Shown: in pieces, positions 1 through 64,000 of the stretch
Numbering within the stretch: position 1 is the stretch's first letter
Layout: each line of letters opens with the position of its first letter
Assembly: GCF_013031355.1 (NCBI RefSeq)
Contig: NZ_WPZO01000002.1
Location: forward strand, 496,001-560,000
DNA length: 64,000 nt
Source of the DNA: Ruegeria arenilitoris
GTDB taxonomy: Bacteria; Pseudomonadota; Alphaproteobacteria; Rhodobacterales; Rhodobacteraceae
Direction: 5' to 3'
The notes under the pieces: generated by a model
The model's database searches: none
What the model was told of the DNA's origin: nothing
The model's input: only the letters and a program-made list of their open reading frames with translations
Translations under genes and position numbers: made by a program

Positions 1-1538
1 GTCTTCTGCGCCCAGCTTTCGTATTGCTTGATCAGCTTCGCTTCTAATTTGGCATTGCTGCCTCGCAAATTCGTCAGCTCTGTTCGGTCCGCTTCGATAT
101 CGTAGAGCTCCCAATCCCGACCGTGCTGCCTGACAAGTTTGAAGTGCCCTAGCCTGATGGCAGAATTGCCCTCATGTTCAAAAAAGATAGGTTCTTCTCG
201 GACCCAGTCCTTGCCGCGAAAGACGTCCATCAACGATTGCCCTTGCATGGGCTGAATTGCGTGACCACCCACTTCGGTTTGGTAGGCACATCCCGTGGCC
301 TCCAGAATAGTGGGCAGGATGTCGACAACGTGACAGGCTGCATGCGCGTTGGAAGTCGGTACAATCCCTTTTGGCCAATGGGCAATCAGCGGGGTCGAGA
401 TACCGCCTTCATGGACATAATGCTTAAACAGACGAAACGGAGCATTTGAGACATTCGCCCATGGTTTGTCATAGCTTTGATACGTCAGAGCATCACCCGG
501 CATCACGTCCGGGCGGTTTCCCATTGTAATTTGCCGCCCATCCTGCGTCGTGTCGGGAAAGAACTTGGCCCAACCGTCTTCTGCCATGAACTCCGCGCAG
601 CCACCGTTGTCAGACAAAAACATGATCAGCGTGTTCTCGAACTGACCCATGCGTTTTAACTCAGCAATCAATCTGCCGATGGATTGATCCATGCGGTCCA
701 CCATGGCCGCATAGGTCGCCATTTTGCGTGCCTCCCAATCGGTGTTTTCCTCATTGGCCCATGGATGCACGTCGGCGTCGCGAGGTGAAATGTCCCAGTT
801 CGTTTGAAATACATTCATCCCGTTCATGCTTTCATGTCGGGCTGTGCGCGTCGCATCCCAGCCCTTGGAATACACGCCGTCATAGCGCGCGATATCTTCT
901 GGGTGGGCATGCAAGGGCCAATGCGGTGCGGTGTGAGCGAGGTAAAGAAAGAAGGGCTGATTGTCTGGTGTTTCTTCGATCATTCCTATGGCTTTGTTGG
1001 TGATTGCATCTGTGAAATAGAAGTCATCCGGGAAGGTTTCGACACGGCTGTCATCCTCAAGCATGTAGTGGGGCGAGAAGAAATGTGTGACCCCGTCAAC
1101 GATCCCATAGAACCGATCGAAGCCGCGCTGACGCGGTGTTGGATGCTCCACATCACCGACGCGCCAACTGTCAATCTCTCGGGCCATGAAATCCCCGGCA
1201 ACATGCCACTTGCCTGACATAAGGGTTCGGTAACCGTTTGCCCTCAGGTGTTCCGCAATAGTGGCGCTGTCATTGCGCAGAAACCCCTGATAGGCGGGCG
1301 TACCAAGATTGGCACCCATATGACCGACACCCGCATCATGCGGATAAAGACCGGTCAAAAGAGAGGCGCGCGTCGGACAACATCTGGCGCAGTTGTACAT
1401 TGAAGTCAGCAGCACGCCATCACGTGCGAGTGCGTCGAGGTTTGGGGTGAGTATTTCTGATCCGGTGACCCCCAAATCTGCAAAGCCCATATCATCGGCT
1501 AAGATTAATATGACGTTCGGCCGACTTCCGACTTCCAT
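1..1538 (-). CDS. Arylsulfatase, cytoplasmic type, C-terminus cut by window edge
   Basis: Sulfatase-family hydrolase that would cleave sulfate esters. The start is ATG at 1538-1536, preceded by GGAGA, and the frame is still open at position 1, so the last residues lie outside. The metal-binding pair DD sits near residues 15-16 in an N-terminal LILADDMGF block. The signature C-x-P-x-R is at Cys53 (CCPTR followed by ASLLTG), the cysteine that is converted to formylglycine. A later SGKWH block and a SDNGG block (second metal site) are present. There is no signal peptide, unlike the two other sulfatases at 23.1 and 51.6 kb, so it probably acts in the cytoplasm. No formylglycine-generating enzyme is encoded in the window. 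Family assignment is firm; the substrate is unknown. Confidence 0.93.
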   Translation of the reverse strand, partial: MEVGSRPNVILILADDMGFADLGVTGSEILTPNLDALARDGVLLTSMYNCARCCPTRASLLTGLYPHDAGVGHMGANLGTPAYQGFLRNDSATIAEHLRANGYRTLMSGKWHVAGDFMAREIDSWRVGDVEHPTPRQRGFDRFYGIVDGVTHFFSPHYMLEDDSRVETFPDDFYFTDAITNKAIGMIEETPDNQPFFLYLAHTAPHWPLHAHPEDIARYDGVYSKGWDATRTARHESMNGMNVFQTNWDISPRDADVHPWANEENTDWEARKMATYAAMVDRMDQSIGRLIAELKRMGQFENTLIMFLSDNGGCAEFMAEDGWAKFFPDTTQDGRQITMGNRPDVMPGDALTYQSYDKPWANVSNAPFRLFKHYVHEGGISTPLIAHWPKGIVPTSNAHAACHVVDILPTILEATGCAYQTEVGGHAIQPMQGQSLMDVFRGKDWVREEPIFFEHEGNSAIRLGHFKLVRQHGRDWELYDIEADRTELTNLRGSNAKLEAKLIKQYESWAQK

Positions 1539-1831
1539 GCTGAGTCTCCGTCTGTGAGTTTGAGCAAATTTTTACAGTTCAAGTGATCTTGTCACGAAAA
1601 AAGTAAACGGGTTAATGCCGAAAGGTATCAAAGACGCTGAGGAGAGTGCGCCAAAAAGCAGCCGCTGATGTCCGCGCGACGGAAGCTTACTTGGTTCCCG
1701 CGATGTGTGATTTCATGGGACTCTCGACTTTGCGCTTGCCGCACACGGCAGGTTTGATGGGCCGCGATGCAGCATCACAAAAGCACTATGAAGGTCTCTT
1801 ATGGGCCGCCCGCGAGAGCGACCCGTTAGCA

Positions 1832-2326
1832 TTATATCTCAGTGGCTTCAGCGATGACCAAGGCATCCTCGAGTTCGACGCCGACCGATGCGACCCAGTC
1901 TCGAACAATCCGCGCGTATTGACGCGTCGAGATGTGCAATCGTTCGTGAAATGGACTGGGCCAAAAGTATTCTGACCCGACCATGAGTTCTTCTTCCACC
2001 CATTTCTTAATAGAGGCGCGGGCGCCGTGGGGTGTTTCGAAGCGCACAGGTTTCTTCGTCTTGCTTTACAGTAGTGAAGCTCGTTCCTTGATCTGACCCG
2101 ATGACACGACATCGCCCATCTTCATCCTCACCAGATCGCAGCCGCGCAGCTTACTGTCGATTGCCAAGTTGAAGAGCGCAAGATCGCGATGGTTGTCGGC
2201 AAGTTCGAGGCGCTCTCGGATCGCCCAGACATGTTTTGGTTTCAGCGGGCGCTTTTGAACAGCAATGCGCCCTTTGTTCGAGGCTGGGCGAAGAGCGCGA
2301 ATGGCAGGTAAGTTTGGGGTTTCCAT
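1832..2326 (-). pseudogene. Tyrosine recombinase (phage integrase family), decayed
   Basis: The sequence matches a common proteobacterial integrase type: it starts METPNLPAIRALRP and contains LALFNLAIDSKLRGCDLV and STRQYARIVRDWV. Two lesions are visible. An in-frame TAA at 2068-2066 interrupts ERASLL/SKTKKPV, where relatives have a glutamine codon, so one CAA-to-TAA change explains it. Further on, WVASVG runs straight into VELEDALVIAEATEI; in relatives about 50 residues lie between these blocks, carrying the HxxR box and the nucleophilic tyrosine. The enzyme is therefore dead. It is a scar of a former mobile element; no attachment site or partner copy was recognised. Confidence 0.85.
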
Positions 2327-2390
2327 GGCTGGTCCTCCGGTCCGCCATGCCTGCCCACAACGACAATCCGACGTTGACGCAACAAAATAT

Positions 2391-2450
2391 CACAGGATGC
2401 TGCATGTTGCTCTAAGGACAGTGAAGCGCAGTAAAGGGACGTTGCAAAGT
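2391..2450 (-). repeat. Degenerate dispersed repeat, copy A
   Basis: Read on the minus strand this segment aligns along about 60 bases with 51499-51557 on the plus strand. Shared blocks are ACTTTGCAA, CTGCGC, TCACTGTC and CATGCAGCATCCTGTG, with scattered substitutions and small indels. It is non-coding and belongs to a set of similar patches in other gaps of the window. Confidence 0.6.
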
Positions 2451-2800
2451 CTGTTGCCAAGTTTCCAGCTAAACTAGGATTGGCAACCGATTTACGAACT
2501 ATGTCCGCACCCTGCTTTTGCAGGGCTTGTCGGATGTCAGCACCAATGGGGTAGTTTAGGCTGTAAATTAATAAGTTAGGAATTTAATTAAAGGGTTTAA
2601 AAAAAGAAAGTTCGGCACACTTGGGTTTGTTGTTCTAATTTTTATTGCTTTATTGGATTTAAAAACCCACTTCTGCTTGAGATAAATGTTGCGATCTTGG
2701 CGTTTTTAGAGGCGGAAATGAGGGTTATTTCCTTTTTCTCATTCAACACGATCTAACTATTAATGCTTATTTCCTGCTTTTTCTCGTTTCAGCCCGTATA

Positions 2801-2817
2801 TTAATCGAATATTAACC
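2801..2817 (+). promoter_or_regulatory. CtrA-type binding box 1 (TTAA-N7-TTAACC)
   Basis: TTAA at 2801-2804, seven bases, then TTAACC at 2812-2817. This is an exact match to the full alphaproteobacterial CtrA consensus, and lies about 250 bases before the TadG-like start. Confidence 0.6.
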
Positions 2818-2873
2818 AGAAGTTATATTCCATTAAAAATAATCACCCCAAAATGCCGGGACGTCGCCACATT

Positions 2874-2890
2874 TTAACCTTTTTTTAACC
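2874..2890 (+). promoter_or_regulatory. CtrA-type binding box 2 (TTAA-N7-TTAACC)
   Basis: TTAA at 2874-2877, seven bases, then TTAACC at 2885-2890: a second exact consensus match, 73 bases after the first (about seven helical turns). Two perfect copies ahead of pilus-type genes support CtrA control, though AT-rich DNA raises the chance rate. Confidence 0.62.
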
Positions 2891-3064
2891 ACAGGTTTTA
2901 TGGTGACGGTTACAGCTCGCCGCTAACCTTATTTTGTTGGGTTAAGAAGGTGCTGAATCTTAGTTACAGTTACGAGTTTCCGCAATCGCACTGCCTGCGT
3001 CTGCTAGTTTGCCTTCCCTAGAAATAGTCTTGTGGCCGGTTTCCTCGGCCGAGTGAGGATAAAA

Positions 3065-4708
3065 ATGCCCATGGATTTCGAGAGAACAATAGGCACTTGC
3101 GTTACCCCTTCAGTTCGTGTGCAAAAAGGTGCTCGACATTTTGCCAGTGACGAGAGTGGTGCGCTTACCATTTTCGCCCTCCTTATGTTTTTGGTTATTG
3201 TTGCCTTTGTGGGCATTGGCATAGATTTTATGCGCTTTGAGAGTGAACGGGCAGAATTGCAGTATACGCTGGACCGATCTGTTTTGGCCGCAGCGGACCT
3301 CGATCAAAAGGAAGAGCCAAAATCCGTCGTTCGGGCGTACCTTGAAAGGGCGGGCCTTCTGGAGCACGTGACCAGCATCGATGTGGTTAACAGCGCTGGG
3401 TATCGCGAGGTGTCGGCTACAGCCATGTCCGAATTCCCGACCCAATTCATGCGCCTATCTGGCTACGAGACATTGAGCGCGCCCGCAGCGAGCACTGCCG
3501 AGGAAAGCGTCGGTTTGGCCGAAATCTCAATTGTTATGGATGTCTCGACCTCGATTGCGCTGCAAGAACTGAAGGATGCTACGAAAAGCATCATAACACA
3601 GATTGGAACGAAAAACGGTACTTGGAGCAGCGAGGTTTCATTCTCACTGATCCCCTATTCCAGTCAGGTTAACGCTGGCGAGAGCTTGTTGCAGTACTAC
3701 AATCTGGACCGCTTCCATGACCACTCGCACTGTGTCAACTTTATCGACAACGAGTTCAGCAAACCTGATCTTTCGCTGACCAGATTGCTGGAACAAACGG
3801 CTCATTTCGATCCTTACACCGAGACAAAAGAGCCGATTGAACATCCTGTTTGCCCTGTCCGGCCCGGATCAGCGATATTGCCATTCCAAAACAATAAAAC
3901 GGTGCTTCATGACTACGTCGACGGCCTGACCAAGCTCAGCAACCCAGTGGCGGACGAGGACTCGGGCTTGGACAATGGCGCGAATTGGGGCCTTATCCTG
4001 CTAGACCCAGGTACACGTCCGGTCATCAACAAACTCGCCACCATCGACAATATCGTTCCGGACACGTTTAAAGGCCGCCCTGTGGCTTACGGCGACAATG
4101 TCCAAAAGGTACTGATCCTTGTATCCGATGGAGACAATACTGATCAGCACATGCTTAACCCGTCGAAGCGCACCACCATGTCGGATTTGTGGTACAATGA
4201 GGAGGCCGATCGTTTCTCGGTATTCCAATCGAATGGCAAACCCATGTACTGGTGGCCGCACGACAATAGCTGGCAGGATCACCCCTACGGCAATGGAGAC
4301 TCGCGTTGCGCGACCAAGGGCAGCAAAACAACATGTGTGAAGGAAGAAGAACCGGGCAAGGCGGTACAACTGTCCTACGTTGAGCTGCTGAACCTTGTAT
4401 CGTTGGAATATATCGAGAACAACATCTTCACCCAGTCGCCAAGTGCTTATGGTCAATGGGAAAGCAGCGCGTTCAGCAAGAAAAATGCGACTGCCAAGGA
4501 CGCGCGCACCAAACACGTGTGCAAGGCCGCCAAGGATGAAGGGGTGATCGTCTTTAGTGTCAGCGTCGACGCGCCGACCAACGGCCAAAAGGTACTGCAA
4601 GACTGCGCAAGCTCCGCCAGTCATTATTACAAAGCGTCGGCCCCTGATCTCAAAGATGCCTTTACCTCGATCGCGTCTTCTGTCCGCATGCTGAGGTTGA
4701 CGCAATGA
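3065..4708 (+). CDS. TadG-like pilus assembly protein with von Willebrand A domain
   Basis: The ATG at 3065 is preceded by a GAGGAT ribosome site; an in-frame GTG at 3032 is less likely. The N-terminus has the Tad motif, a charged stretch (ASDESGALTIF) followed by one hydrophobic helix (about residues 35-55). A vWA fold follows, with the MIDAS triad DxSxS (DVSTS, in ISIVMDVSTS), and a late block (FSVSVDAP...LQDCASS) typical of TadG C-termini. It would sit in the inner membrane with the vWA domain in the periplasm, serving Flp/Tad-type pilus or secretion machinery. It overlaps the next gene by four bases (ATGA). No tadA/B/C or cpa genes are nearby, so it depends on a Tad system elsewhere. Two CtrA boxes lie upstream. 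Confidence 0.88.
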   Translation: MPMDFERTIGTCVTPSVRVQKGARHFASDESGALTIFALLMFLVIVAFVGIGIDFMRFESERAELQYTLDRSVLAAADLDQKEEPKSVVRAYLERAGLLEHVTSIDVVNSAGYREVSATAMSEFPTQFMRLSGYETLSAPAASTAEESVGLAEISIVMDVSTSIALQELKDATKSIITQIGTKNGTWSSEVSFSLIPYSSQVNAGESLLQYYNLDRFHDHSHCVNFIDNEFSKPDLSLTRLLEQTAHFDPYTETKEPIEHPVCPVRPGSAILPFQNNKTVLHDYVDGLTKLSNPVADEDSGLDNGANWGLILLDPGTRPVINKLATIDNIVPDTFKGRPVAYGDNVQKVLILVSDGDNTDQHMLNPSKRTTMSDLWYNEEADRFSVFQSNGKPMYWWPHDNSWQDHPYGNGDSRCATKGSKTTCVKEEEPGKAVQLSYVELLNLVSLEYIENNIFTQSPSAYGQWESSAFSKKNATAKDARTKHVCKAAKDEGVIVFSVSVDAPTNGQKVLQDCASSASHYYKASAPDLKDAFTSIASSVRMLRLTQ

Positions 4709-5238
4709 TGCGTAGATTGATTTCCGCTCTGAACAAGCTCCACAGGCAAGAAGATGGAAGTGTGACCGTCGAGTTTGCTATCGTCTTCCCGGCCATCCTA
4801 TTTTTGATTCTTTCGGGGGTAGAGCTTGGCCTGGTAACGCTGAAACACGCGCAGCTAGAGCGTGCTGTCGACCTGACTGTGCGCGACATTCGGCTGAACA
4901 CCGGCATTGACCCGCAACATGACGACATTAAGTCTCTCATCTGCAGCCGTGCCGGATTTATCGGCAATTGCGAAGCCAACTTGCGTCTGGAAATGATCCG
5001 GCAGGATCCTTTTTCCTCTATCTCAGTGCCCGCCACCCCTGACTGCACTGACCTTTCGGAAGTGGCTCGACCCGTGCGGACATTCCAAAATGGGCTTGAG
5101 AACGAGTTGATGGTTCTTCGGGCCTGCGCCAAGATCAGCCCCGTTTTCCCAACGTCTGCAATGGGCAAGGCATTAGTCAACGACGAAGGCCAATACGCTC
5201 TGACTGCGACAACCGTCTTCGTACAGGAGCCTAGTTAA
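4705..5238 (+). CDS. TadE-like minor pseudopilin protein
   Basis: A protein of 177 residues with the TadE pattern: a short basic N-terminus, then EDGSVTVEFAIVFPAIL, where the Glu after Val marks the class III prepilin-like segment, continuing into a single transmembrane helix. The remainder is probably periplasmic and contains several cysteines. TadE-family proteins are minor pilins or assembly proteins of Flp/Tad systems. The start overlaps the stop of the TadG-like gene by four bases, so the two are translationally coupled. It is followed one base later by a second TadE-type gene. Confidence 0.85.
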   Translation: MMRRLISALNKLHRQEDGSVTVEFAIVFPAILFLILSGVELGLVTLKHAQLERAVDLTVRDIRLNTGIDPQHDDIKSLICSRAGFIGNCEANLRLEMIRQDPFSSISVPATPDCTDLSEVARPVRTFQNGLENELMVLRACAKISPVFPTSAMGKALVNDEGQYALTATTVFVQEPS

Positions 5239-5239
5239 T

Positions 5240-5797
5240 ATGAGGATCAAGCGATTTCCGACACTCCGTCCTAAACGTTTCCTAGCACGGGAAAACGGCT
5301 CGATTTCTGTCGAAGCAGTCCTCATTTTCCCAATCCTCGTATGGACGATCATGGCGGGCTATACGTTTTTCGAAGCCTACAGGCAGAATGCCTCGAACAT
5401 CAAAGCGGCGCATACGATTGGTGACCTGATTTCCCGTGAAACCCGTGAAATCAACAGCGCCTACATCGACTCGATGGAAGAAATGTTCAGGTTGATGGTG
5501 GTCAATCATGCCGATCTGAAAATCCGAATCTCGTTAGTTCTTTATGACGCGGCCGACAAAAGCCACTCGGTGAACTGGTCAGCAATTCGCGGTGGATATA
5601 CCGAAAAGCTGACGAACGCTAATATCGGTCAATATCAAGATGCGCTGCCGCCGATGTCGGATCAGAACACGCTCATCCTGGTCGAGACGTCCAACACGTT
5701 TGTCCCTCGCTTTAAGGTAGGCTTGGACAACGTCGAGCTGGAAAACTTCGTTTTCACCCGGCCGCGCTTTGCAAACAATATAAAAGGGAACGTCTAA
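5240..5797 (+). CDS. Second TadE/TadG-like pilus assembly protein
   Basis: A protein of 185 residues with the same architecture: basic leader, ENGSISVEAVLIFPILVWTI around residues 19-38 forming the pilin-like helix with the conserved Glu, then a periplasmic part. It begins one base after the previous stop, so the three genes form one operon. Its periplasmic half is shorter and differs from the preceding TadE, so the two are not simple duplicates. Exact role (minor pilin or assembly factor) cannot be decided from sequence. Confidence 0.82.
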   Translation: MRIKRFPTLRPKRFLARENGSISVEAVLIFPILVWTIMAGYTFFEAYRQNASNIKAAHTIGDLISRETREINSAYIDSMEEMFRLMVVNHADLKIRISLVLYDAADKSHSVNWSAIRGGYTEKLTNANIGQYQDALPPMSDQNTLILVETSNTFVPRFKVGLDNVELENFVFTRPRFANNIKGNV

Positions 5798-6062
5798 GGC
5801 GATTTGCATTTAAAGTGAGGCTTGGTACTGTCCAAGGAATTCGACTTTCGCTCTCCTTCCGGCTGTATCGCAACCTTTTGCATCAGATTGACGGGGCAGT
5901 CTGTTCAGACATTTGTTATGCGCAATTGGTCTCGGACACGTCTTATTTTGGTCTTTCAGATGGGCTGCCGCTTTCGCAAGGATGTGCGTTTCATGTTTGG
6001 GCTGTTCGCAACATGTTGCGCAAGCGAATTCGACATCGTGTCAAAGGTCCACAAAGGTCTCT

Positions 6063-6581
6063 ATGCGGTCTTTCATTGCGATATCGCTTAACGACGACGT
6101 AAAGGCAGCTTTTGCGCCCTTGCAACGCGCGCTGCCGGTCGGCCGACCAGTATCGTCGGACAATATGCATTTGACGCTCGCCTTTCTGGATGATCAGACC
6201 GAGGAGACGTTAGAGGAATTGCATGAAGAGCTTTCGATACTTTCAGCTCCACCCTTTGACGTCACCTTTTCAGGGATCGAAAGTTTTGGGCAGGTCCTGG
6301 CTGTCGTGGTGGAGGATTGTCCGGCACTCGTAGCATTGCACCAAAAAATCCAGACTGCTTTGCGGCGAGCCGGGATCGTGCTGCCCCGCCGGCGCTTTCG
6401 CCCGCATGTGACTATTGCTCGCTTCAAACCAGGGCAACGCGAAGCGGTTCAGCTCGTCCAACGTCCGCGCACTATGAGCGCCTTGCCAAAGATGCCGGTG
6501 ACCGGCTTTACCCTATACCAATCAACCTTGCGTCCAGAAGGTGCCAGACACGAAGCCTTGGCGCATTATTTTCTCAGGTGA
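6063..6581 (+). CDS. thpR: RNA 2',3'-cyclic phosphodiesterase (2'-5' RNA ligase family)
   Basis: The chosen ATG at 6063 (MRSFIAISL) fits the family N-terminus; the frame is open further upstream but without family similarity. The product has 172 residues, near the usual ~180. The two catalytic HxTx motifs are HLTL (in NMHLTLAFLDD) and HVTI (in RPHVTIARFK), the hallmark of the 2H phosphoesterase fold. Family members hydrolyse 2',3'-cyclic phosphates and can join 2'-5' RNA ends in vitro. It stands alone, 265 bases after the TadE-like operon, with no obvious functional link to neighbours. Confidence 0.9.
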   Translation: MRSFIAISLNDDVKAAFAPLQRALPVGRPVSSDNMHLTLAFLDDQTEETLEELHEELSILSAPPFDVTFSGIESFGQVLAVVVEDCPALVALHQKIQTALRRAGIVLPRRRFRPHVTIARFKPGQREAVQLVQRPRTMSALPKMPVTGFTLYQSTLRPEGARHEALAHYFLR

Positions 6582-7004
6582 CGGGCTGCCGTTTCAGCCA
6601 AACCGGCCAGCGCTTGGCATACATGTATGACAAAAACGATCAATGTTGATCGCCCGTCCACAATGGCTCCTTGATGGGGTTGCAGCGATAACTCTGTTTG
6701 TCCGCCACGTGCCTTTACTCGCCGGCACTCCGAATGTCCGGTTTTCGCAGTTTTGTGACCTGCTGCACAAGCAAAAGGCTGGACCACGTTAAATAGCTGG
6801 AAAGGGCTCACTGCAGCCGTTCTCTCCGGTAGAACAGAACAGGACCTTTGAGCCCTGAGCGGCCGTTGATCACACTGCAGTCATTCGCATGTGCGGCACG
6901 TTGCGAATCGCGCCAACCGGACATCTCCTGCGCAGTTAGCCAATAGCAATCGGCGGGCAAAGCTGGTGTTCAAACTGGCGCGGGTGCAATGTGTTTTGAT
7001 TGCT
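6582..7004. other. Intergenic region without a recognisable gene
   Basis: The 423 bases lack a credible reading frame. Short patches around 6640-6740 (for example GGGTTGCAGCGATAACTC and CTCCGAATGTCCGGTTTT) resemble the degenerate dispersed repeats found elsewhere in the window. Confidence 0.4.
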
Positions 7005-7385
7005 TCACGCATTCTTAGATAGCGCTATTGCTATCGCCAGCCAGAAGGCCGAACGTAAGGTCATAGCCCCAATTGTTCGCCATTCGAATGGGGTGCCGGT
7101 AACAGCCATTGCTATCAGTATAACAAACACCAGGAGTGTGCAGACACCAATCAACCAAGCAATTCGCTGGGCCCAGAATACGGATTTATTGAGCGTGAAC
7201 GCGCCAAGCACATAGATGAAACCAGCAAAGAAATTAAACCAAAGCACCAACGGAACCGCGTCCCCGAAGGCAGCTTTGGCTGCGGAACCGCCAAACAATG
7301 CCGTTCCCCCGGAAAAGACAGTCAAAATGCCAAAAAGCGCAGCGACTATTGCTACCGGACGAACCCAACTTGGAGACTGATGCAT
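7005..7385 (-). CDS. Small integral membrane protein, function unknown
   Basis: A protein of 126 residues with four predicted membrane helices: about residues 9-30, 44-64, 71-95 and 105-122. The start ATG at 7385 has GGAGAAGG upstream. The third region joins straight to the segment TGTPFEWRTIGAMTLRSAFW. No catalytic or metal-binding motif is visible, and it is not clearly linked to a neighbouring operon. It is probably a conserved hypothetical inner-membrane protein. Confidence 0.7.
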   Translation of the reverse strand: MHQSPSWVRPVAIVAALFGILTVFSGGTALFGGSAAKAAFGDAVPLVLWFNFFAGFIYVLGAFTLNKSVFWAQRIAWLIGVCTLLVFVILIAMAVTGTPFEWRTIGAMTLRSAFWLAIAIALSKNA

Positions 7386-8359
7386 ATTTGGCCTTCTCCG
7401 AATTAAATCAGGGGTTGTGACGCAATTAACCTAATCCTTAGAGCCACTGCCAACTTGATCGATATCAATGCGACCACTCTGCCGTGAAGATTTGCAGGTT
7501 GTAGAAAATGGTCACAAAGAGACTCCCTCTTTCGTTACTAGCGGCTGAGCAGATGCGTCATTTGAGCCCATTGCCAACATTGCTGGGTGTGCTGGCTGCG
7601 GTGGTAGCATTCGGCAGGTCCGCTCTAAAAGCGGACATTTATGTAGGGTGCTAAAAGTCGGGAACGAATTTCAAACTTTTTGCATCGTAATTGTCGAAGA
7701 TCAGTTTGTCGATTTTGTGTGCTCGAAACCTTACAATTTTTTAAGTTTGCCGAAAGGTCAGTTAAAAGCCCCAACGTTCTGGTTGCTGCTTGATTGTTGA
7801 GTAACGAGACGGGGGTCCAATGCTGAGTCTAGTGCTATCTGGATTGGCTAGTGTCACATTCGAAATCGAATATCTGTGGTCCACGTTCTACTTGAATGCT
7901 GAAAACGGTCTTATTGTCTCGGCCAGCCACGCCCAATACTTGAGCCTCACCTCTGTTACTGCGCTGAAATTCCTGAACAACGCCCGCAGGAACATACGAA
8001 ACCCAGACATGCCGTCTTCGAAGACTGCGCCATGTTTGAAACACCGGGCCGCGCAGAAACCGAATATCCTTCCAAGCTTAGACGACCCGCTGGTCGACCA
8101 GTTGTTCCTCCGTGCTCAAGTATTCCAAAATGGTGAATCTGCGCTTGGGCACACCACTCCCACAATCACAGAGATTGGATAACGAATGCCAAAGTCCAAG
8201 GGCAACATAGCCTCTGTGATTTCCAGGTTCGGCGAAAAGGCTGGCCTGGTTCAGAAATACACGATCACCATTCCACCCGCAAACGATCTGAACCGTCCGC
8301 CTCCTCAGAAGCCGCGTGTGGGTCAGGCAAACGATTCCAAGACAAAAAAGGAGCCAATC
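7386..8359. other. Long intergenic region, no supported gene
   Basis: Almost 1 kb before the roadblock gene. Around 7540-7650 a patch with TCCGCTCTAAAAGCGGACAT resembles the dispersed repeats. Open frames exist on both strands between 7820 and 8180, but none has a good ribosome site, family similarity or coding-like composition that I can recognise. The segment from 8186 to 8359 is in frame with the roadblock gene but looks like non-coding leader. Confidence 0.4.
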
Positions 8360-8713
8360 ATGTCATTAGACATTTCGAAACTCGGTGAAATTAAAGGTCT
8401 GTTAGGAGCATGTCTCGTTGACAGTGACACCGGCCTCATACTCGGCACGGAGGGCGGTTCCAAGATTGATCTCGAAACAGCTGGCGCGGCTAATGTTGAG
8501 GTGGTTCGCGCAAAACTGCAGGCTATCGAAGCTCTGAAGCTCAACGATTCCATCGAAGACATTCTGATCACGCTGGGTAAGCAGTTTCATCTTGTCCGTC
8601 CGCTGGAAAAAAATTCCAACATTTTTGTATATGTCGCGTTGGATAAGAAATCGGCCAACCTGGGCCTAGCGCGGTTGCGAGTCAAAGCGGTTGAGGAAAC
8701 GCTGAGCCTCTGA
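8360..8713 (+). CDS. Roadblock/LC7-domain protein
   Basis: The start at ATG 8360 is set by the strong ribosome site AAAAAGGAG at 8345-8353, giving 117 residues; the open frame to the left lacks family features. The protein has the roadblock/LC7 pattern: an N-terminal helix (SKLGEIKGLLGACLVD), a central strand pair (DTGLILGTEGG), then a long helix and the closing strands SNIFVYVALDKKSANLGLAR. In bacteria such proteins (MglB-like) often modulate small GTPases or act with signalling proteins. No GTPase gene is adjacent; the next genes encode a two-component pair 113 bases downstream, which suggests a signalling role by context only. Confidence 0.8.
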   Translation: MSLDISKLGEIKGLLGACLVDSDTGLILGTEGGSKIDLETAGAANVEVVRAKLQAIEALKLNDSIEDILITLGKQFHLVRPLEKNSNIFVYVALDKKSANLGLARLRVKAVEETLSL

Positions 8714-8826
8714 TCTGCAGCGATTTGCCAAATGGACTCGACCATCTTGATGTGGCTGGGTCCATTCTAAAGTTGGTTCAGTCACGTTTCTTGGAACAGG
8801 CACCGACTGTTTTGGAGGCGCACAGA

Positions 8827-9504
8827 ATGAAAGTACTCGTTGCAGAAGACGACAAAAAGACCGCTGATTTTGTCAACTCAGGCCTGCAAGCCAACGGCTT
8901 CAGTGTGGAGTGGTACGAAGATGGTCGCGATGCACTTTCCTACTGCCTGTATAATGACTGTGACGCCATCATCCTTGATCGCATGTTGCCGGGAATGGAC
9001 GGTCTTTCCGTTCTGAAAGCCCTGCGGGCGGCCAAGAGGCTGACCCCTGTTCTGTTTCTCACATCGATTGGAGATGTTCAGGACAGAGTTGAGGGTTTGA
9101 CTGAGGGAGCCGATGATTATCTGGTGAAGCCGTTTCATTTCTCTGAACTACTTGCGCGATTACATAGTATTATCAAACGCCACTCTGCCGGGGTTACAAC
9201 GACCGAACTTCACGTCCACGACCTTTCGATGAATCTGCTCAGCAGGGTCGTCAAGCGGCAAAGTGAGACAATAGAATTGTTGCCGCGTGAGTTCGCGCTT
9301 CTTGAAGTTCTAATGCGAAACTCAGGACGGATCGTGACCCGCACCATGCTTCTGGAACAAGTCTGGGACTACAATTTCGACCCGAACTCGACCGTGATCG
9401 AGACCTATATCAGTCGGCTGAGGTCAAAGATTGATAAGCCCTTTGACACGCCTCTTCTGCATACATCCCGAAATGTTGGATACAGCCTTCATGGACCGCG
9501 CTAG
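8827..9504 (+). CDS. OmpR/PhoB-family response regulator
   Basis: ATG at 8827 with GGAGG at 8814-8818. The receiver domain covers residues 1-115: acidic pair at 8-9 (AEDD), phospho-acceptor Asp51 (IILDRMLPG), switch Thr/Ser near 79-80 (FLTS) and Lys101 (LVKPF). A winged-helix DNA-binding domain follows (about 130-223; LLPREFALLEVLMRNSG, and ETYISRLRSKID). It would act as a transcription factor phosphorylated by the adjacent kinase. The histidine kinase start lies inside its 3' end, a 14-base overlap, so the pair is translationally coupled. The likely target is its own operon including the small periplasmic protein gene at 10950. Confidence 0.95.
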   Translation: MKVLVAEDDKKTADFVNSGLQANGFSVEWYEDGRDALSYCLYNDCDAIILDRMLPGMDGLSVLKALRAAKRLTPVLFLTSIGDVQDRVEGLTEGADDYLVKPFHFSELLARLHSIIKRHSAGVTTTELHVHDLSMNLLSRVVKRQSETIELLPREFALLEVLMRNSGRIVTRTMLLEQVWDYNFDPNSTVIETYISRLRSKIDKPFDTPLLHTSRNVGYSLHGPR

Positions 9505-10861
9505 CATTTTTTCAGGCGCCCCGTTCCGGACAGCTTGCTACGCTGCGCTGGTGGTCTGGATCATCACTGCCATTTTCGGGTACGCGGCTTATCTGGCGCT
9601 AGAAGATCGGCTCCGCCTTAACCTCGAGCAACAAATCCTTGAAGAAGAGCTTCTGCTTCATGAGATACTGTTGGACGGTGGCGCAGACGCAGTTCAGCGG
9701 GCAATTGAACACCTAAACAGTCCCAATCGATCCGGGCTTCACATGATCGCGCTGTTTGACAAACACAATTCGGCACTTGCCGGATCTGTCGCGAAAGTAC
9801 CCGACACAAATGGCTGGCATGAGGTGGATCCGGATTTCGTGGCGACGGGTGGGGCTGCTCCTGTCTATCTGCTTCATGCGTCCGACTACCTTGGTTATCG
9901 CACGGTGGTCGCCCGCAGCCTGACATCACTCAATCAAGCTTTGACGACGCTTTGGGAAGGATTGTTGCTATTGACTCTGGCGACGACCGCCACCGTTTTG
10001 GGGTTGGGATACTACGTCAGTTCGCAAAGCTATCGCAAACTCCAGCGGATTGAGCGAACCCTTGATCTTGTCTCACAAGGGGACACAGACATTCGCTTGC
10101 CCGTTTCAGAAGCAAACGATCAGATTGATCGGGTTTCCCGTTTGATAAACCGGCATCTCGACCGGCTGTCGAGTCTGCTCATCAGCACGCAGACAACCGC
10201 CGTCACAATTGCCCATGACCTGAAGACGCCGTTATCCCATGGTTTTTTGGCATTGCAGCAGGTCTATAGCGAAGTCGATTATGGCGGCGACCCGCGTCCA
10301 AAGCTTTACGAACTGGAAAGCGAACTGAAACGTCTCAGCGCTGTCTTCGACACGATCCTGAGAATTTCTCGTATCGAGACTGGCGGGTACAAGAACCACT
10401 TTGCGACAGTAAACCTGAGCGCAATCGTCGAGGACATTGTCGAAACCTTCTATCCAGTTGCGATAGACGAGGATAAACACATCTCGGCAGAGTGTAACGC
10501 CGATACGGTATTGATCCGTGGCGATGAAAACATGCTGAAGCAGCTGCTCGTCAATCTTGTAAATAACTCACTCCGGTATTGCCCATCAGGTTCTTGGATC
10601 AAGATTACCCTGATGGCCAAATCCGATTGCGTCGAGCTTGTCGTGGAAGACAATGGACCGGGAGTTCCCCCATCACAAATCAGCAAGGTCTTTGACGCAT
10701 TCTTCAGGGCAGACAGCACCAAAAACGAAGCGGGAAACGGGCTTGGCTTATCCCTCGTAAAGGCGGTTGCAGTACGGCATGGGGCAATAGTCGTCGCGGA
10801 GGACAATGAACCAGGTTTGAGGGTTTGCGTGAGCTTTGGAACTACCCCCGCGGCCGCTTGA
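9491..10861 (+). CDS. Membrane sensor histidine kinase
   Basis: Predicted to be 456 residues from ATG 9491. It has a membrane helix at about 14-34, a periplasmic sensor region of roughly 120 residues, a second helix at about 155-175, a HAMP-like linker, then the H-box with His242 (IAHDLKTPLS). The ATPase domain has an N-box (LLVNLVNNSLRY, about 352-363), G1 (EDNGPG, 386-391) and G2 (GNGLGL, 415-420). All catalytic elements are intact. It overlaps the response regulator gene, its obvious partner. The ligand is unknown; the small secreted protein encoded 88 bases downstream may be an accessory sensor or a target. Confidence 0.93.
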   Translation: MDRASIFSGAPFRTACYAALVVWIITAIFGYAAYLALEDRLRLNLEQQILEEELLLHEILLDGGADAVQRAIEHLNSPNRSGLHMIALFDKHNSALAGSVAKVPDTNGWHEVDPDFVATGGAAPVYLLHASDYLGYRTVVARSLTSLNQALTTLWEGLLLLTLATTATVLGLGYYVSSQSYRKLQRIERTLDLVSQGDTDIRLPVSEANDQIDRVSRLINRHLDRLSSLLISTQTTAVTIAHDLKTPLSHGFLALQQVYSEVDYGGDPRPKLYELESELKRLSAVFDTILRISRIETGGYKNHFATVNLSAIVEDIVETFYPVAIDEDKHISAECNADTVLIRGDENMLKQLLVNLVNNSLRYCPSGSWIKITLMAKSDCVELVVEDNGPGVPPSQISKVFDAFFRADSTKNEAGNGLGLSLVKAVAVRHGAIVVAEDNEPGLRVCVSFGTTPAAA

Positions 10862-10949
10862 GTACACGTAAGAAGAACACTTCACACCACCCCTTGGGTC
10901 CATCCGCTTGCTGGATCACTCAAACCCAAAAAAACGAGGAAACAAAAAG

Positions 10950-11270
10950 ATGAATAAAGCCGTAATCTTGATAGCAATCATATCTGCATCTACGGCCACT
11001 GCCGAGGAAACTGAATTCAGATGCACATCGGATGTATCCGGAGAGGAGCTTCAGGTTTTTCGGAACGGAGACCTCTCAGAAGCGCGTATGATTGTTCAGG
11101 GAACAGAAGGCACAGCCTCCGTTGCACACGGCCTTGATGGGTTGACTTTCATCCACATCAAACCCGACGAAGTCTGGACGCTGGTCCTCCATTTTCCAAC
11201 CATGACCTACGAATTATCCACCCATGGAGCGACTGCCATCGAAGATCACGGACACTGTGAAAAAGGTTAA
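10950..11270 (+). CDS. Small secreted periplasmic protein
   Basis: A product of 106 residues. ATG 10950 has GAGGA at 10936-10940. A signal peptide is clear (MNKAVILIAIISASTATA, cleavage likely after residue 18). The mature part has two cysteines (FRCTSD and HGHCEKG), which could form a disulfide joining the two ends, and is rich in beta-type sequence. No known domain recognised. It follows the two-component genes in the same direction and may be regulated by, or sensed with, them. Confidence 0.75.
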   Translation: MNKAVILIAIISASTATAEETEFRCTSDVSGEELQVFRNGDLSEARMIVQGTEGTASVAHGLDGLTFIHIKPDEVWTLVLHFPTMTYELSTHGATAIEDHGHCEKG

Positions 11271-11498
11271 TTGCAACCTCGGCTTGCTCACGATTTGAGA
11301 GATAGACAGGTTGAAATATTTCTAAAATGTAAACTCGATGAAAATTCTGTGAGAGTTCTGTCACTCACATTGGGCACATCGTTCGAGTTAGTTCAATATA
11401 CTTGGTCAAGGAAGCTTTCGTACCCCCTCCGAAAAGGTGTCACCGGCACCGTGAAGACGCGGGCCACTCACTCGTAAGCAAGCTTTCCTCGGCCAAAT

Positions 11499-11547
11499 GC
11501 AGCGCCCACCCTTATAACACCAAAATCCTCTAAAAGGGGGGCGCTGC
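11499..11547. terminator. Strong hairpin between convergent genes, probable bidirectional terminator
   Basis: GCAGCGCCC (11499-11507) pairs with GGGCGCTGC (11539-11547), extended by CCCTT/AAGGG after a one-base bulge, giving a stem of about 14 pairs. It lies in the 389-base gap between the two-component operon and the convergent trkH gene. Runs are A-rich on one side and TATTTT on the other. The remainder of the gap shows nothing else. Confidence 0.6.
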
Positions 11548-11659
11548 TATTTTACCAGAAAATGCCCGATGCCCTATTGGAAGCTCTGACACAAAGGCTC
11601 TCGACCCATTCATTGTATTGGTTGTTGCGCAACGTATCTCTGGTTGATGCTTCAACCCG

Positions 11660-13111
11660 TTACCACTGATCCCAAAATCGTCGAGTGAACATCACATACA
11701 ATGAAAGCAATTCCAGACGCCCTGCGATCATACCAAATATCATGATCCACTTGGCGGCTTGACTAAAGTGTTCGAGTGAGCCTGAGCTTTCCACCTTTGG
11801 GCCAAAAGCAGGACCAATATTAGCTACAGCAGTCCAGGCCGAAGTGAAGGAGGTCTCGATTGTCAGGCCGGTCAACGAAAGCGCAGCAGCAACGAACCAC
11901 ACAGTCGCCGCAAAGAGAGTCATAAATGTCCCAACAGAGTCGACTACATCTTTTGAGAGCTTCTTCCCGCTATACATTGGTTGGCTAACAACGTTCGGAT
12001 AGCGCACCTGCTTGATCCGGGTTGCTATCGCCGCCAAGCTCACCTGCCACCGAAATATCTTGACCGAGCAGGCTGTAGAGCCGGTACAACCTCCCAGAAA
12101 TCCAGCGACCAATACGAGCGTTAGAGCGAAACTTCCCCATTGAGAGATATCTTCGCTAGCGTACCCAGTGCCTGAAATAACCGAAACTACATTAAACAAC
12201 GACTCGCGTACGATTTCAAAAAACGGCTCGTCACTCGTCGCCGTCCGAAAAGCTACTAAGACTGTGACCAGGGCAAGTATCGCCAGGAAGTATCCTCTAA
12301 CTTGCGGGTCATTCAATAAAGGTTGGGCGTTCCCTCTCGCCAACTGAACGAAACGTACAAGCGGTAAACTAGCGGCGAGCATGAAAATGATGCAGGCGTA
12401 TTCCAGCGCTCCTTCAAACCGTATGAAGGATTGATCTGTTGTTGAAAACCCGCCTGTCGAAATCGTTGTCATGGCATGAACGACAGCGTCCAATGCCGAC
12501 ATTCCCATTGCGGCGTAAGCAGCCGCACAAATCACAGTGAAACAGATGTAAATCGCCAGCAGTGACTTGGCGATGTCCAGCGTACGAGGGAGTAGTTTGC
12601 CCTGCGTATCAAATCCTTCAGTCAAAAAAAACTGCATGCCACCGACACGCATCATCGGTAAGAAAATCATTGCAACAATGACGATACCAAGCCCGCCTAG
12701 CCATTGAAGAATACCTCTCCACAGCTGAATCCCTGGTGGCAGAGAGCTAAGGTTATGAAATACCGTTGAACCAGTTGTGGTCATACCTGAAACGGCTTCG
12801 AAATAGGCGTCGGTTATCCCAGCGTGCTGTATGCCAAGAAATAAGGGAACTGCACCAAACATCGGTAGCGCGACCCAAACCACTGCAGTCAACGCGTAGG
12901 CTTGGTTGCGGTTTATGGTGGTGATTTCAGGTCGCGACGTGGCTATAGCGAGAAGCAATCCCGTGGACGCAATTGCGAGACCGCTTTTGGTCAGCGTACT
13001 GATCGGCGAGAAATCAAAGTGCTGGTCCACGAGCCCGCAAAGGATCATCAGGCACCCCATGCAGCTGGCGAGAAGCGAGGTAATGTGGATGATTGGAGTG
13101 ACTTTCGGCAT
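11660..13111 (-). CDS. trkH: TrkH-family potassium uptake channel subunit
   Basis: A protein of 483 residues from ATG 13111; an in-frame ATG at 13159 is the alternative. The four pore loops of the SKT fold are visible: SGMTTTGSTVF, TTISTGGFST, SVISGTGYAS and VANIGPAFG, each with the selectivity-filter glycine. About ten membrane helices flank them. TrkH works with a cytoplasmic NAD-binding TrkA subunit; no trkA gene is adjacent, so that partner must be elsewhere. It is transcribed alone, convergent with the two-component operon. Confidence 0.93.
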   Translation of the reverse strand: MPKVTPIIHITSLLASCMGCLMILCGLVDQHFDFSPISTLTKSGLAIASTGLLLAIATSRPEITTINRNQAYALTAVVWVALPMFGAVPLFLGIQHAGITDAYFEAVSGMTTTGSTVFHNLSSLPPGIQLWRGILQWLGGLGIVIVAMIFLPMMRVGGMQFFLTEGFDTQGKLLPRTLDIAKSLLAIYICFTVICAAAYAAMGMSALDAVVHAMTTISTGGFSTTDQSFIRFEGALEYACIIFMLAASLPLVRFVQLARGNAQPLLNDPQVRGYFLAILALVTVLVAFRTATSDEPFFEIVRESLFNVVSVISGTGYASEDISQWGSFALTLVLVAGFLGGCTGSTACSVKIFRWQVSLAAIATRIKQVRYPNVVSQPMYSGKKLSKDVVDSVGTFMTLFAATVWFVAAALSLTGLTIETSFTSAWTAVANIGPAFGPKVESSGSLEHFSQAAKWIMIFGMIAGRLELLSLYVMFTRRFWDQW

Positions 13112-13873
13112 GATGGATTTTTTCAATATTGATGCTGCACCAGTATTGATCCCAAGCATTCGGCAATATCGGCGGCAGCGAACCGTTCCGCCAGTTCGCG
13201 ATTCACACACCGCACCTGATCAGCCTGAGTGTGCTAGAGCTTAAATTTCTCACGCTTTTCACGGGCGTTAAAAATCTGTAAGGCAGGTGACCGAATATTA
13301 GCGGCCAAACGTGCTCGTCATTTAACGTCGAGAAAACTGAGAACCCTTCTCGGGTTCGCCCTTTTTTTTGATCGGAACGCTGGATCGCACGCTGCGGTGC
13401 AGCCTTAACCTGGCTGGGCTCAAAGCGACCTTGCAGCGATGCGGATTAATCAACAAGAACTTTATCGGTTGGTCAAATCTCTCTAACTACAAGACCGCAT
13501 TGTCCGCTCTTCGGACCTCCGTCCGTCTTCCAGCTTCGCTCGCGCAGCGATTGTCTCCTTTGACGGGCCGTGCCGCAGTAACGAAACCCATCGATCAACG
13601 GCAGCTCTGGGCTGTGACCAACAGAACCTCTCCAATTCGAGCAAAGTTTGTAAGGTGCTCCAATAAAGGAGGTGAGATGACCTGAACGCAGGTAATTTGT
13701 TTGGCGTGATCGCAATGGTCGATCTTCAGTTCATTCGAAGACGCCGAAATCCGACGCCCCAATGTCGCAAATTCTAACAAGATGTGCGCTCTGACCGACA
13801 GTCTCACTCCGCCAAACTTGGTTTCTTCCGCAGATCATCACGGATCTGGATTAATCCAAAGGAGGAGACCCAT
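13112..13873. other. Intergenic region between trkH and the NhaC-type gene
   Basis: Some 760 bases between divergent genes, containing an orphan intrinsic terminator (13341-13369) and a patch at about 13590-13620 (AACGGCAGCTCTGGGC) like the dispersed repeats. Around 13664 there is a good ribosome-site-like AAAGGAGGTGA followed by ATGACCTGA, which would encode only two residues. The leader of the NhaC-type gene is otherwise without recognisable structure. Confidence 0.4.
13341..13369 (+). terminator. Intrinsic terminator with no upstream plus-strand gene
   Basis: GAACCC (13341-13346), loop TTCTC, GGGTTC (13352-13357), then GCCC and eight T. This is a textbook rho-independent terminator for plus-strand transcripts, but the gene to its left (trkH) runs the other way. 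It could end a small RNA starting between about 13150 and 13300. Confidence 0.65.
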
Positions 13874-15346
13874 ATGCCTGCGAATGAAGACAACATACGG
13901 CAGCCCGGCTTAGTGCTGGCCCTTGTGCCAATAGTACTTACCCTGTGTGTGCTTGGACTGCAGCTTTTCTATTTCGGGGACTTTACCCCGCACATACCAC
14001 TGGCATTCGGGATCGCGATCACTGGCATCGTTGGCCTCATGTTGGGTCACAAATGGCCGAGCATCGAAGAAGGCGTGTTCCACGTCATCAATATCTCCCT
14101 GCCGTCAGTGTCGATACTGATCACAGTGGGAATGATCATTGGTGTGTGGATCGCAAGCGGCACTGTCCCGACGCTGATTTACTATGGCCTCAAGATTTTG
14201 TCGCCTGAGCTTTTCCTCGCCGCAGGAATGGTTCTCTGCTCCATTGTCTCTGTTTCATTGGGTACCTCGTGGGGAACGACTGGCACGGTGGGCCTCGCGT
14301 TGATGGGGATCGGTGCCGGGTTCGGTATTCCCATGTACTGGACGGCGGGGGCGGTGGTCTCTGGTGCATTCTTTGGAGACAAGATCTCGCCTTTGTCCGA
14401 TACAACCAACTTGGCTCCTGCCGTGACAGGGACTAATCTGTTCGATCACATTCGGAATATGCTTCCGACGACAGTTCCTTCGATGTTGATTGCGCTGGTG
14501 ATTTACTTTGTCGTTGGTTTCACTCTGATCGACACGTCTCAGGTTTCGTTTGACCGCATTCATGCAATCACAACTGCACTGGATGACGCGTTTTGGATTT
14601 CGCCGATCATGCTGTTTCCGGCTGTTCTGGTCATCGTTCTGGCAGTCATGAAACAACCTCCGATCCCGTCACTGTTTGCAGGCGCCGTTGCGGGCGGCAT
14701 CATGGCTATCTTCTGTCAGGGGGCTGGGCTGCATGAGACGTTCACCTTCGCCAATAGCGGTTACGCGATCGATACCGGGGTTCCGGAGATCGATCCTCTG
14801 TTGAACCGCGGAGGTATTCAGTCGATGATGTGGACGATTTCACTGGTGCTGCTGGCTTTGGGGTTTGGCGGAGCGCTTGAACGCGTAGGTTGTCTTCAGG
14901 CCATTATCAAAGTTGTCATCTCGAAGGTGAAAACGTTTGCCGGAATTCAAACCTCGGCCATCCTGACGTCTGTCGCGACCAACACCGTTGCAGGTGACCC
15001 CTATCTGTCAATTGCACTGCCAGGACGGATGTATGCACCGGTCTATCGCGCGATGAGCTATTCCCCACTGAACCTATCCCGGGCGGTCGAGGAAGGCGGA
15101 ACTCTGGTTTCCCCTCTGATCCCGTGGAATGCGGGTGGAGCGTTTGTCATCACGGCGCTTGGCTTGGGTATCGCAGACGGCAACTTCGAAAACCTGCTGT
15201 ATATTCCGCTTGCATTCGCTTGCTGGCTGTCACCGGTCATCGGTATCTTCTATGCCATGACAGGGCTCTTTTCGCCTAAAGCAAGCGAAGAAGAAATCCG
15301 CTCCTGGGAGGAAAGTGGCGAACCTGTTGCGCAGATGAGTGCCTAA
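13874..15346 (+). CDS. NhaC-family antiporter / transporter
   Basis: The start is ATG 13874, preceded by AAAGGAGGAGA. The 490-residue product has about twelve membrane helices and the NhaC family core: GTSWGTTGTVG, then GAFFGDKISPLSDTTNLAPA with the buried acidic residues that bind the cation, and VATNTVAGDPYLSIALPGRMY in the second half. NhaC proteins exchange Na+ for H+; related members exchange malate/lactate or other organic ions. A GlxA-type regulator follows 72 bases downstream, after a hairpin. That pairing suggests regulated uptake of an organic solute rather than housekeeping sodium export, but this is inference. Confidence 0.9.
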   Translation: MPANEDNIRQPGLVLALVPIVLTLCVLGLQLFYFGDFTPHIPLAFGIAITGIVGLMLGHKWPSIEEGVFHVINISLPSVSILITVGMIIGVWIASGTVPTLIYYGLKILSPELFLAAGMVLCSIVSVSLGTSWGTTGTVGLALMGIGAGFGIPMYWTAGAVVSGAFFGDKISPLSDTTNLAPAVTGTNLFDHIRNMLPTTVPSMLIALVIYFVVGFTLIDTSQVSFDRIHAITTALDDAFWISPIMLFPAVLVIVLAVMKQPPIPSLFAGAVAGGIMAIFCQGAGLHETFTFANSGYAIDTGVPEIDPLLNRGGIQSMMWTISLVLLALGFGGALERVGCLQAIIKVVISKVKTFAGIQTSAILTSVATNTVAGDPYLSIALPGRMYAPVYRAMSYSPLNLSRAVEEGGTLVSPLIPWNAGGAFVITALGLGIADGNFENLLYIPLAFACWLSPVIGIFYAMTGLFSPKASEEEIRSWEESGEPVAQMSA

Positions 15347-15353
15347 TCTTTCT

Positions 15354-15381
15354 GCACCAACACCAAATGAGGTGTTGGTGC
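15354..15381 (+). terminator. Perfect 11-bp hairpin after the NhaC-type gene
   Basis: GCACCAACACC (15354-15364), loop AAATGA, GGTGTTGGTGC (15371-15381). It starts eight bases after the stop codon. There is no T run, so it may attenuate transcription into the downstream regulator or protect the 3' end instead of being a classical terminator. Confidence 0.55.
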
Positions 15382-15418
15382 CCTTCATCCGCCTTGGTCG
15401 ATACTGGGAGGAGAGCAT

Positions 15419-16435
15419 ATGGACCCGAGAAACTTTGTCCCAAAGGGCGCGGCCAGCTATCGCATAGACTATGATGGATCGGCCAAGGAAATCTATTTCC
15501 TTCTGCTGCCAAAGCTGACCATGCTGGCCTTTAGCGCCGCAGTGGAACCTCTGAGGATCGCTAATCAGGTTACAAACAAAGAACTGTATAAATGGTTTCT
15601 GATCACCGAAGATGGAAATCCGGTCTCTTGTTCGAATGGGATTGAAATTACGCCGGATTTTGCGTTGCACAACCTACCGCGATCGTCGCGGCTGTTTGTT
15701 TGCTCGGGTATTGAACCGGCGGAAAGTACGAACCCCAAGGTCCTGTCGTGGATCAGCCGCCAAAGAACCTTTGGATGTAATCTGGGTGGTATTTGCACGG
15801 GAGCTTTCGCCCTTGCCAAGGCTGGAGTTCTGTCAGGTAAAAGATTCACATTGCACTGGGAAAACCACCCTGCTTTCATCGAACATTTTGATGACTTGGA
15901 GCCATCGTCAAACCTGTATGAGATCGACAATGAGCTTATGACATGTGGCGGCGGAAATGCCGCAACCGACATGATGTTGGACATGATCGAATCCGATTTC
16001 GGAAATGACCTGGCGGTCATTGTTTCGGACATGTGCATCCACTTTCGGTCCAACAATAGTAAAACGCTCCAAAAATCAGCCTTTTCGGTAGCTTTGGGTA
16101 GTCGCAACCAGTACCTCATCAACGCGATGCAGATCATGCAAGACAACCTGGAAGAGCCGTTAGATATCTCTGAAATAGCAGAAGCCGTGCAGATATCACG
16201 TCGCCAGTTAGAGCGTCTATTTCAAAAGTATGTCGAAATTTCGCCTGTACAGTTTTATATTGAGCTGCGCGTTTCGAGGGCTTACGCATTGCTCAGCGAA
16301 ACCGAGATGGCGGTCGCGGAAATCGCGGCAGCCACAGGCTTTAGCAGCGCTACACAACTTACAGTACGGTTCAAGAAACGCTACGGCGAAGCGCCAACTT
16401 CATTCAGAAGGGGGTGGTCTGAAAGACGCGAATAA
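15419..16435 (+). CDS. GlxA-type AraC-family transcriptional regulator (DJ-1/PfpI plus HTH)
   Basis: ATG 15419 has GGGAGGAGA upstream. The 338-residue protein has an N-terminal class I glutamine amidotransferase-like (DJ-1/PfpI) domain, about residues 20-190, with the nucleophile-elbow motif GGICTGAFALAKAG, followed by two AraC helix-turn-helix units (about 230-330; LDISEIAEAVQISRRQLERL and AVAEIAAATGFSS). Regulators of this class often control uptake and breakdown of quaternary amines or amino acids, with the amidase-like domain as a ligand sensor. It follows the NhaC-type gene and is likely its regulator. Confidence 0.92.
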   Translation: MDPRNFVPKGAASYRIDYDGSAKEIYFLLLPKLTMLAFSAAVEPLRIANQVTNKELYKWFLITEDGNPVSCSNGIEITPDFALHNLPRSSRLFVCSGIEPAESTNPKVLSWISRQRTFGCNLGGICTGAFALAKAGVLSGKRFTLHWENHPAFIEHFDDLEPSSNLYEIDNELMTCGGGNAATDMMLDMIESDFGNDLAVIVSDMCIHFRSNNSKTLQKSAFSVALGSRNQYLINAMQIMQDNLEEPLDISEIAEAVQISRRQLERLFQKYVEISPVQFYIELRVSRAYALLSETEMAVAEIAAATGFSSATQLTVRFKKRYGEAPTSFRRGWSERRE

Positions 16436-16994
16436 TTTGCGTCTGAACAGTCATAATTTGAGACATCTGAACGTTCCTCAGTACTTTCTCTGCAGCCAAC
16501 CAAGGTCTGTTTTGGGAACGCTGCGACGCGGCACATTCAGTATGGCAAATGTCCGCAATAGGCCGACTTTGTCGGAGCGAAAAGGAATTTCTGAAAGGTT
16601 GCTGCGCTGCCCCTGAGGTCGGCAAAGAGCCCGAAGCGATCGATGCTGCGGGCTGCGCTAAGGTCTGCAACACGCAACTTGCGGACTTCGTAGCTTTTGG
16701 GAAATGAACCATAGCCCTTGTCCACTCTTCAACCTGGGCGGTGAAGCGCGTCATTAGAGTAAGTTGGCAGAGATACCTGTAATCCATATCCGTTTAGTGA
16801 GAAAATGACAGCCGTCGGAGTTTTGAAACGTCAAACCTCTGCCATATCCGCAAAAAAGGCTACACATCCAGCACGGCCGCCGTCGAGATCTCCGAATTTT
16901 CGAAGGATCAAACTCTCTCGCGATGTGATTGTTGGCCCGGTCTCTACGAGCGGATATTAGTAGCCACGTACGATTTGAAGGCAGGACCGTCAGT
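16436..16994. other. Intergenic region rich in degenerate repeat
   Basis: No supported gene in 559 bases. Between about 16500 and 16700 there are several repeat-like patches (GGCAAATGTCCGCAATAG, GTTGCTGCGCTGCCC, AGAGCCCGAAGCGATCG, GATGCTGCGGGCTGCGC) of the kind found in other gaps, in both orientations. Confidence 0.45.
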
Positions 16995-17954
16995 ATGACA
17001 ACTCCGAATACAAACAGCAAAAAGCACCTCGAAAGCCGGTCGCTTGTTGTGGCCATGTGGGGCAACCTGTTTATGGCTGCAGCTGGTTTATTCGCTGGTG
17101 TGTTGTCGAACTCCAACGCGGTTATGATGGATGGATTGTTTTCGTTGATTGGGTTTGGCTCGGCCCTGCTTGCAAGGCGGATCAGCCATCGCATCAACGC
17201 TGGCCCCGACAAAGTCCGCCCCTTCGGGTATGCAGCTGACGAAGCGATATTCACGACTTTCCGTTCACTCTCACTTCTTGGTTTAGTCCTGTTCGCAATC
17301 ACAAATGCGATCAAGAGTATCTACAATTATCTCAATGGAATGGTTCCAGCTCCGCTGAATTTTGCGCCGATGATCGTCTATTTTGTTGGGATTGGGCTTA
17401 CTTGTGCCATCCTGTGGGGCTTCCATCACTTCACCTGGAAAAAAACTGGAAAGAGCAGCTCGATCCTTAAGCTCGAAGCCAAGGCCGCAGCGTTCGACGG
17501 ACTGATCACAGCCTCAGCTGGTGTGGGGTTGGCTGCAATCTATTATTTTCGAGAGGGGCCGCTGGCACCGGTAGCTCCCGTAGGAGATTCATTGATCGTA
17601 TTGCTGCTGTGTTTGTTGGCAATAGGATCATACCTAAGGGATTTTCGTGGTGGATTGGGCGAATTAGCCGGCGTCAGTGCAAGCCCCAGTCATATTGCCG
17701 CTGCACGAAGGTCGCTACGTGCCGCGATTGCCGAGGATGGTGGATCACTGCAAGACCTGTCTGTCACAAAGTTGGGTCGCGTTTTCTTCGTCACGGTTTA
17801 TTACGACCCCGGTCGAGCAGTTTCCGCAGCAGTTGTCGACGACCTAAACCTGCGCATGATTCAGGACGCGCGCGAGGCACTAACTGATGCGGATGTTCTG
17901 CTCGTGATTACTGAACATCCAAGGCGCTGGCCGGATTCACTAAATCCCTTCTGA
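16995..17954 (+). CDS. Cation diffusion facilitator (CDF)-family transporter with altered metal site
   Basis: A 319-residue membrane protein from ATG 16995. It has the CDF layout: six helices, the helix-2 block SNSNAVMMDGLFSLIGFGSALL, the helix-5 block KAAAFDGLITASAGVG, and a soluble C-terminal domain (about 235-319). Family members export divalent metals using paired Asp/His residues in helices 2 and 5. Here helix 2 keeps one Asp (MMDG) but lacks the second, and helix 5 has Ala instead of His four residues before the conserved Asp. The transported ion may therefore differ from zinc. A start at 16929 is possible but lacks support. Confidence 0.85.
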   Translation: MTTPNTNSKKHLESRSLVVAMWGNLFMAAAGLFAGVLSNSNAVMMDGLFSLIGFGSALLARRISHRINAGPDKVRPFGYAADEAIFTTFRSLSLLGLVLFAITNAIKSIYNYLNGMVPAPLNFAPMIVYFVGIGLTCAILWGFHHFTWKKTGKSSSILKLEAKAAAFDGLITASAGVGLAAIYYFREGPLAPVAPVGDSLIVLLLCLLAIGSYLRDFRGGLGELAGVSASPSHIAAARRSLRAAIAEDGGSLQDLSVTKLGRVFFVTVYYDPGRAVSAAVVDDLNLRMIQDAREALTDADVLLVITEHPRRWPDSLNPF

Positions 17955-18512
17955 GCGTCAATGCAAAGAACTTGGACTTAGAATGGAAGACGTTGGCGTA
18001 AGGAGTCATGACGATCTGCTTACTGCCAGTAGTTTACGACGCCGAGCGTCAGGAATGGGCCTAACAACGGAAGACCGGCTTTACAATCGAAATGCCCGCT
18101 TTTCTCCGAGAGTGATTATTTTCGAGACGTATTCCATCTTGGTTGCTGTGCTTTCTCAGAGGCCGGCTATGAGCCCACTTTGACAATTGCTGCACCACGC
18201 ACCAAGGTTCACTTTGGTGAAACCCTGAGTTTTGCTCATTCACTAGTTGGCTGGGAAGTAATGTCACGCAAGCCGCGCGCAGCGATACGGCGTTGCTTTT
18301 GCTTGGAGTTGATCCTTTAGTCTTCGAAGTTGCGGCGCATGAAAACTGTCGCATCCCCTATCGGTGCGAATTCGGGAAGTGGACAAGATGATTTCAGATT
18401 TCCAGCGTGTTGCCGACAAAATCAGGTTTTGCTAGCAGTTTGTTTTGACAAATTGACAATCAAGCCTGAGCGAGGGGATAACCTGATTGAAAATCTCGTC
18501 CTTTCTAGTGAG
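17955..18512. other. Intergenic region, nothing recognised
   Basis: Some 558 bases with no credible frame, repeat or terminator that I can support. The frame of the downstream esterase is open to 18330, but the extra residues do not look like protein of that family. Confidence 0.35.
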
Positions 18513-19556
18513 ATGATTACATCCACTCCCATTACTTTCCGGCACAAACTGTTGGAGCATGTGGTACGTGCGATTGCACGCGCGCCAATGCCGATACTGA
18601 AGATTATTGCGGGGAAGCCGGTAGAAGTAGAAGGCAAACGCCTTGACCCGTTGATGCAGATTATTTGTCAGAAGTTTGCGCCAGATCCACAAAATCCTCC
18701 ACCTCTGGAAGCCAAACGAAAGGACCTGGATATCCGCGGAGCATGGCTGGCTCACAAAATAGATCCGAATGTATCCATCAAAACCCTGACCATTCCTGGA
18801 CCCGGTGGCGACATCAAGTGTGAGTTGCATTGCCCTTCAGGACTGCCTTCTTCGGGCCGTGCAATTATTCATTTTCACGGTGGGGGTCACGTAATGGGAT
18901 CGCCTCAAAGCCATCGCAGAACCAGCAATCGAATGGCCAAGGATACGCAAAGTATCGTGGTCGTCCCTGACTATCGTCTTGCTCCGGAAAACCCGTTTCC
19001 CGCAGCGATCGAGGACTGCCTCGCAGTTTTCGATTTTGTGGCCGAAAACCATCAGGAGTTAGGCATCGATCCAACCAAGATCGCTTTAGCAGGTGGCAGC
19101 GCTGGTGGTAATTTGGCGGCTGTGGTTGCCAACCACCGCCGATCAGCCCCCGTCCGACCACGCCTGCAGATTCTTTGGTATCCAAATACCGAGCGATCAA
19201 CGGCGCGACAATCTTTTGAAACTCTCGGATCCGGGTTCCTTTTGGACTTGAACGAGATTCAAGAATTCAACGATGCATACTCGCCGGATCCGAAGAACCT
19301 AATGAATCCGCTTGCCACACCTGCATCCGATGATTTGACTGGCGTGTGCCCAGCCATCATTTTGGCAGCGGGATTCGACCCGTATCTGGACGACAATCTG
19401 GCCTATGCTGAGCGACTGCGACAGGCCGGCGCCAACGTAGAAATACGGGTCTACGCGAGCCTTATCCACGGGTTCACCGGCATGTCCGAGTTATCACGGG
19501 GCGCCCGCGAAGCCTGGATCGATACGATGGCGTTGATAAACAAAGCACTCAATTGA
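18513..19556 (+). CDS. Alpha/beta-hydrolase, hormone-sensitive lipase (family IV) type esterase
   Basis: A 347-residue protein from ATG 18513, chosen because family similarity starts just after; the ribosome site is weak. The oxyanion-hole motif HGGG is at 122-125, the nucleophile Ser196 lies in GGSAGG (a variant of the usual GDSAGG), and Asp289 (GFDP) and His319 (IHGF) complete the triad. These enzymes hydrolyse short acyl esters in the cytoplasm. It converges on two cytochrome P450 genes; a joint role in breaking down or modifying a small lipid or terpene-like compound is possible but unproven. Confidence 0.9.
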   Translation: MITSTPITFRHKLLEHVVRAIARAPMPILKIIAGKPVEVEGKRLDPLMQIICQKFAPDPQNPPPLEAKRKDLDIRGAWLAHKIDPNVSIKTLTIPGPGGDIKCELHCPSGLPSSGRAIIHFHGGGHVMGSPQSHRRTSNRMAKDTQSIVVVPDYRLAPENPFPAAIEDCLAVFDFVAENHQELGIDPTKIALAGGSAGGNLAAVVANHRRSAPVRPRLQILWYPNTERSTARQSFETLGSGFLLDLNEIQEFNDAYSPDPKNLMNPLATPASDDLTGVCPAIILAAGFDPYLDDNLAYAERLRQAGANVEIRVYASLIHGFTGMSELSRGAREAWIDTMALINKALN

Positions 19557-19624
19557 GCATGTGGTATATTGTTCAATTGGTTGTTTGAGGGGTTTGTCCG
19601 GCCTACCGCCCATTATAACAAAGG

Positions 19625-20998
19625 CTACTTTCTTGGCGTTACATACAGCTTCACCCCTCCGGCCGGACGAAGCACGATACGAGATGTCGGATAAGGTGTA
19701 TGACCTTCTACAGGTTTTATCTCATTCGACCTGACTATCGAGGCGAGGATAGAGACAGCTTCCAGCATTGAAAGTCCCATTCCAATACAAATCCGGGGTC
19801 CGCCCGAGAACGGAATGAACTGAAAACGATGATGGCCTTTGGCTCGGTCCGGTGCGAACCGCTCAGGTTCGAACCTGTTGGGATTATCCCAAAGCTTTTC
19901 GTGCCGGTGCATCGGATATGTAGCCAGAACCACGGTGTCGCCGCGGCGAACAGAGGTGCCATCCGGGAACGTCACGTCCTCTAAGGCAACCCTTTCCTGC
20001 GCATAGACCGGCGGGAATAGTCGCATCGCCTCTTTCACAACCATTTCGTGTTTTTTCAGCTTGCCGATATGATCCGGCTGTAGTGGGGCATCGCCGCAGA
20101 TATCGTTCACTTCCTCCAGCAGCTTCTCCTGCCACTCTGGACTTCTGGCCAACAGATACATTGCCCACGAAAGGGTCAAAGCTACAGTTTCATGGCCTGC
20201 GCTAATGAAAGTAATAAGGTTGTCTCGGACCTCGATGTCGGACAAGCCAGTCCCTGTGTCTTGGTCGCTAGCTGAAATCAGCATACTCAACAGGTCTTCG
20301 CTTTCCACACCGGAACGACGGCGGTGCCTGATAATCCTTGTGCACTCCTCCCGCAGACGCTCAACCGCGTCCCTGCCTTTTCGTGCCCAGGGTTTCGGCA
20401 AGTCGCGCGTAATTTTGAAGAGATCAAAGAAATCAATCCGGCCGTTATACTCAAGATACAGGTCGATATCTTTGGATATCGCTTCGGCGTTCAAATCAGA
20501 CCCTTCACCCGACAGCAGCGTTTGCACGATAATCTTGAGCGATGCCCTGTCCATCTTTTCGAATACATCGACAGGTCCTTGTTCCAATGAAAGCAAGTCG
20601 GCTGTCTCGTCCGCGATGCGGATAATGCCGGGCAAGAGCTTGTTCAGATGAATCGAGCGGAAAATCGGAGACGTGGCCTTGCGCTGAAACTTCCAGCGTT
20701 CCCCTTCGATTGTAAGCAACCCCTCGCCACCCGCACGTTTGAGAATTGACTGCCAGATTTCTGAACGTGGAAACAGGGTGTAGTTCTTTAGTAGCACGTC
20801 CTGAACAATGTCTGGATCGGTTACGTGCACATAGCGCTTGCCGAAGAAATTCACTTCATGCGTGAACTCTTCGTACAGCTTGCGAGGCCATATCTCGACT
20901 GGATTTCTGAACATTCTCCTGAGAAGGGCAAAGTTCGATGCGCCTTCAGGCAGGGTGTCCACTGTGACTGGTTCAAAAGGCTTGTGATCGATGTTCAT
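19625..20998 (-). CDS. Cytochrome P450 (downstream copy)
   Basis: A 457-residue soluble P450. The I-helix oxygen-binding motif is AGHET, the K-helix ExxR is EAMR (KEAMRLFPP), and the haem loop is FSGGPRICIG with the ligand Cys404. The start ATG at 20998 has AGGA upstream. It is the second gene of a tandem pair with the paralogue at 21036-22406, 37 bases apart, sharing length and N-terminal pattern (FEPVTV). No ferredoxin or reductase gene is adjacent, so electrons come from elsewhere. The layout resembles bacterial CYP families acting on lipids or terpenoids; substrate unknown. Confidence 0.95.
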   Translation of the reverse strand: MNIDHKPFEPVTVDTLPEGASNFALLRRMFRNPVEIWPRKLYEEFTHEVNFFGKRYVHVTDPDIVQDVLLKNYTLFPRSEIWQSILKRAGGEGLLTIEGERWKFQRKATSPIFRSIHLNKLLPGIIRIADETADLLSLEQGPVDVFEKMDRASLKIIVQTLLSGEGSDLNAEAISKDIDLYLEYNGRIDFFDLFKITRDLPKPWARKGRDAVERLREECTRIIRHRRRSGVESEDLLSMLISASDQDTGTGLSDIEVRDNLITFISAGHETVALTLSWAMYLLARSPEWQEKLLEEVNDICGDAPLQPDHIGKLKKHEMVVKEAMRLFPPVYAQERVALEDVTFPDGTSVRRGDTVVLATYPMHRHEKLWDNPNRFEPERFAPDRAKGHHRFQFIPFSGGPRICIGMGLSMLEAVSILASIVRSNEIKPVEGHTPYPTSRIVLRPAGGVKLYVTPRK

Positions 20999-21035
20999 TA
21001 CGTGTCCTGATCTGATCGCTTCCGAGCCCGAAGCG

Positions 21036-22406
21036 TCAACGACGTGGCGAAACGCGCAGTTTCATACCACCTTCTGCGTGAAGGGTTATGCGTGAATTGG
21101 GATATGGGACAAAGCCTTCGACCGGTGCCAGCCTTACCGTGCGGACGACGCTGGCGAGGATGGCTGTGGCTTCGAACATCGCGTATTTCAAGCCACTGCA
21201 AATACGCGGCCCAGCCGAAAACGGGATATACTGAAACCGATGGTATGACGACATCCTTTTCACATCAAACCGGCACGGTTCAAAGTGGTTGGGCCGTTCC
21301 CAGAGCTTCTTGTGTCTGTGCATGGGATATGTGGCCAGAAAGACCATATCGCCTTTTCTGAGTTTCAACCCATTAATCTCGACATTTGCTGCGGCAACGC
21401 GGTGCATGCCCTGGCACGGAGGGTACAGCCGCATCGCCTCTTTCAGAACCATCTCATGCTTATTTAATTGCCCTAAGTTATCGGCAGTCAATGGGGCTTC
21501 ACCCAAGACTTCTGAAAGTTCATCCACCAATTGCTCTTGCCAATAGGGGCTGTTCGCCAACAGATAGAACGTCCATGCGATCGCGTGTGACGTAGTCTCC
21601 CGGCCTGCGCCGATAAACGTCACGATATTATCCCTCAACTCAATTTCAGACAGTTTCTTTCCGGTTTCCGGATCTTGCGCAGCCAACAAAAGAGAAAGCA
21701 GATCATCGGTTGCGTTGCTGGATTTTCTACGGTTGGACAGTGCATTCATGGCATCGCCTCTAAGCCGCTCTGCCGCTTTCACCCCCGCGCGCGCCCACGG
21801 TTTGGGAAGATTTCTTGTCGCTTCGAACAAATCCAATGGGTCGACTTTTGCAACAAAAGCCAGAAGCTTGTGAACATCGTCAGAGATGCGTTCATAGTCC
21901 AGATTACCTTCTTCACCCGAGAGCAACGTGTTTGCAATCGTTTCAAAGGTCGCCTTTGAAATAGAGGGCAAGACATCAATTTCGCCGGGATTGGATCTAA
22001 ACTGCTGCGCAACCTCTTCGCCCACCGCAATCATATGCGGAAGCAGGTTTGACAGGCTCTTGTGTTGAAAGACCGGAGCCGTGGCCTTGCGTAGAAACTT
22101 CCATTCTGCACCCTCTGCCGTCAGCAAGCCCCTTCCTATGGATCGTGACATTATCGATTGTGCGATTTCCGGCTTTGGAAAAACCGGCTGCTGACTTAGC
22201 AAAACGCCCTTTACGATTTCCGGATCGCTGGTCAGGACAACACGGTTACCAAGGATTTGTTTTTCGAAGATAAAGTCTTCGTACAAGGAGTCCGGCCAGC
22301 CCTCGACGGGGTTTTGCATTACCTTTCTGAGTACTGAAAAGGCTGACGCATTTCTTTGTATCGGTTTTACGGTGACCGGTTCAAAACTCTCAGTTTCCGC
22401 TAACAT
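21036..22406 (-). CDS. Cytochrome P450 (upstream copy)
   Basis: A 456-residue P450, paralogous to its downstream neighbour across the whole length. I-helix AGRET, K-helix EAMR (KEAMRLYPP), haem loop FSAGPRICSG with Cys403. The start is ATG 22406 with AAAGGAC upstream. The two copies differ at the I-helix (AGRET against AGHET) and in the substrate-recognition stretches, so they are diverged duplicates with probably different or sequential substrates. The 723-base region upstream has no gene and should contain the promoter. Confidence 0.95.
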   Translation of the reverse strand: MLAETESFEPVTVKPIQRNASAFSVLRKVMQNPVEGWPDSLYEDFIFEKQILGNRVVLTSDPEIVKGVLLSQQPVFPKPEIAQSIMSRSIGRGLLTAEGAEWKFLRKATAPVFQHKSLSNLLPHMIAVGEEVAQQFRSNPGEIDVLPSISKATFETIANTLLSGEEGNLDYERISDDVHKLLAFVAKVDPLDLFEATRNLPKPWARAGVKAAERLRGDAMNALSNRRKSSNATDDLLSLLLAAQDPETGKKLSEIELRDNIVTFIGAGRETTSHAIAWTFYLLANSPYWQEQLVDELSEVLGEAPLTADNLGQLNKHEMVLKEAMRLYPPCQGMHRVAAANVEINGLKLRKGDMVFLATYPMHRHKKLWERPNHFEPCRFDVKRMSSYHRFQYIPFSAGPRICSGLKYAMFEATAILASVVRTVRLAPVEGFVPYPNSRITLHAEGGMKLRVSPRR

Positions 22407-23129
22407 TCATTCAATTCTTGTCAGACGTCCTTTGAACCCAACTCTGTGAATACACAGAGGTTGCAAGAACTTATGTTTATACCACCCTGGGTCGTGCTAA
22501 CTTACTTTGTCTGAGTTGACAAGATTTTGCGTTCACACCTTAAGCGCGATCATCGGTCGCCGCCCGAAAAAATACAGTCTCAGCCGTGGATCTGTCTCTG
22601 GGGTACGGTAACGAGACCCATTGTCATTTTTTAAGCGATGAGGCTCTTAGTTTTCTTTGAAGAATGTCCGCTTCGGGGAAGCCGCGGCACAGCATTTGGG
22701 ATAAACTTCAACAGCGGCTCTGGGGCGTTTACAACTTTGGGACGCCAGGGCGGATTCCGGACCTTCTCTGCAGGTGCGAGCCGATCACATTTCAACATTG
22801 GAAGCTGACATTCATATGGGCCCGGAACGGGGAGCATCTCTACGCCGCCGCGAGCCGACTTCGAGCCCTTACCGGATATAGCCGAGCGATCCGCTAGCTG
22901 CGAGTGCGCAAGGCTGCTTACCAACACTTTGCCGACCTTGCCCCCTAGGTGTCGGTCAATAGTGTGAGTGAAATGACCAAATGTCGGTTGCGAGCCCACT
23001 TTGACCGATGCTGCTCTGGGTCCAAATGACAGTTTTGGTGTGGAAAGCGCGCCCTCGTGAGCAGGTGTTTTCCCGCAAGTTCTTGTAAGGATCGGGAGGC
23101 AAGGATTGATGCCTCCCGAGAATTGATTT
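22407..23129. other. Intergenic region with repeat-like patches
   Basis: Holds the presumed promoter of the P450 pair at its left end. Between about 22970 and 23040 there is a repeat-like patch (AAATGTCGGTTGCGAGCCC, GATGCTGCTCTGGGTCC). A long minus-strand open frame here shows no family features. Confidence 0.4.
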
Positions 23130-24704
23130 CTACTGTGACATCCCGCCTTCGGTCGAAATCTGTTCTTCGACGTGAGACTGATTGGTGACGTCTGATCCCC
23201 GTGGAGGATAGTCCTTAAACGTAGACAGGTGGTTTTGGACGATTTTGGCAGCAGGACCAAACGCCCACATCTTGTTGCCCATCCAGCGCGTATACATCCC
23301 CGATTCTTCGGCCGCTTTTTCGTAGGGATCGCGACGCAGATTGAACAGCAAGGGAGCGTTCAGTTCCTCCTTGGGGCCAGCCCAACCTTCGGTTTGGATC
23401 GTGAAATGTGCTTTCCAGTCACCGTGGCGCACAGCCTGCAAGTCTGGACCCTCGTAGTAGATGATCTCGTCCCGGTTACTCTCGCCCTCACCAGTCAGGA
23501 ATGACAGTTGATTGTATCCATCCAGATGCACCTGATAACCCTCGTAGCCCTCCAGCAATGATCCGGCCAGATCGTCAGGCCCTCCGGCGGCAGCAACAAG
23601 GGTCGGCATCCAGTCAAGCCCGGCAAAAATTCCGTTGCTCACGGTTCCGGCCGGGACTTTTCCGGGCCAGCGAATGATGGCAGGGACGCGGAAGCCGCCT
23701 TCCCAGGTTGTGCCTTTTTCGCCATGGAATGGTGTTGTTCCACCGTCGGGCCAGGTCATGGTTTCGGGACCATTGTCAGACGTAAAGACAACAATCGTGT
23801 TGTCCGAGACGCCCAGTTCGTCCAGCCGGGCCATGACTTTGCCCACGTTGTCGTCGAGCTCTTTCATGACGACGTCCTGCAAACCGCGGCCATCCCCTAA
23901 CATGGCTTCGAATTCGGGGCTCAAATGTGTCCAGACATGCGCCCGCGCCGGCGCCATCCAGACAAAGAATGGCGTGTCGCTGTCGACCGCGCGATTGATG
24001 AAATCCAGTGTATGGGCAGTCACCTCGTCGTCCAGTGTCTTTTGCCGTTCAGGCGGAGCCGGGCCATCGTCGATGATGCGTTGCTTGCCAACGAGACCCC
24101 AGCGCGGATCTACAGTTTCATCGACTGTATCCGTGGCGTACGCGTGAATGATATTCCGCGGGCCAAATGTGTCGTTGAATTTCTGATCTTTCGGCCAGTC
24201 CGGATCGGATGTGTATTCCATCGCGTTCAGATGATATAGCCAGCCCCAATATTCATCAAAACCCTTCACCGTCGGCAGGAATTTGTTCATATCCCCCAAG
24301 TGGTTCTTGCCAAATTGCCCGGTCGTGTAGCCCAGAGATTTCAACATATTGGCCAAAGTGGGATCATCCTCGCTAAGGCCTTTTTCAGGATCTCCAGGCA
24401 GACCAACAGTGTGCATCCCCGTTCGAACCGGCAATTGTCCGGTGATAAAGGCGGATCGCCCAGCCGTACAGCTTGGCTGAGCATAGTAATCCGTCAAACG
24501 CATGCCATCGGCGGCCAGCTGATCAAGATTAGGGGTTTTGATGCTTTTCACGCCCTGATGATAGCTGCCAAGGCTGGCCCAGCCGACATCGTCGGCCATG
24601 ATGACAAGGATATTGGGTTGGTCGGTTTCGGCCAAAACCGGCATTGCACAGACTGTCGCCGTGGCAAGCGTGGCGGAAATCGCAATAGGTCGAAGTATGA
24701 ACAT
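23130..24704 (-). CDS. Periplasmic arylsulfatase
   Basis: A 524-residue sulfatase with a signal peptide (MFILRPIAISATLATATVCA, cleavage near residue 25). The start ATG 24704 is preceded by AGAGG. The metal pair DD is at 38-39 (MADDVGW). The signature is Cys79 in CTAGR, the Ala-type variant (C-x-A-x-R) of the formylglycine site, followed by SAFITG. Later blocks FGKNHLGD and FTSDNGPE carry the remaining active-site residues. It removes sulfate from an organic ester in the periplasm. A LysR-type regulator gene diverges 139 bases away, suggesting substrate-responsive control. Confidence 0.94.
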   Translation of the reverse strand: MFILRPIAISATLATATVCAMPVLAETDQPNILVIMADDVGWASLGSYHQGVKSIKTPNLDQLAADGMRLTDYYAQPSCTAGRSAFITGQLPVRTGMHTVGLPGDPEKGLSEDDPTLANMLKSLGYTTGQFGKNHLGDMNKFLPTVKGFDEYWGWLYHLNAMEYTSDPDWPKDQKFNDTFGPRNIIHAYATDTVDETVDPRWGLVGKQRIIDDGPAPPERQKTLDDEVTAHTLDFINRAVDSDTPFFVWMAPARAHVWTHLSPEFEAMLGDGRGLQDVVMKELDDNVGKVMARLDELGVSDNTIVVFTSDNGPETMTWPDGGTTPFHGEKGTTWEGGFRVPAIIRWPGKVPAGTVSNGIFAGLDWMPTLVAAAGGPDDLAGSLLEGYEGYQVHLDGYNQLSFLTGEGESNRDEIIYYEGPDLQAVRHGDWKAHFTIQTEGWAGPKEELNAPLLFNLRRDPYEKAAEESGMYTRWMGNKMWAFGPAAKIVQNHLSTFKDYPPRGSDVTNQSHVEEQISTEGGMSQ

Positions 24705-24794
24705 TGTAACCTCTGTGGACGTAGAAGACGATATCGAAGGGTCCATCAGGGATAGCGATTGAGACTTTCTCGTCGCAACAGAGCTTTACCATGA

Positions 24795-24809
24795 TTTCAT
24801 AGTGTGAAA
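24795..24809. promoter_or_regulatory. Possible operator in the sulfatase/LysR divergent promoter
   Basis: TTTCA, five bases, TGAAA: a small dyad in the 139-base gap between the divergent sulfatase and LysR genes. LysR regulators usually bind such dyads next to their own gene, but a five-base arm could be chance. Confidence 0.25.
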
Positions 24810-24843
24810 ACTAAAACGCGAAATCTGAAATTAAATTGGCCGT

Positions 24844-25746
24844 ATGATGAACGAAAACGCTTTGACCGCCTTTCTCGCACTGGCTGAAATCGGCAGCTTC
24901 CAAAACGCCGCTCGTGCGATGGGTGTATCCAACGCGTCCTTGTCCCGCTATGTCGGGCAGGCTGAAGAACACACGGGACTTGTTTTGTTCCATCGCAGCC
25001 GAAACAGCAGCACGTTGACACGCGCGGGGCAGGAGTTTTTGCCAATCGCTCAGGCACTGCGCGAAGACCTGAACCGCTATACGACCCGTGTGGCCGGTTT
25101 GCGTGAAACCGGGCCGGGTACTTTGCTGATTGGTTGCGGGCCGTTAACCACAAGAACTTTGATCCTGCCCGTCTTGCGCGCCGTACGAAAGGCAATGCCT
25201 GACCTCCGCTTCCGAATTCTGGTGAGTGCCTACGCACGTCCGCTCGACTTATTGCAGGCGGGGGAATTCGACGTGTTCCTTGGCGATCTGACCTACACAC
25301 CTGAAGCCGAAGATGTCGAGATCATGGTGATGGAGAAACAACCCATCCAGTTTGTTGCTCATCGAGATCATGAGATTCACCAGCGCGGCCCGCAAACTAT
25401 GGTAGGTATTTTTGATTTTCCCTTTGCATCACCGCATCTCCACAAACATTGGAAAACCGCATTGACGAAAGCACTTGGCGGCGGCGCTGAGGCCGTCGAA
25501 AAAGTCAATGCACAGCCGCAAATCGAATGCGACGACTACAATTTCCTGACCGAACTACTGGCCGAGCCTGACTTCATCGTGGGAGGGATGCCGGACACAT
25601 TCGCAGAGCTGATCCGCGCAAAGAAAGTCAAACCGGTGTCCATGAAACAGAACCTGACGTGGAACATTTGCGGCGCGCGCAAGTCGCAGAACACGTCTAC
25701 CGCGGTTGAACGTTTTTGGAATGAGCTTGCCAAGTATCGGGCGTGA
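24844..25746 (+). CDS. LysR-family transcriptional regulator
   Basis: A 300-residue protein. An N-terminal winged helix (residues 1-60; FLALAEIGSFQNAARAMGVS, LSRYVGQAEE, LVLFHRS) is followed by the periplasmic-binding-like effector domain (about 90-295). ATG 24844 and ATG 24847 are both possible starts. It diverges from the periplasmic arylsulfatase gene, the usual arrangement for a LysR activator and its target. The effector may be a sulfate ester or its product; that is inference from position only. Confidence 0.93.
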   Translation: MMNENALTAFLALAEIGSFQNAARAMGVSNASLSRYVGQAEEHTGLVLFHRSRNSSTLTRAGQEFLPIAQALREDLNRYTTRVAGLRETGPGTLLIGCGPLTTRTLILPVLRAVRKAMPDLRFRILVSAYARPLDLLQAGEFDVFLGDLTYTPEAEDVEIMVMEKQPIQFVAHRDHEIHQRGPQTMVGIFDFPFASPHLHKHWKTALTKALGGGAEAVEKVNAQPQIECDDYNFLTELLAEPDFIVGGMPDTFAELIRAKKVKPVSMKQNLTWNICGARKSQNTSTAVERFWNELAKYRA

Positions 25747-26077
25747 TCGGTGGCGGGAGGCATAGAGAGGCCTCAAACTGAAACATCTACTGGCCATATT
25801 AGGTCGCTTTATTGGGGCCGGTAGATTTCCCAAAATTCCGTTTTGATATCGAGTCGCTTTCAAATGCAAACGACCAACGGCAGCAAAGTCCACAGAGCCG
25901 ACCTTGGCTCCCTTTTTGTAAACATCGATTGTCCGGTTTGGGCCCTGAGCCGCCGTTGCCGTCAAACTAGGATGCTGTCAGGGACTTAGGCAGCTAGCAG
26001 CCCAATCCAGACATTGAAGTTAGAGCTTTGTGATTCCGGCTGTGCGGACACTTTTGCCATTCTTCCTATGTCTCTGC
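25747..26077. other. Intergenic region with a degenerate dispersed repeat
   Basis: Convergent-gene gap of 331 bases. The stretch 25865-25985 has repeat-type blocks (CAACGGCAGCAAAGTCC, AGAGCCGACCTTGG, GATTGTCCGGTTTGGGCC) like those near 32700 and 13600. No gene supported. Confidence 0.45.
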
Positions 26078-26464
26078 TCAAAACCATATTTGCCCCAACA
26101 GCCAGAAGCCCATCATTAGGCCGGGTAACAAGGTGACAAGCATCGCCAAACCACGCTTGGCGCTGTCGTAGAGCGCGTAATGCAGTATTCGTCCAGCTAG
26201 AAATACCGCAACCGCGAGCCAGAGCCAGCGCGTGTCGAGGCCCGCATATTCCGAGGCGCCAAGAACTAGAGCAAAAAGTGGCGCATTCTCCATTAAGTTG
26301 CCGTGTATGCGAATGCGCTTAAAGAGCACCAGGTCATCTCCATCTCCTCGCAAAACGCCACCGATCTTGTCCCGGCGCAAACCGACCCAACCAGTCATAG
26401 GAATGAGTATTATTGCCAGCACACTGACGAAGGTGAAGGTCACGGGAAGGAGCATTACTGACAT
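26078..26464 (-). CDS. MAPEG-family membrane protein
   Basis: A 128-residue protein with four membrane helices. The MAPEG signature is visible: KRIRIHGNLMENAPLFALVL, with the conserved Arg, HGN and ExxP of the glutathione-binding loop, and a later RILHYALYD block. The family includes microsomal glutathione transferases and bacterial homologues such as YecN. Its natural substrate is unknown. A TetR-type regulator diverges 149 bases away and probably controls it. ATG 26464 is used here; ATG 26455 is also possible. Confidence 0.86.
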   Translation of the reverse strand: MSVMLLPVTFTFVSVLAIILIPMTGWVGLRRDKIGGVLRGDGDDLVLFKRIRIHGNLMENAPLFALVLGASEYAGLDTRWLWLAVAVFLAGRILHYALYDSAKRGLAMLVTLLPGLMMGFWLLGQIWF

Positions 26465-26613
26465 GATGCCGCGCTGCCGTGATGTGCGAGTAGATTTTCG
26501 GGCATGTTGTAATCTCCTGTTTTCTTCAACGATATGACGAATGACATAAATCTAAATATGATAAAGAACATTTTTTGGTACGATGCTAAGGTAAGCTAAA
26601 CTCGGAGAGAGTG

Positions 26614-27210
26614 ATGCCATACAGCGCTGAACATAAACAGAAAACACGCAAGAAGATTGTTGAGGCCGCCCGTATTCTGTTCAATAGGCACGGTTTTAAC
26701 GGTGTATCAATTGATATGGTGATGAAGGAAGCCGGGCTGACACGCGGCGGCTTTTACAACCACTTCAAAAATAAGGAAGAGCTATTCAGCGAAGCGATTA
26801 AGAGCTTTCTGATGGGACGGGGAGCTGAGTGGCGAGAAGAGGCCGGTGTCGACGTTTCCAACCTGAAACCCGAGATGGTCCATCAAATGATCAACGCCTA
26901 TCTGTCTCCAGAACATCTTGGAGATCTGGATGGCCAATGCCCAATGATCGCTTTGCCGTCTGATATTTCCAGAGGCGGGGTTGAAGCACAGAAGTCATTT
27001 CAAATCCTGCTGGAAGCAATGGTTTCATTGTTCGAAACCAACATGAACCATGACGAGACGACCAACCGCCAATGGGCGCAAGCCATCAGCGCGCTTTGCA
27101 TTGGTGGGATGGTGATTTCCAGAGCTCTACCCGATTCAGGACTTGCGAAGCAGGTACGCCTTGCGTCATGCCAATCGGCAAATTTCCTTTTAAGCCAAAG
27201 TCAAACCTAG
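26614..27210 (+). CDS. TetR-family transcriptional regulator
   Basis: A 198-residue protein from ATG 26614, with GGAGAG about six bases upstream; a GTG directly before it would be too close to that site. The N-terminal HTH is classic (KIVEAARILFNRHGFNG, VMKEAGLTRGGFYNHFKNKEEL, residues 12-60). The ligand domain contains the CPMIALPSD block common in a subgroup of TetR proteins that sense electrophiles. It diverges from the MAPEG gene, fitting a detoxification switch. Confidence 0.92.
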   Translation: MPYSAEHKQKTRKKIVEAARILFNRHGFNGVSIDMVMKEAGLTRGGFYNHFKNKEELFSEAIKSFLMGRGAEWREEAGVDVSNLKPEMVHQMINAYLSPEHLGDLDGQCPMIALPSDISRGGVEAQKSFQILLEAMVSLFETNMNHDETTNRQWAQAISALCIGGMVISRALPDSGLAKQVRLASCQSANFLLSQSQT

Positions 27211-27224
27211 CTCTCGCGAAAGCG

Positions 27225-27354
27225 GAGTTTCGTTCTTAGTGCAGCATTGGTTAGTTTGGGGTCGAAGTGACCGTTCGCTACTGCTCCCATCTGTGACGGG
27301 TGACAGCCCGAAGCAGACCTTCAAAACTGAACTTTGCAATGCCAACTTTGCGGG
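27225..27354 (+). repeat. Degenerate dispersed repeat, two adjoining modules
   Basis: The first module (about 27225-27290: GTGCAGCAT, AGTTTGGGGTCGAAG, CGTTCG) matches the right half of the 51.5 kb copy (TGCAGCAT, GTTTGGGTTCGAAG, TGTTCG). The second (27301-27354: GACAGCCCGAAGCAGACCTT, CTTTGCA, CTTTGCGG) matches 49066-49120. It is non-coding, in the gap after the TetR gene. Confidence 0.5.
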
Positions 27355-27452
27355 TATGCCCATTCATTCGCATTCACCACTGGAATGCCCGTAACCGGCC
27401 CGGCCGAGCATATTCGGCTAAGAGTCCATTAGAACAAATTTAAAGCAGTTTC

Positions 27453-28392
27453 TTAATTGGGTTTTGTGAGAAATACGCTGGTTTCAGGGTTCAGATCATC
27501 ATTCGGATCCGTCAAAACGCCAGCTGGAAAGGAAACCAAGATAGGTCGATCCTTTGTATCAAGGCAGAACATGTGGTTATTGTCCCCGTCACCCAGGTCG
27601 GCAAGCGCTGCGGGGTGTAACTGTGCGTTGAGATCCATTTTCGGCCTCTACAATGATACTGTACAGGTCACGTTCCACATCGCCAGATTCCTTGCCGTTC
27701 GCCAGCGTAACGCCACCCGCCCAAGTTACTCTAATGGCTTGTACGATGTTGTCACTTGGACAAAGGCTTCCTCTGGTGCGACGTGGCCCCAAGTTTCCAA
27801 CCAAAGTCCAATCCTCAACAACCTCGGCAAAGATCAATGACGGCCCGTCTTCCAGCGGAGTCACGGCTACAGTGGCACCTCGAAAATCAAGCCTTCCATC
27901 GATGGAATGAAGGTGTCCAATAACGTCGACTTCAACCGGTGGATCCTCGGAAGCGTTCCCAAAATCCCCGATGAGAAGCACCGTGCGCATTTCACCGGGA
28001 TCGGTAGCGGGCAACACTGACACGCAGTGCATTGTTCCGATCTGGCCTGACTTTGTTACAACTCTGAAGTCACCTGCCTGCATAGTTTCCAGATCTATCT
28101 CGGTTGAAAAAATTACAGGCATCCCGTGTCTGCCCCTGGAACCTCTGCAAATGAGATTAGCTACTCGAGGTAACGACTCGAGCCCGTGGAAAGCGTAAAG
28201 CAACTCGGCATCTTGTCCTCCGGCTGAACTCGGCAATCCGAGTTCTGGGGTTGTATCTTCAAGTTCTCGACTTGAGACGTCCTGCGCGAATAAAGCTGTG
28301 CCTAACAATACAAACGCTGTGGCAGGTGCGAGCAATCTGATCGCTTGACTCCATTTCCTAAACTGCTTCAGCAATAGGGTATTTATCCACAT
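27453..28392 (-). pseudogene. Secreted protein of unknown function, split by a one-base frameshift
   Basis: ATG 28392 (AGGAC upstream) begins a signal peptide (about residues 1-37, ending LLGTALFA). The frame ends early at 27589. The other frame continues with sensible protein (AALADLGDGDNNHMFCLDTKD ... SVFLTKPN) to a stop at 27453. The switch falls at a run of four G (27612-27615, plus strand); removing one restores TVTP-AALADLG. It could be a real inactivation, a sequencing error, or slippage. The protein is rich in beta-type sequence and has no domain I recognise. It sits last in the metallo-hydrolase / GTPase operon, so it may act with them in the periplasm. Confidence 0.72.
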
Positions 28393-28476
28393 TTGGTCCT
28401 CGGCGCTGCGGGCTTTCGAGCTGTAACGGGCTGGAAAATAAGAAAAACAGGCAAACAAGTTTTGTCGAACTTGCCG

Positions 28477-29457
28477 CTATGCGTTTGCCAACAACGCATC
28501 GGAAAGCTCGTATTCCGAAAGTGCCCCCGGTGCACCTATTGCAACAAGCCTTGTTTCGGGTTTTCGGTGGCCCCAGACTCCATCCCTTGCGATGTCCATG
28601 CGTTTTCCAACAACCTGCACAAGAATGCGATGATCTGGATCCTCCTCGCTAAAAACAAAGCCCTTGAGGCGATAAACGTCGCCAGGAAGCTTTCGAATTG
28701 CACTCCGAAGAGAAGACAAGCTTATCGGGCGTTCAGCTTTCATCATAGTTGTTGAGAAGCTTTTCGAGTGATCAGAGTGATGGCAACCACAATCCGGTCC
28801 ATGTTCGTGATGATCGGGTATTTCTGTTTCGAGCTGTTCGGCGGCAAAGCGACCAACTGAAAGAAGTATATCCAGTGGGACGTCTGCGTTGACAGCTTCG
28901 ACCAGGCGGTATCGACGGAAGCGAGACCTGAGCCAATCGTGCACCCTTTGAACAGCCGCCCCATCGACGAGGTCGACCTTGTTCAAAATAACCATGTCCG
29001 AGAACGCAATTTGACGGAGCTTCAGTTCCATTTGTTCCGGCGCAGCAAATAGCTGTTCCGCATCAACAAGACACATAAGGCTGTCCAAGCGGATCATGTC
29101 CCGAAACTTCTGATCGGTGAATGTCATCGCAATTGATGACGGGTCCGACACTCCGCTCGCTTCAAGGACGATGTATTCCGGTTTCTCAGGCCGGGCGAGA
29201 ACAGCTTCTACCGTTTCGATCAAGTCATCTCGGATCGAGCAGCAGACGCAGCCATTTGCCAAACTCATCACATCATCTTCGAGACCGACGACCAAGTCGG
29301 CGTCAACGTTTATTGATCCAAAGTCATTCACCAGAACCGCAACCCGCAACCCGTGATTGCCTGTCAGGATGCGGTTCAAAAGTGTTGTCTTACCGGCTCC
29401 AAGAAAGCCGGTAAGGATCGTTACAGGGATTGCGGATGACGACCCAAATTCAATCAT
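28477..29457 (-). CDS. COG0523 (CobW/P47K) metal-chaperone GTPase
   Basis: A 326-residue protein from ATG 29457 with GGAG upstream. P-loop GFLGAGKTT (17-25), the metal-binding CxCC motif GCVCC at 69-73, and NKVD for guanine recognition are all present. A His/Cys/Asp-rich stretch (DHHEHGPDCGCHHSDHS, about 215-232) would bind divalent metal, followed by the CobW C-terminal domain. Such GTPases deliver Zn, Co or other metals to client enzymes. It starts five bases before the upstream gene's stop region ends and follows a Tat-exported metallo-hydrolase, the likely client. No zinc-regulator (Zur) box was recognised. Confidence 0.93.
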   Translation of the reverse strand: MIEFGSSSAIPVTILTGFLGAGKTTLLNRILTGNHGLRVAVLVNDFGSINVDADLVVGLEDDVMSLANGCVCCSIRDDLIETVEAVLARPEKPEYIVLEASGVSDPSSIAMTFTDQKFRDMIRLDSLMCLVDAEQLFAAPEQMELKLRQIAFSDMVILNKVDLVDGAAVQRVHDWLRSRFRRYRLVEAVNADVPLDILLSVGRFAAEQLETEIPDHHEHGPDCGCHHSDHSKSFSTTMMKAERPISLSSLRSAIRKLPGDVYRLKGFVFSEEDPDHRILVQVVGKRMDIARDGVWGHRKPETRLVAIGAPGALSEYELSDALLANA

Positions 29458-29461
29458 GTCG

Positions 29462-30934
29462 TTACTCCGCCTTCTTCTTGCGGTTTGGAATGACGTCATC
29501 GACCTTGATTACGAAATCGCTGGGCCACTCGGGATCGGGAGCACGGAATACATCAGCTGGATAATATTCTTTAGGATCGATCTCCATATCGCGGTATTTC
29601 TGGTCTTGCTGTTCGGCACGTGATGACCGCGGTGCTGGCGGCTTGATTTCATCCGGCAACGTGATCTTGCCTTCTGCTTCCATCTTGCCCAATTCGCGGA
29701 ATGGCGCGACCGAACCAGATTTCCCGGGAAGTGTCGCCTTCCGATACCAGATTGCATCTTTGGTGACGTTGACGACGGCGACATCCAAACCCCAAGCGAA
29801 CAGCCCATCATAGTGGGCACGGATTCCCGCCAGCATTTCGGCATCGATGTCCTCGTCTTGCGTATAGTGGGTTACCATTGCAAGCCGTGGGCGCGCCTCA
29901 GCCATCATCTTACCGACCGCATAGTGCGATGTATGATGCGTATCGATTGTGTAGTTGAATAGCTCTTGCGGCAGACCGTATTTGTAGGTCATCAACTGAC
30001 CGATATCCTGCCCAGACATTTCGGTCACAAACACATCGACGCCTTTTCCGTATTCAAGACTCAGTTCATCAGGGCGGCCATCGCCGGTCCAAACAAAGCT
30101 CAGGCCATTCCAATCCAGCCGATACCCCACAGCTCCGTCTTTGGCGTGGCTACGAGGCCAGGACCGAACAGTCACGCCATCTTGGTCATAAACAATGCCG
30201 CCTTCTTGACGAAAATCGAATTCGTTAACTTCGATCTCGTACCCGTCCCCGATTGGGAACACGTCGAAAGCTTCCAGATGCCATTTAAGCATCTGCTGCA
30301 TGCCTTTCACCATTCCGGCTGTGCCAAGCTCGGGTGTCCGACCAGAAGGGCCGTGAATGCGCAGCGGCGTGTATCCACCAGACCAAGCCCGGAACGGGTA
30401 GATGTAAGGGATGTCGGCATAGTGATCGACATGCAGGTGCGTGATGAAGATGTCGTTGATCAACTGACCCGGAACCTGCATCCCGATAATGTTACGGACG
30501 CAGCCCGAGCCGAAGTCGAAGAAGAACCTCTTTCCATTACCCAATTCGACCATGATGCAAGTTCCAGCCTGATCTTCGCGGGGCGGAAATGGCGTCGAGC
30601 CACAGAACGAAATCCGCATTTCGTCCGGCCCGAGCTCCTCAGATAGCGGGAAATAGTTCGCGTTCGAGCCCGTCATGTATTTGGTAGGACGGAAGTACTC
30701 CGGCAATGTGATGCCCCCGGCAGGTCTGCCGCCGTACGGGTTCTTTAAGCTTTCGCCTAGTGGTCCATCACCGGGGTGCGCCTGTGCAGTTCCCGCACCG
30801 TAGCTAACAGCACCGGTTGCGACCGCACCTGCTGCTAGTCCCTGCATAACGTGTCGCCGGGAAGGGTTTTCGATGTCGTCAGATTTCTGGATCTGTTCGT
30901 TCTTAAGTTCTTTGCCGTTGTCTTCTTTTGTCAT
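29462..30934 (-). CDS. Tat-exported metallo-beta-lactamase-fold hydrolase
   Basis: A 490-residue protein. The N-terminus holds a twin-arginine signal (SRRHVM at 25-30, hydrophobic stretch, AQA cleavage near 52), so it is exported folded. The metal site HxHxDH is HLHVDH at 166-171, with later ligands in THHTSHYA and WTGDGRP. The fold is of the RNase Z/arylsulfatase-like MBL branch; similar proteins are sometimes labelled GntH after a guanitoxin pathway enzyme, a label I cannot verify. It lies between a small upstream gene and the COG0523 GTPase, overlapping neither. A metal-loaded periplasmic hydrolase is the best reading; substrate unknown. Confidence 0.9.
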   Translation of the reverse strand: MTKEDNGKELKNEQIQKSDDIENPSRRHVMQGLAAGAVATGAVSYGAGTAQAHPGDGPLGESLKNPYGGRPAGGITLPEYFRPTKYMTGSNANYFPLSEELGPDEMRISFCGSTPFPPREDQAGTCIMVELGNGKRFFFDFGSGCVRNIIGMQVPGQLINDIFITHLHVDHYADIPYIYPFRAWSGGYTPLRIHGPSGRTPELGTAGMVKGMQQMLKWHLEAFDVFPIGDGYEIEVNEFDFRQEGGIVYDQDGVTVRSWPRSHAKDGAVGYRLDWNGLSFVWTGDGRPDELSLEYGKGVDVFVTEMSGQDIGQLMTYKYGLPQELFNYTIDTHHTSHYAVGKMMAEARPRLAMVTHYTQDEDIDAEMLAGIRAHYDGLFAWGLDVAVVNVTKDAIWYRKATLPGKSGSVAPFRELGKMEAEGKITLPDEIKPPAPRSSRAEQQDQKYRDMEIDPKEYYPADVFRAPDPEWPSDFVIKVDDVIPNRKKKAE

Positions 30935-30944
30935 GGCTATGCCC

Positions 30945-31199
30945 TTAGTTGGAAATGCTACGAGGATTGCGCTTCACCATCCGGCGAAGCTCGTTCACGA
31001 GTTCGGATCTGATGTGGGCCCATTCCGCGCGCTCTGAGGCTGTGATTGATGTGTCATCCAACAGCGCAGTAACTTTCTTTAGGTCTTCGATTGCCTCGCT
31101 GAGAAACGCATCCGTTTCGATATGACCTGAAAGCGCATCGGAAAGCTCTGGAAGCTCATCACTCAGTTCCCAAGTCACTGGATAATCCCTGGTTCCCAC
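30945..31199 (-). CDS. Small acidic protein, function unknown
   Basis: An 84-residue product from GTG 31199, ten bases upstream of the metallo-hydrolase gene. It is rich in Asp/Glu in its first half and predicted mostly helical (ETDAFLSEAIEDLKKVTALL, ERAEWAHIRSELVNELRRM). No known domain. The position suggests it is the first gene of the operon, but the weak ribosome site and unusual start make it uncertain. Confidence 0.5.
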   Translation of the reverse strand: MGTRDYPVTWELSDELPELSDALSGHIETDAFLSEAIEDLKKVTALLDDTSITASERAEWAHIRSELVNELRRMVKRNPRSISN

Positions 31200-31276
31200 T
31201 ATCTATTCCACATCAAGATGAGTGCGGTTGACGGCACAGGCCAAGTGAGTCACCGTGAGTTGGGGGTAAGTTTGCT

Positions 31277-32611
31277 TTGAACCAAGCTAATGAATTGCCT
31301 ATAGATCAAGATGTTACGCCGCCATCTCCAGAGCTTGTCCGACAGGCACTTCAGAGTGTTGTTTCAAGCGTCGCGTTCCAGGCTTCGCCTCGACTCCAGC
31401 AATTTCTTACTTACGTGGTCGAAGAAACTATCGCGGGTCGCGGCGCCCAGATCCGTGGCAAAGCAATCGCGGTTGAAGTCTACGGTCGGAGCATTGATGG
31501 CACCGGTGGTCGGAATCTCGTTCGCGTCGAAGCCAGACGGCTGCGTCGGCTGCTGCATGAGTTCTACCAAGATCAAGGAAACGGTGAGGAAGTTCGGATT
31601 TTTGTTGATCCGGGCGGATACAGGCCGCGGTTTTCGCAAGAAAGGACGACGGGAGACGACAACTCTAAGATACAAAGCAGAGATGCGTTTGCAGGGCATC
31701 CGCGTTTACTGCAACTGCTGACAGGAGGATTGGGTTGCCTTGTATTGATTGCTGGCATTGGCTTTTGGTTTGCTCAGGATAACGAGGTGGTTTTGCCCAC
31801 AACTAGATCCAAAGAACAGGCTGAGAGGGTAGCCCTTGGAAAGCAGTCATTGACGAGACTTCAAGCGGCGAACCTTGCGGATCAAGCCAGAGGCATGTTT
31901 TTTCCTGTATTTGATGTCAAGCGCCAGCAAATAGCACTGGGTATGTTCAAGCATGCCACCGAGCTCGACCCAACGCTTTCCGATGGTTATGCCGGATCGG
32001 CACAGGTCCTGGCGACTTTGGCCATGCTGTCCCCTGATAATGCACAAAGAGACGACCTCTTTAGCCAAGCTTCAGAGATGTCGGGAAGGGCGCTTGATCT
32101 ATCTCCCACCGATGCCTGGGCAAACGGTGCAAATGGTTGGGTATTGGCCACTCAAAATAAACCAGTCGAGGCTATGAAATACGCAAGACTGTCGGTCGAG
32201 CTTGCGCCGAATGATGGTCATATTCTGGATCTTGTCGGCATCACCGCCATTATGGCGGGCGCCCCAGATCTTGCGGCTGAGGTGAGCGATCCAGAAAGAT
32301 CAAGGTCAGGATCGGGCCGCTTTGGCGCACGAAATATTTGGGGGGTATCGCAGCTTATGCTCGGGAATTACGAAAAGGTTGTCGAAGCTTTTAAAGGAGC
32401 GCCCGCTGCCGGTGCGCCTGTTAGTGCTCCTTCGCTCCTATTCCAAGCCGTTGCGCACGATCAGTTGGGACATACCGAAGAAGCTCAACGGCTAGTCACC
32501 GAAATGCGAAAGACATGGCCGGAGTTTCCATCTGAGTTTCTTGCCGGCAGGGTTTTCCACAATGATGACGAAACGCGGCAAGCGACACTGGATACTCTGA
32601 GTAGATACTGA
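31277..32611 (+). CDS. Membrane-anchored TPR protein with CadC/cyclase-type N-terminal module
   Basis: A 444-residue protein, probably starting at TTG 31277. Residues 15-115 match the module found at the N-terminus of many alphaproteobacterial TPR and cyclase proteins: LQQFLTYVVEETIAGRG, IRGKAIAVEVYGR, LVRVEARRLRRLLHEFY, VDPGGYRPRF. One membrane helix follows (about 148-166), then TPR-like repeats (about 190-440; ALGMFKHATELDPTLSDGYAG, YARLSVELAPNDGHI). It may read a periplasmic or membrane signal and act on DNA or partners in the cytoplasm. It diverges from the metallo-hydrolase operon with only 77 bases between, so regulation of that operon is plausible. Confidence 0.8.
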   Translation: MNQANELPIDQDVTPPSPELVRQALQSVVSSVAFQASPRLQQFLTYVVEETIAGRGAQIRGKAIAVEVYGRSIDGTGGRNLVRVEARRLRRLLHEFYQDQGNGEEVRIFVDPGGYRPRFSQERTTGDDNSKIQSRDAFAGHPRLLQLLTGGLGCLVLIAGIGFWFAQDNEVVLPTTRSKEQAERVALGKQSLTRLQAANLADQARGMFFPVFDVKRQQIALGMFKHATELDPTLSDGYAGSAQVLATLAMLSPDNAQRDDLFSQASEMSGRALDLSPTDAWANGANGWVLATQNKPVEAMKYARLSVELAPNDGHILDLVGITAIMAGAPDLAAEVSDPERSRSGSGRFGARNIWGVSQLMLGNYEKVVEAFKGAPAAGAPVSAPSLLFQAVAHDQLGHTEEAQRLVTEMRKTWPEFPSEFLAGRVFHNDDETRQATLDTLSRY

Positions 32612-32844
32612 TGAAACGCGTCGCATGGTTGTCGACGCAAAGTCAGCTTCCTGCGCGTTGTTGCCGTTCGAAGTAAAAAGTGCTGCAACCGTCGCGAACG
32701 GCAGCAACGCGGGTTGCCAGCGCAGCATTTCAAAACAGCGCTCAATGGCGGCTTTGGGCCGACCGAGTCTTCTTGGGAAGCGTCTTTTGCCTCAATATGA
32801 TCGCGGATCACCTCAATTGAAGAGGATCAGCTGTCCTCGGCAAC

Positions 32845-33735
32845 TCACTCCTCAGGTCGACTTGGCAGCCCGATTTTGTTCCAAAGCTCATCGGCAACAA
32901 CGCCTATTGCCTGGTCCCTGCGCCTCATCTTGAATATCAAAGTCCGGCGCAGTGGGAACCCTTCCAGATTGAGGGGTATCAAAGCTCCGGAACGCCGCTC
33001 CACATCCGTCATATGATCGGGCAATCCGCCCCAGCCAAGACCGGCGAGGATCACTTTTTTCTTGGCAGTGAGATCGGAGACGGTCCATTTCAGGCCCCCT
33101 GGGAGTAGATCGCGGCTCTGTTCATGCGCGGTGCCGCCTGTGCCCGCCGTAATCACCTGCACATGGCTTTGCATCTCAGTTGTCGATATCGCGCGGGAAC
33201 CAGTTGGCAGATTCAGATCGGGGCTGGCCACAGGCCGGATTGTCACCTCAGCAACCGGTTCCGCCTCCACGTCGTCCAGAGGCACCCCGTCAAGCGACGC
33301 AAGTGCGATATCCGCTTTACCCTCCATTAGCCGTGCGATTGGGCCACCCATCATCTCCATACGCAGCCGAAGATGAGTTGCGGGGTGACACCGACCGGTG
33401 TCGGCAAGGGCAGGCAGAAAAGTATCCAGATCCATAGTGGCACTGACGGCAATATTCAGTTCTGGCTCTTCCCGGGCGCGCAGCCGGGCGGCCGTGGTTC
33501 TGAGCCCTTGCATCTGCCGCAACACACGAGAGGCTTCTCGATAGAAGATCTCGCCGGCCGGTGTGAGCGTGGGCCGGTAGGATTCGCGGCTGAACAGTTC
33601 CAGCTCCAACTCCTCTTCCAATTGGCGGATGGTGTGGCTTATGGCAGATTGTGATTTGTTTAGTCGCTCAGCCGCACCGCGAAAGGTACCGGTTGAGACA
33701 ATTGCCTCAATGGCAATGAGCTGGTCGTGTTTCAT
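32845..33735 (-). CDS. LysR-family transcriptional regulator of the GST operon
   Basis: A 296-residue protein. The winged helix spans residues 1-60 (LIAIEAIVSTGTFRGAAERLNKS, ISHTIRQLEEELELELFSR) and the effector-binding domain follows (about 90-290). It diverges from the glutathione S-transferase operon with a 109-base gap that includes an ATTGT-N6-ACAAT dyad. This is the standard layout of a LysR activator with its target operon; the inducer may be an aromatic or nitro compound judged by the enzymes it would control. Confidence 0.93.
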   Translation of the reverse strand: MKHDQLIAIEAIVSTGTFRGAAERLNKSQSAISHTIRQLEEELELELFSRESYRPTLTPAGEIFYREASRVLRQMQGLRTTAARLRAREEPELNIAVSATMDLDTFLPALADTGRCHPATHLRLRMEMMGGPIARLMEGKADIALASLDGVPLDDVEAEPVAEVTIRPVASPDLNLPTGSRAISTTEMQSHVQVITAGTGGTAHEQSRDLLPGGLKWTVSDLTAKKKVILAGLGWGGLPDHMTDVERRSGALIPLNLEGFPLRRTLIFKMRRRDQAIGVVADELWNKIGLPSRPEE

Positions 33736-33768
33736 GGGCTTTCAACATGATCTGTTTTTCTAATCATA

Positions 33769-33784
33769 ATTGTGAAAAGACAAT
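33769..33784. promoter_or_regulatory. Candidate LysR operator
   Basis: ATTGT-N6-ACAAT, flanked by further A/T symmetry (ATA on the left, ATTAT on the right), in the middle of the 109-base gap between the divergent LysR and GST genes. It fits the usual T-N11-A type LysR recognition dyad. Confidence 0.45.
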
Positions 33785-33844
33785 ATTATCAATCAATCAT
33801 ATTGCCGGGTAGTCAGATGGCATCGCTCAACACAGGAGAATGCC

Positions 33845-34456
33845 ATGAAACTCTACTACAAACCCGGCGCTTGTCCGCTGGCCAGCCACATCGCGCTGCA
33901 TGAAACCGGCCGTCCATTTGAAATCGAAGCCGTAGATACTGCGGTGGGCCGGACCGAAAGCGGAGCTGACTATCACACGATCAACCCCAAGGGATACGTT
34001 CCGGCTCTGGGTTTGGACGACGGTAGTGTCCTCACCGAAGGAGCGGCTGTTCTGCAATATATTGCGGACAGGTATCCCGAAGCGGGTCTTGCCCCGGCGG
34101 TCGGCACGTTGGCTCGGGCCCGGATGCAGGAACAGCTCAACTGGATCGGAACTGAACTGCACAAGGCCTTCGGTCCGCTGTTCCGCGACGGCACGTCTGA
34201 GGCTGACAAAGACGCGGCGCGCACTGCTGTTGCCGGCAAGTTCGATCTGATCGAAGCGCAGCTGGAGGATGGCCGAGAGTGGCTGGTTTCGAACCAGTTC
34301 TCGGTAGCTGACGCATACCTTTTCGTGGTCGCGAACTGGGCGAATTTCACCGGCATCGATCTATCTCGTTGGCCCCGGCTGGCGGCGTTTGTAAGCCGCA
34401 GTGCCGCCCGTCCGTCTGCTCAGGCTGCGATGCGCGCTGAAGGGTTGATCCAATGA
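33845..34456 (+). CDS. Glutathione S-transferase, beta-class type
   Basis: A 203-residue protein from ATG 33845 (AGGAG upstream). The thioredoxin-like N-domain starts MKLYYKPGACPLAS; Cys10 is the beta-class position that can form a mixed disulfide with glutathione. The conserved cis-Pro block YVPAL and the ESxxI-equivalent TEGAAVLQYIADRYP bind glutathione; the all-helical C-domain has the SVADAYLFV N-capping box. It is first in a four-gene operon and overlaps the next gene by four bases. Likely role: conjugation or dehalogenation-type detoxification. Confidence 0.94.
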   Translation: MKLYYKPGACPLASHIALHETGRPFEIEAVDTAVGRTESGADYHTINPKGYVPALGLDDGSVLTEGAAVLQYIADRYPEAGLAPAVGTLARARMQEQLNWIGTELHKAFGPLFRDGTSEADKDAARTAVAGKFDLIEAQLEDGREWLVSNQFSVADAYLFVVANWANFTGIDLSRWPRLAAFVSRSAARPSAQAAMRAEGLIQ

Positions 34457-34833
34457 CGCCCGCCGACCACAAAAAGGTCGGCGAACTGATGGAGGTCTAT
34501 TTCGAGGGCCTCCATCAAGCCGACAGCACGATGCTGCGCAGAGTGTTTCATCCACAGCTGGCATACGTCTGTGCCACTGAAGGTGATGAACTGTATCTGG
34601 ATCTCGAGACCTACATGAGCCGCGTGGACGGGCGTGAACCACCAGCCAGGCGCGGTGACCCGCGCGAGGAGGAGGTTCTGGAGATCGCATTTGCCAGCGA
34701 CAGATTAGCCCGTGTCAGCGCCCGGATGACCATGATGGGGCGAGATTTCCAGGACCTGCTGACCCTTGTCCGCCACGGCACAGAATGGCGCATCGTGACA
34801 AAAGTGTTTTCCTATTTTCCGCGAAAGGACTGA
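34453..34833 (+). CDS. SnoaL/NTF2-like (lumazine-binding-like) small protein
   Basis: A 126-residue protein with the NTF2-like cone fold pattern: N-terminal helix (VGELMEVYFEGLHQADSTMLRRVFHP), then ETYMSRVDGREPP and strands ending LLTLVRHGTEWRIVTKVFSYFP. It resembles the putative lumazine-binding/SnoaL-like family, which includes isomerases, cyclases and non-enzymatic binders. It overlaps the GST gene (ATGA) and lies three bases before the tautomerase gene, so it belongs to the operon. A precise activity cannot be given. Confidence 0.8.
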   Translation: MTPADHKKVGELMEVYFEGLHQADSTMLRRVFHPQLAYVCATEGDELYLDLETYMSRVDGREPPARRGDPREEEVLEIAFASDRLARVSARMTMMGRDFQDLLTLVRHGTEWRIVTKVFSYFPRKD

Positions 34834-34836
34834 CCG

Positions 34837-35058
34837 ATGCCATATGTAAATATCAAAGTCACCCGCGAAGGTGGTCCTGACGGCGCCGGCCCGAGTGCAG
34901 ATCAAAAAGCGCGGCTGATTATCGGGGTCACAGATCTTCTGCATGACGTACTGGACAAGAACCCAGCCACAACCTTTGTGGTAATTGACGAAGTCCCGTT
35001 GGAGGACTGGGGCGTTGGCGGCCTGCCAGTGCAAGAGTATCGAAAGCAGACGCAATGA
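34837..35058 (+). CDS. 4-oxalocrotonate tautomerase-family enzyme
   Basis: A 73-residue protein. The N-terminal Met is followed by Pro (MPYVNIKVTREGG), so after Met removal Pro1 is the catalytic base of the tautomerase superfamily. The later block TTFVVIDEVPLEDWGVGG matches the second half of the fold and includes the tryptophan. Homologues tautomerise enol/keto acids in ring-cleavage pathways. It overlaps the downstream nitronate monooxygenase-like gene by four bases. Confidence 0.9.
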   Translation: MPYVNIKVTREGGPDGAGPSADQKARLIIGVTDLLHDVLDKNPATTFVVIDEVPLEDWGVGGLPVQEYRKQTQ

Positions 35059-35930
35059 AGACGCGGCTGACTGAGGCGCTGGGGATCACCTGTCCGGTGA
35101 TCCAGGCACCAATGGCATTTGCTGCGGGCGGCGCATTGGCCAGCGCCGTCTCCCGCGCTGGCGGGCTTGGCATGATCGGGGGCGCCTACGGTGATACCCG
35201 CTGGATCGGCCAACAGTTCGATATCTCTGCGGGTGCACGCGTAGGCTGCGGGCTGATCACATGGAAGCTTGCGGAGCGGCCGCACCTGCTCGACCGGGTG
35301 CTGGCGCGTAATCCAGCTGCGCTGTTCCTGTCTTTTGGCAATCCGGCACCGTTCGCTCCAGCGATCAAGGAAGCCGGTGTGCCACTGATCTGCCAGGTAC
35401 AGACCCTGCGCGATGCGCGGCAGGCGCTGGATTGCGGCGCGGACATCATTGTCGCCCAAGGCGCGGATGCCGGCGGCCATGGCGAGGCGCGCGGGGCCTT
35501 TGCCCTGGTTCCCGAGATCGCTGATGAGATTGCGCGCCAGAATAACTCGGCGCTGCTATGTGCCGCTGGTGGCATTGCGGACGGGCGTGGCCTGGCGGCG
35601 GCCCTGATGCTTGGGGCAGATGGGGCGGTGATCGGTACGCGGTTCTGGGCCTCGCACGAGGCGTTGGTACATCCGCGCATTCTTGATCGCGCGCTGGACG
35701 CAACAGGTGATGACACGATCCGCACGCGGGTGGTGGACGTGGTTCGTGGTTACGACTGGCCCAGCCGGTACAACGGCCGCGTTCTGCGCAACCCGTTCAT
35801 TCAGGAATGGCACGGCTCAGAAGACGCTTTGAAGCTGGAAGCGGGCGTTGAAGCGGCAAAATGGGCGGCAGCTCAGGAAGCCGGGGAATTGATGTTGCAA
35901 CCGCCTTTGCAGGCGAGGGCATCGGTCTGA
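35055..35930 (+). CDS. Nitronate monooxygenase-like FMN enzyme, frameshifted near the C-terminus
   Basis: A TIM-barrel NAD(P)H-dependent flavin oxidoreductase of the 2-nitropropane dioxygenase family: VIQAPMAFAAGG at the N-terminus, GADIIVAQGADAGGHGE with the catalytic-type His, and the phosphate-binding LCAAGGIADGRG and LGADGAVIGTRFW. The frame ends at 35930 with an unrelated tail. One base later in phase, the family tail continues (DVATAFAGEGIGLISSAAPA...) to a TAG at 36011-36013. A lost T in GAATT(T)GATG near 35889 explains this. The catalytic core is intact, so activity may survive. It would oxidise nitronates or similar compounds, last in the GST operon. Confidence 0.85.
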   Translation: MKTRLTEALGITCPVIQAPMAFAAGGALASAVSRAGGLGMIGGAYGDTRWIGQQFDISAGARVGCGLITWKLAERPHLLDRVLARNPAALFLSFGNPAPFAPAIKEAGVPLICQVQTLRDARQALDCGADIIVAQGADAGGHGEARGAFALVPEIADEIARQNNSALLCAAGGIADGRGLAAALMLGADGAVIGTRFWASHEALVHPRILDRALDATGDDTIRTRVVDVVRGYDWPSRYNGRVLRNPFIQEWHGSEDALKLEAGVEAAKWAAAQEAGELMLQPPLQARASV

Positions 35931-36049
35931 TCAGCTCTGCGGCACCTGCCGGCGATATTCTTGCGAAACTCATGGCGGACGCGCAGCGGTGTCTGGCTGG
36001 GGCGGCTGCATAGCGCGGGGATTCGGGAAGAGCCAGAAACACTTGAGTT

Positions 36050-36085
36050 GGAGTAGGCGGTGGCACGGTTACTGCCGCCTACTCC
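36050..36085 (+). terminator. Hairpin after the nitronate monooxygenase gene
   Basis: GGAGTAGGCGG (36050-36060) pairs perfectly with CCGCCTACTCC (36075-36085). It lies 37 bases after the ancestral stop at 36013, consistent with a terminator for the four-gene operon, although there is no T run. The rest of the gap to 36333 shows nothing else. Confidence 0.55.
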
Positions 36086-36333
36086 TGTTGGGGCGGGAAA
36101 TAGGCAATCTTGCTGTGCTGAACCTGCCGTGACCTCTGATTACGCGGTTGCAGCGAATGTCGTCTTTGAAGGGCCGCGTCACGGCACCAATTTTGATGAC
36201 ACTGATCGGATTGGGACCGTCGACGATTTAAATCCATCTGACTGATCCTAGTTGATTGTCGGTGCATTATTGGCCCGTGATCAAACGGGATTTTCGGTGG
36301 CTCAGCCGGTCTTTTGTGGAATTGAGCTTCTCC

Positions 36334-37434
36334 CTACTTTCTGCGGAGAACGACAACGAGGTGCCAGACCTCGCAGGCATATTTGTTCGTTTCAACCTCA
36401 TAGAGATGTGTGAGGCGGTTGTAGAACTCTGCCATAAGCGTATCGAGCAACTCAGAACTGCCGCAGTTGGGGCCGAACAGATGCGTTCTTAAAGTGGAGT
36501 CACCAAAGGCCCGGATATACCCAACGTATTTTTGGGCATAAGTGCCAGGCACTTCGATATAGTCTTCGAAAATGTCGTTGGTTTTAATTGGGGCAGGTTC
36601 GACGCTAATGCGGCAAATCTCATAAGCTGCTGCCAACTTTGTGTTTTTCACGATGGCATGGCGCGCTTCGTCTGCAGTCATGAACCAAAGCGAAAACAAA
36701 AAGGTCTCCAGACTTTCGGAGCTGATGAGTCCTTCATCTGCCATTGTTTGGGCGACTACATAGATTGCGCGATATATGCCTCTCCCGGAAGCGGCAATTC
36801 CGTTCTTCTCGGATGTGTCAGGGACAGAGCCAAGTGTGCCAACAACAAGATATCCCCCAGCGCGAATTTCCAGGGCGCGCTGAAGTAGAAATTGTGTCCA
36901 GTCTCTTTGCGCAATCCGGTCGACAATGCGTCGCGCATCACTTTGCAGGTCGGCGAACCAGACGGTTCCGGCAGAGTCCAGTTGAATAGCTTGGCTCAAC
37001 CAATGGCTTGCGAAAATGCAGGTCCCAAGGGAAACCGACTCGGGTGATGTGACCTGATCATAAAAAGAACCGATGGCGGCTTCAGTGCGGATACCCTTGG
37101 CAATTTGTACATAACCATCAGGGCCTGAGACCAATTCGAACAATGTGTTCCAGTCGTTGCCAACTTGATCGGAATGGCAAACGACAATGGGGGTATCACT
37201 GAATTTCTCCAGACAAGCCTCGATTACCGGTTTGACCATTTCGATAGAGTTAATGCCCGGCCCGCACCCATAGTCCACTATTTTAAACTCAATTCCCTGC
37301 GGATCCATTGAGTGCACCAGTTCTCGAACAAGTGGGGACAGCAGACGCACCAACTGCAGTTGTGCAGAGGAGTTTTTGTTGTAATCCAACATACCTTCGG
37401 TTGGTTTTCCCGATTGCTTTTTCTTGTTCTTCAT
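36334..37434 (-). CDS. SABATH-family carboxyl methyltransferase
   Basis: A 366-residue protein from ATG 37434 (GAGGAC upstream). It matches the plant SABATH pattern (salicylate, jasmonate, theobromine methyltransferases) block by block: MLDYNKNSSAQ near the start (substrate and SAM contact), IVDYGCGPGINSI (SAM loop, plant DLGCSSGPN), HSDQVGNDWNTLF (plant NDLxxNDFN), GSFYDQVTSPESV and FASHWLSQ. These enzymes methylate carboxyl groups or ring nitrogens of small molecules with SAM. It is monocistronic. The family is mostly from plants; bacterial members are less common. The substrate is probably a carboxylic acid. Confidence 0.85.
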   Translation of the reverse strand: MKNKKKQSGKPTEGMLDYNKNSSAQLQLVRLLSPLVRELVHSMDPQGIEFKIVDYGCGPGINSIEMVKPVIEACLEKFSDTPIVVCHSDQVGNDWNTLFELVSGPDGYVQIAKGIRTEAAIGSFYDQVTSPESVSLGTCIFASHWLSQAIQLDSAGTVWFADLQSDARRIVDRIAQRDWTQFLLQRALEIRAGGYLVVGTLGSVPDTSEKNGIAASGRGIYRAIYVVAQTMADEGLISSESLETFLFSLWFMTADEARHAIVKNTKLAAAYEICRISVEPAPIKTNDIFEDYIEVPGTYAQKYVGYIRAFGDSTLRTHLFGPNCGSSELLDTLMAEFYNRLTHLYEVETNKYACEVWHLVVVLRRK

Positions 37435-37990
37435 TGTTCTGGTCCTCAATTCGAACCGGGCCATCAAATGTCATAACAATACGGTTCCGGCTGCTACTTG
37501 TCAGGTTAATCCACTGGCGAAGTTGTCGCTAACTGCGCATCTATGGTTTGCTGTGTTGTTCGGCCGTCGCCTTGGCGGCAAAGCTACACATCTCTGATCT
37601 TATACGGCCTACAAGTTTCACACGCGCAGAGAACGGCAGCTTCGGTTGGTTGCACCGCGGCATCGCCATTCTATGATTAACGGCCGGTTAGGGCCGTCCT
37701 CGATGCTTAATCTCACGTCACAGGTTTGCATTCTGCACTTTCGCTGATCATCGCGAAGAACCCTGGGCGGAAGTGTCGAAATCTAGCTGCGTGCGCTCGC
37801 AGTACCAAGTTTCCTAGGTAAGCACGAAGGTCCATGGCGCGGCGCAGCGTGGTTTCCGGCCATTCATGCATAGTGCAACGATTTTGAAGCTTTAAACTCA
37901 CAAACTGCGGACTTTCCTGACCGTCGTGGACTACACATTTTTGGCAAATCTTGAAGTATACAGAAGCTAGAGTCAGGACTCGTACTTGTT
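37435..37990. other. Intergenic region with repeat-like patches
   Basis: No gene supported. Patches near 37560-37645 (TTCGGCCGTCGCC, GAACGGCAGCTTCGGTTGG) and near 37840-37925 resemble the dispersed repeats. The right end abuts a transposase remnant. Confidence 0.4.
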
Positions 37991-38047
37991 TCATAGCCAA
38001 AACATGGCGGATGTGGCGAGGGCGATTGCGGACAGAAAGACCTCGGG
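37991..38047 (-). mobile_element. IS5-type transposase 3' end, short remnant
   Basis: Read on the minus strand, 38047 to 37991 encodes the typical C-terminal end of an IS5-family transposase, ...VFLSAIALATSAMFWL-stop. Just after it, GAGTCCTGACTCTAG resembles the terminal region of such elements. The same ending occurs at 45162. Nothing else of the element remains. Confidence 0.6.
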
Positions 38048-38232
38048 GCAGCGGAAAAAAATTGCGAGCGACAGCAAAGTTAAATGCTGCTGGAATTCAC
38101 GACTTGCGCTGAAAAGAAAAAAACCTGTTGATGGCGAAGCTATGCGACTTCAGGAAAAAATGATCTCAAGTAGTGTCCTCGCAGAAACTTCGTTCGGATC
38201 CGTCGATGAGCAGAAATTAACGGGAACAGGAA

Positions 38233-39195
38233 TTGTTTAGCGCAATTATCAACGCGGCTTCGCAGCGTTACATGGATATTCGTTTAGGTATCCCGGGCGG
38301 CTATAGCGTACGCATTCTCGAACGTCCGGGCCTGTGGATGCCAAGCGATGAGCTGGACATTCTGGTCGCGGATCTGCGGAGCGTGGCGTCAAAAACGCTA
38401 CCGGCCGGGGAACTGAAATACGGCGTGTTTGCTGGAGATCGCGATCGGCTTGCACATTCGGTGATTACTCTGATTTCGCGCAAGGATGACATTACCCCTG
38501 TTGCCTTTAATGCCTTGGCGTTGATGGATGTAAACTTGGGCCATCGATCCGAAGAGGTCTTGCACCTGGGATTGGTGATGGTTGATCCAGACCTTCGCAG
38601 CCAGGGCTTCAGTTGGGTTCTCTATGGTCTGACCTGTGTGTTGATCCTGCTTCGAAACGGTATGCGTCCGCTCTGGGTTTCGAATGTGACGCAAGTCCCG
38701 GCGGTGGTGGGGCTGGTCGGGCAGGGGTTTGCACGGGTTTTTCCAGCGGCACCGCCCGAACCTCAGAACCGGCGTAGCCTTCTGCATCTGCATTTGGCGC
38801 GGAGCATCATGCGGCATCACCGTCATGTATTTGGCGTCGGTCCTGACGCGGGGTTTGACGAAGATCGCTTTGTGATCACCAACGCCTACACGGGCGGGTC
38901 GGATCATTTAAAGAAAACCTACGAAGATGCGCCGAAACATCGCGATCAGGTCGTTAATGAATTCTGCGAGAACCAGCTTGACTATGACCGGGGCGATGAC
39001 GTCCTGCAGTTGGGGCAAATGGATATGCCAACAGCGCTGTCCTATGTCGGTCGCGAGGTTCCGCGTGGATCAGTAGCTGCCCTCACCTTTGCTGTCTTCG
39101 CGGCGGTATTGCAGCGATTGGCGATGCCACTCTGGCAATGGGCCGATACGCGACACGAATTCGGCATCCTCAGACCACTTGAGCAAAAAAAATGA
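38233..39195 (+). CDS. GNAT-like acyltransferase, first gene of the E1/nitroreductase operon
   Basis: A product of 320 residues if TTG 38233 is used (GGGAA upstream); ATG 38272 would give 307. The central block LGLVMVDPDLRSQGFSWVLYGL looks like the acetyl-CoA binding motif of GNAT acyltransferases (V-x-P-x-x-R-x-Q-G), and WVSNVTQVPAVVGLVGQGFARV follows as in that fold. The C-terminal third has a hydrophobic helix (VAALTFAVFAAVLQRLAMPLW). No closer family recognised. It overlaps the ThiF-like gene by four bases and begins a five-gene operon with an E1-like enzyme, a membrane protein, a second GNAT-like protein and a nitroreductase. Confidence 0.7.
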   Translation: MFSAIINAASQRYMDIRLGIPGGYSVRILERPGLWMPSDELDILVADLRSVASKTLPAGELKYGVFAGDRDRLAHSVITLISRKDDITPVAFNALALMDVNLGHRSEEVLHLGLVMVDPDLRSQGFSWVLYGLTCVLILLRNGMRPLWVSNVTQVPAVVGLVGQGFARVFPAAPPEPQNRRSLLHLHLARSIMRHHRHVFGVGPDAGFDEDRFVITNAYTGGSDHLKKTYEDAPKHRDQVVNEFCENQLDYDRGDDVLQLGQMDMPTALSYVGREVPRGSVAALTFAVFAAVLQRLAMPLWQWADTRHEFGILRPLEQKK

Positions 39196-40067
39196 CGGTC
39201 TTTACCTATCAGGAGTTCACCACCCGCAATCTCGGATTTGTTTCCGAAGATGAACAAACCCATTTGCGCAACGCCAGCGTGTTCGTCTGTGGAACCGGAG
39301 GAATGGGGGGTAGTGCAATTATGACCCTGATCCGTGCCGGAGTGGGTCGGTTGATCTTGGCTGATCTGGACGCGTTCGAAGTGTCCAATCTGAACCGTCA
39401 GCTTTTTGCGACGCTGAAAACCGTCGATCAAGATAAAGCTCAGGCAACCCGTGATCAGTGTCTGCAAATCAACCCTGAGGCTGATATAGAAGTGTTTGGG
39501 GCGGATTGGACCGACCATGTGGAGCGTCTGGTTCAAAGCGCGGATGTGGTGGTCAATGGCACGGACGATCTTGGCGCCAGCTTGCTGCTGTATCGGACTG
39601 CGCGGGCCAAGGGCCGCGCAGTAATTGACGCGTATGCGTCTCCGTTGCCGTCAGTTTATGTCACAGCACCGGGCGATCCGATGCCCGAGGAGCGTATGGA
39701 TTACACTACACGCGGCACCAACTGGAATGAGCTGACCGCGGTGATGCGAGATGCGGCAGCAATGGCCGAGGCGGAATACGTACTGACCCATTCGTCCTCC
39801 CGGCACCACGTTGATCAGGCTCTGGCAGGTGAGGTGATTGCCGGAACCCGCAGCCGTATGTCCTTTGCGCCGATGGTGATCATGGCAGGGACACTGATGG
39901 GAGGAGAGGCGCTTCAGGCTGTTCTGGGGCGGTCGCATGGCGCGGATTACCGAGGTTGGTTCCTGAACCCTCACACCGGTAGGGTCGAGTGGCCCTTGCC
40001 AAGCTTTATTGCCGCGCTGATGCGTCCGTTGGTTCGACGACAGATGGAAAGGTTGCTGGCTCGATGA
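39192..40067 (+). CDS. E1/ThiF-family adenylating enzyme
   Basis: A 291-residue protein. The Rossmann loop is GTGGMGG (34-40); LILADLDAFEVSNLNRQ carries the acidic residue and the Arg that contact ATP; Lys82 (VDQDKAQA) and the TDD motif near residue 120 complete the adenylation site. There is no CxxC zinc knuckle and no cysteine in the C-terminal half, so a conventional E1 thioester step is unlikely. It probably activates a carboxylate as an acyl-adenylate for transfer to an acceptor, perhaps by the adjacent GNAT-like proteins. It overlaps both neighbours by four bases. Confidence 0.9.
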   Translation: MTVFTYQEFTTRNLGFVSEDEQTHLRNASVFVCGTGGMGGSAIMTLIRAGVGRLILADLDAFEVSNLNRQLFATLKTVDQDKAQATRDQCLQINPEADIEVFGADWTDHVERLVQSADVVVNGTDDLGASLLLYRTARAKGRAVIDAYASPLPSVYVTAPGDPMPEERMDYTTRGTNWNELTAVMRDAAAMAEAEYVLTHSSSRHHVDQALAGEVIAGTRSRMSFAPMVIMAGTLMGGEALQAVLGRSHGADYRGWFLNPHTGRVEWPLPSFIAALMRPLVRRQMERLLAR

Positions 40068-41248
40068 CAGATACGGCGACCTTTCTGGCGGATGCCTGGG
40101 TTTCACTATGTGCGGCATTTGGTGCAGCAACCGTGTTGTTGCGGCTTCAGAACCTTGTGCAGAGGCCGGAAATTGCCAGACGGTTTCAATTCTGCCTGTG
40201 GGTGCTGATCGTCCTGATGCTGGCGCGGATTGGCCACTGGGGTGGCTGGGGGTGGCTTTTTTCGGCGATCACAAGCATCTGCGCGGCATTGATCCCCTTG
40301 ACGGCACTTGTTTTGTCCGAGGGGCTTGTGCGCCGCCACGCGCCTCCGATGCTGAAACAATTCTGTGCGTGGGGGGCTGTGACGTTCGGGCTGTTGGGTC
40401 TTTTACAGTTTGGCAATATCGAATTTGGAAGACTTGCGGGGCTGATGCTGTTCCAACTGTTTGGATTAGGTGGCGTCGCTTTGTTCGTTTTGCGGCGCGA
40501 TAGGGACAGCCTGTCACATGCGGAAAACAGAACCATCAATTGGATAAGCCTGTCATTTCTATTGATCCTGCCGTTTCTGGCAACGGATTTCATGCGTGGG
40601 ACATCGCTTGACCTGCCGGTCAGGCTGGGTGGAGTGGCGGTACTGGGGCTGTGCTGGTTGTCGATTGCGATGAACCGATCCGGTTTGCGACCGTGGGATA
40701 CTCTGCGTGGTTTTGGCATCCTATTTGTAGTGGCCGCTCTGCTTTCGCTGATCGTCTCGGGAATTGTGCCAATGGATATTCGGTCCGGTCTGCAGGTTAT
40801 GGCGATTGTTTTGGCCTCGCTCATGCTGTTGGCGATATGGCAAGCAGCGATTGCCTTGCGGATCGAGGATCGCCAGTTGATCGCCCTTCGTGAGATTGCC
40901 GATGCGGAGGGGCACGGCCCAAAGGTTAGCCTGGAGTTGCTTCGACGGGCTGCCGGGTCTCCGGACGCGATATTGGTGGACGAGGCGGACTTGGCGGATA
41001 TGAACCTGAATGAACTGCGCGCCAGCTTCACGGCCACACCTGTTCAACAGTTAGGGGCCACGGATGACGAACAAGTCAATTGGCTGTTTTCGCGTTTCGA
41101 TGCAACCCATGCGGTTTTCTTGTCTGGCACCCCTCTGCAATTGGTCATGCTCAACAGTCCCGAAATCGCGGCTTTGGACAGCACCGGTACCGCCTTGCGC
41201 GCGGTCCAGAGGATGGCGCAGGTTCTGGTGAGTGAGGGGCCAGCATGA
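40064..41248 (+). CDS. Polytopic membrane protein with cytoplasmic C-terminal domain
   Basis: A 394-residue protein from ATG 40064, coupled to the ThiF-like gene (ATGA). About nine membrane helices occupy residues 8-270 (for example LSFLLILPFLATDFM and MAIVLASLMLLAIWQAAIAL). The last 120 residues are soluble and alternate helices and strands (SLELLRRAAGSPDAILVDEADL, LLQLVMLNSPEIAAL-like segments), somewhat like a GAF-type sensory domain, but this is not certain. No transporter family was recognised. It may anchor the operon's enzymes to the membrane or export their product. Confidence 0.72.
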   Translation: MTDTATFLADAWVSLCAAFGAATVLLRLQNLVQRPEIARRFQFCLWVLIVLMLARIGHWGGWGWLFSAITSICAALIPLTALVLSEGLVRRHAPPMLKQFCAWGAVTFGLLGLLQFGNIEFGRLAGLMLFQLFGLGGVALFVLRRDRDSLSHAENRTINWISLSFLLILPFLATDFMRGTSLDLPVRLGGVAVLGLCWLSIAMNRSGLRPWDTLRGFGILFVVAALLSLIVSGIVPMDIRSGLQVMAIVLASLMLLAIWQAAIALRIEDRQLIALREIADAEGHGPKVSLELLRRAAGSPDAILVDEADLADMNLNELRASFTATPVQQLGATDDEQVNWLFSRFDATHAVFLSGTPLQLVMLNSPEIAALDSTGTALRAVQRMAQVLVSEGPA

Positions 41249-42351
41249 TTGAGTTGCTGGAACGGGATTTTTCAAGTTTCTTCACCGCTCCGTTTCACGC
41301 CTATGGCGCGGACACCCCATATGTTTCGCCGATGATGGCGGACTTGAAACGCTTTTTGTCAATCGAGAACCCATTGTTCTCCAACGCATCGGATTTCACT
41401 TTTTTCTCGGTGAAACGGTACGGCAAGCCCGTGGGCCGGATCACGGCTCACCTTCATCGGGGGTCGAACGACCTGCACCATGAGGCGCGAGGGTGTTTTG
41501 GATACTTTGATTGCGCAAATGACCCCGAGGTCGCCACAGTTTTACTGCAAGCAGCAGAAAATTGGTCTCGTGCCAAAGGCATGACCCGGCTGGTTGGCAA
41601 CTTCAACCTGACTGCGATGCAACAAGCTGGAATCATGACGGGCGGTTTCGATCAGCAACCGTTTACCGACCAGATTTGGGGGCCTCCGCACTTGCCGGGG
41701 CTGCTTGAGGCAAATGGGTTTCAGCCGCACTTTCCCATGACGACCTTCGAGCGTCGCCTGGATACCAATCCGATCCCGGAAGTCTTGCCCAACGCGCAAC
41801 GCTCGCAGTTACTGGATCAAGGGTTCTCTTTCGTACGCGTCACCCACGCGACCATTGCTGAAAGGCTTGAGGATGCGCGTGCCATCCTGAACCGCAGCTT
41901 CAAAAACAATCCCATGTTTGTTCCGGTAACCGCCGAAGAATTCCACTTTCAGGCCAAAGACATGAAATGGATCATGGACCCGCGAATTTCAAAGGTTGTG
42001 CACTATCGCGGCGCTCCAGCGGGTGCCGTAATCGCTATTCCGGATCTCAACCCATTGCTCCGTCGGATCGGTTCGCGATTATGTTTGTCCCTGCCGTTTC
42101 AATACCTCCGCTACAAAGCTCGCCGTGATCGTGCAGTGGTCATTTTTCAGGGCGTAATGCCAGAGTTTCAAGGTCGTTCGGTCAACCCATTGATGCTGAG
42201 CGAGATGACGCGAGACATGATTGCCGCCGGATACAAAACCGTTGGTGGCACTTGGATCGCTGACGAAAATGCAGCCAGCCTGCGACAAACCGAAAAAGCC
42301 GGCGCTGCGCCGCTTCACAGGCTGCATCTGTTTTCCAAGGAGTTGGTGTAG
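41245..42351 (+). CDS. Second GNAT-like protein of the operon
   Basis: A 368-residue protein of the YghO-like type. The first half includes FFSVKRYGKPVGRITAHLHR and WSRAKGMTRLVGNFNLTAMQQAGIM; the second half has AVVIFQGVMPEFQGRSVNPLML (acetyl-CoA loop) and TVGGTWIADENAASLRQTEKAGA, the GNAT ending where position in a helix is followed by Asn-x-x-Ser. Two GNAT-like halves may be present. It overlaps the membrane-protein gene by four bases and the nitroreductase gene by one. The acyl donor and acceptor are unknown. Confidence 0.75.
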   Translation: MIELLERDFSSFFTAPFHAYGADTPYVSPMMADLKRFLSIENPLFSNASDFTFFSVKRYGKPVGRITAHLHRGSNDLHHEARGCFGYFDCANDPEVATVLLQAAENWSRAKGMTRLVGNFNLTAMQQAGIMTGGFDQQPFTDQIWGPPHLPGLLEANGFQPHFPMTTFERRLDTNPIPEVLPNAQRSQLLDQGFSFVRVTHATIAERLEDARAILNRSFKNNPMFVPVTAEEFHFQAKDMKWIMDPRISKVVHYRGAPAGAVIAIPDLNPLLRRIGSRLCLSLPFQYLRYKARRDRAVVIFQGVMPEFQGRSVNPLMLSEMTRDMIAAGYKTVGGTWIADENAASLRQTEKAGAAPLHRLHLFSKELV

Positions 42352-43325
42352 TGGACCGCACGGAATTCGAAGAAATTGTGTCGCAGGCGATGCTTGCCCC
42401 TTCGGCGCATAACTCACAGCCAGCGCGATGGCGACTGGTTGCGGAGTGCATAGAGGTCTACGCCGATCTGTCTCGACGCCTGCCTGTTGGTGATCCGAAT
42501 GATCGCGATTTGGAAGTCTCATGTGGTGCGGCGGTGGAAGGCACCGTGTTGGCCCTGGCTGCGCGCGGGGTTGGTGCAGAAGTAACCGTATCAGACGAGC
42601 CGGAGGAGGGAGGTTTGCGCAAGATTGCCTGCATTACTCCTAAGGCGACCGCTGACGCAGAGGATGCAGAGCTGGCCGTGGAAACGTCGAAACGTCTGAC
42701 ACATCGTGGGGGCTTTGCACCTCCTCCTCAAGGTGCTTTTGAGAACTGGAGCAGCGCTCACATGACATTGGTTGAAGATGCGGCCCAGATCGATTGGCTT
42801 GCCAAGCAAATCGACATCGCATCAGCCCGCGTTATGCGATCCAGAGCCTTTCGTTCGGAGTTGCTGAGTTGGATGCGTTTGCGTGATGGCGATCCGAACT
42901 ACCACACCGATGGTTTGAACCGAGAGGTGCTTGTCGTGGATGCAACAACCGCAAGGTTAGCGCCATTCGTTCTGGGTGGCAGGCTTTATGACCTGTTGTC
43001 GGTTCTGGGCCTTGGTCCACACCTGTCGGGAGAGGCTGCGCGCAGCCGTGAAGCAGGGGCAATCGCACTATTCCACTGGCCTGAAAACGGGTCGATGATT
43101 GAGGCAGGCCGGGCGTTTTATCGATCCTGGTTGCAAGCTACTGCACGTGGCTTGGTGGGATGGCCTGCAGCAGCGCTGGCAGATGATCCGGGTACATGCG
43201 CAGCCGTCTCGGATCGTTTTTCCGTGCCGACTGACAGGGTCCTGTTCAACGCGTTAAGACTGGGGGCAGCAAATGGTGCCACCCCCAGCCGAACGCGCCT
43301 GTCTGTGCGCGAGGTCATTGTTTAA
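42351..43325 (+). CDS. Nitroreductase-fold protein (Acg/Rv2032-like)
   Basis: A 324-residue protein starting at GTG 42351, which shares its first base with the previous stop. The N-terminal block AMLAPSAHNSQPARWRL is the FMN-binding signature of the Acg-type nitroreductase family, and LLSVLGLGPHLSGEAARSREAG and the C-terminal RLGAANGATPSRTRL complete it. Acg-like proteins have two half-domains and bind FMN, sometimes storing it. In the TOMM field, a related fold (SagB) oxidises azolines. Mycobacterial proteins that fuse an E1-like and a nitroreductase domain (Rv1355c, from memory) show the same partnership in one chain. Confidence 0.88.
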   Translation: MDRTEFEEIVSQAMLAPSAHNSQPARWRLVAECIEVYADLSRRLPVGDPNDRDLEVSCGAAVEGTVLALAARGVGAEVTVSDEPEEGGLRKIACITPKATADAEDAELAVETSKRLTHRGGFAPPPQGAFENWSSAHMTLVEDAAQIDWLAKQIDIASARVMRSRAFRSELLSWMRLRDGDPNYHTDGLNREVLVVDATTARLAPFVLGGRLYDLLSVLGLGPHLSGEAARSREAGAIALFHWPENGSMIEAGRAFYRSWLQATARGLVGWPAAALADDPGTCAAVSDRFSVPTDRVLFNALRLGAANGATPSRTRLSVREVIV

Positions 43326-43612
43326 GCAGCGATATTCTCGCCGACTTCTTTCAGCAGTTTTTCGGTTTTTGCGTCTTCGATCCGGTTGTGCAGACGTTGC
43401 GATTCTTCACGGTCGCGCAGGGTTTTTGTGATCGAAACGGTGGTGTGCACCAACATCAGCGCAGACATGGAGTAAAACCCTTTTGCAGCAAAACTGGCTT
43501 CGAGGAAGTAGATGCCGCCGGCCATCATCGCTGCCGCGACAATGAACGAACCAATAGTGAACATGTTCCAGGCGTTGGACTGCGGCAGGTTCAGGTTTTC
43601 TTCGGTATTCAT
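43322..43612 (-). CDS. YiaA/YiaB-like two-helix inner membrane protein
   Basis: A 96-residue protein from ATG 43612 (AAAGGAA upstream). Two helices (about 15-37 and 43-62) contain the YiaAB signature: GIYFLEASFAAKGFYSMSALML, followed by KTLRDREESQ. The family is small, membrane-bound and of unknown function, often linked to envelope stress. It lies 46 bases after the PspA-like gene in the same direction, forming a pair. Its stop overlaps the end of the convergent nitroreductase gene by four bases. Confidence 0.87.
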   Translation of the reverse strand: MNTEENLNLPQSNAWNMFTIGSFIVAAAMMAGGIYFLEASFAAKGFYSMSALMLVHTTVSITKTLRDREESQRLHNRIEDAKTEKLLKEVGENIAA

Positions 43613-43658
43613 GGATCAATTCCTTTCAGCTTTTTGTCGGTTAAATTCAGTTTGGTCG

Positions 43659-44360
43659 TCAGTTCGATTTCGATTTGTCAGATTTCTTCACCTTTTTCTT
43701 CAGGCGATCGAGCACGTCATCAGTGCTTGATCGCAAAGGCTTACCGCACCCTGCTTCGGCCAACCTGTCGCGCATGTTCTCGGCCGAGCCAGTCGCTTCC
43801 AACTCGGTCATGGCGCGCGCTGTGGCATCCATTTCGCTTTGACGTTCTTGCAAACGCTGAAGGGTGCTCTCAGCCTCGCGCAAAGTGGATAATCCGCTGT
43901 CGGGTGCCACTTGTTGCAGGCGCTGCGTTTTGTCGGTGGCCGTGGCAAGGCGCTGACCACGCTGCAGCTGCCGCAACCGGGTTTCAGCCTCGCGCAGGAC
44001 GGTGCGTAAGCGGGCGATCTCAGTATCGAACCGGGCCTGCGCCTGGGTTGATACATCACGCTCTGCTTCGAGATCGGCGATTGTCTCGGCCGCATCCCTT
44101 GCCAAATCCTCACGGTCTTTCTGCAGCGCATCCAAAGTGCGGGCTTCGAGGTCTACGATCTGTTGGGTCAGTCGTTCGTGCTGCTTAACCTCCTGTTTGT
44201 TCTGGGCCATCGCGACAGCAACAGCCTTGCGGGACATCTGAACAGCATGGGCGCAGTCCCGGATCTGCTGGCGCAAAATAGGCAGAGCATTGCGGTCGGT
44301 TACGACGGATGCCGCCTCAAAGGCCCGGCCTCTTATTAAAGTGGCAAACTGTTTGAACAT
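43659..44360 (-). CDS. PspA/IM30-family membrane stress protein
   Basis: A 233-residue protein from ATG 44360, chosen for GAGGAG just upstream; the frame is open for eight more codons. It starts MFKQFATLIRGRAFEAAS, the amphipathic N-terminal helix that binds stressed membranes, then is almost entirely coiled coil (about 25-190, rich in Gln, Glu, Arg). PspA proteins protect the cytoplasmic membrane against loss of integrity. Here it is under a TetR-type regulator with three palindromic operators, not under PspF, and is coupled to the YiaAB-like gene. Confidence 0.9.
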   Translation of the reverse strand: MFKQFATLIRGRAFEAASVVTDRNALPILRQQIRDCAHAVQMSRKAVAVAMAQNKQEVKQHERLTQQIVDLEARTLDALQKDREDLARDAAETIADLEAERDVSTQAQARFDTEIARLRTVLREAETRLRQLQRGQRLATATDKTQRLQQVAPDSGLSTLREAESTLQRLQERQSEMDATARAMTELEATGSAENMRDRLAEAGCGKPLRSSTDDVLDRLKKKVKKSDKSKSN

Positions 44361-44376
44361 CGTTGGCTCCTCATTT

Positions 44377-44391
44377 ATGAACATTGTTCAT
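44377..44391. promoter_or_regulatory. TetR operator palindrome 1
   Basis: ATGAACATTGTTCAT, a perfect palindrome around a central T, 17 bases before the pspA-type start. A degenerate fourth copy (TGAACATCGTT) lies across that start codon at about 44355. Confidence 0.75.
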
Positions 44392-44412
44392 GAAGTGACT
44401 ATGAAACGAATC

Positions 44413-44425
44413 TGAACATTGTTCA
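44413..44425. promoter_or_regulatory. TetR operator palindrome 2
   Basis: TGAACATTGTTCA, identical core to operator 1, in the middle of the divergent promoter region. Confidence 0.72.
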
Positions 44426-44433
44426 ATTACAAA

Positions 44434-44448
44434 ATGAACGTCGTTCAT
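44434..44448. promoter_or_regulatory. TetR operator palindrome 3
   Basis: ATGAACGTCGTTCAT, nearest to the tetR-type start (GTG 44473) and placed to give autoregulation. All three sites share the half-site TGAAC. Confidence 0.75.
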
Positions 44449-44472
44449 TAAATTTGGAGTCAAGAGGATTAA

Positions 44473-45075
44473 GTGGCTAAAAGTAAAAGAGAAATTCTAA
44501 AGAAAAATATCCTGATCGCTGCGGAAAAGCGCATTGAAACGCAAGGTTTGGCTGCTTTGCGCGCCCGTGATGTCACAAAAGATGCCGGATGTGCTCTCGG
44601 CAGTCTTTATAACGCCTTCGAGGATCTGGACCTTCTGATCCTGGCGGTCAACTCTCGCACACTCGCACGCTTGCATGCGTCATTGCAGACCGCCTCTGCG
44701 TTACAAAACGCGCCCCAGGACAAGCTTCTTGCGCTGGCGTTATCTTATCTGGATTTCGGTACTGCGAACCCGAACCTGTGGGCCGCATTGTTTGATCACC
44801 GTATGCAACCGGGAGTACCTGTCCCGCAATGGCACCTTGAAGAACACGCGGTGCTCATTGCCGAGATTATCGGCCCGTTGTCGCAATTGAGCCCCAACTT
44901 AGATGAAGACACATTGGCTTCGCGTGCGCGAACCGTGTTTTCTGCTGTGCACGGCATCGTCAAGCTCTCGTTGGAGGGGCGGTTTGTCGCCTTGGAACCG
45001 GATTTGGTCCGGGCGGAGTTGACGGAGTTCGTTTCCCAGTACTTGCGAGGGTATCAGTCAGGGCAGAAGGGATAA
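44473..45075 (+). CDS. TetR-family regulator of the PspA/YiaAB pair
   Basis: A 200-residue protein starting at GTG 44473 (AGAGGA upstream). The HTH region covers residues 8-55 (ILIAAEKRIETQGLAALRARDVTKDAGCALGSLYNAF, given here in part by its landmark AGCALGSLYNAF). The C-terminal domain has the WHG-type block (TRTVFSAVHGIVKLS). It diverges from the pspA-type gene across three TGAAC palindromes, so it almost certainly represses both itself and the pair. The ligand is unknown; a membrane-active or acyl compound would fit the targets. Confidence 0.93.
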   Translation: MAKSKREILKKNILIAAEKRIETQGLAALRARDVTKDAGCALGSLYNAFEDLDLLILAVNSRTLARLHASLQTASALQNAPQDKLLALALSYLDFGTANPNLWAALFDHRMQPGVPVPQWHLEEHAVLIAEIIGPLSQLSPNLDEDTLASRARTVFSAVHGIVKLSLEGRFVALEPDLVRAELTEFVSQYLRGYQSGQKG

Positions 45076-45161
45076 GATGAACACATGAGTAGATCGGTTA
45101 TCGCACGTGATCCAAACACCATTGTCGCCTGGGATTTCAACGGGGCTCTTAGGATCAGGAT

Positions 45162-45366
45162 TCATAACCAATAGATGGCGGTCGCGGCGAGAGCGATAGC
45201 TGATAGAAAGACCTTTTAGGCGTCTGTCGTAGCGTGTGGCCGCACGCCGCCAGTCCTTGAGCCTGTCGAACATGATCTCATCCCGGTTACGCCGTTCGTT
45301 TCGGTGTTTGTCGTACTTCACGGTTGTCTTTCGTTGCTTTCGACCCGGGATGCAGGCGAATAGCGC
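45162..45366 (-). mobile_element. IS5-type transposase 3' remnant
   Basis: The minus strand encodes CIPGRKQRKTTVKYDK, RRNRDEIMFDRLKDWRR and ATRYDRR, then shifts frame by one base into KVFLSAIALAATAIYWL and a stop at 45164-45162. This is the C-terminal fifth of an IS5-family transposase. After the stop, GAATCCTGATCCTAAG resembles the element's end, as at 37.97 kb. The rest of the element is missing. Confidence 0.75.
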
Positions 45367-45894
45367 GCGTGGGCCCGCTGCCCGATTTGGCAAATGAAAC
45401 GAATGTCCGGGCTGGTGAATGACGCGTCGTCGTACTTGTTCCAGTGGCAACGGCCGCTTTGGGCCGAGTGCAGGGGTAGGGCATTCTGCTGATCAACTAA
45501 ACTCAAGTAAGACACACTGCGCCGGTTTCCAGGTTGCGAAGAGGCTCACTGGCTTTCCGTCTGAGGAAGGCTTGAAGTGCTTGAACCGTCGAAACATTCA
45601 AAAAGCGCAAAAATTTTAAGGTGTTGAATTCAATGGTAGGCGAGTCTCAATAATTCAGTCCCATTATTTACGTACTCCGACACGACTTATCTTTCCAATG
45701 CACATTGCATGTAATGTGTGTTATGTGAAGCGATCTCTGGTTGAGTAGTGGCCATTCAGTGGAATGATTGCGAATGGTTGTCTCGCGGACAAAGTTGCCA
45801 TTTACCGATGCAGCATGGTTGGCTGCGTGCAGCCCAAAGCGGACATTGATGATCAGGCTTTGCAACTAAAACTTAGCGAACTGAAACTTCCTCT
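45367..45894. other. Intergenic region with dispersed repeats
   Basis: No gene supported. Repeat-type patches lie at about 45395-45480 (GAATGTCCGGGCTGG, ACGGCCGCTTTGGGCCGAG) and 45800-45860 (GATGCAGCATGG, CAGCCCAAAGCGGACATTG), the latter in inverted orientation. Confidence 0.45.
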
Positions 45895-46521
45895 CTAGAC
45901 GACAACATTGATGGTCGCTTCAAGCCCAGTCGCGCCCTGCGTAAATTCCATTGACACTGCATTGGCCTCTGCCTTGGACATACGGTTGAACAACCCATCG
46001 CGAGAATTGTTCGGATGGCCTTTAATGTAAAACTGCGTCGTCAACAGTTCGCGATTTCCGTCAAACACCTTTACATGAATATGGGGTGTACGCCCTGGGT
46101 AGATCGTGGGTTTAATCGTACGAAAAACGTAGTTCCCGCCATTGTCAGTTACGTCATGGCCAAAGCCTTGGAAAGCTTGGTCAAAGTCAGCACTGCGACG
46201 GTCGCGCGGGTGCATATAGTTGCCGTTCATGTCGCATTGCCAGATTTCGATGCGATGTCTGGCAAGGGGTTGTCCATTGGCCCCCGTGAGCCTCCCACGC
46301 AGTATAAAGACTTCGCCGCCGGCTTCTTCAACACGTCCTTTGATCTTCACGAGATCATTGTCTATATCGGGCCTACGCATGGCTGGCGTCGGATAATATG
46401 GCCCTTCTGCGGCGTCTGGTGTGAGTACAGCCGCAGCGGCTCTTGCACCCAGCGAACTGACGCCAATTAGTCCTGTGATGCCGCCTAGTAGGTTACGGCG
46501 GGACTTACTATTCAGTTTCAT
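45895..46521 (-). CDS. Tat-exported intradiol ring-cleavage dioxygenase
   Basis: A 208-residue protein from ATG 46521. A twin-arginine signal (SRRNLLGGITG at about 8) precedes the dioxygenase fold. Iron ligands of the intradiol family (two Tyr, two His) can be placed at EGPYYP, at a Tyr near NGGNYVFRT, and at GRTPHIHVKV. The family opens catechol-type rings between the hydroxyls with Fe(III). Export to the periplasm is unusual for classic catechol dioxygenases, but typical of a subgroup of small Tat-secreted members. It is monocistronic, 78 bases or more from its neighbours. Confidence 0.87.
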   Translation of the reverse strand: MKLNSKSRRNLLGGITGLIGVSSLGARAAAAVLTPDAAEGPYYPTPAMRRPDIDNDLVKIKGRVEEAGGEVFILRGRLTGANGQPLARHRIEIWQCDMNGNYMHPRDRRSADFDQAFQGFGHDVTDNGGNYVFRTIKPTIYPGRTPHIHVKVFDGNRELLTTQFYIKGHPNNSRDGLFNRMSKAEANAVSMEFTQGATGLEATINVVV

Positions 46522-46629
46522 AGCGTGTCCTTTCCTGCGCAGGATAGTCACTTTTATTTATCAAAATTACACACCAAACAGCGCGCGTCACGTCGAGGTC
46601 TGCCTTCGCAACCAAAGCCGCCGCTATGC

Positions 46630-47055
46630 CTATGGATCAAGAAACGCAACTTTTGGGTGGGCATTCAATTGTCTCTTGATTGAATCAATGTCACCCAAAA
46701 CCCAGAGACTCCCGATTTTTTGTTCCCGCAATGTAAAGAATGCCGCCCCGGACCATTCGATCCGTTGCTGCGTTCCGTCTACCCCGAAGAATTTACCATG
46801 GTGCGTGCCGACGAAGGACATTCGTGCCGCTGCTTTTTCGCCTACATCCACGATTTCAACGATATTGCATTGAAAATCCGGAAGAGCCGCTCGAACTTCT
46901 TCCATGTAACGAATGAACTCATCCGGCCCTGAGCGTTTCGGTCCGAGGCTCCCACGAAAATCGAACTCTGGGTGTAGGATTTCTCGGGCGCAGTCGATGT
47001 CCGCCGCGTTCCATACTTCGTGATAAAATCGCTTAATAAGATCAGACAGCGTCAT
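46630..47055 (-). CDS. SnoaL-like / ester cyclase family protein
   Basis: A 141-residue protein with the NTF2-like fold: LIKRFYHEVWNAADIDCAREILHPEFDFRG, then GPDEFIRYMEEVRAALPDFQ, and VGTHHGKFFGVDGT. This pattern is that of SnoaL-like polyketide cyclase relatives (the ester cyclase group). It lies upstream of the dioxygenase gene in the same direction but 108 bases away. Function unknown; a small-molecule binding or isomerising role is likely. Confidence 0.85.
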   Translation of the reverse strand: MTLSDLIKRFYHEVWNAADIDCAREILHPEFDFRGSLGPKRSGPDEFIRYMEEVRAALPDFQCNIVEIVDVGEKAAARMSFVGTHHGKFFGVDGTQQRIEWSGAAFFTLREQKIGSLWVLGDIDSIKRQLNAHPKVAFLDP

Positions 47056-47243
47056 GAAGTTTTCCCGGCATCGATGATATGCTCAACATATCACGGCGCG
47101 AATTCGGGTGTTAAGGGTTCAGAGTGATCACTCGTTGCCACTGAAGTAAACAGTAGAGGTGTTCCCAGACATCCGGGCCGGTACATTCGGAGATGCGCAA
47201 CGCTGTGCTATGATTTCTGTGATCTAGCGACAGAGGTACACTT

Positions 47244-48101
47244 ATGATGCGACCGGAAACGCGCAGCCGCATTTTGACGCTCGGTATTGCCATTGTTCTT
47301 ACTGCTGCGAAGCCGAACGCTGTCCTCGCTTCTGATGGAGAGTGTGGCGCGCCAGATGCACCTTGCACACTGGAAGGCGGTGAGTACTACGTGGCCCTGC
47401 CAGAGGTTCCGGATGAACCGCCTGCCGTCATTTGGTTGCACGGTTATGGACGGTCTGGCAAGGCGATGATCCAGAATGCCGCTTATGTCGACCCTTTCAT
47501 CCGGCGCGGCTACGCTGTGATAATGCCGAGCGGGCAGCCCAGTATTAATGACAAAGACCTCGATTGGGGTGTGGCTGACGGATATGACCTGGCGCGCGAT
47601 GATGTCGCCTTTCTCAGCGCCGTGCGCGCCGATGCGGTGGAGCGCTTCGGTATTGACCCGTCGCAGATACTGATCGCCGGCTTCTCCCGCGGCGGCTCGA
47701 TGGTCTGGGATACTGCGTGCCAAGCGCCTGAGCTGGCGAAAGGTTTTGCCGCTGCGGCTGGAGCATTCTGGGAGCCCATGACCACTGAGTGCGTTGCGCC
47801 AGTTCACCTATTTCACGTACATGGCTTCAAAGACCGAATGGTGCCGTTCGAAGGCCGACAGCTGACATGGGAGGGTGTCGATTTTCACCAAGGTAACGTC
47901 ATGAAGGGCGTGGATGTCTGGCGCCGCGAGAACGCCTGCTTCGGTAGCGCGGAAAACAGCTTTGGCGACGATGACTCGATGCAGAAGGATTGGGTGGACT
48001 GTGACGCAGGCTCCATACGGTTGAAAGTCACCAAAGGCGGGCACGGTGTGCCAGAGGGCTGGCGGGACGCGGTGCTCGACTGGTTCGAAGCTCTACCTTG
48101 A
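47244..48101 (+). CDS. Secreted PHB-depolymerase-like esterase
   Basis: A 285-residue protein with a signal peptide (residues 1-30, ending NAVLAS). ATG 47244 has AGAGGT upstream; ATG 47247 is equally close. The alpha/beta-hydrolase core has WLHGYG (oxyanion), the nucleophile Ser in GFSRGGSM, and HVHGFKDRMVPF and GGHGVP near the end for Asp and His. It resembles the LpqC/poly(3-hydroxybutyrate) depolymerase-like esterases, which may be feruloyl or polyester esterases. Four cysteines suggest disulfides (ECGAPDAPC). Monocistronic. Confidence 0.85.
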   Translation: MMRPETRSRILTLGIAIVLTAAKPNAVLASDGECGAPDAPCTLEGGEYYVALPEVPDEPPAVIWLHGYGRSGKAMIQNAAYVDPFIRRGYAVIMPSGQPSINDKDLDWGVADGYDLARDDVAFLSAVRADAVERFGIDPSQILIAGFSRGGSMVWDTACQAPELAKGFAAAAGAFWEPMTTECVAPVHLFHVHGFKDRMVPFEGRQLTWEGVDFHQGNVMKGVDVWRRENACFGSAENSFGDDDSMQKDWVDCDAGSIRLKVTKGGHGVPEGWRDAVLDWFEALP

Positions 48102-48187
48102 GCACTTGAGTGCCCGCCGACCCTCCGCGAATTTTGATCTGATGGGCATTCAGTAGCATTCAACATGATTGGCAACAGGGGCTGAGA

Positions 48188-49009
48188 ATGAGAGAGCAAG
48201 TTTCCGACCACTATGGTCGCAGCCGCAGACTGATCGACCAGATAGCTGATAGCCTGAAGGCCGAGGGCATTGACCCGGAGAAATTGCGCGCTGCTGACTT
48301 TGAACCAGTTGATGAGTTCCATTTTCGAGGCAGACAGGCGACTTTACAGCTATTGGAGAAACTGGAGCTAGCGCCAGGTTCGAATGTGCTTGATATTGGT
48401 AGTGGCCTGGGCGGGGTGGCCAGAACAATTGCCGAAGAAGCAAGCGCTAAGGTTACCGGCATCGATCTGACGCAAGAGTTTTGCGACGCAGCCAAAACCA
48501 TTTCAGATTGGGTCGGTCTCAATGAACAAACCACGTTTACTCAGGGAGATGCCACAAAGCTCCCATTTTCGGACAGCAGTTTTGACGGCGCGGTAACGGT
48601 TCATGTCGCGATGAACATCCCGGACAAACTTTCGGTGTACAAAGAGGCGCATCGTGTTCTGAAGCCGGGAGCACGATTTGGAATTTACGACATACTACAG
48701 GGCGAAGGTGGTGACGTCGTTTATCCGATGCCGTGGGCTATGGACGCCTCGATCAGTTATCTCGCAACCCCGAAAGAAATGGTCGGCTTTCTGCAAGATG
48801 CGGGTTTTAAGGTATTGGATGAAGACGACTCGACGACTGAAAGTTTTGAATGGCTTAAGGCGAGAATTTCGAAGCCCAAGTCTAAGAGCACCATGCCGGT
48901 TACGACACAGATTCTATTTGGGGACATCGCCCGCGATATGGTTCAGAACCAACTTCTTGCTCTGGATGAACGTCGGTTATTGACATACCGCTTCATTTGC
49001 ACGGCCTGA
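48188..49009 (+). CDS. Class I SAM-dependent methyltransferase
   Basis: A 273-residue protein from ATG 48188. Motif I is VLDIGSGLGGVAR, motif II/III includes VTGIDLTQEF, and GDATKLPFSDSSFDGAVTVHVAMNI is the post-I region. Downstream blocks (EAHRVLKPGARFGIYDI) are of the ubiE/sterol/phospholipid N-methyltransferase type. The substrate may be a quinone, a sarcosine-type amine or another small molecule. It follows the secreted esterase 86 bases later, without overlap. Confidence 0.9.
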   Translation: MREQVSDHYGRSRRLIDQIADSLKAEGIDPEKLRAADFEPVDEFHFRGRQATLQLLEKLELAPGSNVLDIGSGLGGVARTIAEEASAKVTGIDLTQEFCDAAKTISDWVGLNEQTTFTQGDATKLPFSDSSFDGAVTVHVAMNIPDKLSVYKEAHRVLKPGARFGIYDILQGEGGDVVYPMPWAMDASISYLATPKEMVGFLQDAGFKVLDEDDSTTESFEWLKARISKPKSKSTMPVTTQILFGDIARDMVQNQLLALDERRLLTYRFICTA

Positions 49010-49065
49010 CGCGATTGTTGCATCGACGCTCGAAATAGTCATTCTCTGTGGTATGCGTGATTGAC

Positions 49066-49125
49066 TGACGGCAGCCCGAACCAGACCTTCCAAATAGACT
49101 TTGCAGCTCCAGTTTGCGGACCAAG
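49066..49125 (+). repeat. Degenerate dispersed repeat, module 2 copy
   Basis: GACGGCAGCCCGAACCAGACC, CTTTGCA and AGTTTGCGG align with 27301-27354 in the same order and spacing (first block shown in part). Non-coding, just downstream of the methyltransferase. Confidence 0.5.
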
Positions 49126-49169
49126 CGGTAATTTTTGGCGGTTACTCTGCTTCATTTCTCGAAGGCGCA

Positions 49170-50282
49170 CTAGCCTTTGAGGAAAGTTATCAGCAGTTGG
49201 ACAACCTCGCATGTCTTTTCCTGCTGAACCCAATGCCCTGCACCGTCCACGAGTTCGACAAGCCGCATGTCGGTACAAGCGCTCCTTTGCATTCTCTCAA
49301 GTGCACCGGGCGATTGATAGACACCCCAGTCATTTGCTCCGCCGATGAAACAAGAGGGAACATCAATTGTTCGACCGGCGAAAAGCCGTAGCTCGTTTTG
49401 ATGATCCGGCAAAAAGCTGCATCGATACCAGTTGAGTCCTCCCTGAAACCCAGTTCTTCCGAACTCCTCAACATAGACCTCAAGGTCGTTTTGCGTGAGC
49501 CAGCGGCAAGCATCGATCTCGCTCCTCGTCGGTGCATGGTGACGGATAGCCTCTGGCATGCTGTCGTCCATCCCCATGATGTAGTACGACGGCATCCGGG
49601 CCAATTCGTCAGGTGTCCAACCGTTCAGCACAAATGGTTTGTTGCTGGCCCAGTCGGCGCTTTTGACATGGAAATAGGTGCGCAAAAAGCCCGATAATCC
49701 CGTTTCTGGTTCAAGCATTTCGGCGTTTGCGTCTGGCGTGCAGTTGTAGTGCTGGTAGTGCTTCTTGGGTGGAGAAAGCCCCGCAAGGCCCGCAGCCATA
49801 TCGACTTCATCGGTTTCGGAAATCGGCGGCGGGCCGTCGAAAGGCGCGCTCATCAGAGCAACGGATCGGAAAACATCCGGTCTTACTAAGGCGCAATATG
49901 CGGCGACTGGCGAACCGAAGTCGTGGCCGACCACCGCACAGACGGATTTTCTTCCGATTGCATAAACAAGCGCCAATGCATCGCGAACCAAATTAAGCAT
50001 GTAGAACGGACGGAGGTCCGAGCCATATTCCGTGGTTGAATTAGATGTGCGCCCATAACCCCGTTGGTCTGGTGCGACGACATGGTAGCCTTGTTCGGCC
50101 AGCCCTTTCATGACGCCTCGCCAACTGTAGGCGAGTTCGGGGAAGCCGTGCAGCAGCAAAACACATGGACGAGACGGGTCGGAATACCCGGCTTCGAGGA
50201 TGTGCATGGTCAGGCCATTCACGCCTTGCACCAGACGGGAGCGAATGCCTTCTTGCAGATTGATCGGTTCTATCCCGTTCAC
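49170..50282 (-). CDS. Epoxide hydrolase (alpha/beta-hydrolase fold)
   Basis: A 370-residue protein starting at GTG 50282 with AGAGGAC upstream. The epoxide-hydrolase landmarks are: oxyanion motif HGFPE, DQRGYGRT, the nucleophile Asp in GHDFGS, and GAGHWVQQE with the catalytic His. The two cap tyrosines may be in YYIMGM and NWYRC. It adds water to epoxides in the cytoplasm. It stands alone between the methyltransferase and the porin fragment, and could follow a P450 step, though not linked by position. Confidence 0.92.
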   Translation of the reverse strand: MNGIEPINLQEGIRSRLVQGVNGLTMHILEAGYSDPSRPCVLLLHGFPELAYSWRGVMKGLAEQGYHVVAPDQRGYGRTSNSTTEYGSDLRPFYMLNLVRDALALVYAIGRKSVCAVVGHDFGSPVAAYCALVRPDVFRSVALMSAPFDGPPPISETDEVDMAAGLAGLSPPKKHYQHYNCTPDANAEMLEPETGLSGFLRTYFHVKSADWASNKPFVLNGWTPDELARMPSYYIMGMDDSMPEAIRHHAPTRSEIDACRWLTQNDLEVYVEEFGRTGFQGGLNWYRCSFLPDHQNELRLFAGRTIDVPSCFIGGANDWGVYQSPGALERMQRSACTDMRLVELVDGAGHWVQQEKTCEVVQLLITFLKG

Positions 50283-50467
50283 GTGTTTGTCCTCTGTTTC
50301 AGTCGGCGAAATGCGCGATTTCTGCCAACTAAATCTGGTCGGGCAAAGTTTTCAATCCGGTTCAAGTAAGCGGGCAGCGCGAGCATGGATTCCGGCAGAC
50401 ATTTTCATCCCCCCGACAACTCGTACAATGAGCTCAATGCTGCCGTTCAACGGCCTCGCGTCAATGA

Positions 50468-51352
50468 AAGAAAGGTAACTGGAAACCGTCACAGTTCCGA
50501 ACGACTAATAAGCTTAGTACTGGCCTACAATATCCCGAAGCGCTGGCAGCCAACTTTGGTTGGGTCGGAACGAGCGCACCGGATTGGTCTAATCAACAAT
50601 GGGGGATCACAGTCTTGAAATGGCGTCAGCGATTAGACGTTGGCGATGCCCCAATTGAGGTCAATGTCGGCTACATGAGTGCGTTCTCGCAGTTCGACAT
50701 TACGCCATACTCCGACAACCTTACGTCGTTTCAGAACAACAGCATTATCTTAAACCCTACTATTGGGTATCCGTCAGCCGGTTCGTTTGGAATCTCAGGG
50801 TACATGGGCATTCCTCGCACCAACTTCTATGTTTTGGGCATGGTTATGGATGCCAATGGGCAATACGATAGCTTGAGCTTTGATACTCTTGGTGATGGCG
50901 ACTACTTCAAAGCTCTTGAGTTCGGTTGGACCGATCAACGCGTGTCCGATGCTTCGTTTTTGTTCAACAACGTTCACGTAGCTCTTTGGCACACCGACGA
51001 TGACAATTTCGGTGCCGGCCTAACCGGCAGCTATACGTTCGAAAATTCGCGCATTGGAACTTTTGCCCGACTCGCATGGGCAAACGAAGATGCCAGCACG
51101 CCGTACCAAAGATACGCAGCCGCTGGTATTACGAAGGGTGTTTTCCGCGCGAGTGAAGTGGGACTTGGAGCTAGTTGGGGTCGCCCGCCCAAATCAGATG
51201 AAGACCAAGTCGCTATCGAAGCATTCTATCGCTGGCAGGTCGCTCAGAACTTCGCAATTACGCCAAGTATACAGTACTTGGATAATCCTGCATTCAACTC
51301 AAGCGACGGTGCAGTGACAGTTCTTGGGTTACGAGCGCGACTGACATTTTGA
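50468..51352 (+). pseudogene. Outer-membrane carbohydrate porin (OprB-like), 5'-truncated
   Basis: The open stretch lacks a true start: residues before the first possible codon (TTG 50615) already match porins (NWKPSQFRTTNKLSTG, then GWVGTSAPDWSNQQWGITVL). The C-terminus is complete, ending in ...LGLRARLTF, the phenylalanine that signals outer-membrane insertion. A possible earlier part (SYNELNAAVQRPRVNERKVT, about 50417-50480) lies in another frame, joined at an indel near 50478. Signal peptide and roughly the first hundred residues are missing, so the gene is dead. Intact members are alternating-strand beta-barrels for sugars or small acids. Confidence 0.75.
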
Positions 51353-51498
51353 ATTGGTGAAGGCGCAGCATTCGGAAGTATGACCTCGGAAATTCCGAAT
51401 GCACTCGCTCCATCCAGCTCTCAAGGCAACTGTAGATCGGGACGAGTTTTGCCAATGCCGTTCAGTGAATGATGGTCTGCTCTCGTGAAACGACTTGA

Positions 51499-51557
51499 AC
51501 TTTGCAAAGTCCGCTTTCTGCGCTCACTGTCATTCGAGCAGCATGCAGCATCCTGTG
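51499..51557 (+). repeat. Degenerate dispersed repeat, copy B
   Basis: Aligns with the minus strand of 2450-2391 over about 60 bases (ACTTTGCAA, CTGCGC, TCACTGTC, CATGCAGCATCCTGTG). It continues to the right into a part matching the module at 27.24 kb. Non-coding gap between the porin fragment and the sulfatase. Confidence 0.6.
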
Positions 51558-51625
51558 GGTTTGGGTTCGAAGCGGTTGTTCGTCGAGTTTGGTCGAATGT
51601 CTGCCCTGCGGACGAAAGCCGCCAC

Positions 51626-53062
51626 TCAGTCATTGGGTGGTTCGTAGGGATCAGGCGTTCCCGGGGGGATCGGAGGAAACTCCTCGAATGTAGCGAGATG
51701 CTCCTGTAACTGCGGCAACGCCTTTTCGGCCGCCCAAGTATGTGGGAAGAGCACGCTTTCGCGCTCATGGGGATCGTTCAGAAGGTTGTAGACCCTTGGT
51801 GTGTCGAAAGATTCCGTCGCACCAAAAGCCGTTGTGTTCTCTTTGAACAGAACTTTCCAGTCCTTCCATTTTACACCGAATATCTGTTCGCCCATATAAA
51901 CGATCACGCCTTCTCGGTTCGATGTCGGTTGGACGCCCAGAAAGAACTCGGACTGGTCAATGCCATCAAAAGCCCGGTCTTCCGGCACTTTGCCGCCTGC
52001 GAATGCCGCCAGTGTTGGATAAAGGTCCATCGAGTGAACAACGTCATTGCTTTCTAAACCCGCGGGAATCTTCCCCGGCCACTTGATGGCGAAGGGCACG
52101 CGCATGCTTCCTTCGAGGCTGGTGAACAGAGTGCCGCGCCAAGGCCCGGCTGTACCATGTACCGCAGGAACCGGCGAGACGTTGGCGTTTCCAACCGGAA
52201 GAGCTTCGGGGCCGTTGTCAGCAGTAAATATCACCACGGTGTCGTCGGAAACGCCTGCCGCCTCAATCGCATCAACGATGCGTCCGATATAGCTATCTGT
52301 TTGAAGTAGAATGTCGGCCCAGACGCCGTTTCCAGTAGCGCCATCAAATTCTTCGGACACGATGTTTGGATAGTGGGTCTGCGTGTATGCAAGATAGATG
52401 AAGAATGGTGCATCTTCCCCACTCTTGGCTTCGATGAAATCGATGGCTTTCTTTGTTAGGTCGCCATCTATCTCACCGCGATAATCCAGATCATAGTCGC
52501 GTGCTACTGTCGCCGGTTCGCCCGCAACACCCTGCATCACAACCGGTTCTTCCATGTCGGCTTCGGCAAAGCCTGGAAGCGAGCGCCAGACTGTGACATC
52601 AGTGGTCTCAACACCGTAGAACTCGTCGAAGCCTTGGCTGGTTGGATAGCGCCCCTCGGTCCAACCAAGGTGCCACTTGCCGTACATGGCCGTGTTATAC
52701 CCTACTTCCTTGAGCATCTCGGCCATTGTGATCTCCCACTGGGTCAGACCGTAGACGCCACCTCCAAGTGGGACTGTATGGTTGCCACTCCGAATGCCGT
52801 AACGACCGGTCATAGTCGCCGCACGGGAGGGAGTGCACTGGCTTTCAACGTTGAAGTTCGTAAGCCTTAAGCCCTCAGCGGCCAGTGCGTCCATTTCCGG
52901 AGTGGCCGCGCCACGAATTATTCCACCGCCATTGAACCCTGGCTCACCCCATCCAAAATTATCGAGAAATATGAAGACAATATTGGGCTTGTCCTGAGCT
53001 GAGGCGACAGTGCCTATTAGAAGAGATAGCAACAGTAGAAATGTTCGCGAAAACCGCTTCAT
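51626..53062 (-). CDS. Periplasmic arylsulfatase (CTPSR type)
   Basis: A 478-residue sulfatase with a signal peptide (MKRFSRTFLLLLSLLIGTVASA). ATG 53062 has GGGAG upstream. The formylglycine site is Cys76 in CTPSR followed by AATMTGR. The first metal pair is Asp34-Asn35 (IFLDNFGWGE) where most relatives have two Asp. Further blocks GKWHLGW and FTADNGPE complete the site. It is monocistronic and lacks an adjacent regulator, and differs in length and motif from the sulfatase at 23.1 kb, so the two are not recent duplicates. Confidence 0.94.
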   Translation of the reverse strand: MKRFSRTFLLLLSLLIGTVASAQDKPNIVFIFLDNFGWGEPGFNGGGIIRGAATPEMDALAAEGLRLTNFNVESQCTPSRAATMTGRYGIRSGNHTVPLGGGVYGLTQWEITMAEMLKEVGYNTAMYGKWHLGWTEGRYPTSQGFDEFYGVETTDVTVWRSLPGFAEADMEEPVVMQGVAGEPATVARDYDLDYRGEIDGDLTKKAIDFIEAKSGEDAPFFIYLAYTQTHYPNIVSEEFDGATGNGVWADILLQTDSYIGRIVDAIEAAGVSDDTVVIFTADNGPEALPVGNANVSPVPAVHGTAGPWRGTLFTSLEGSMRVPFAIKWPGKIPAGLESNDVVHSMDLYPTLAAFAGGKVPEDRAFDGIDQSEFFLGVQPTSNREGVIVYMGEQIFGVKWKDWKVLFKENTTAFGATESFDTPRVYNLLNDPHERESVLFPHTWAAEKALPQLQEHLATFEEFPPIPPGTPDPYEPPND

Positions 53063-53981
53063 GACAACGCTCCCAACAAATATCATTCGTTCGAGACTGG
53101 CGAAAAAGGGTGCCGGCGGTCAAGAATGAACGGTTTGTATGGGCTCTTTCCGGACTTCGGAGGCGTTGCAGCATCCATGTCCTAGGAACCATCCGGCGCC
53201 GACAAAGACGGCCCAAAACTGTCATTGACCTGTAGCCTACGATGCTGCGGTGTGGCTCACCGAACCCGCCATTCGCTGCGCGAGCTAGGCCCGGAGTCTC
53301 TTGAACTCGCTCTGCAGTTCGCTGCTAGTCCGTAAGCTGGAAGCATGGCGCACGTGGGGGGGTAGGGACCTGGAAAAGCGAATACTATACGCCTGTCCTG
53401 TTTGAGTTGTGTCAAAAGATCAAATCGAACCGCTACGGGGAATCCCCAATATCGTGGCCACACCTCGTTTGTTAGGTTTGAGTTAACGGAGCTACCACAC
53501 ACAACTCCGAGACCCCCGAGGTTGAGGGGCTGGCTTTACCCCCTCGTCCAGCCCCTCGCTCTGTCCATTACCTCAATGTTGATAGAACAGTCAGATCCGG
53601 CTTTCGGCGGCAGCGTGGTTCAAGTGCATCCTGTTTACCAACTTGGGTAACTTCGATGCCACATTCATGCAGCAGGCCTTCTACATTTCGAAGAGACAGA
53701 GGAAACCGAATGCACAGCGTCACCGGCAAATGGAAGATTTCGGGACAGGCATTGAAGTATTTGAACAGCGACTTTTTTGATCATGGGTAGAGGTACGACA
53801 GCCCCTCGCCCGCCTAAACCCAACTTCTTCTTACAAGACCCTATTGCTGATGCAAATGTATGGCGCAGAGCAATAGATTGCCGAGAAGACGGCGTGAGCA
53901 GCACTCTCGCTAGAATGGCTCTACTTCAACAGAAACGCATCAATCGAAACACCGCTTTTGGCGGTGATTGACGAAAAGGAG
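53063..53981. other. Long intergenic region, mostly unexplained
   Basis: Over 900 bases without a supported gene. A repeat-like patch lies near 53140-53215 (GCGTTGCAGCATCCATGTCC). A strong hairpin is at 53524-53557. A plus-strand frame at 53777-53971 begins with a plausible ATG but has no family similarity or coding bias I can see. Confidence 0.4.
53524..53557. other. Perfect 10-bp inverted repeat, role unclear
   Basis: GAGGGGCTGG (53524-53533) pairs with CCAGCCCCTC (53548-53557), loop of 14 bases that is itself C-rich (CTTTACCCCCTCGT). There is no T run and no nearby gene end, so it is not an obvious terminator. A further CAGCCCCTCG occurs at about 53799. Confidence 0.45.
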
Positions 53982-54290
53982 ACAAAAAAGACCGGTGATG
54001 CAGTAAGCTTAGAAGAGAAGCTCTCTACTTTTCCGAATATTAAAGTATGAAAACCGTATCGCAGTTCGATGGGTGGCAAAAGGCGAGTTCAACTGGCATA
54101 ACCATGAAGATTCTGATGAGTTCATTCTCGTTCTAAACGGCACAATGCGCATTAATCTGTGAGACCGCGATGTCGTTCTTAGAGCCCGCAGCTTCAATGC
54201 GAATTCGAACAGATTGGCGACCCAAACCGGAAACTCGATTGGATGTTGCAATGCTGCATCTTCAGTCCGCATAACCGTGCAAACGCAAAC
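53982..54290 (+). pseudogene. Cupin-domain protein, decayed
   Basis: After AAAAGGAG at about 53974, the triplet ACA stands where the start ATG is expected (ACA AAA AAG ACC). Translation gives DAVSLEEKLSTFPN, then a shift of one base with some lost codons near 54045, then ENRIAVRWVAKGEFNWHNHEDSDEF (landmark WHNHEDSDEF, the first cupin motif), followed by ILVLNGTMRINL, a TGA at 54162-54164, and DRDVVLRA. The metal-binding cupin motif is recognisable but start, frame and stop are all damaged. Confidence 0.65.
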
Positions 54291-54337
54291 GGTTAAACCT
54301 TTGCCACGGATCCAGTCGTCGAACCTATCTCAAGAGT

Positions 54338-57300
54338 TCAGGAACTTTTGCGAAACATTCTGTTTTTCTCAATTATCTCGTCAAGTGCCGCGCGCGCATC
54401 CGGCAACACCGCAGTGAAGCGCACCATAAAACAACCATCGTCGTGATGCTGGTCCATTACTTTAGCATAAAGCGTCAGATTGCTGTCAGACCCGCCTTGC
54501 CACTTGATCTGGAGCTGAAGATCACTGAAAGGCTTTGGTGCTGTCTCGGATTGTATGCACGCTGCGACGGGGGAAAGCTTCAGAAGCTGGCCGTGCTGCG
54601 CCATACCCACAACCTGTTTACCGACAACCGCTCTGTACGAGAGCGCAACGGGCAAATTTATGTCTGCCATCTCCACAGATTGCGATGAAAGGGTGATCGC
54701 ATAGGTGCCCCCCATGCCAAGCAATTCATAAATCTTCAAAGGATCGCCAGAACCTTTGGGTTCAACCGTGCGCATCGCTCCTAGTTCAATAGGCGTTTTG
54801 ACGGCTTCGCGCGTACTATCTGCGATCAGTATCTGGCCACCGACAGTGTAGCTTTCGATCCTTGCAGCCAGGTTGGTTGTTCTACCCACAACGCTATACT
54901 TGGCGCGTTTATCAGAACCGATATTGCCAACGACGACTTCACCCGTGTTCAGACCGATGCCCATCTCGATTTCCGGGAAGCCGTTTCTGGTATTCCATTC
55001 GTTAACCCAACCCATCCGTTGCTGCATTTCCAGCGCACAGGCCAAAGCGCGGTCAGCATCGTCGGGCCGTTGCAAGGGTGCGCCAAACACCACCAAGATC
55101 GCGTCGCCAATGAAGGCATCAATTGTGCCATTGTATTTCTGGATGACGTTGGTCATTTCGCTGAGATATGTATTCAGCATTGCCACGATGCTTTCCGGCG
55201 GCAACTCGTCAGAGAGGGTCGAGAACCCCCGCAGATCTGACATCAACATGGTAACCGTGGTTTTCTTCCCGCTGAAGTCCACTCCATCCGCCGATTTCAA
55301 CAACTGGTCCACAACTTCCGTGGCAAGAAACTGACCGAACGTCTGTTCAAGAAATTTTGCGTGAACCTCAAGCTGCTCGGTTCGCTCGCGAACTTTTTCT
55401 TCCAGATGTTCAACGATCTCAGCATTGCGCATTGAAACGGCAATCTGTCCTGACAGCAGCGACAGCAGTTGCGCTCGTTCCGGTTTGAAGGCCGAACTCA
55501 CCAGGTTGTTTTCCAGATAGACCAGGCCAATCAATTCGTTCAGGTGGAGGATAGGCTGACACAGAACGGCACGCGTTTCGTTTTGCTGAACGTAGGGGTC
55601 AACCATGAAGCGCTCGTCAAGCTGAGCGTCGTCCACCAGAACGACCTCGTGCGTTCGCGCTGTGAAATTGATTACGCTGGTCGGGAGAATTCTCGATCCT
55701 TGGTCGGAATCGAGAGGAACGGGATGCTGGAATGTACCAACCTCGGATGTAACGCTGACCTCTGTCTCGATCATCAGTTCGTCGCCATGTGCAAGCAAAA
55801 GCACGCCGCGTTGAGCACCGGCGTTTTCGATCAGAATTCCAAGCAACCGATCCAGAAGCCGACCCTGTACCACTTCCGCTGAGATCGCCTGAGCCGCTTT
55901 CAGCAGCGTATTCAGGTCAAGGTCCTGTCCCAGAAATAGATTGGTCGTTTTTTCGGTAGTTGAGGTCAGGCTTTCAGTGATCTGTTGCGTGGTTGCGCGA
56001 CGATCACGATGTTCGGTGAGGAGTTGCGGGAACTCCAGTTCCAACTCCTCCACTTTGCGATGCGCGCCCCACAAACGGTAGGCATGCCGCGCATCGCGTA
56101 GGTACATCGAACCGATCCGAGCACTGGGGCGCCGCTCAATCACGTGTCGCGCGGCCAGTTCACACGCCAGAGCCTCATCCTGTAGAAACCGACCCTTCTG
56201 TGCTGCATCAATGGCCGCGTCCAACAGGTCCAGCACATCCGCATCATTGCCGTTCAGGCGCGCAATTTCCGCCCTTACCATAAGGGTTTTAGCCAGGAAG
56301 TTGTCCGGACCGGACTCCGCCCATTGGTTCAGCCTTTCGTGATTTGCTTCCAGACGGCTTTGCATATCGGGATCGGGCTCGCCATCCCGAAGAAGCGCGG
56401 CGATCGAAAGCGATTGATAGAGAAGGTGGTCGGCAAGGCAGGGATGGTTGACGACAAAGCTGAGGATCGGCTCCACCAAACGCGTCTCAGCAAGTGCTTC
56501 TTGCGGTCGTCCGAACACATAAAGGGCTTGGGCTTTTAGAATTCTATGGAAACAGATGGCCATGGACATCTGGTTCTCTTCACACCCGGCCAGAAATGTT
56601 GCTTCGTCCAGATCTTCGGTGGAAAAATCAGTGCTGGATTGCGTTCGTCCCGCCAGCGTTGAAAGCACCAGCCGATACGCGTTAATACCAGCAGCAGCAC
56701 CATGGTTTTGAGCGCGTTGGATAGTGTCCAACTGGGCTGGCATCGCATCCAGTACGTCTTCAAGCGGTTTGCCCGCGAAGCTGTCAATCACGACGCGATA
56801 CATTACCAGATAACCCGCCCATAGAATGTCGCCTGAATCCATCCCCTCGCGGTAACCCCGTTCGATCACGGGTATCGCATTACGTACATGTTGCACCCAC
56901 GGGATAAGCTCCACCCCGGTTACCAGGCACACAGTTGCTGTCGGGGCACGTGCACCAAACTTGTCGCACAGCCGCAAGGACAGCTCACCGAAAGCCGCAC
57001 CCTCGCGGTACTTGCCCATGAACGCGCCGATGATCAGGCCGAAATTGGCGAAAAACAGTGCAGATTCCGGCGCGTTACCGTGCTTCAAAGACAATTGTAC
57101 CGAGGTGCCGACAATCAGCGGGAAAAGCTCTTGGTTGTTCAGGAACGCTGCGATGGTCAGATGCCGCAAGCAGCGTTGCGCCAGCGCGATTTCAGGGCTG
57201 TCGACGTCTGCATTGTCAAAAAGCGCCGCCGGGTTTGTGGCCCCAAGCATCGCCGCAGCCTGGCCGATCGCGTTTTGGCCGGCTTCCTCCAGATTGTCGA

Positions 57301-59899
57301 GGCTCATCTGGACGCCGACAAGCTCCAGGGCCTTGATACCAGCATCAATGGCTTCGTCGAATTCCATCAGCAAAGTATGCTGCGCAATACGCGTGAAGTA
57401 GATTTCCGCCCTTTCAAGGTCAGTTCGTGCGTGTGCCAACGTTGTGGCCACAATTTCGGTGCATCGCTCGAAATTGCCGGTCAAGTATTCGAGCGCTGCG
57501 GACAGGCGCTGAGCTTCAAACATCAGCTCATAGTTTTCGTCCCAGCCGTCCGGACCCAAAAGCTCTGACGCGACGTTAACGAAAGACAGCGCGGCCTCAT
57601 AGGCAGCCGAGTCAAAAGCCCTGCGTGCGGCAATCAGGTCAAGATGCGCAAGATCGAGCTGCTCGGCACGGTCTTCCATTCTGTCCCGCCCGATGTTGAG
57701 TTGGTCGACAACTTCAAAAATTCGGTCATTCAACTCTTCCCTTGTCAACCGGGCTCTGAGCTGGCGCCCAATGGCAAGATGGACGCTGTGACGATCAGTG
57801 TCGATTAGATCATAGGCCGCCTGCTGAATACGGTCATGTTGGAACTCAAAGTCCCGCACGACAAGCGGGGACAAGACGTTATCCGTCTCTGTCACGACCA
57901 GATCAGAGAGCGGCTGGATCATCTCTTGCTGAATGGCCGGCAGCAGGCATTCGAACGCTTCCTCAGGTTCGATTTTCAAGATCAGCGCGAGTGTGTCGAT
58001 GTCAAAACGGTTGCCCATACAGGACGCAGTTTGCAGGACGGATTGTGTGCCCTGCTCCAACCTGCGCAGTTTTTCCAACAAAAGGTCGACCACATTGTCG
58101 GTGATCTGTACCGCGCGGATCGCCTGAATATCCCATGTCCATTTCGTGGATATGTTGGAGTCTATTGTCTTTTGTACAATCAGCTTTTCGCGATGCAGGT
58201 CCATCAGAAACTGCCGTGTAAAAAGCGGGTTGCCTTGGGTCTTTTGCACCACGAGTTGCGCCAGCTCGACCACCTGTGAAGCGTCCGAATGAAACGTGTC
58301 CGCAATCAAATTTACGATATCGGGCACACCCAGCGGGGCGAGCGATAAATTGGACAGACGCCCCCCAGCCTCCCGCACCGTTTCAAGTGCCCGCGACATG
58401 GGATGCATCGCGTCCACTTCGTTGCTGCGATACGATCCGATCAAAAGCAGCCGCCCAATCTGATCGTCGGTCAAAACAACCTTCAAAAGCCCCAACGTCG
58501 CGCCGTCGGCCCATTGTAGATCATCCAGAAACAGGACGACAACACGGTCGTGCGCACAAAGCGCGCGCAAAAAACGGCGAACGGTTTGGTTGAACCTGTT
58601 CATGGCCTCTGTGGCGTCCAGCTCTGGTGCAGCAGGCTGCGGCCCGATGATCAACTCAAGTTCCGGCACAACATCCAGAAGGACCGATGCGTTCGGCGTC
58701 AAAGCGTCATTGAGTTCCTTGCGCCAGGTCGCGTGACGCGTCTGGCTTTCAGTAAGCAATTGCCGTACCAGGTCCTGCAGGGCGACCGTAAGGCCCGAAT
58801 ATGGGTCGTTTTTCTTGAACTGCTCGAACTTACCTTTGATGAAATAGCCACGCGCCCGGGTGATCGGTTTATGAACTTCGTTCACCAGAGCAGTCTTTCC
58901 GACACCTGAAGTGCCGGACACCAGCATCATCTCGGCTGGTCCATGACGTACCCTTTCAAATGCTTCGAGCAATATGTGCACTTCGTGATCGCGACCATAC
59001 AGCCGTTCAGGGACCGTAAAACGCTCAGCACGATCCTTGAGACCCGGTACAAACCGGTCGAGATCGACGCCAAGCCGTACGGCTTCAAGGTCTGCAATGA
59101 TGCCAAGAGCGCTTTGATAGCGATCTTCAGCCTTTTTGGCCATCATTCGCTGGACAATCCTGGACAGCGCTGGCGATACGTCCGGGTTTCGCCTATGGGC
59201 CGGAACAGGTTCGCGAGCGACGTGGCAGTGTACAAGCTCCAGTTTGTCGTCAACCTCGAAAGGCGGCACACCTGTGAGCATCTCGTAGAAGGTCGCGCCC
59301 ATCGAATAGAAGTCAGTGCGATGGTCAAGCGTTCGATTCATGCGCCCGGTTTGTTCGGGCGAAATATAGGGCAAACTGCCTTCCAGAACCTCGGGACTTT
59401 TCAGAATCGGGTGCTCGGTCGAAAACTGCGTTGCGATCCCGAAGTCAATTAGTTTCACCTCGCCAGTTCCCGGATTGATGAGAACGTTTTGAGGCGAAAT
59501 ATCCTTGTGGATCACGCGCGCCTGATGAATGCCGTCAACAGAGCGGGCAATCTGAATAGCAGTCTCAAGGAATTCTTCGTGTGAGAGCGCTCGGGACGAC
59601 AACAGATCCGCAACAGAGATTCCCTCGAAGTCCTCCAGAACTATCATGAGCGACTTGTCATGGCGCTGTAAGTCCAGAGCTTTGATCACGCCCGGTAGGT
59701 TCAGGCCGCTGGTAATCTCGAACTCGCTGCGGAAGCGCGCAAGCCTGCTGGCACTGGGAAAATCGCTTTTGAGGATTTTTATGACAACGCGTTCACCATC
59801 AGAGTTGCGCGTTGCGCGGAACACGAACGAATTGGTGCTTTCATAGAGAGTCTCGGACAATTGGAAGCCAGGAACAAAAGACGTCTGTACGTTAGCCAT
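54338..59899 (-). CDS. Giant Ser/Thr kinase - AAA ATPase - GAF - nucleotide cyclase signalling protein (TOMM-type kinase/cyclase fusion)
   Basis: A 1853-residue protein from ATG 59899, overlapping the halogenase stop by eight bases. Domains in order: protein kinase 8-275 (Lys41, catalytic HKD at 131-133, DFG at 152-154); AAA/STAND-like ATPase about 300-560 (Walker A GTSGVGKT 329-336, Walker B LFLDD 456-460); long helical-repeat region 700-1300; GAF about 1340-1490; coiled coil 1495-1520; class III cyclase about 1547-1725 (metal Asp1555 in SDLRGF, Asp1599 in GDAILVVFGAP); and a PilZ-like tail about 1745-1840. Catalytic residues are present throughout. Kinase/cyclase fusions are known from TOMM gene clusters, which agrees with the YcaO gene in this operon. 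Signal, targets and which cyclic nucleotide is made are unknown. Confidence 0.9.
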   Translation of the reverse strand: MANVQTSFVPGFQLSETLYESTNSFVFRATRNSDGERVVIKILKSDFPSASRLARFRSEFEITSGLNLPGVIKALDLQRHDKSLMIVLEDFEGISVADLLSSRALSHEEFLETAIQIARSVDGIHQARVIHKDISPQNVLINPGTGEVKLIDFGIATQFSTEHPILKSPEVLEGSLPYISPEQTGRMNRTLDHRTDFYSMGATFYEMLTGVPPFEVDDKLELVHCHVAREPVPAHRRNPDVSPALSRIVQRMMAKKAEDRYQSALGIIADLEAVRLGVDLDRFVPGLKDRAERFTVPERLYGRDHEVHILLEAFERVRHGPAEMMLVSGTSGVGKTALVNEVHKPITRARGYFIKGKFEQFKKNDPYSGLTVALQDLVRQLLTESQTRHATWRKELNDALTPNASVLLDVVPELELIIGPQPAAPELDATEAMNRFNQTVRRFLRALCAHDRVVVLFLDDLQWADGATLGLLKVVLTDDQIGRLLLIGSYRSNEVDAMHPMSRALETVREAGGRLSNLSLAPLGVPDIVNLIADTFHSDASQVVELAQLVVQKTQGNPLFTRQFLMDLHREKLIVQKTIDSNISTKWTWDIQAIRAVQITDNVVDLLLEKLRRLEQGTQSVLQTASCMGNRFDIDTLALILKIEPEEAFECLLPAIQQEMIQPLSDLVVTETDNVLSPLVVRDFEFQHDRIQQAAYDLIDTDRHSVHLAIGRQLRARLTREELNDRIFEVVDQLNIGRDRMEDRAEQLDLAHLDLIAARRAFDSAAYEAALSFVNVASELLGPDGWDENYELMFEAQRLSAALEYLTGNFERCTEIVATTLAHARTDLERAEIYFTRIAQHTLLMEFDEAIDAGIKALELVGVQMSLDNLEEAGQNAIGQAAAMLGATNPAALFDNADVDSPEIALAQRCLRHLTIAAFLNNQELFPLIVGTSVQLSLKHGNAPESALFFANFGLIIGAFMGKYREGAAFGELSLRLCDKFGARAPTATVCLVTGVELIPWVQHVRNAIPVIERGYREGMDSGDILWAGYLVMYRVVIDSFAGKPLEDVLDAMPAQLDTIQRAQNHGAAAGINAYRLVLSTLAGRTQSSTDFSTEDLDEATFLAGCEENQMSMAICFHRILKAQALYVFGRPQEALAETRLVEPILSFVVNHPCLADHLLYQSLSIAALLRDGEPDPDMQSRLEANHERLNQWAESGPDNFLAKTLMVRAEIARLNGNDADVLDLLDAAIDAAQKGRFLQDEALACELAARHVIERRPSARIGSMYLRDARHAYRLWGAHRKVEELELEFPQLLTEHRDRRATTQQITESLTSTTEKTTNLFLGQDLDLNTLLKAAQAISAEVVQGRLLDRLLGILIENAGAQRGVLLLAHGDELMIETEVSVTSEVGTFQHPVPLDSDQGSRILPTSVINFTARTHEVVLVDDAQLDERFMVDPYVQQNETRAVLCQPILHLNELIGLVYLENNLVSSAFKPERAQLLSLLSGQIAVSMRNAEIVEHLEEKVRERTEQLEVHAKFLEQTFGQFLATEVVDQLLKSADGVDFSGKKTTVTMLMSDLRGFSTLSDELPPESIVAMLNTYLSEMTNVIQKYNGTIDAFIGDAILVVFGAPLQRPDDADRALACALEMQQRMGWVNEWNTRNGFPEIEMGIGLNTGEVVVGNIGSDKRAKYSVVGRTTNLAARIESYTVGGQILIADSTREAVKTPIELGAMRTVEPKGSGDPLKIYELLGMGGTYAITLSSQSVEMADINLPVALSYRAVVGKQVVGMAQHGQLLKLSPVAACIQSETAPKPFSDLQLQIKWQGGSDSNLTLYAKVMDQHHDDGCFMVRFTAVLPDARAALDEIIEKNRMFRKSS

Positions 59900-61205
59900 T
59901 TGCGCTGTCACCCACCGACATTTTGTTTGCACTATAGTATCCTATACCATGGCCGACTTGTGCAAAATTGAGTTCCGAAAAGTTGCCAAACGGGATGAAT
60001 TTCGTCAGCTTCGGCAGTATTTCCCGTTCCCACTTTTCCTGTTCTGTACAGGTCCCGATTTCTGTGCCGGGCAAGTCGCGCCCAACATCCAGAAAATCGG
60101 TCATCGCATTCATATGGCCCGCCAAGTAGTCATGCCCGCGCGCGCGCTCAAGACTGCGGGACGCCAAGTTCCAGAACGGACTGTCCCATCGCGATCCACG
60201 CGCGTAGTGCCAGGTAATAAACAGTGAGTTACGCAGGACATAAGAGCGCATAGTCCGGTTTGCGTGTTCCACGGCACCCACGTCCGGCGCGCTTTGCGGG
60301 TGGTGATCCGTCATCCAGCGCTGCGCGATGCGGACTTGCATGATCGTGGCACCGATGGCCGTGGCCTCAAGTGGTTCGACGAATGACGCGGCATTGCCAA
60401 TGGTGAAAATACGACCATCAAACCAGTTGCGGCGCATGAAGTTCGGAAAACTCACGCGAACACGGATTTCCGTTGGTTCGACCTGCTCTTCTTTGAGAAA
60501 AACATCGAAATCCGCCAGAACGTCTTCGTCGCTGCTGAGTGAAGGATTGAAGACATACCCGCAGGAGGTCCAGTCCCGCAGTGGGATTTGGAATATCCAC
60601 CCATGTGGTCGGGCGACTAAACGGGACATGCTGGTTTCGGTACTGGGGGGCAGACGGCGCACCATCGCGCGGCCCGTAGGTATCCAATCCATGCGAATGA
60701 TCTCGGGATCTTCTGGTGCTTGCGTCCAAGCCCCCGCAGGAAATCCCCTCGCGTCCAACACATAGTCGCAGTCCAGTTGACTGCCGTCCTCAAAACCGAT
60801 GGTTACGCCACCGGGCAGAGCCTCTAGGGACACAACGCGGGCATCAAGCTGCTTTGCCCGCACATGATCACTGATAATCCCTGTCACACGACCGGCGTCA
60901 AAGTGGTATCCGAAAAGACGCGGTGGCTGAAACCTGTTCACGAAATCCGTGCTATGTGATCCCCATCCTTCATAGTGTGATCCAAGCTTTACTGTCGCGC
61001 CACAACGCGCGCGCAGTTCGTCTGGTCCGATGCCTGTGACCTCGTCCAGCCACAAAGGAAAGCGTGGTGTTGTTCCTTCTCCGACACCGATTGTCGGGAT
61101 GCGGGAATCGTAAATGTGCCACAGCTCAGCCTTCGGGAAATAGCGAGTCATGTGGGCTGCAGCAATGAAACCGGCCGTTCCGCCGCCCAATACAGCAATT
61201 TTCAT
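59892..61205 (-). CDS. Flavin-dependent tryptophan-halogenase-family enzyme
   Basis: A 437-residue protein. It begins MKIAVLGGGTAGFIAA, the FAD-binding loop (GxGxxG). The block CGATVKLGSHYEGWG contains the Lys of halogenases that forms the chloramine or relays HOCl (PrnA Lys79 position). The family motif WxWxIP appears as GWIFQIPL, with Phe in place of the second Trp. FVEPLEATAIGATIM corresponds to the conserved segment near PrnA Glu346. It needs FADH2 from a reductase. It overlaps both neighbours (four bases with the oxidoreductase gene upstream, eight with the kinase gene), so it is part of the YcaO operon and may chlorinate or brominate a peptide residue. Confidence 0.9.
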   Translation of the reverse strand: MKIAVLGGGTAGFIAAAHMTRYFPKAELWHIYDSRIPTIGVGEGTTPRFPLWLDEVTGIGPDELRARCGATVKLGSHYEGWGSHSTDFVNRFQPPRLFGYHFDAGRVTGIISDHVRAKQLDARVVSLEALPGGVTIGFEDGSQLDCDYVLDARGFPAGAWTQAPEDPEIIRMDWIPTGRAMVRRLPPSTETSMSRLVARPHGWIFQIPLRDWTSCGYVFNPSLSSDEDVLADFDVFLKEEQVEPTEIRVRVSFPNFMRRNWFDGRIFTIGNAASFVEPLEATAIGATIMQVRIAQRWMTDHHPQSAPDVGAVEHANRTMRSYVLRNSLFITWHYARGSRWDSPFWNLASRSLERARGHDYLAGHMNAMTDFLDVGRDLPGTEIGTCTEQEKWEREILPKLTKFIPFGNFSELNFAQVGHGIGYYSANKMSVGDSANG

Positions 61206-62521
61206 GAAACAGCCTCATTTGTTAAGGTTTCCGGTGTGCGCAGCATATGCTGGAGTTCCAACAACATTATGGCCAAAGAAGGATCAAAAGGGGCAGCCCG
61301 TGTAAGGCTGTTGATTTGATCCGCCAAACCGGGTTGCGACGCGGCCGTTGTCCAATCGTTCGTTGCGATCATCCAGGGCAACTGGTTATGCTGGGCAAGT
61401 TGGGACTGGAAGCGGCTTGCCGTGTTGGTTGTGATACGGTCTGGCTGATCCAGATAACCTTGCAGCAACTGAACACCTCGGGCTGCCGCCGTCATACCCA
61501 GCCCGGCATAGGGGTCAAGCGCACAGACGCTGTCACCAATTGCAAACAGATTGTCTGGCCAGAAAGAGTATTGTTCGTAGTGTCGACGGCGATTTGCGGT
61601 GCGACCAAACAGATGCGGGGGCGTCACCGGCACTGCGCGTTTAAGTACGTCATAAAATTCTGCGGCTGGTAGCATCGCCGCCGACGCAAGAAAGGTCTCG
61701 TCATTGGTCGGCAATGGGACATCTTCGGGAGATTGCAGCACAACCCCCCACAGATCGTTCTCTGCCCGCATCATCATTCCTGCACGTCCATGGATCGGCG
61801 CCAACGCAAGGCCTTGCCATTTCGGAGTTTGATCTGGTGCCAGCCGCACCCAACGTGAAACATATTGCCGACCCGGTGCGATTTCGGTCCGGGCGATCTG
61901 CTGCCGCTCACCATAAACTTGGGCAAGCCAGCGTGGCAGACGCGAGGCGGCACCGCTGGCATCCACGACCACATCAGCATTGTTCAAAACTTGTAAAGCG
62001 CCGTTGGTCGACTGAAACCTTACACCACATACGCTTTCGCCATCCCGCGAGACCTCAAGCCCGACGACGCGCTGGACCGTTTGAATCGTCACATTGCGGG
62101 CTTCGCGTAACACTGCTAGCAGCGCGTTTTCGATGAGCCCGCGAGAAGCGCCATAAAGGGTTATGCCAGTTTCAACCTTCGGCAACCACCCTGAGGCCAC
62201 CCGCATTGCAACATCTGCACCCGCGTCATAAGCCACCGCGCCTCGTGCAATCATTTCGTCGCGCCAACCCGGAACCAGTTCGTCAAAAGCTTGGGCGCCA
62301 GCTCCCATCAACATGTGCAGGCAGTGGCTTTGCGGCACTTCGGGGCGGATTGCGGGTGCGCCATCCGAAGGTTCCACGTAATTTGACCGTTCCAGAACCG
62401 TAACTTTGACAAAACGGTCCTTTAGCATGTTTGCACAAAGCAGTCCCGCAATACCCCCACCAATGACAAGCGCTTGGGCGCCTTTCATTCGTGGCTTAGC
62501 TGGCTGTGGAACGGCTGGCAT
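61202..62521 (-). CDS. FAD-dependent oxidoreductase / monooxygenase
   Basis: A 439-residue protein from ATG 62521 (GTG 62527 and ATG 62488 are alternatives). The FAD loop is ALVIGGGIAGLLCANML, the DG-type block is VVDASGAASRLPRWL, and the second FAD motif is FAIGDSVCALDPYAGLGMTAAARG. This is the group that includes aromatic hydroxylases, geranylgeranyl-type reductases and halogenase relatives. It lacks the halogenase WxWxIP and Lys motifs. It overlaps the halogenase gene by four bases (ATGA). It may oxidise the RiPP product or serve a paired step with the halogenase. Confidence 0.87.
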   Translation of the reverse strand: MPAVPQPAKPRMKGAQALVIGGGIAGLLCANMLKDRFVKVTVLERSNYVEPSDGAPAIRPEVPQSHCLHMLMGAGAQAFDELVPGWRDEMIARGAVAYDAGADVAMRVASGWLPKVETGITLYGASRGLIENALLAVLREARNVTIQTVQRVVGLEVSRDGESVCGVRFQSTNGALQVLNNADVVVDASGAASRLPRWLAQVYGERQQIARTEIAPGRQYVSRWVRLAPDQTPKWQGLALAPIHGRAGMMMRAENDLWGVVLQSPEDVPLPTNDETFLASAAMLPAAEFYDVLKRAVPVTPPHLFGRTANRRRHYEQYSFWPDNLFAIGDSVCALDPYAGLGMTAAARGVQLLQGYLDQPDRITTNTASRFQSQLAQHNQLPWMIATNDWTTAASQPGLADQINSLTRAAPFDPSLAIMLLELQHMLRTPETLTNEAVS

Positions 62522-62532
62522 TTGCACGGGGG

Positions 62533-63051
62533 TCAGAACGCGTTTTCGGGGACGTCGTAGGAAATTCGCTCAAAGGTTTGCGAGACGACAAATTGGAAAC
62601 CGTCTGTCCTTCCTTCTGCATCGCGGGGAACGAATGGACCGATTATCCGGCGCTGATTGGGATTGAGGAAATACTGATTGTTGTAGTAGTCCCCGGTCGG
62701 GAAGTTCAAATGAAACAGGTAGGTTCCGGGGGAACTCTCGACACCGTGGACTTTGATGTCACCGGTGATCGACTCGCAGGACTTGCCGTCGACTTGCAGT
62801 TCAAACTCACGCAGCACAAACAGATCTTTAAGCGCCTTACCATGTTCGTGCTCTTGTATCAGTTCGTCCAGGCTTCCAAGGTCTTCCTGCCTGTAGTGCA
62901 TTACTTTCCCGGTTTCTTTCCAATCGATCGTTAGGATACTGGGTCCGGTGTAGAGGTACTTCCCCTTGTTGTCATAAACGATTGAATGACCAGTCCACAT
63001 TCCAATCATGATGTCGAATGGACGGGCATAGTCGAAATAGCTGCTAGTCAT
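62533..63051 (-). CDS. Unrecognised 172-residue protein of the YcaO operon
   Basis: ATG 63051 is chosen for GTGAGGAAC just upstream. The protein is hydrophilic, with no signal peptide or membrane helix, and rich in aromatic and beta-type sequence (MWTGHSIVYDNKGKYLYTGP, VMHYRQEDLGSLDELIQEHE, SPGTYLFHLNFPTGDYYNNQ). An N-terminal GxWxG...YD..G pattern resembles lipocalin or calycin-like barrels that bind small hydrophobic ligands, but this is a weak comparison. It lies 23 bases after the YcaO gene and 11 before the oxidoreductase, so it is surely part of the pathway. No cysteine- or serine-rich core is seen, so it is not an evident precursor peptide. Confidence 0.75.
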   Translation of the reverse strand: MTSSYFDYARPFDIMIGMWTGHSIVYDNKGKYLYTGPSILTIDWKETGKVMHYRQEDLGSLDELIQEHEHGKALKDLFVLREFELQVDGKSCESITGDIKVHGVESSPGTYLFHLNFPTGDYYNNQYFLNPNQRRIIGPFVPRDAEGRTDGFQFVVSQTFERISYDVPENAF

Positions 63052-63074
63052 CTGGGGGTTCCTCACTCAATGAG

Positions 63075-64000
63075 TCAAAATTGTATCACGTGGGGGTTCA
63101 GGTCTTGCTCACGGGTTGGCGTAGAAAGCCATCCCTGACGCACGGGTACGTCATAAAGGCGCCCTGGGCCAAACCGGGCCCAGAAATGGCGCAAGCCCGG
63201 AGCCACAACGCGCACCACTGGAAAATTCACATCTGGCCGAGTCTGGTCGAGAACAAAGACATCAATGCCATTGTCTTTTAAGCGCGATACGCAGGCTTCG
63301 ATATCCGAGAGAATGTCGCCACTTGCCAGACTTTCGCTTTCATCCAGCTTTAGCATCGGTTGCCTGGTGTCGGGCACAAGATAATCGGCTTTGGAAAGGC
63401 GTGTTGTTCGCCACCAACTTATCGCTTCGGAACTGCCAAGATGAGTCGTGTCGACGGCCGTACCGCCTGTTTTTGGAACGGCTTCCAGAGATTGATTAAT
63501 TTCCGTAAGTGCCCGCGACAGAGCCACCTCGGGATCGAGATGACAGCCAAACCCGTAAATAATGTCTTCTTCAGACTTGTCTATTCTGCCCGAAATGGCC
63601 GCAAAGGTAGGTATGCCAATGTCGCTTGTTACGTCTATCACCCGCAGGCTTCTGTTTAGTTTCTTGTAATGCAACGATAAATCGCGCCCATATGTGTCGC
63701 TGGAACTTGCTATATCGACACCAGGGCGGATTAGCCGGTTGTACCACCAAATCGCGACCGCATCTCTTTCAATCAGCTCCAGCAAACCCTGCAGAATAGC
63801 TTCTTCCAGTGTGCCGCCAGCGGCGCAGCCGTTGGAATCCGCACGTCCATAGGTGGAGCCGGTGCCTTGATAGCCGAAATAGCACATTGATGTCGGCAGG
63901 TATCGCATGGTGTCATCACTCAGCGACCAAAGCGGTGTCCATTCGATTTCGGCTTCCCGGTCAAATGGCTCCGGCACCCAGTATGCTTTGTGGTCTTTGC
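63075..64000 (-). CDS. YcaO-domain cyclodehydratase (TOMM/RiPP type), N-terminus beyond window
   Basis: The frame is open to position 64000, reading ...KDHKAYWVPEPFDREAEIEW, so the start is outside. YcaO landmarks: SNGCAAGGTLEEAILQGLLE and LIERDA form the ATP/Mg-binding signature (SNGxAxGxxxxEAxxxGLxExxERDA), and DPEVALSRALTEINQS is the second part of the nucleotide site. The C-terminus is NPHVIQF, comparable to the proline-rich ends of azoline-forming YcaO proteins. Such enzymes phosphorylate a peptide amide oxygen to make thiazoline or oxazoline rings on Cys/Ser/Thr. It heads the visible operon; a leader-binding E1-like domain or protein and the precursor should lie to the right. Confidence 0.92.
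   Translation of the reverse strand, partial: KDHKAYWVPEPFDREAEIEWTPLWSLSDDTMRYLPTSMCYFGYQGTGSTYGRADSNGCAAGGTLEEAILQGLLELIERDAVAIWWYNRLIRPGVDIASSSDTYGRDLSLHYKKLNRSLRVIDVTSDIGIPTFAAISGRIDKSEEDIIYGFGCHLDPEVALSRALTEINQSLEAVPKTGGTAVDTTHLGSSEAISWWRTTRLSKADYLVPDTRQPMLKLDESESLASGDILSDIEACVSRLKDNGIDVFVLDQTRPDVNFPVVRVVAPGLRHFWARFGPGRLYDVPVRQGWLSTPTREQDLNPHVIQF

Follow-up and report, generated by a model that had tools for sequence, protein, structure and literature searches.

In the accessible text of a 2025 review, the flavin halogenases listed for RiPPs act on tryptophan (PMC12615548). In the srp system, the YcaO protein SrpC is described as cyclising cysteines of SrpE, the core of which reads LCCCW, and SrpI as brominating the C-terminal Trp of that core (PMC10286304, PMC10858898). 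SrpI is reported to require a Trp at or beside the C-terminus and to leave a moved Trp unmodified (PMC10286304), and loss of its Lys84 is reported to abolish activity (PMC10858898). Loss of Lys73 is reported to abolish the activity of MppI, in a study whose network holds 124 SrpI relatives and may include Ruegeria enzymes without naming them (PMC11791876). As early as 2010, NHLP-Burk TOMM precursors were described as having a large Ser/Thr kinase next to them (PMC2887384). An earlier note on the DNA described here had regarded the combination of a halogenase with a YcaO enzyme as undescribed, a view overtaken by the published srp system (SrpC, SrpI and SrpE; PMC10286304, PMC10858898).

We analysed a window of 64,000 nucleotides from Ruegeria arenilitoris, covering positions 496001-560000 of its contig in a genome of 4.9 Mb. 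The cluster of interest comprises eight genes; the five in the window form its downstream part, and the rest lie past the window edge. Coordinates above 64000 were extrapolated (window coordinate = position in the adjoining stretch L003 + 51999), and the L003 positions are given in brackets.

54338..59899, minus strand: giant signalling protein, 1853 aa from the ATG at 59899 (reading frame open up to the GTG at 59932)
59892..61205, minus strand: flavin-dependent halogenase of the SrpI type, 437 aa, with Lys73 and Glu280 conserved
61202..62521, minus strand: FAD-dependent monooxygenase, ATG at 62521
62533..63051, minus strand: 172-aa protein without known family, ATG at 63051
63075..64000 in the window, whole gene 63075-65345 (L003: 11076-13346), minus strand: leader-binding/E1-like and YcaO fusion, 756 aa
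65360-65590 (L003: 13361-13591), minus strand, right of the window: NHLP-like precursor, 76 aa, ending AVAPPACC
65735-67090 (L003: 13736-15091), minus strand, right of the window: cytochrome P450 (PF00067, 126 bits)
67063-68382 (L003: 15064-16383), plus strand, right of the window: SagB-type dehydrogenase (TIGR03605, 112.7 bits)

With internal ATG starts taken, the spacing described earlier for the five minus-strand genes was borne out: the giant gene (start at 59899) overlaps the halogenase gene by 8 bases and the halogenase gene overlaps the FAD gene by 4 (61202-61205), and gaps of 11 bases (FAD start at 62521) and 23 bases (start at 63051) separate the 172-aa gene from the FAD gene and the YcaO gene, respectively. 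The C-terminal 307 of the 756 residues of the YcaO fusion are encoded in the window. About 2.4 kb separate the SagB gene from a PrkA-type kinase gene, and the longest ORF in this interval has 145 aa. In promoter- and terminator-like sites the sequence did not exceed its shuffled versions, and the cluster was not named in the titles or abstract openings of the open-access literature searched.

Profile searches confirmed the families that had been proposed (YcaO, tryptophan halogenase, FAD oxidoreductase and kinase/AAA/GAF/cyclase). The YcaO domain was recognised by PF02624 (8.1e-97), and the fusion scored as a SagD-type YcaO protein (TIGR03604, 272.7 bits; cut-off 219.25) with a leader-binding/E1-like part (TIGR03882, 121.6 bits; cut-off 36.9). 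The SagB-type dehydrogenase, whose gene is divergent, exceeded the TIGR03605 cut-off of 78.4, and the closest solved relatives of the FAD-dependent monooxygenase were MonCI and Lsd18/LasC. The earlier note had read the in-window genes as part of a TOMM/RiPP operon and had proposed looking to the right of 64000: a precursor, a leader-binding domain and a dehydrogenase do adjoin them, and no transporter gene was seen within the eight-gene block. Neither of the outcomes it had named against itself, a YcaO belonging to a non-peptide system or a lack of YcaO-halogenase co-occurrence in related genomes, was encountered, because the missing TOMM genes lie next door and the two enzymes do co-occur in relatives. 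Judged from its sequence, the cluster is a real, conserved RiPP cluster and a variant of the srp type. We consider it likely to be an NHLP-type (proteusin-like) thiazole/oxazole-modified peptide cluster, in which a Cys-Cys tail would give a bithiazol(in)e, the SrpI-type enzyme would have a non-Trp target and the kinase/cyclase would be a regulator that goes with the cluster.

The precursor gene lies 14 bases before the YcaO gene and its product ends in ACC, as a TOMM precursor would. The protein matched nitrile hydratase alpha (TIGR01323; 1.5e-5, 24.7 bits); its match to the leader_NHLP profile TIGR03793 (0.003, 17.4 bits) fell below the cut-off of 50.9, a point against the NHLP-type reading, and TIGR03795 gave 12.8 bits (cut-off 41). 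All 33 PDB sequence matches of the R. atlantica precursor at E ≤ 1 were nitrile hydratase alpha or thiocyanate hydrolase gamma. Its structure, predicted from four sequences (mean pLDDT 77), contained three helices and a short fourth helix at residues 60-66, with the tail (70-76) at low confidence. Across the five Ruegeria loci that carry the cluster, the last eight residues, AVAPPACC, were identical, Cys75 and Cys76 were the only Cys, and Trp9 and Trp17 the only Trp, the tail being free of Trp. The last two Cys of this small protein probably become sulfur-containing rings. The strict L(X)4L motif was absent from the Ruegeria precursors; its loss was dropped as a Ruegeria difference, because the seven precursors ending in LCCCW also lack the strict motif and have I(X)4L instead. 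The VHDDDL of the fourth helix (ASDDDL in ANG-S4) may correspond to L(X)4L. With small ORFs that lie mostly inside larger ones set aside, those common to at least three clusters were just the precursor and the shadow ORFs overlapping it and its YcaO junction. The only other matches of the NHLP profile in the same genome, at G000:C1, were rejected as a second precursor since they fall within a nitrile hydratase alpha of 204 aa that carries CTLCSC. The LanM-type Ruegeria loci yielded no precursor.

No Gly-Gly or Ala-Gly cleavage site was present in any of the five Ruegeria precursors; all nine srp-type precursors have AG. The NHLM peptidase-exporter profile scored 830-875 bits in each of six comparison genomes (four of the nine srp-type genomes and two LanM-type Ruegeria), and no NHLM-type exporter was found in the five cluster genomes, with 45 of 131-155 candidates scored per genome and one genome 89% complete; the best score, 337 bits, is at the level of an ordinary ABC protein. 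With no cleavage site or exporter found and a core under strong conservation, the product looks unlike the typical bacteriocin, which is exported and hypervariable.

The block was found in 5 of 54 Ruegeria genomes, counted via the halogenase with the loci then read: our own, R. atlantica HKCCD9103 (L039), a Ruegeria MAG (L040), Ruegeria sp. ANG-S4 (L041) and L067. Three of the other loci have the same set of eight genes in the same order, and in the fourth, L040, the 177-aa gene is largely missing. In the flanking sequence covered (ORFs of at least 90 aa, E ≤ 1e-15), the loci had nothing in common but distant sulfatases, shared by three of them. Pairwise dN/dS over four loci (L067 left out; three loci for the 177-aa gene) was 0.02-0.26, which indicates purifying selection. 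The precursor gave 0.02-0.08, the halogenase 0.05-0.08, the kinase/cyclase 0.05-0.11 and SagB up to 0.26, rough values because many dS exceed 1. The recurrence of eight genes in one order and these low ratios argue for a block beyond chance.

The halogenase matched Trp_halogenase (PF04820; 9.4e-50, 170.2 bits against a cut-off of 21); its best NCBIfam match was the QhpG flavin-dependent monooxygenase (1.7e-8, 33.9 bits; cut-off 240). We aligned 15 sequences: the five cluster enzymes, seven srp-type enzymes, two LanM-linked Ruegeria enzymes and the canonical halogenase of our own genome. The enzymes closest to the cluster halogenase were the srp-type and LanM-linked peptide halogenases, beside which the five cluster halogenases form a clade (support 0.81), and its identity to the srp-type relatives was 36-42%. 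Lys73 and Glu280 were kept in all 15 sequences, the five cluster enzymes included; Lys73 is taken for the counterpart of the essential Lys73 of MppI and Lys84 of SrpI, both outside the alignment. The halogenase motif WxWxIP reads WxFxIP in the cluster halogenases, and likewise in each of the nine enzymes of srp type or linked to LanM (hereafter Trp-type). The nine Trp-type enzymes agree at 32 columns, plus one end gap, where all five Ruegeria ones differ, among them both residues flanking Lys73. In control comparisons, 29 columns separated the srp-type enzymes and 16 the LanM-linked ones, so a new substrate deduced from the Ruegeria-specific columns was dropped as explicable by divergence alone; since 32 hardly exceeds 29, sequence by itself does not establish a substrate shift. 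No plasmid match to the halogenase was obtained at 1e-40, and in a scan of 398 genomes from the phylum (1e-70) our own genome gave the only match; further flavin enzymes of this family occur elsewhere in the genome.

Relatives of the YcaO fusion (1e-40) were found in 16 of 385 genomes of the class, our own included, and its identity to the srp-type relatives was 39-41%. Seven of the other 15 genomes carried a halogenase (1e-30) and nine an srp-type precursor. The best-scoring precursor per genome, on which the following count is based, ended in LCCCW and lay on the halogenase contig in all seven halogenase genomes, and in the two srp-type genomes without a halogenase it ended in RCCC (G576) or LCCCF (G574). 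For each of these two, the same genus also includes genomes that have both Trp and halogenase (G653; G365 and G651), which suggests two separate changes. The association gave a Fisher p of 0.028, a value that ignores relatedness and comes from fragmented genomes in which a gene may be missed. G651 also holds a weaker NHLP-like match that ends in GGSAGCM, without Trp. The six YcaO relatives left out of the count (G670, G606, G525, G663, G562 and G638) lacked both a halogenase match at 1e-30 and an srp-type precursor (nothing at 0.01 in G670; a best E of 1.2e-7 or weaker in the others). Against our reading, the YcaO gene found was on a different contig from halogenase and precursor in three of the seven (G651, G474 and G644), and in G644 both ends of its contig are 39 kb or more away. 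All five Ruegeria clusters break the halogenase-Trp rule, combining a halogenase with the tail AVAPPACC.

The giant protein contains Pkinase, AAA_16, GAF and Guanylate_cyc domains. Read by eye, the kinase region has its Lys, HxDxxxxN and DFG, and the cyclase region has what we take to be the metal Asp pair, Asn and Arg, with Ala in place of the presumed base-selecting Lys. The earlier proposal of a TOMM-type kinase/cyclase protein holds for these domains and fails for family membership, the TOMM kinase/cyclase fusion profile TIGR03903 giving 181.5 bits in three stretches against a cut-off of 705.75. Among the matches listed, at E ≤ 1e-100 and with at most two candidates scored per listed genome, relatives occurred in 2 of 196 genomes of the order, our own and one at 27%, and none in nine other Ruegeria genomes of that search; the halogenase is absent from the same nine. 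A defence system was not favoured, because the giant's PADLOC matches (PD-T4-6, MADS6, Pycsar and others; placed among the 25 of 40 matches listed) sit in its kinase/cyclase regions and, among the matches listed, the six other cluster proteins given had none. The protein of 172 or 177 aa, which had seemed unrecognisable by eye, indeed gave no Pfam or NCBIfam match (E ≤ 0.01) and no PDB sequence match (E ≤ 1), and its 177-aa form had none in PADLOC or plasmids. It is 83-96% identical in two Ruegeria relatives and was found in 2 of 292 genomes of the order (our own and ANG-S4); an AlphaFold model from three sequences was discarded (pLDDT 39). As a point against our reading, L040 retains only the last 37 residues, most of the gene being gone.

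In the pathway that we propose, the fused YcaO would bind the folded leader and cyclise Cys75 and Cys76 to thiazolines, which the SagB-type enzyme would oxidise to thiazoles. The SrpI-type flavoenzyme, a relative of SrpI, which modifies the C-terminal residue, would have a target other than a tail Trp; halogenation or oxidation of the modified Cys-Cys end, or of residues next to it, is most likely. The P450 and the MonCI-like monooxygenase would tailor the same tail. The kinase/ATPase/GAF/cyclase protein, which accompanies the cluster and was absent from nine other Ruegeria genomes searched, would be the cluster's dedicated regulator; it might sense the product or its cue, as the earlier note supposed. 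The product would be either freed by an unlinked protease or kept on the leader as a small modified protein.

The departure of these clusters from the halogenase-Trp rule can be read in several ways. Its clade may have left tryptophan altogether, the C-terminal bithiazol(in)e being halogenated or oxidised and the product, for want of a Gly-Gly site and an NHLM exporter, kept on the folded NHase-like leader and watched by the kinase/cyclase, with no exported antibiotic. The column controls lowered our estimate of this reading, which we now hold only tentatively, as rather unlikely. If it is true, a RiPP heterocycle would itself be halogenated or oxidised, and the product could be a small modified protein, for example a metal- or redox-binding one. 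The enzyme might instead no longer halogenate and act on the tail as a peptide-directed flavin monooxygenase (hydroxylase): QhpG as the best NCBIfam match, the Phe at the second Trp of the halogenase motif and the Trp-less tail fit this, but Lys73 and Glu280 persist in all five enzymes, the PF04820 score is far above its cut-off, and the same Phe occurs in srp-type enzymes from genomes with LCCCW precursors. On balance we judge a hydroxylase unlikely.

Trp9 or Trp17 of the leader might be the target, the leader then staying on, for which the lack of a Gly-Gly site and of a detected NHLM exporter could speak, as could the presence of both residues in all five precursors and in none of the seven LCCCW leaders. 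Yet Trp17 belongs to the helix common to NHLP and nitrile hydratase (also in L042), and SrpI is described as needing its Trp at or next to the C-terminus, a moved Trp staying unmodified (PMC10286304); leader modification seems quite improbable to us. It is a still slimmer prospect that the halogenase acts in trans, on another peptide, a small molecule or a residue added by a peptide-aminoacyl-tRNA ligase. The sole NHLP-like precursor found has no tail Trp and the genome holds other flavin enzymes of the family, but the block contains no other conserved small ORF. PF04738, the ligase-type domain, had no match in our genome, and control genomes gave none either. That the genes are chance neighbours rather than one pathway we regard as very improbable: the cluster is rare in the genus, but genes and order are kept in five loci whose flanks, as far as covered, share distant sulfatases only.

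The likely reading, an srp-like cluster with a non-Trp target, matters because the clade keeps its catalytic residues beside a Trp-less precursor tail in five Ruegeria genomes, so that a defined set of eight genes is at hand for asking what the substrate is. A natural comparison is offered by srp-type genomes of one genus that differ in having or lacking Trp and halogenase.

Among known systems, QhpG, which acts on peptidyl Trp, is distantly similar to both Ruegeria flavoenzymes (33.9 bits for the halogenase and 31.9 bits for the FAD-dependent monooxygenase; cut-off 240). The mpp system with its brominase MppI shares an SrpI-like peptide halogenase with a catalytic Lys and is described as differing in its LanM lanthionine rather than azoline chemistry and in a Trp substrate within an ACWRWSG core (PMC11791876). 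The NHLP-Burk TOMMs combine an NHase-like precursor, a YcaO protein and a large kinase protein, as the Ruegeria cluster does, and the available text of that paper mentions neither a halogenase nor a P450 (PMC2887384); the Ruegeria precursor and giant fall below the TIGR03795 and TIGR03903 cut-offs, respectively. The srp clusters of marine sponge microbiomes share an NHLP-type precursor ending in Cys, a fused YcaO and a peptide halogenase of the same family, a likeness measured on srp-type relatives, with SrpI and SrpC themselves outside the alignments. In contrast to srp, the Ruegeria tail is PPACC rather than LCCCW, a Gly-Gly site is lacking and an NHLM exporter was not found; the Ruegeria clusters add genes that had no tblastn match in the srp-type stretches L026-L034, namely those for SagB, the P450, the second flavin monooxygenase, the 177-aa protein and the kinase/cyclase.

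At the junction of the P450 and SagB genes, which lies in the stretch of the same genome beyond the window edge (L003), the longest reading frames run into each other, and one gene near the cluster and one within it vary among the five cluster-bearing Ruegeria loci.

Window-equivalent 67063-67090 (L003:15064-15091), head to head: P450/SagB frame overlap
Window 51626-53086; L039:4258-5802 (R. atlantica HKCCD9103); L067:16974-18626 (another Ruegeria locus): sulfatase gene near the cluster
L040:12272-12546 (Ruegeria MAG): region in which most of the 177-aa gene is missing

The head-to-head overlap measures 28 bases, so that divergent promoters would sit within coding DNA, unless the real starts are more internal. 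The sulfatase gene was present near the eight-gene cluster in three of the five loci, on differing sides and with an identity of just 30-48%. The Ruegeria MAG has lost most of the 177-aa gene, and its remaining seven genes were matched across almost their full length.

A further YcaO gene and a further halogenase gene were found in the same genome (G000), and other halogenase genes in two more Ruegeria genomes.

L005:7762-10262 (contig 27 of the same genome): second YcaO gene and following ORF
G000:C12:70318-71688 (L047): canonical-length tryptophan halogenase, PF04820 437.6 bits
L065:20-9461 (G674) and L066:175-9773 (G687): second kind of SrpI-like halogenase locus

After the second YcaO gene, which scores 280.5 bits, come a 432-aa ORF, presumably TfuA, and, at a greater distance, an ORF with SGARV repeats. 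The canonical-length halogenase is separate from the cluster enzyme. The SrpI-like halogenase of L065 and L066 is of a second kind (39%) and adjoins a LanM lanthipeptide synthetase (804.7 bits in L065) and ABC exporters, one of them NHLM-type and above the cut-off; a search of both loci for a precursor found none.

Relatives of the published srp system were also inspected.

L026:10506-11804 (srp-type locus): 433-aa protein with NHLP-like leader
L026:11910-13025 (next to it): 372-aa ORF, no match

The leader lies at the start of the 433-aa protein (41.3 bits), and the sequence after it has no Pfam match; the 372-aa ORF likewise matches nothing. No halogenase was found when the srp-type genomes G576 and G574 were searched, and their precursors (L085 and L086) end in RCCC and LCCCF, respectively. 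Judged by sequence, these two genomes are natural srp-type variants without the Trp and without the halogenase.
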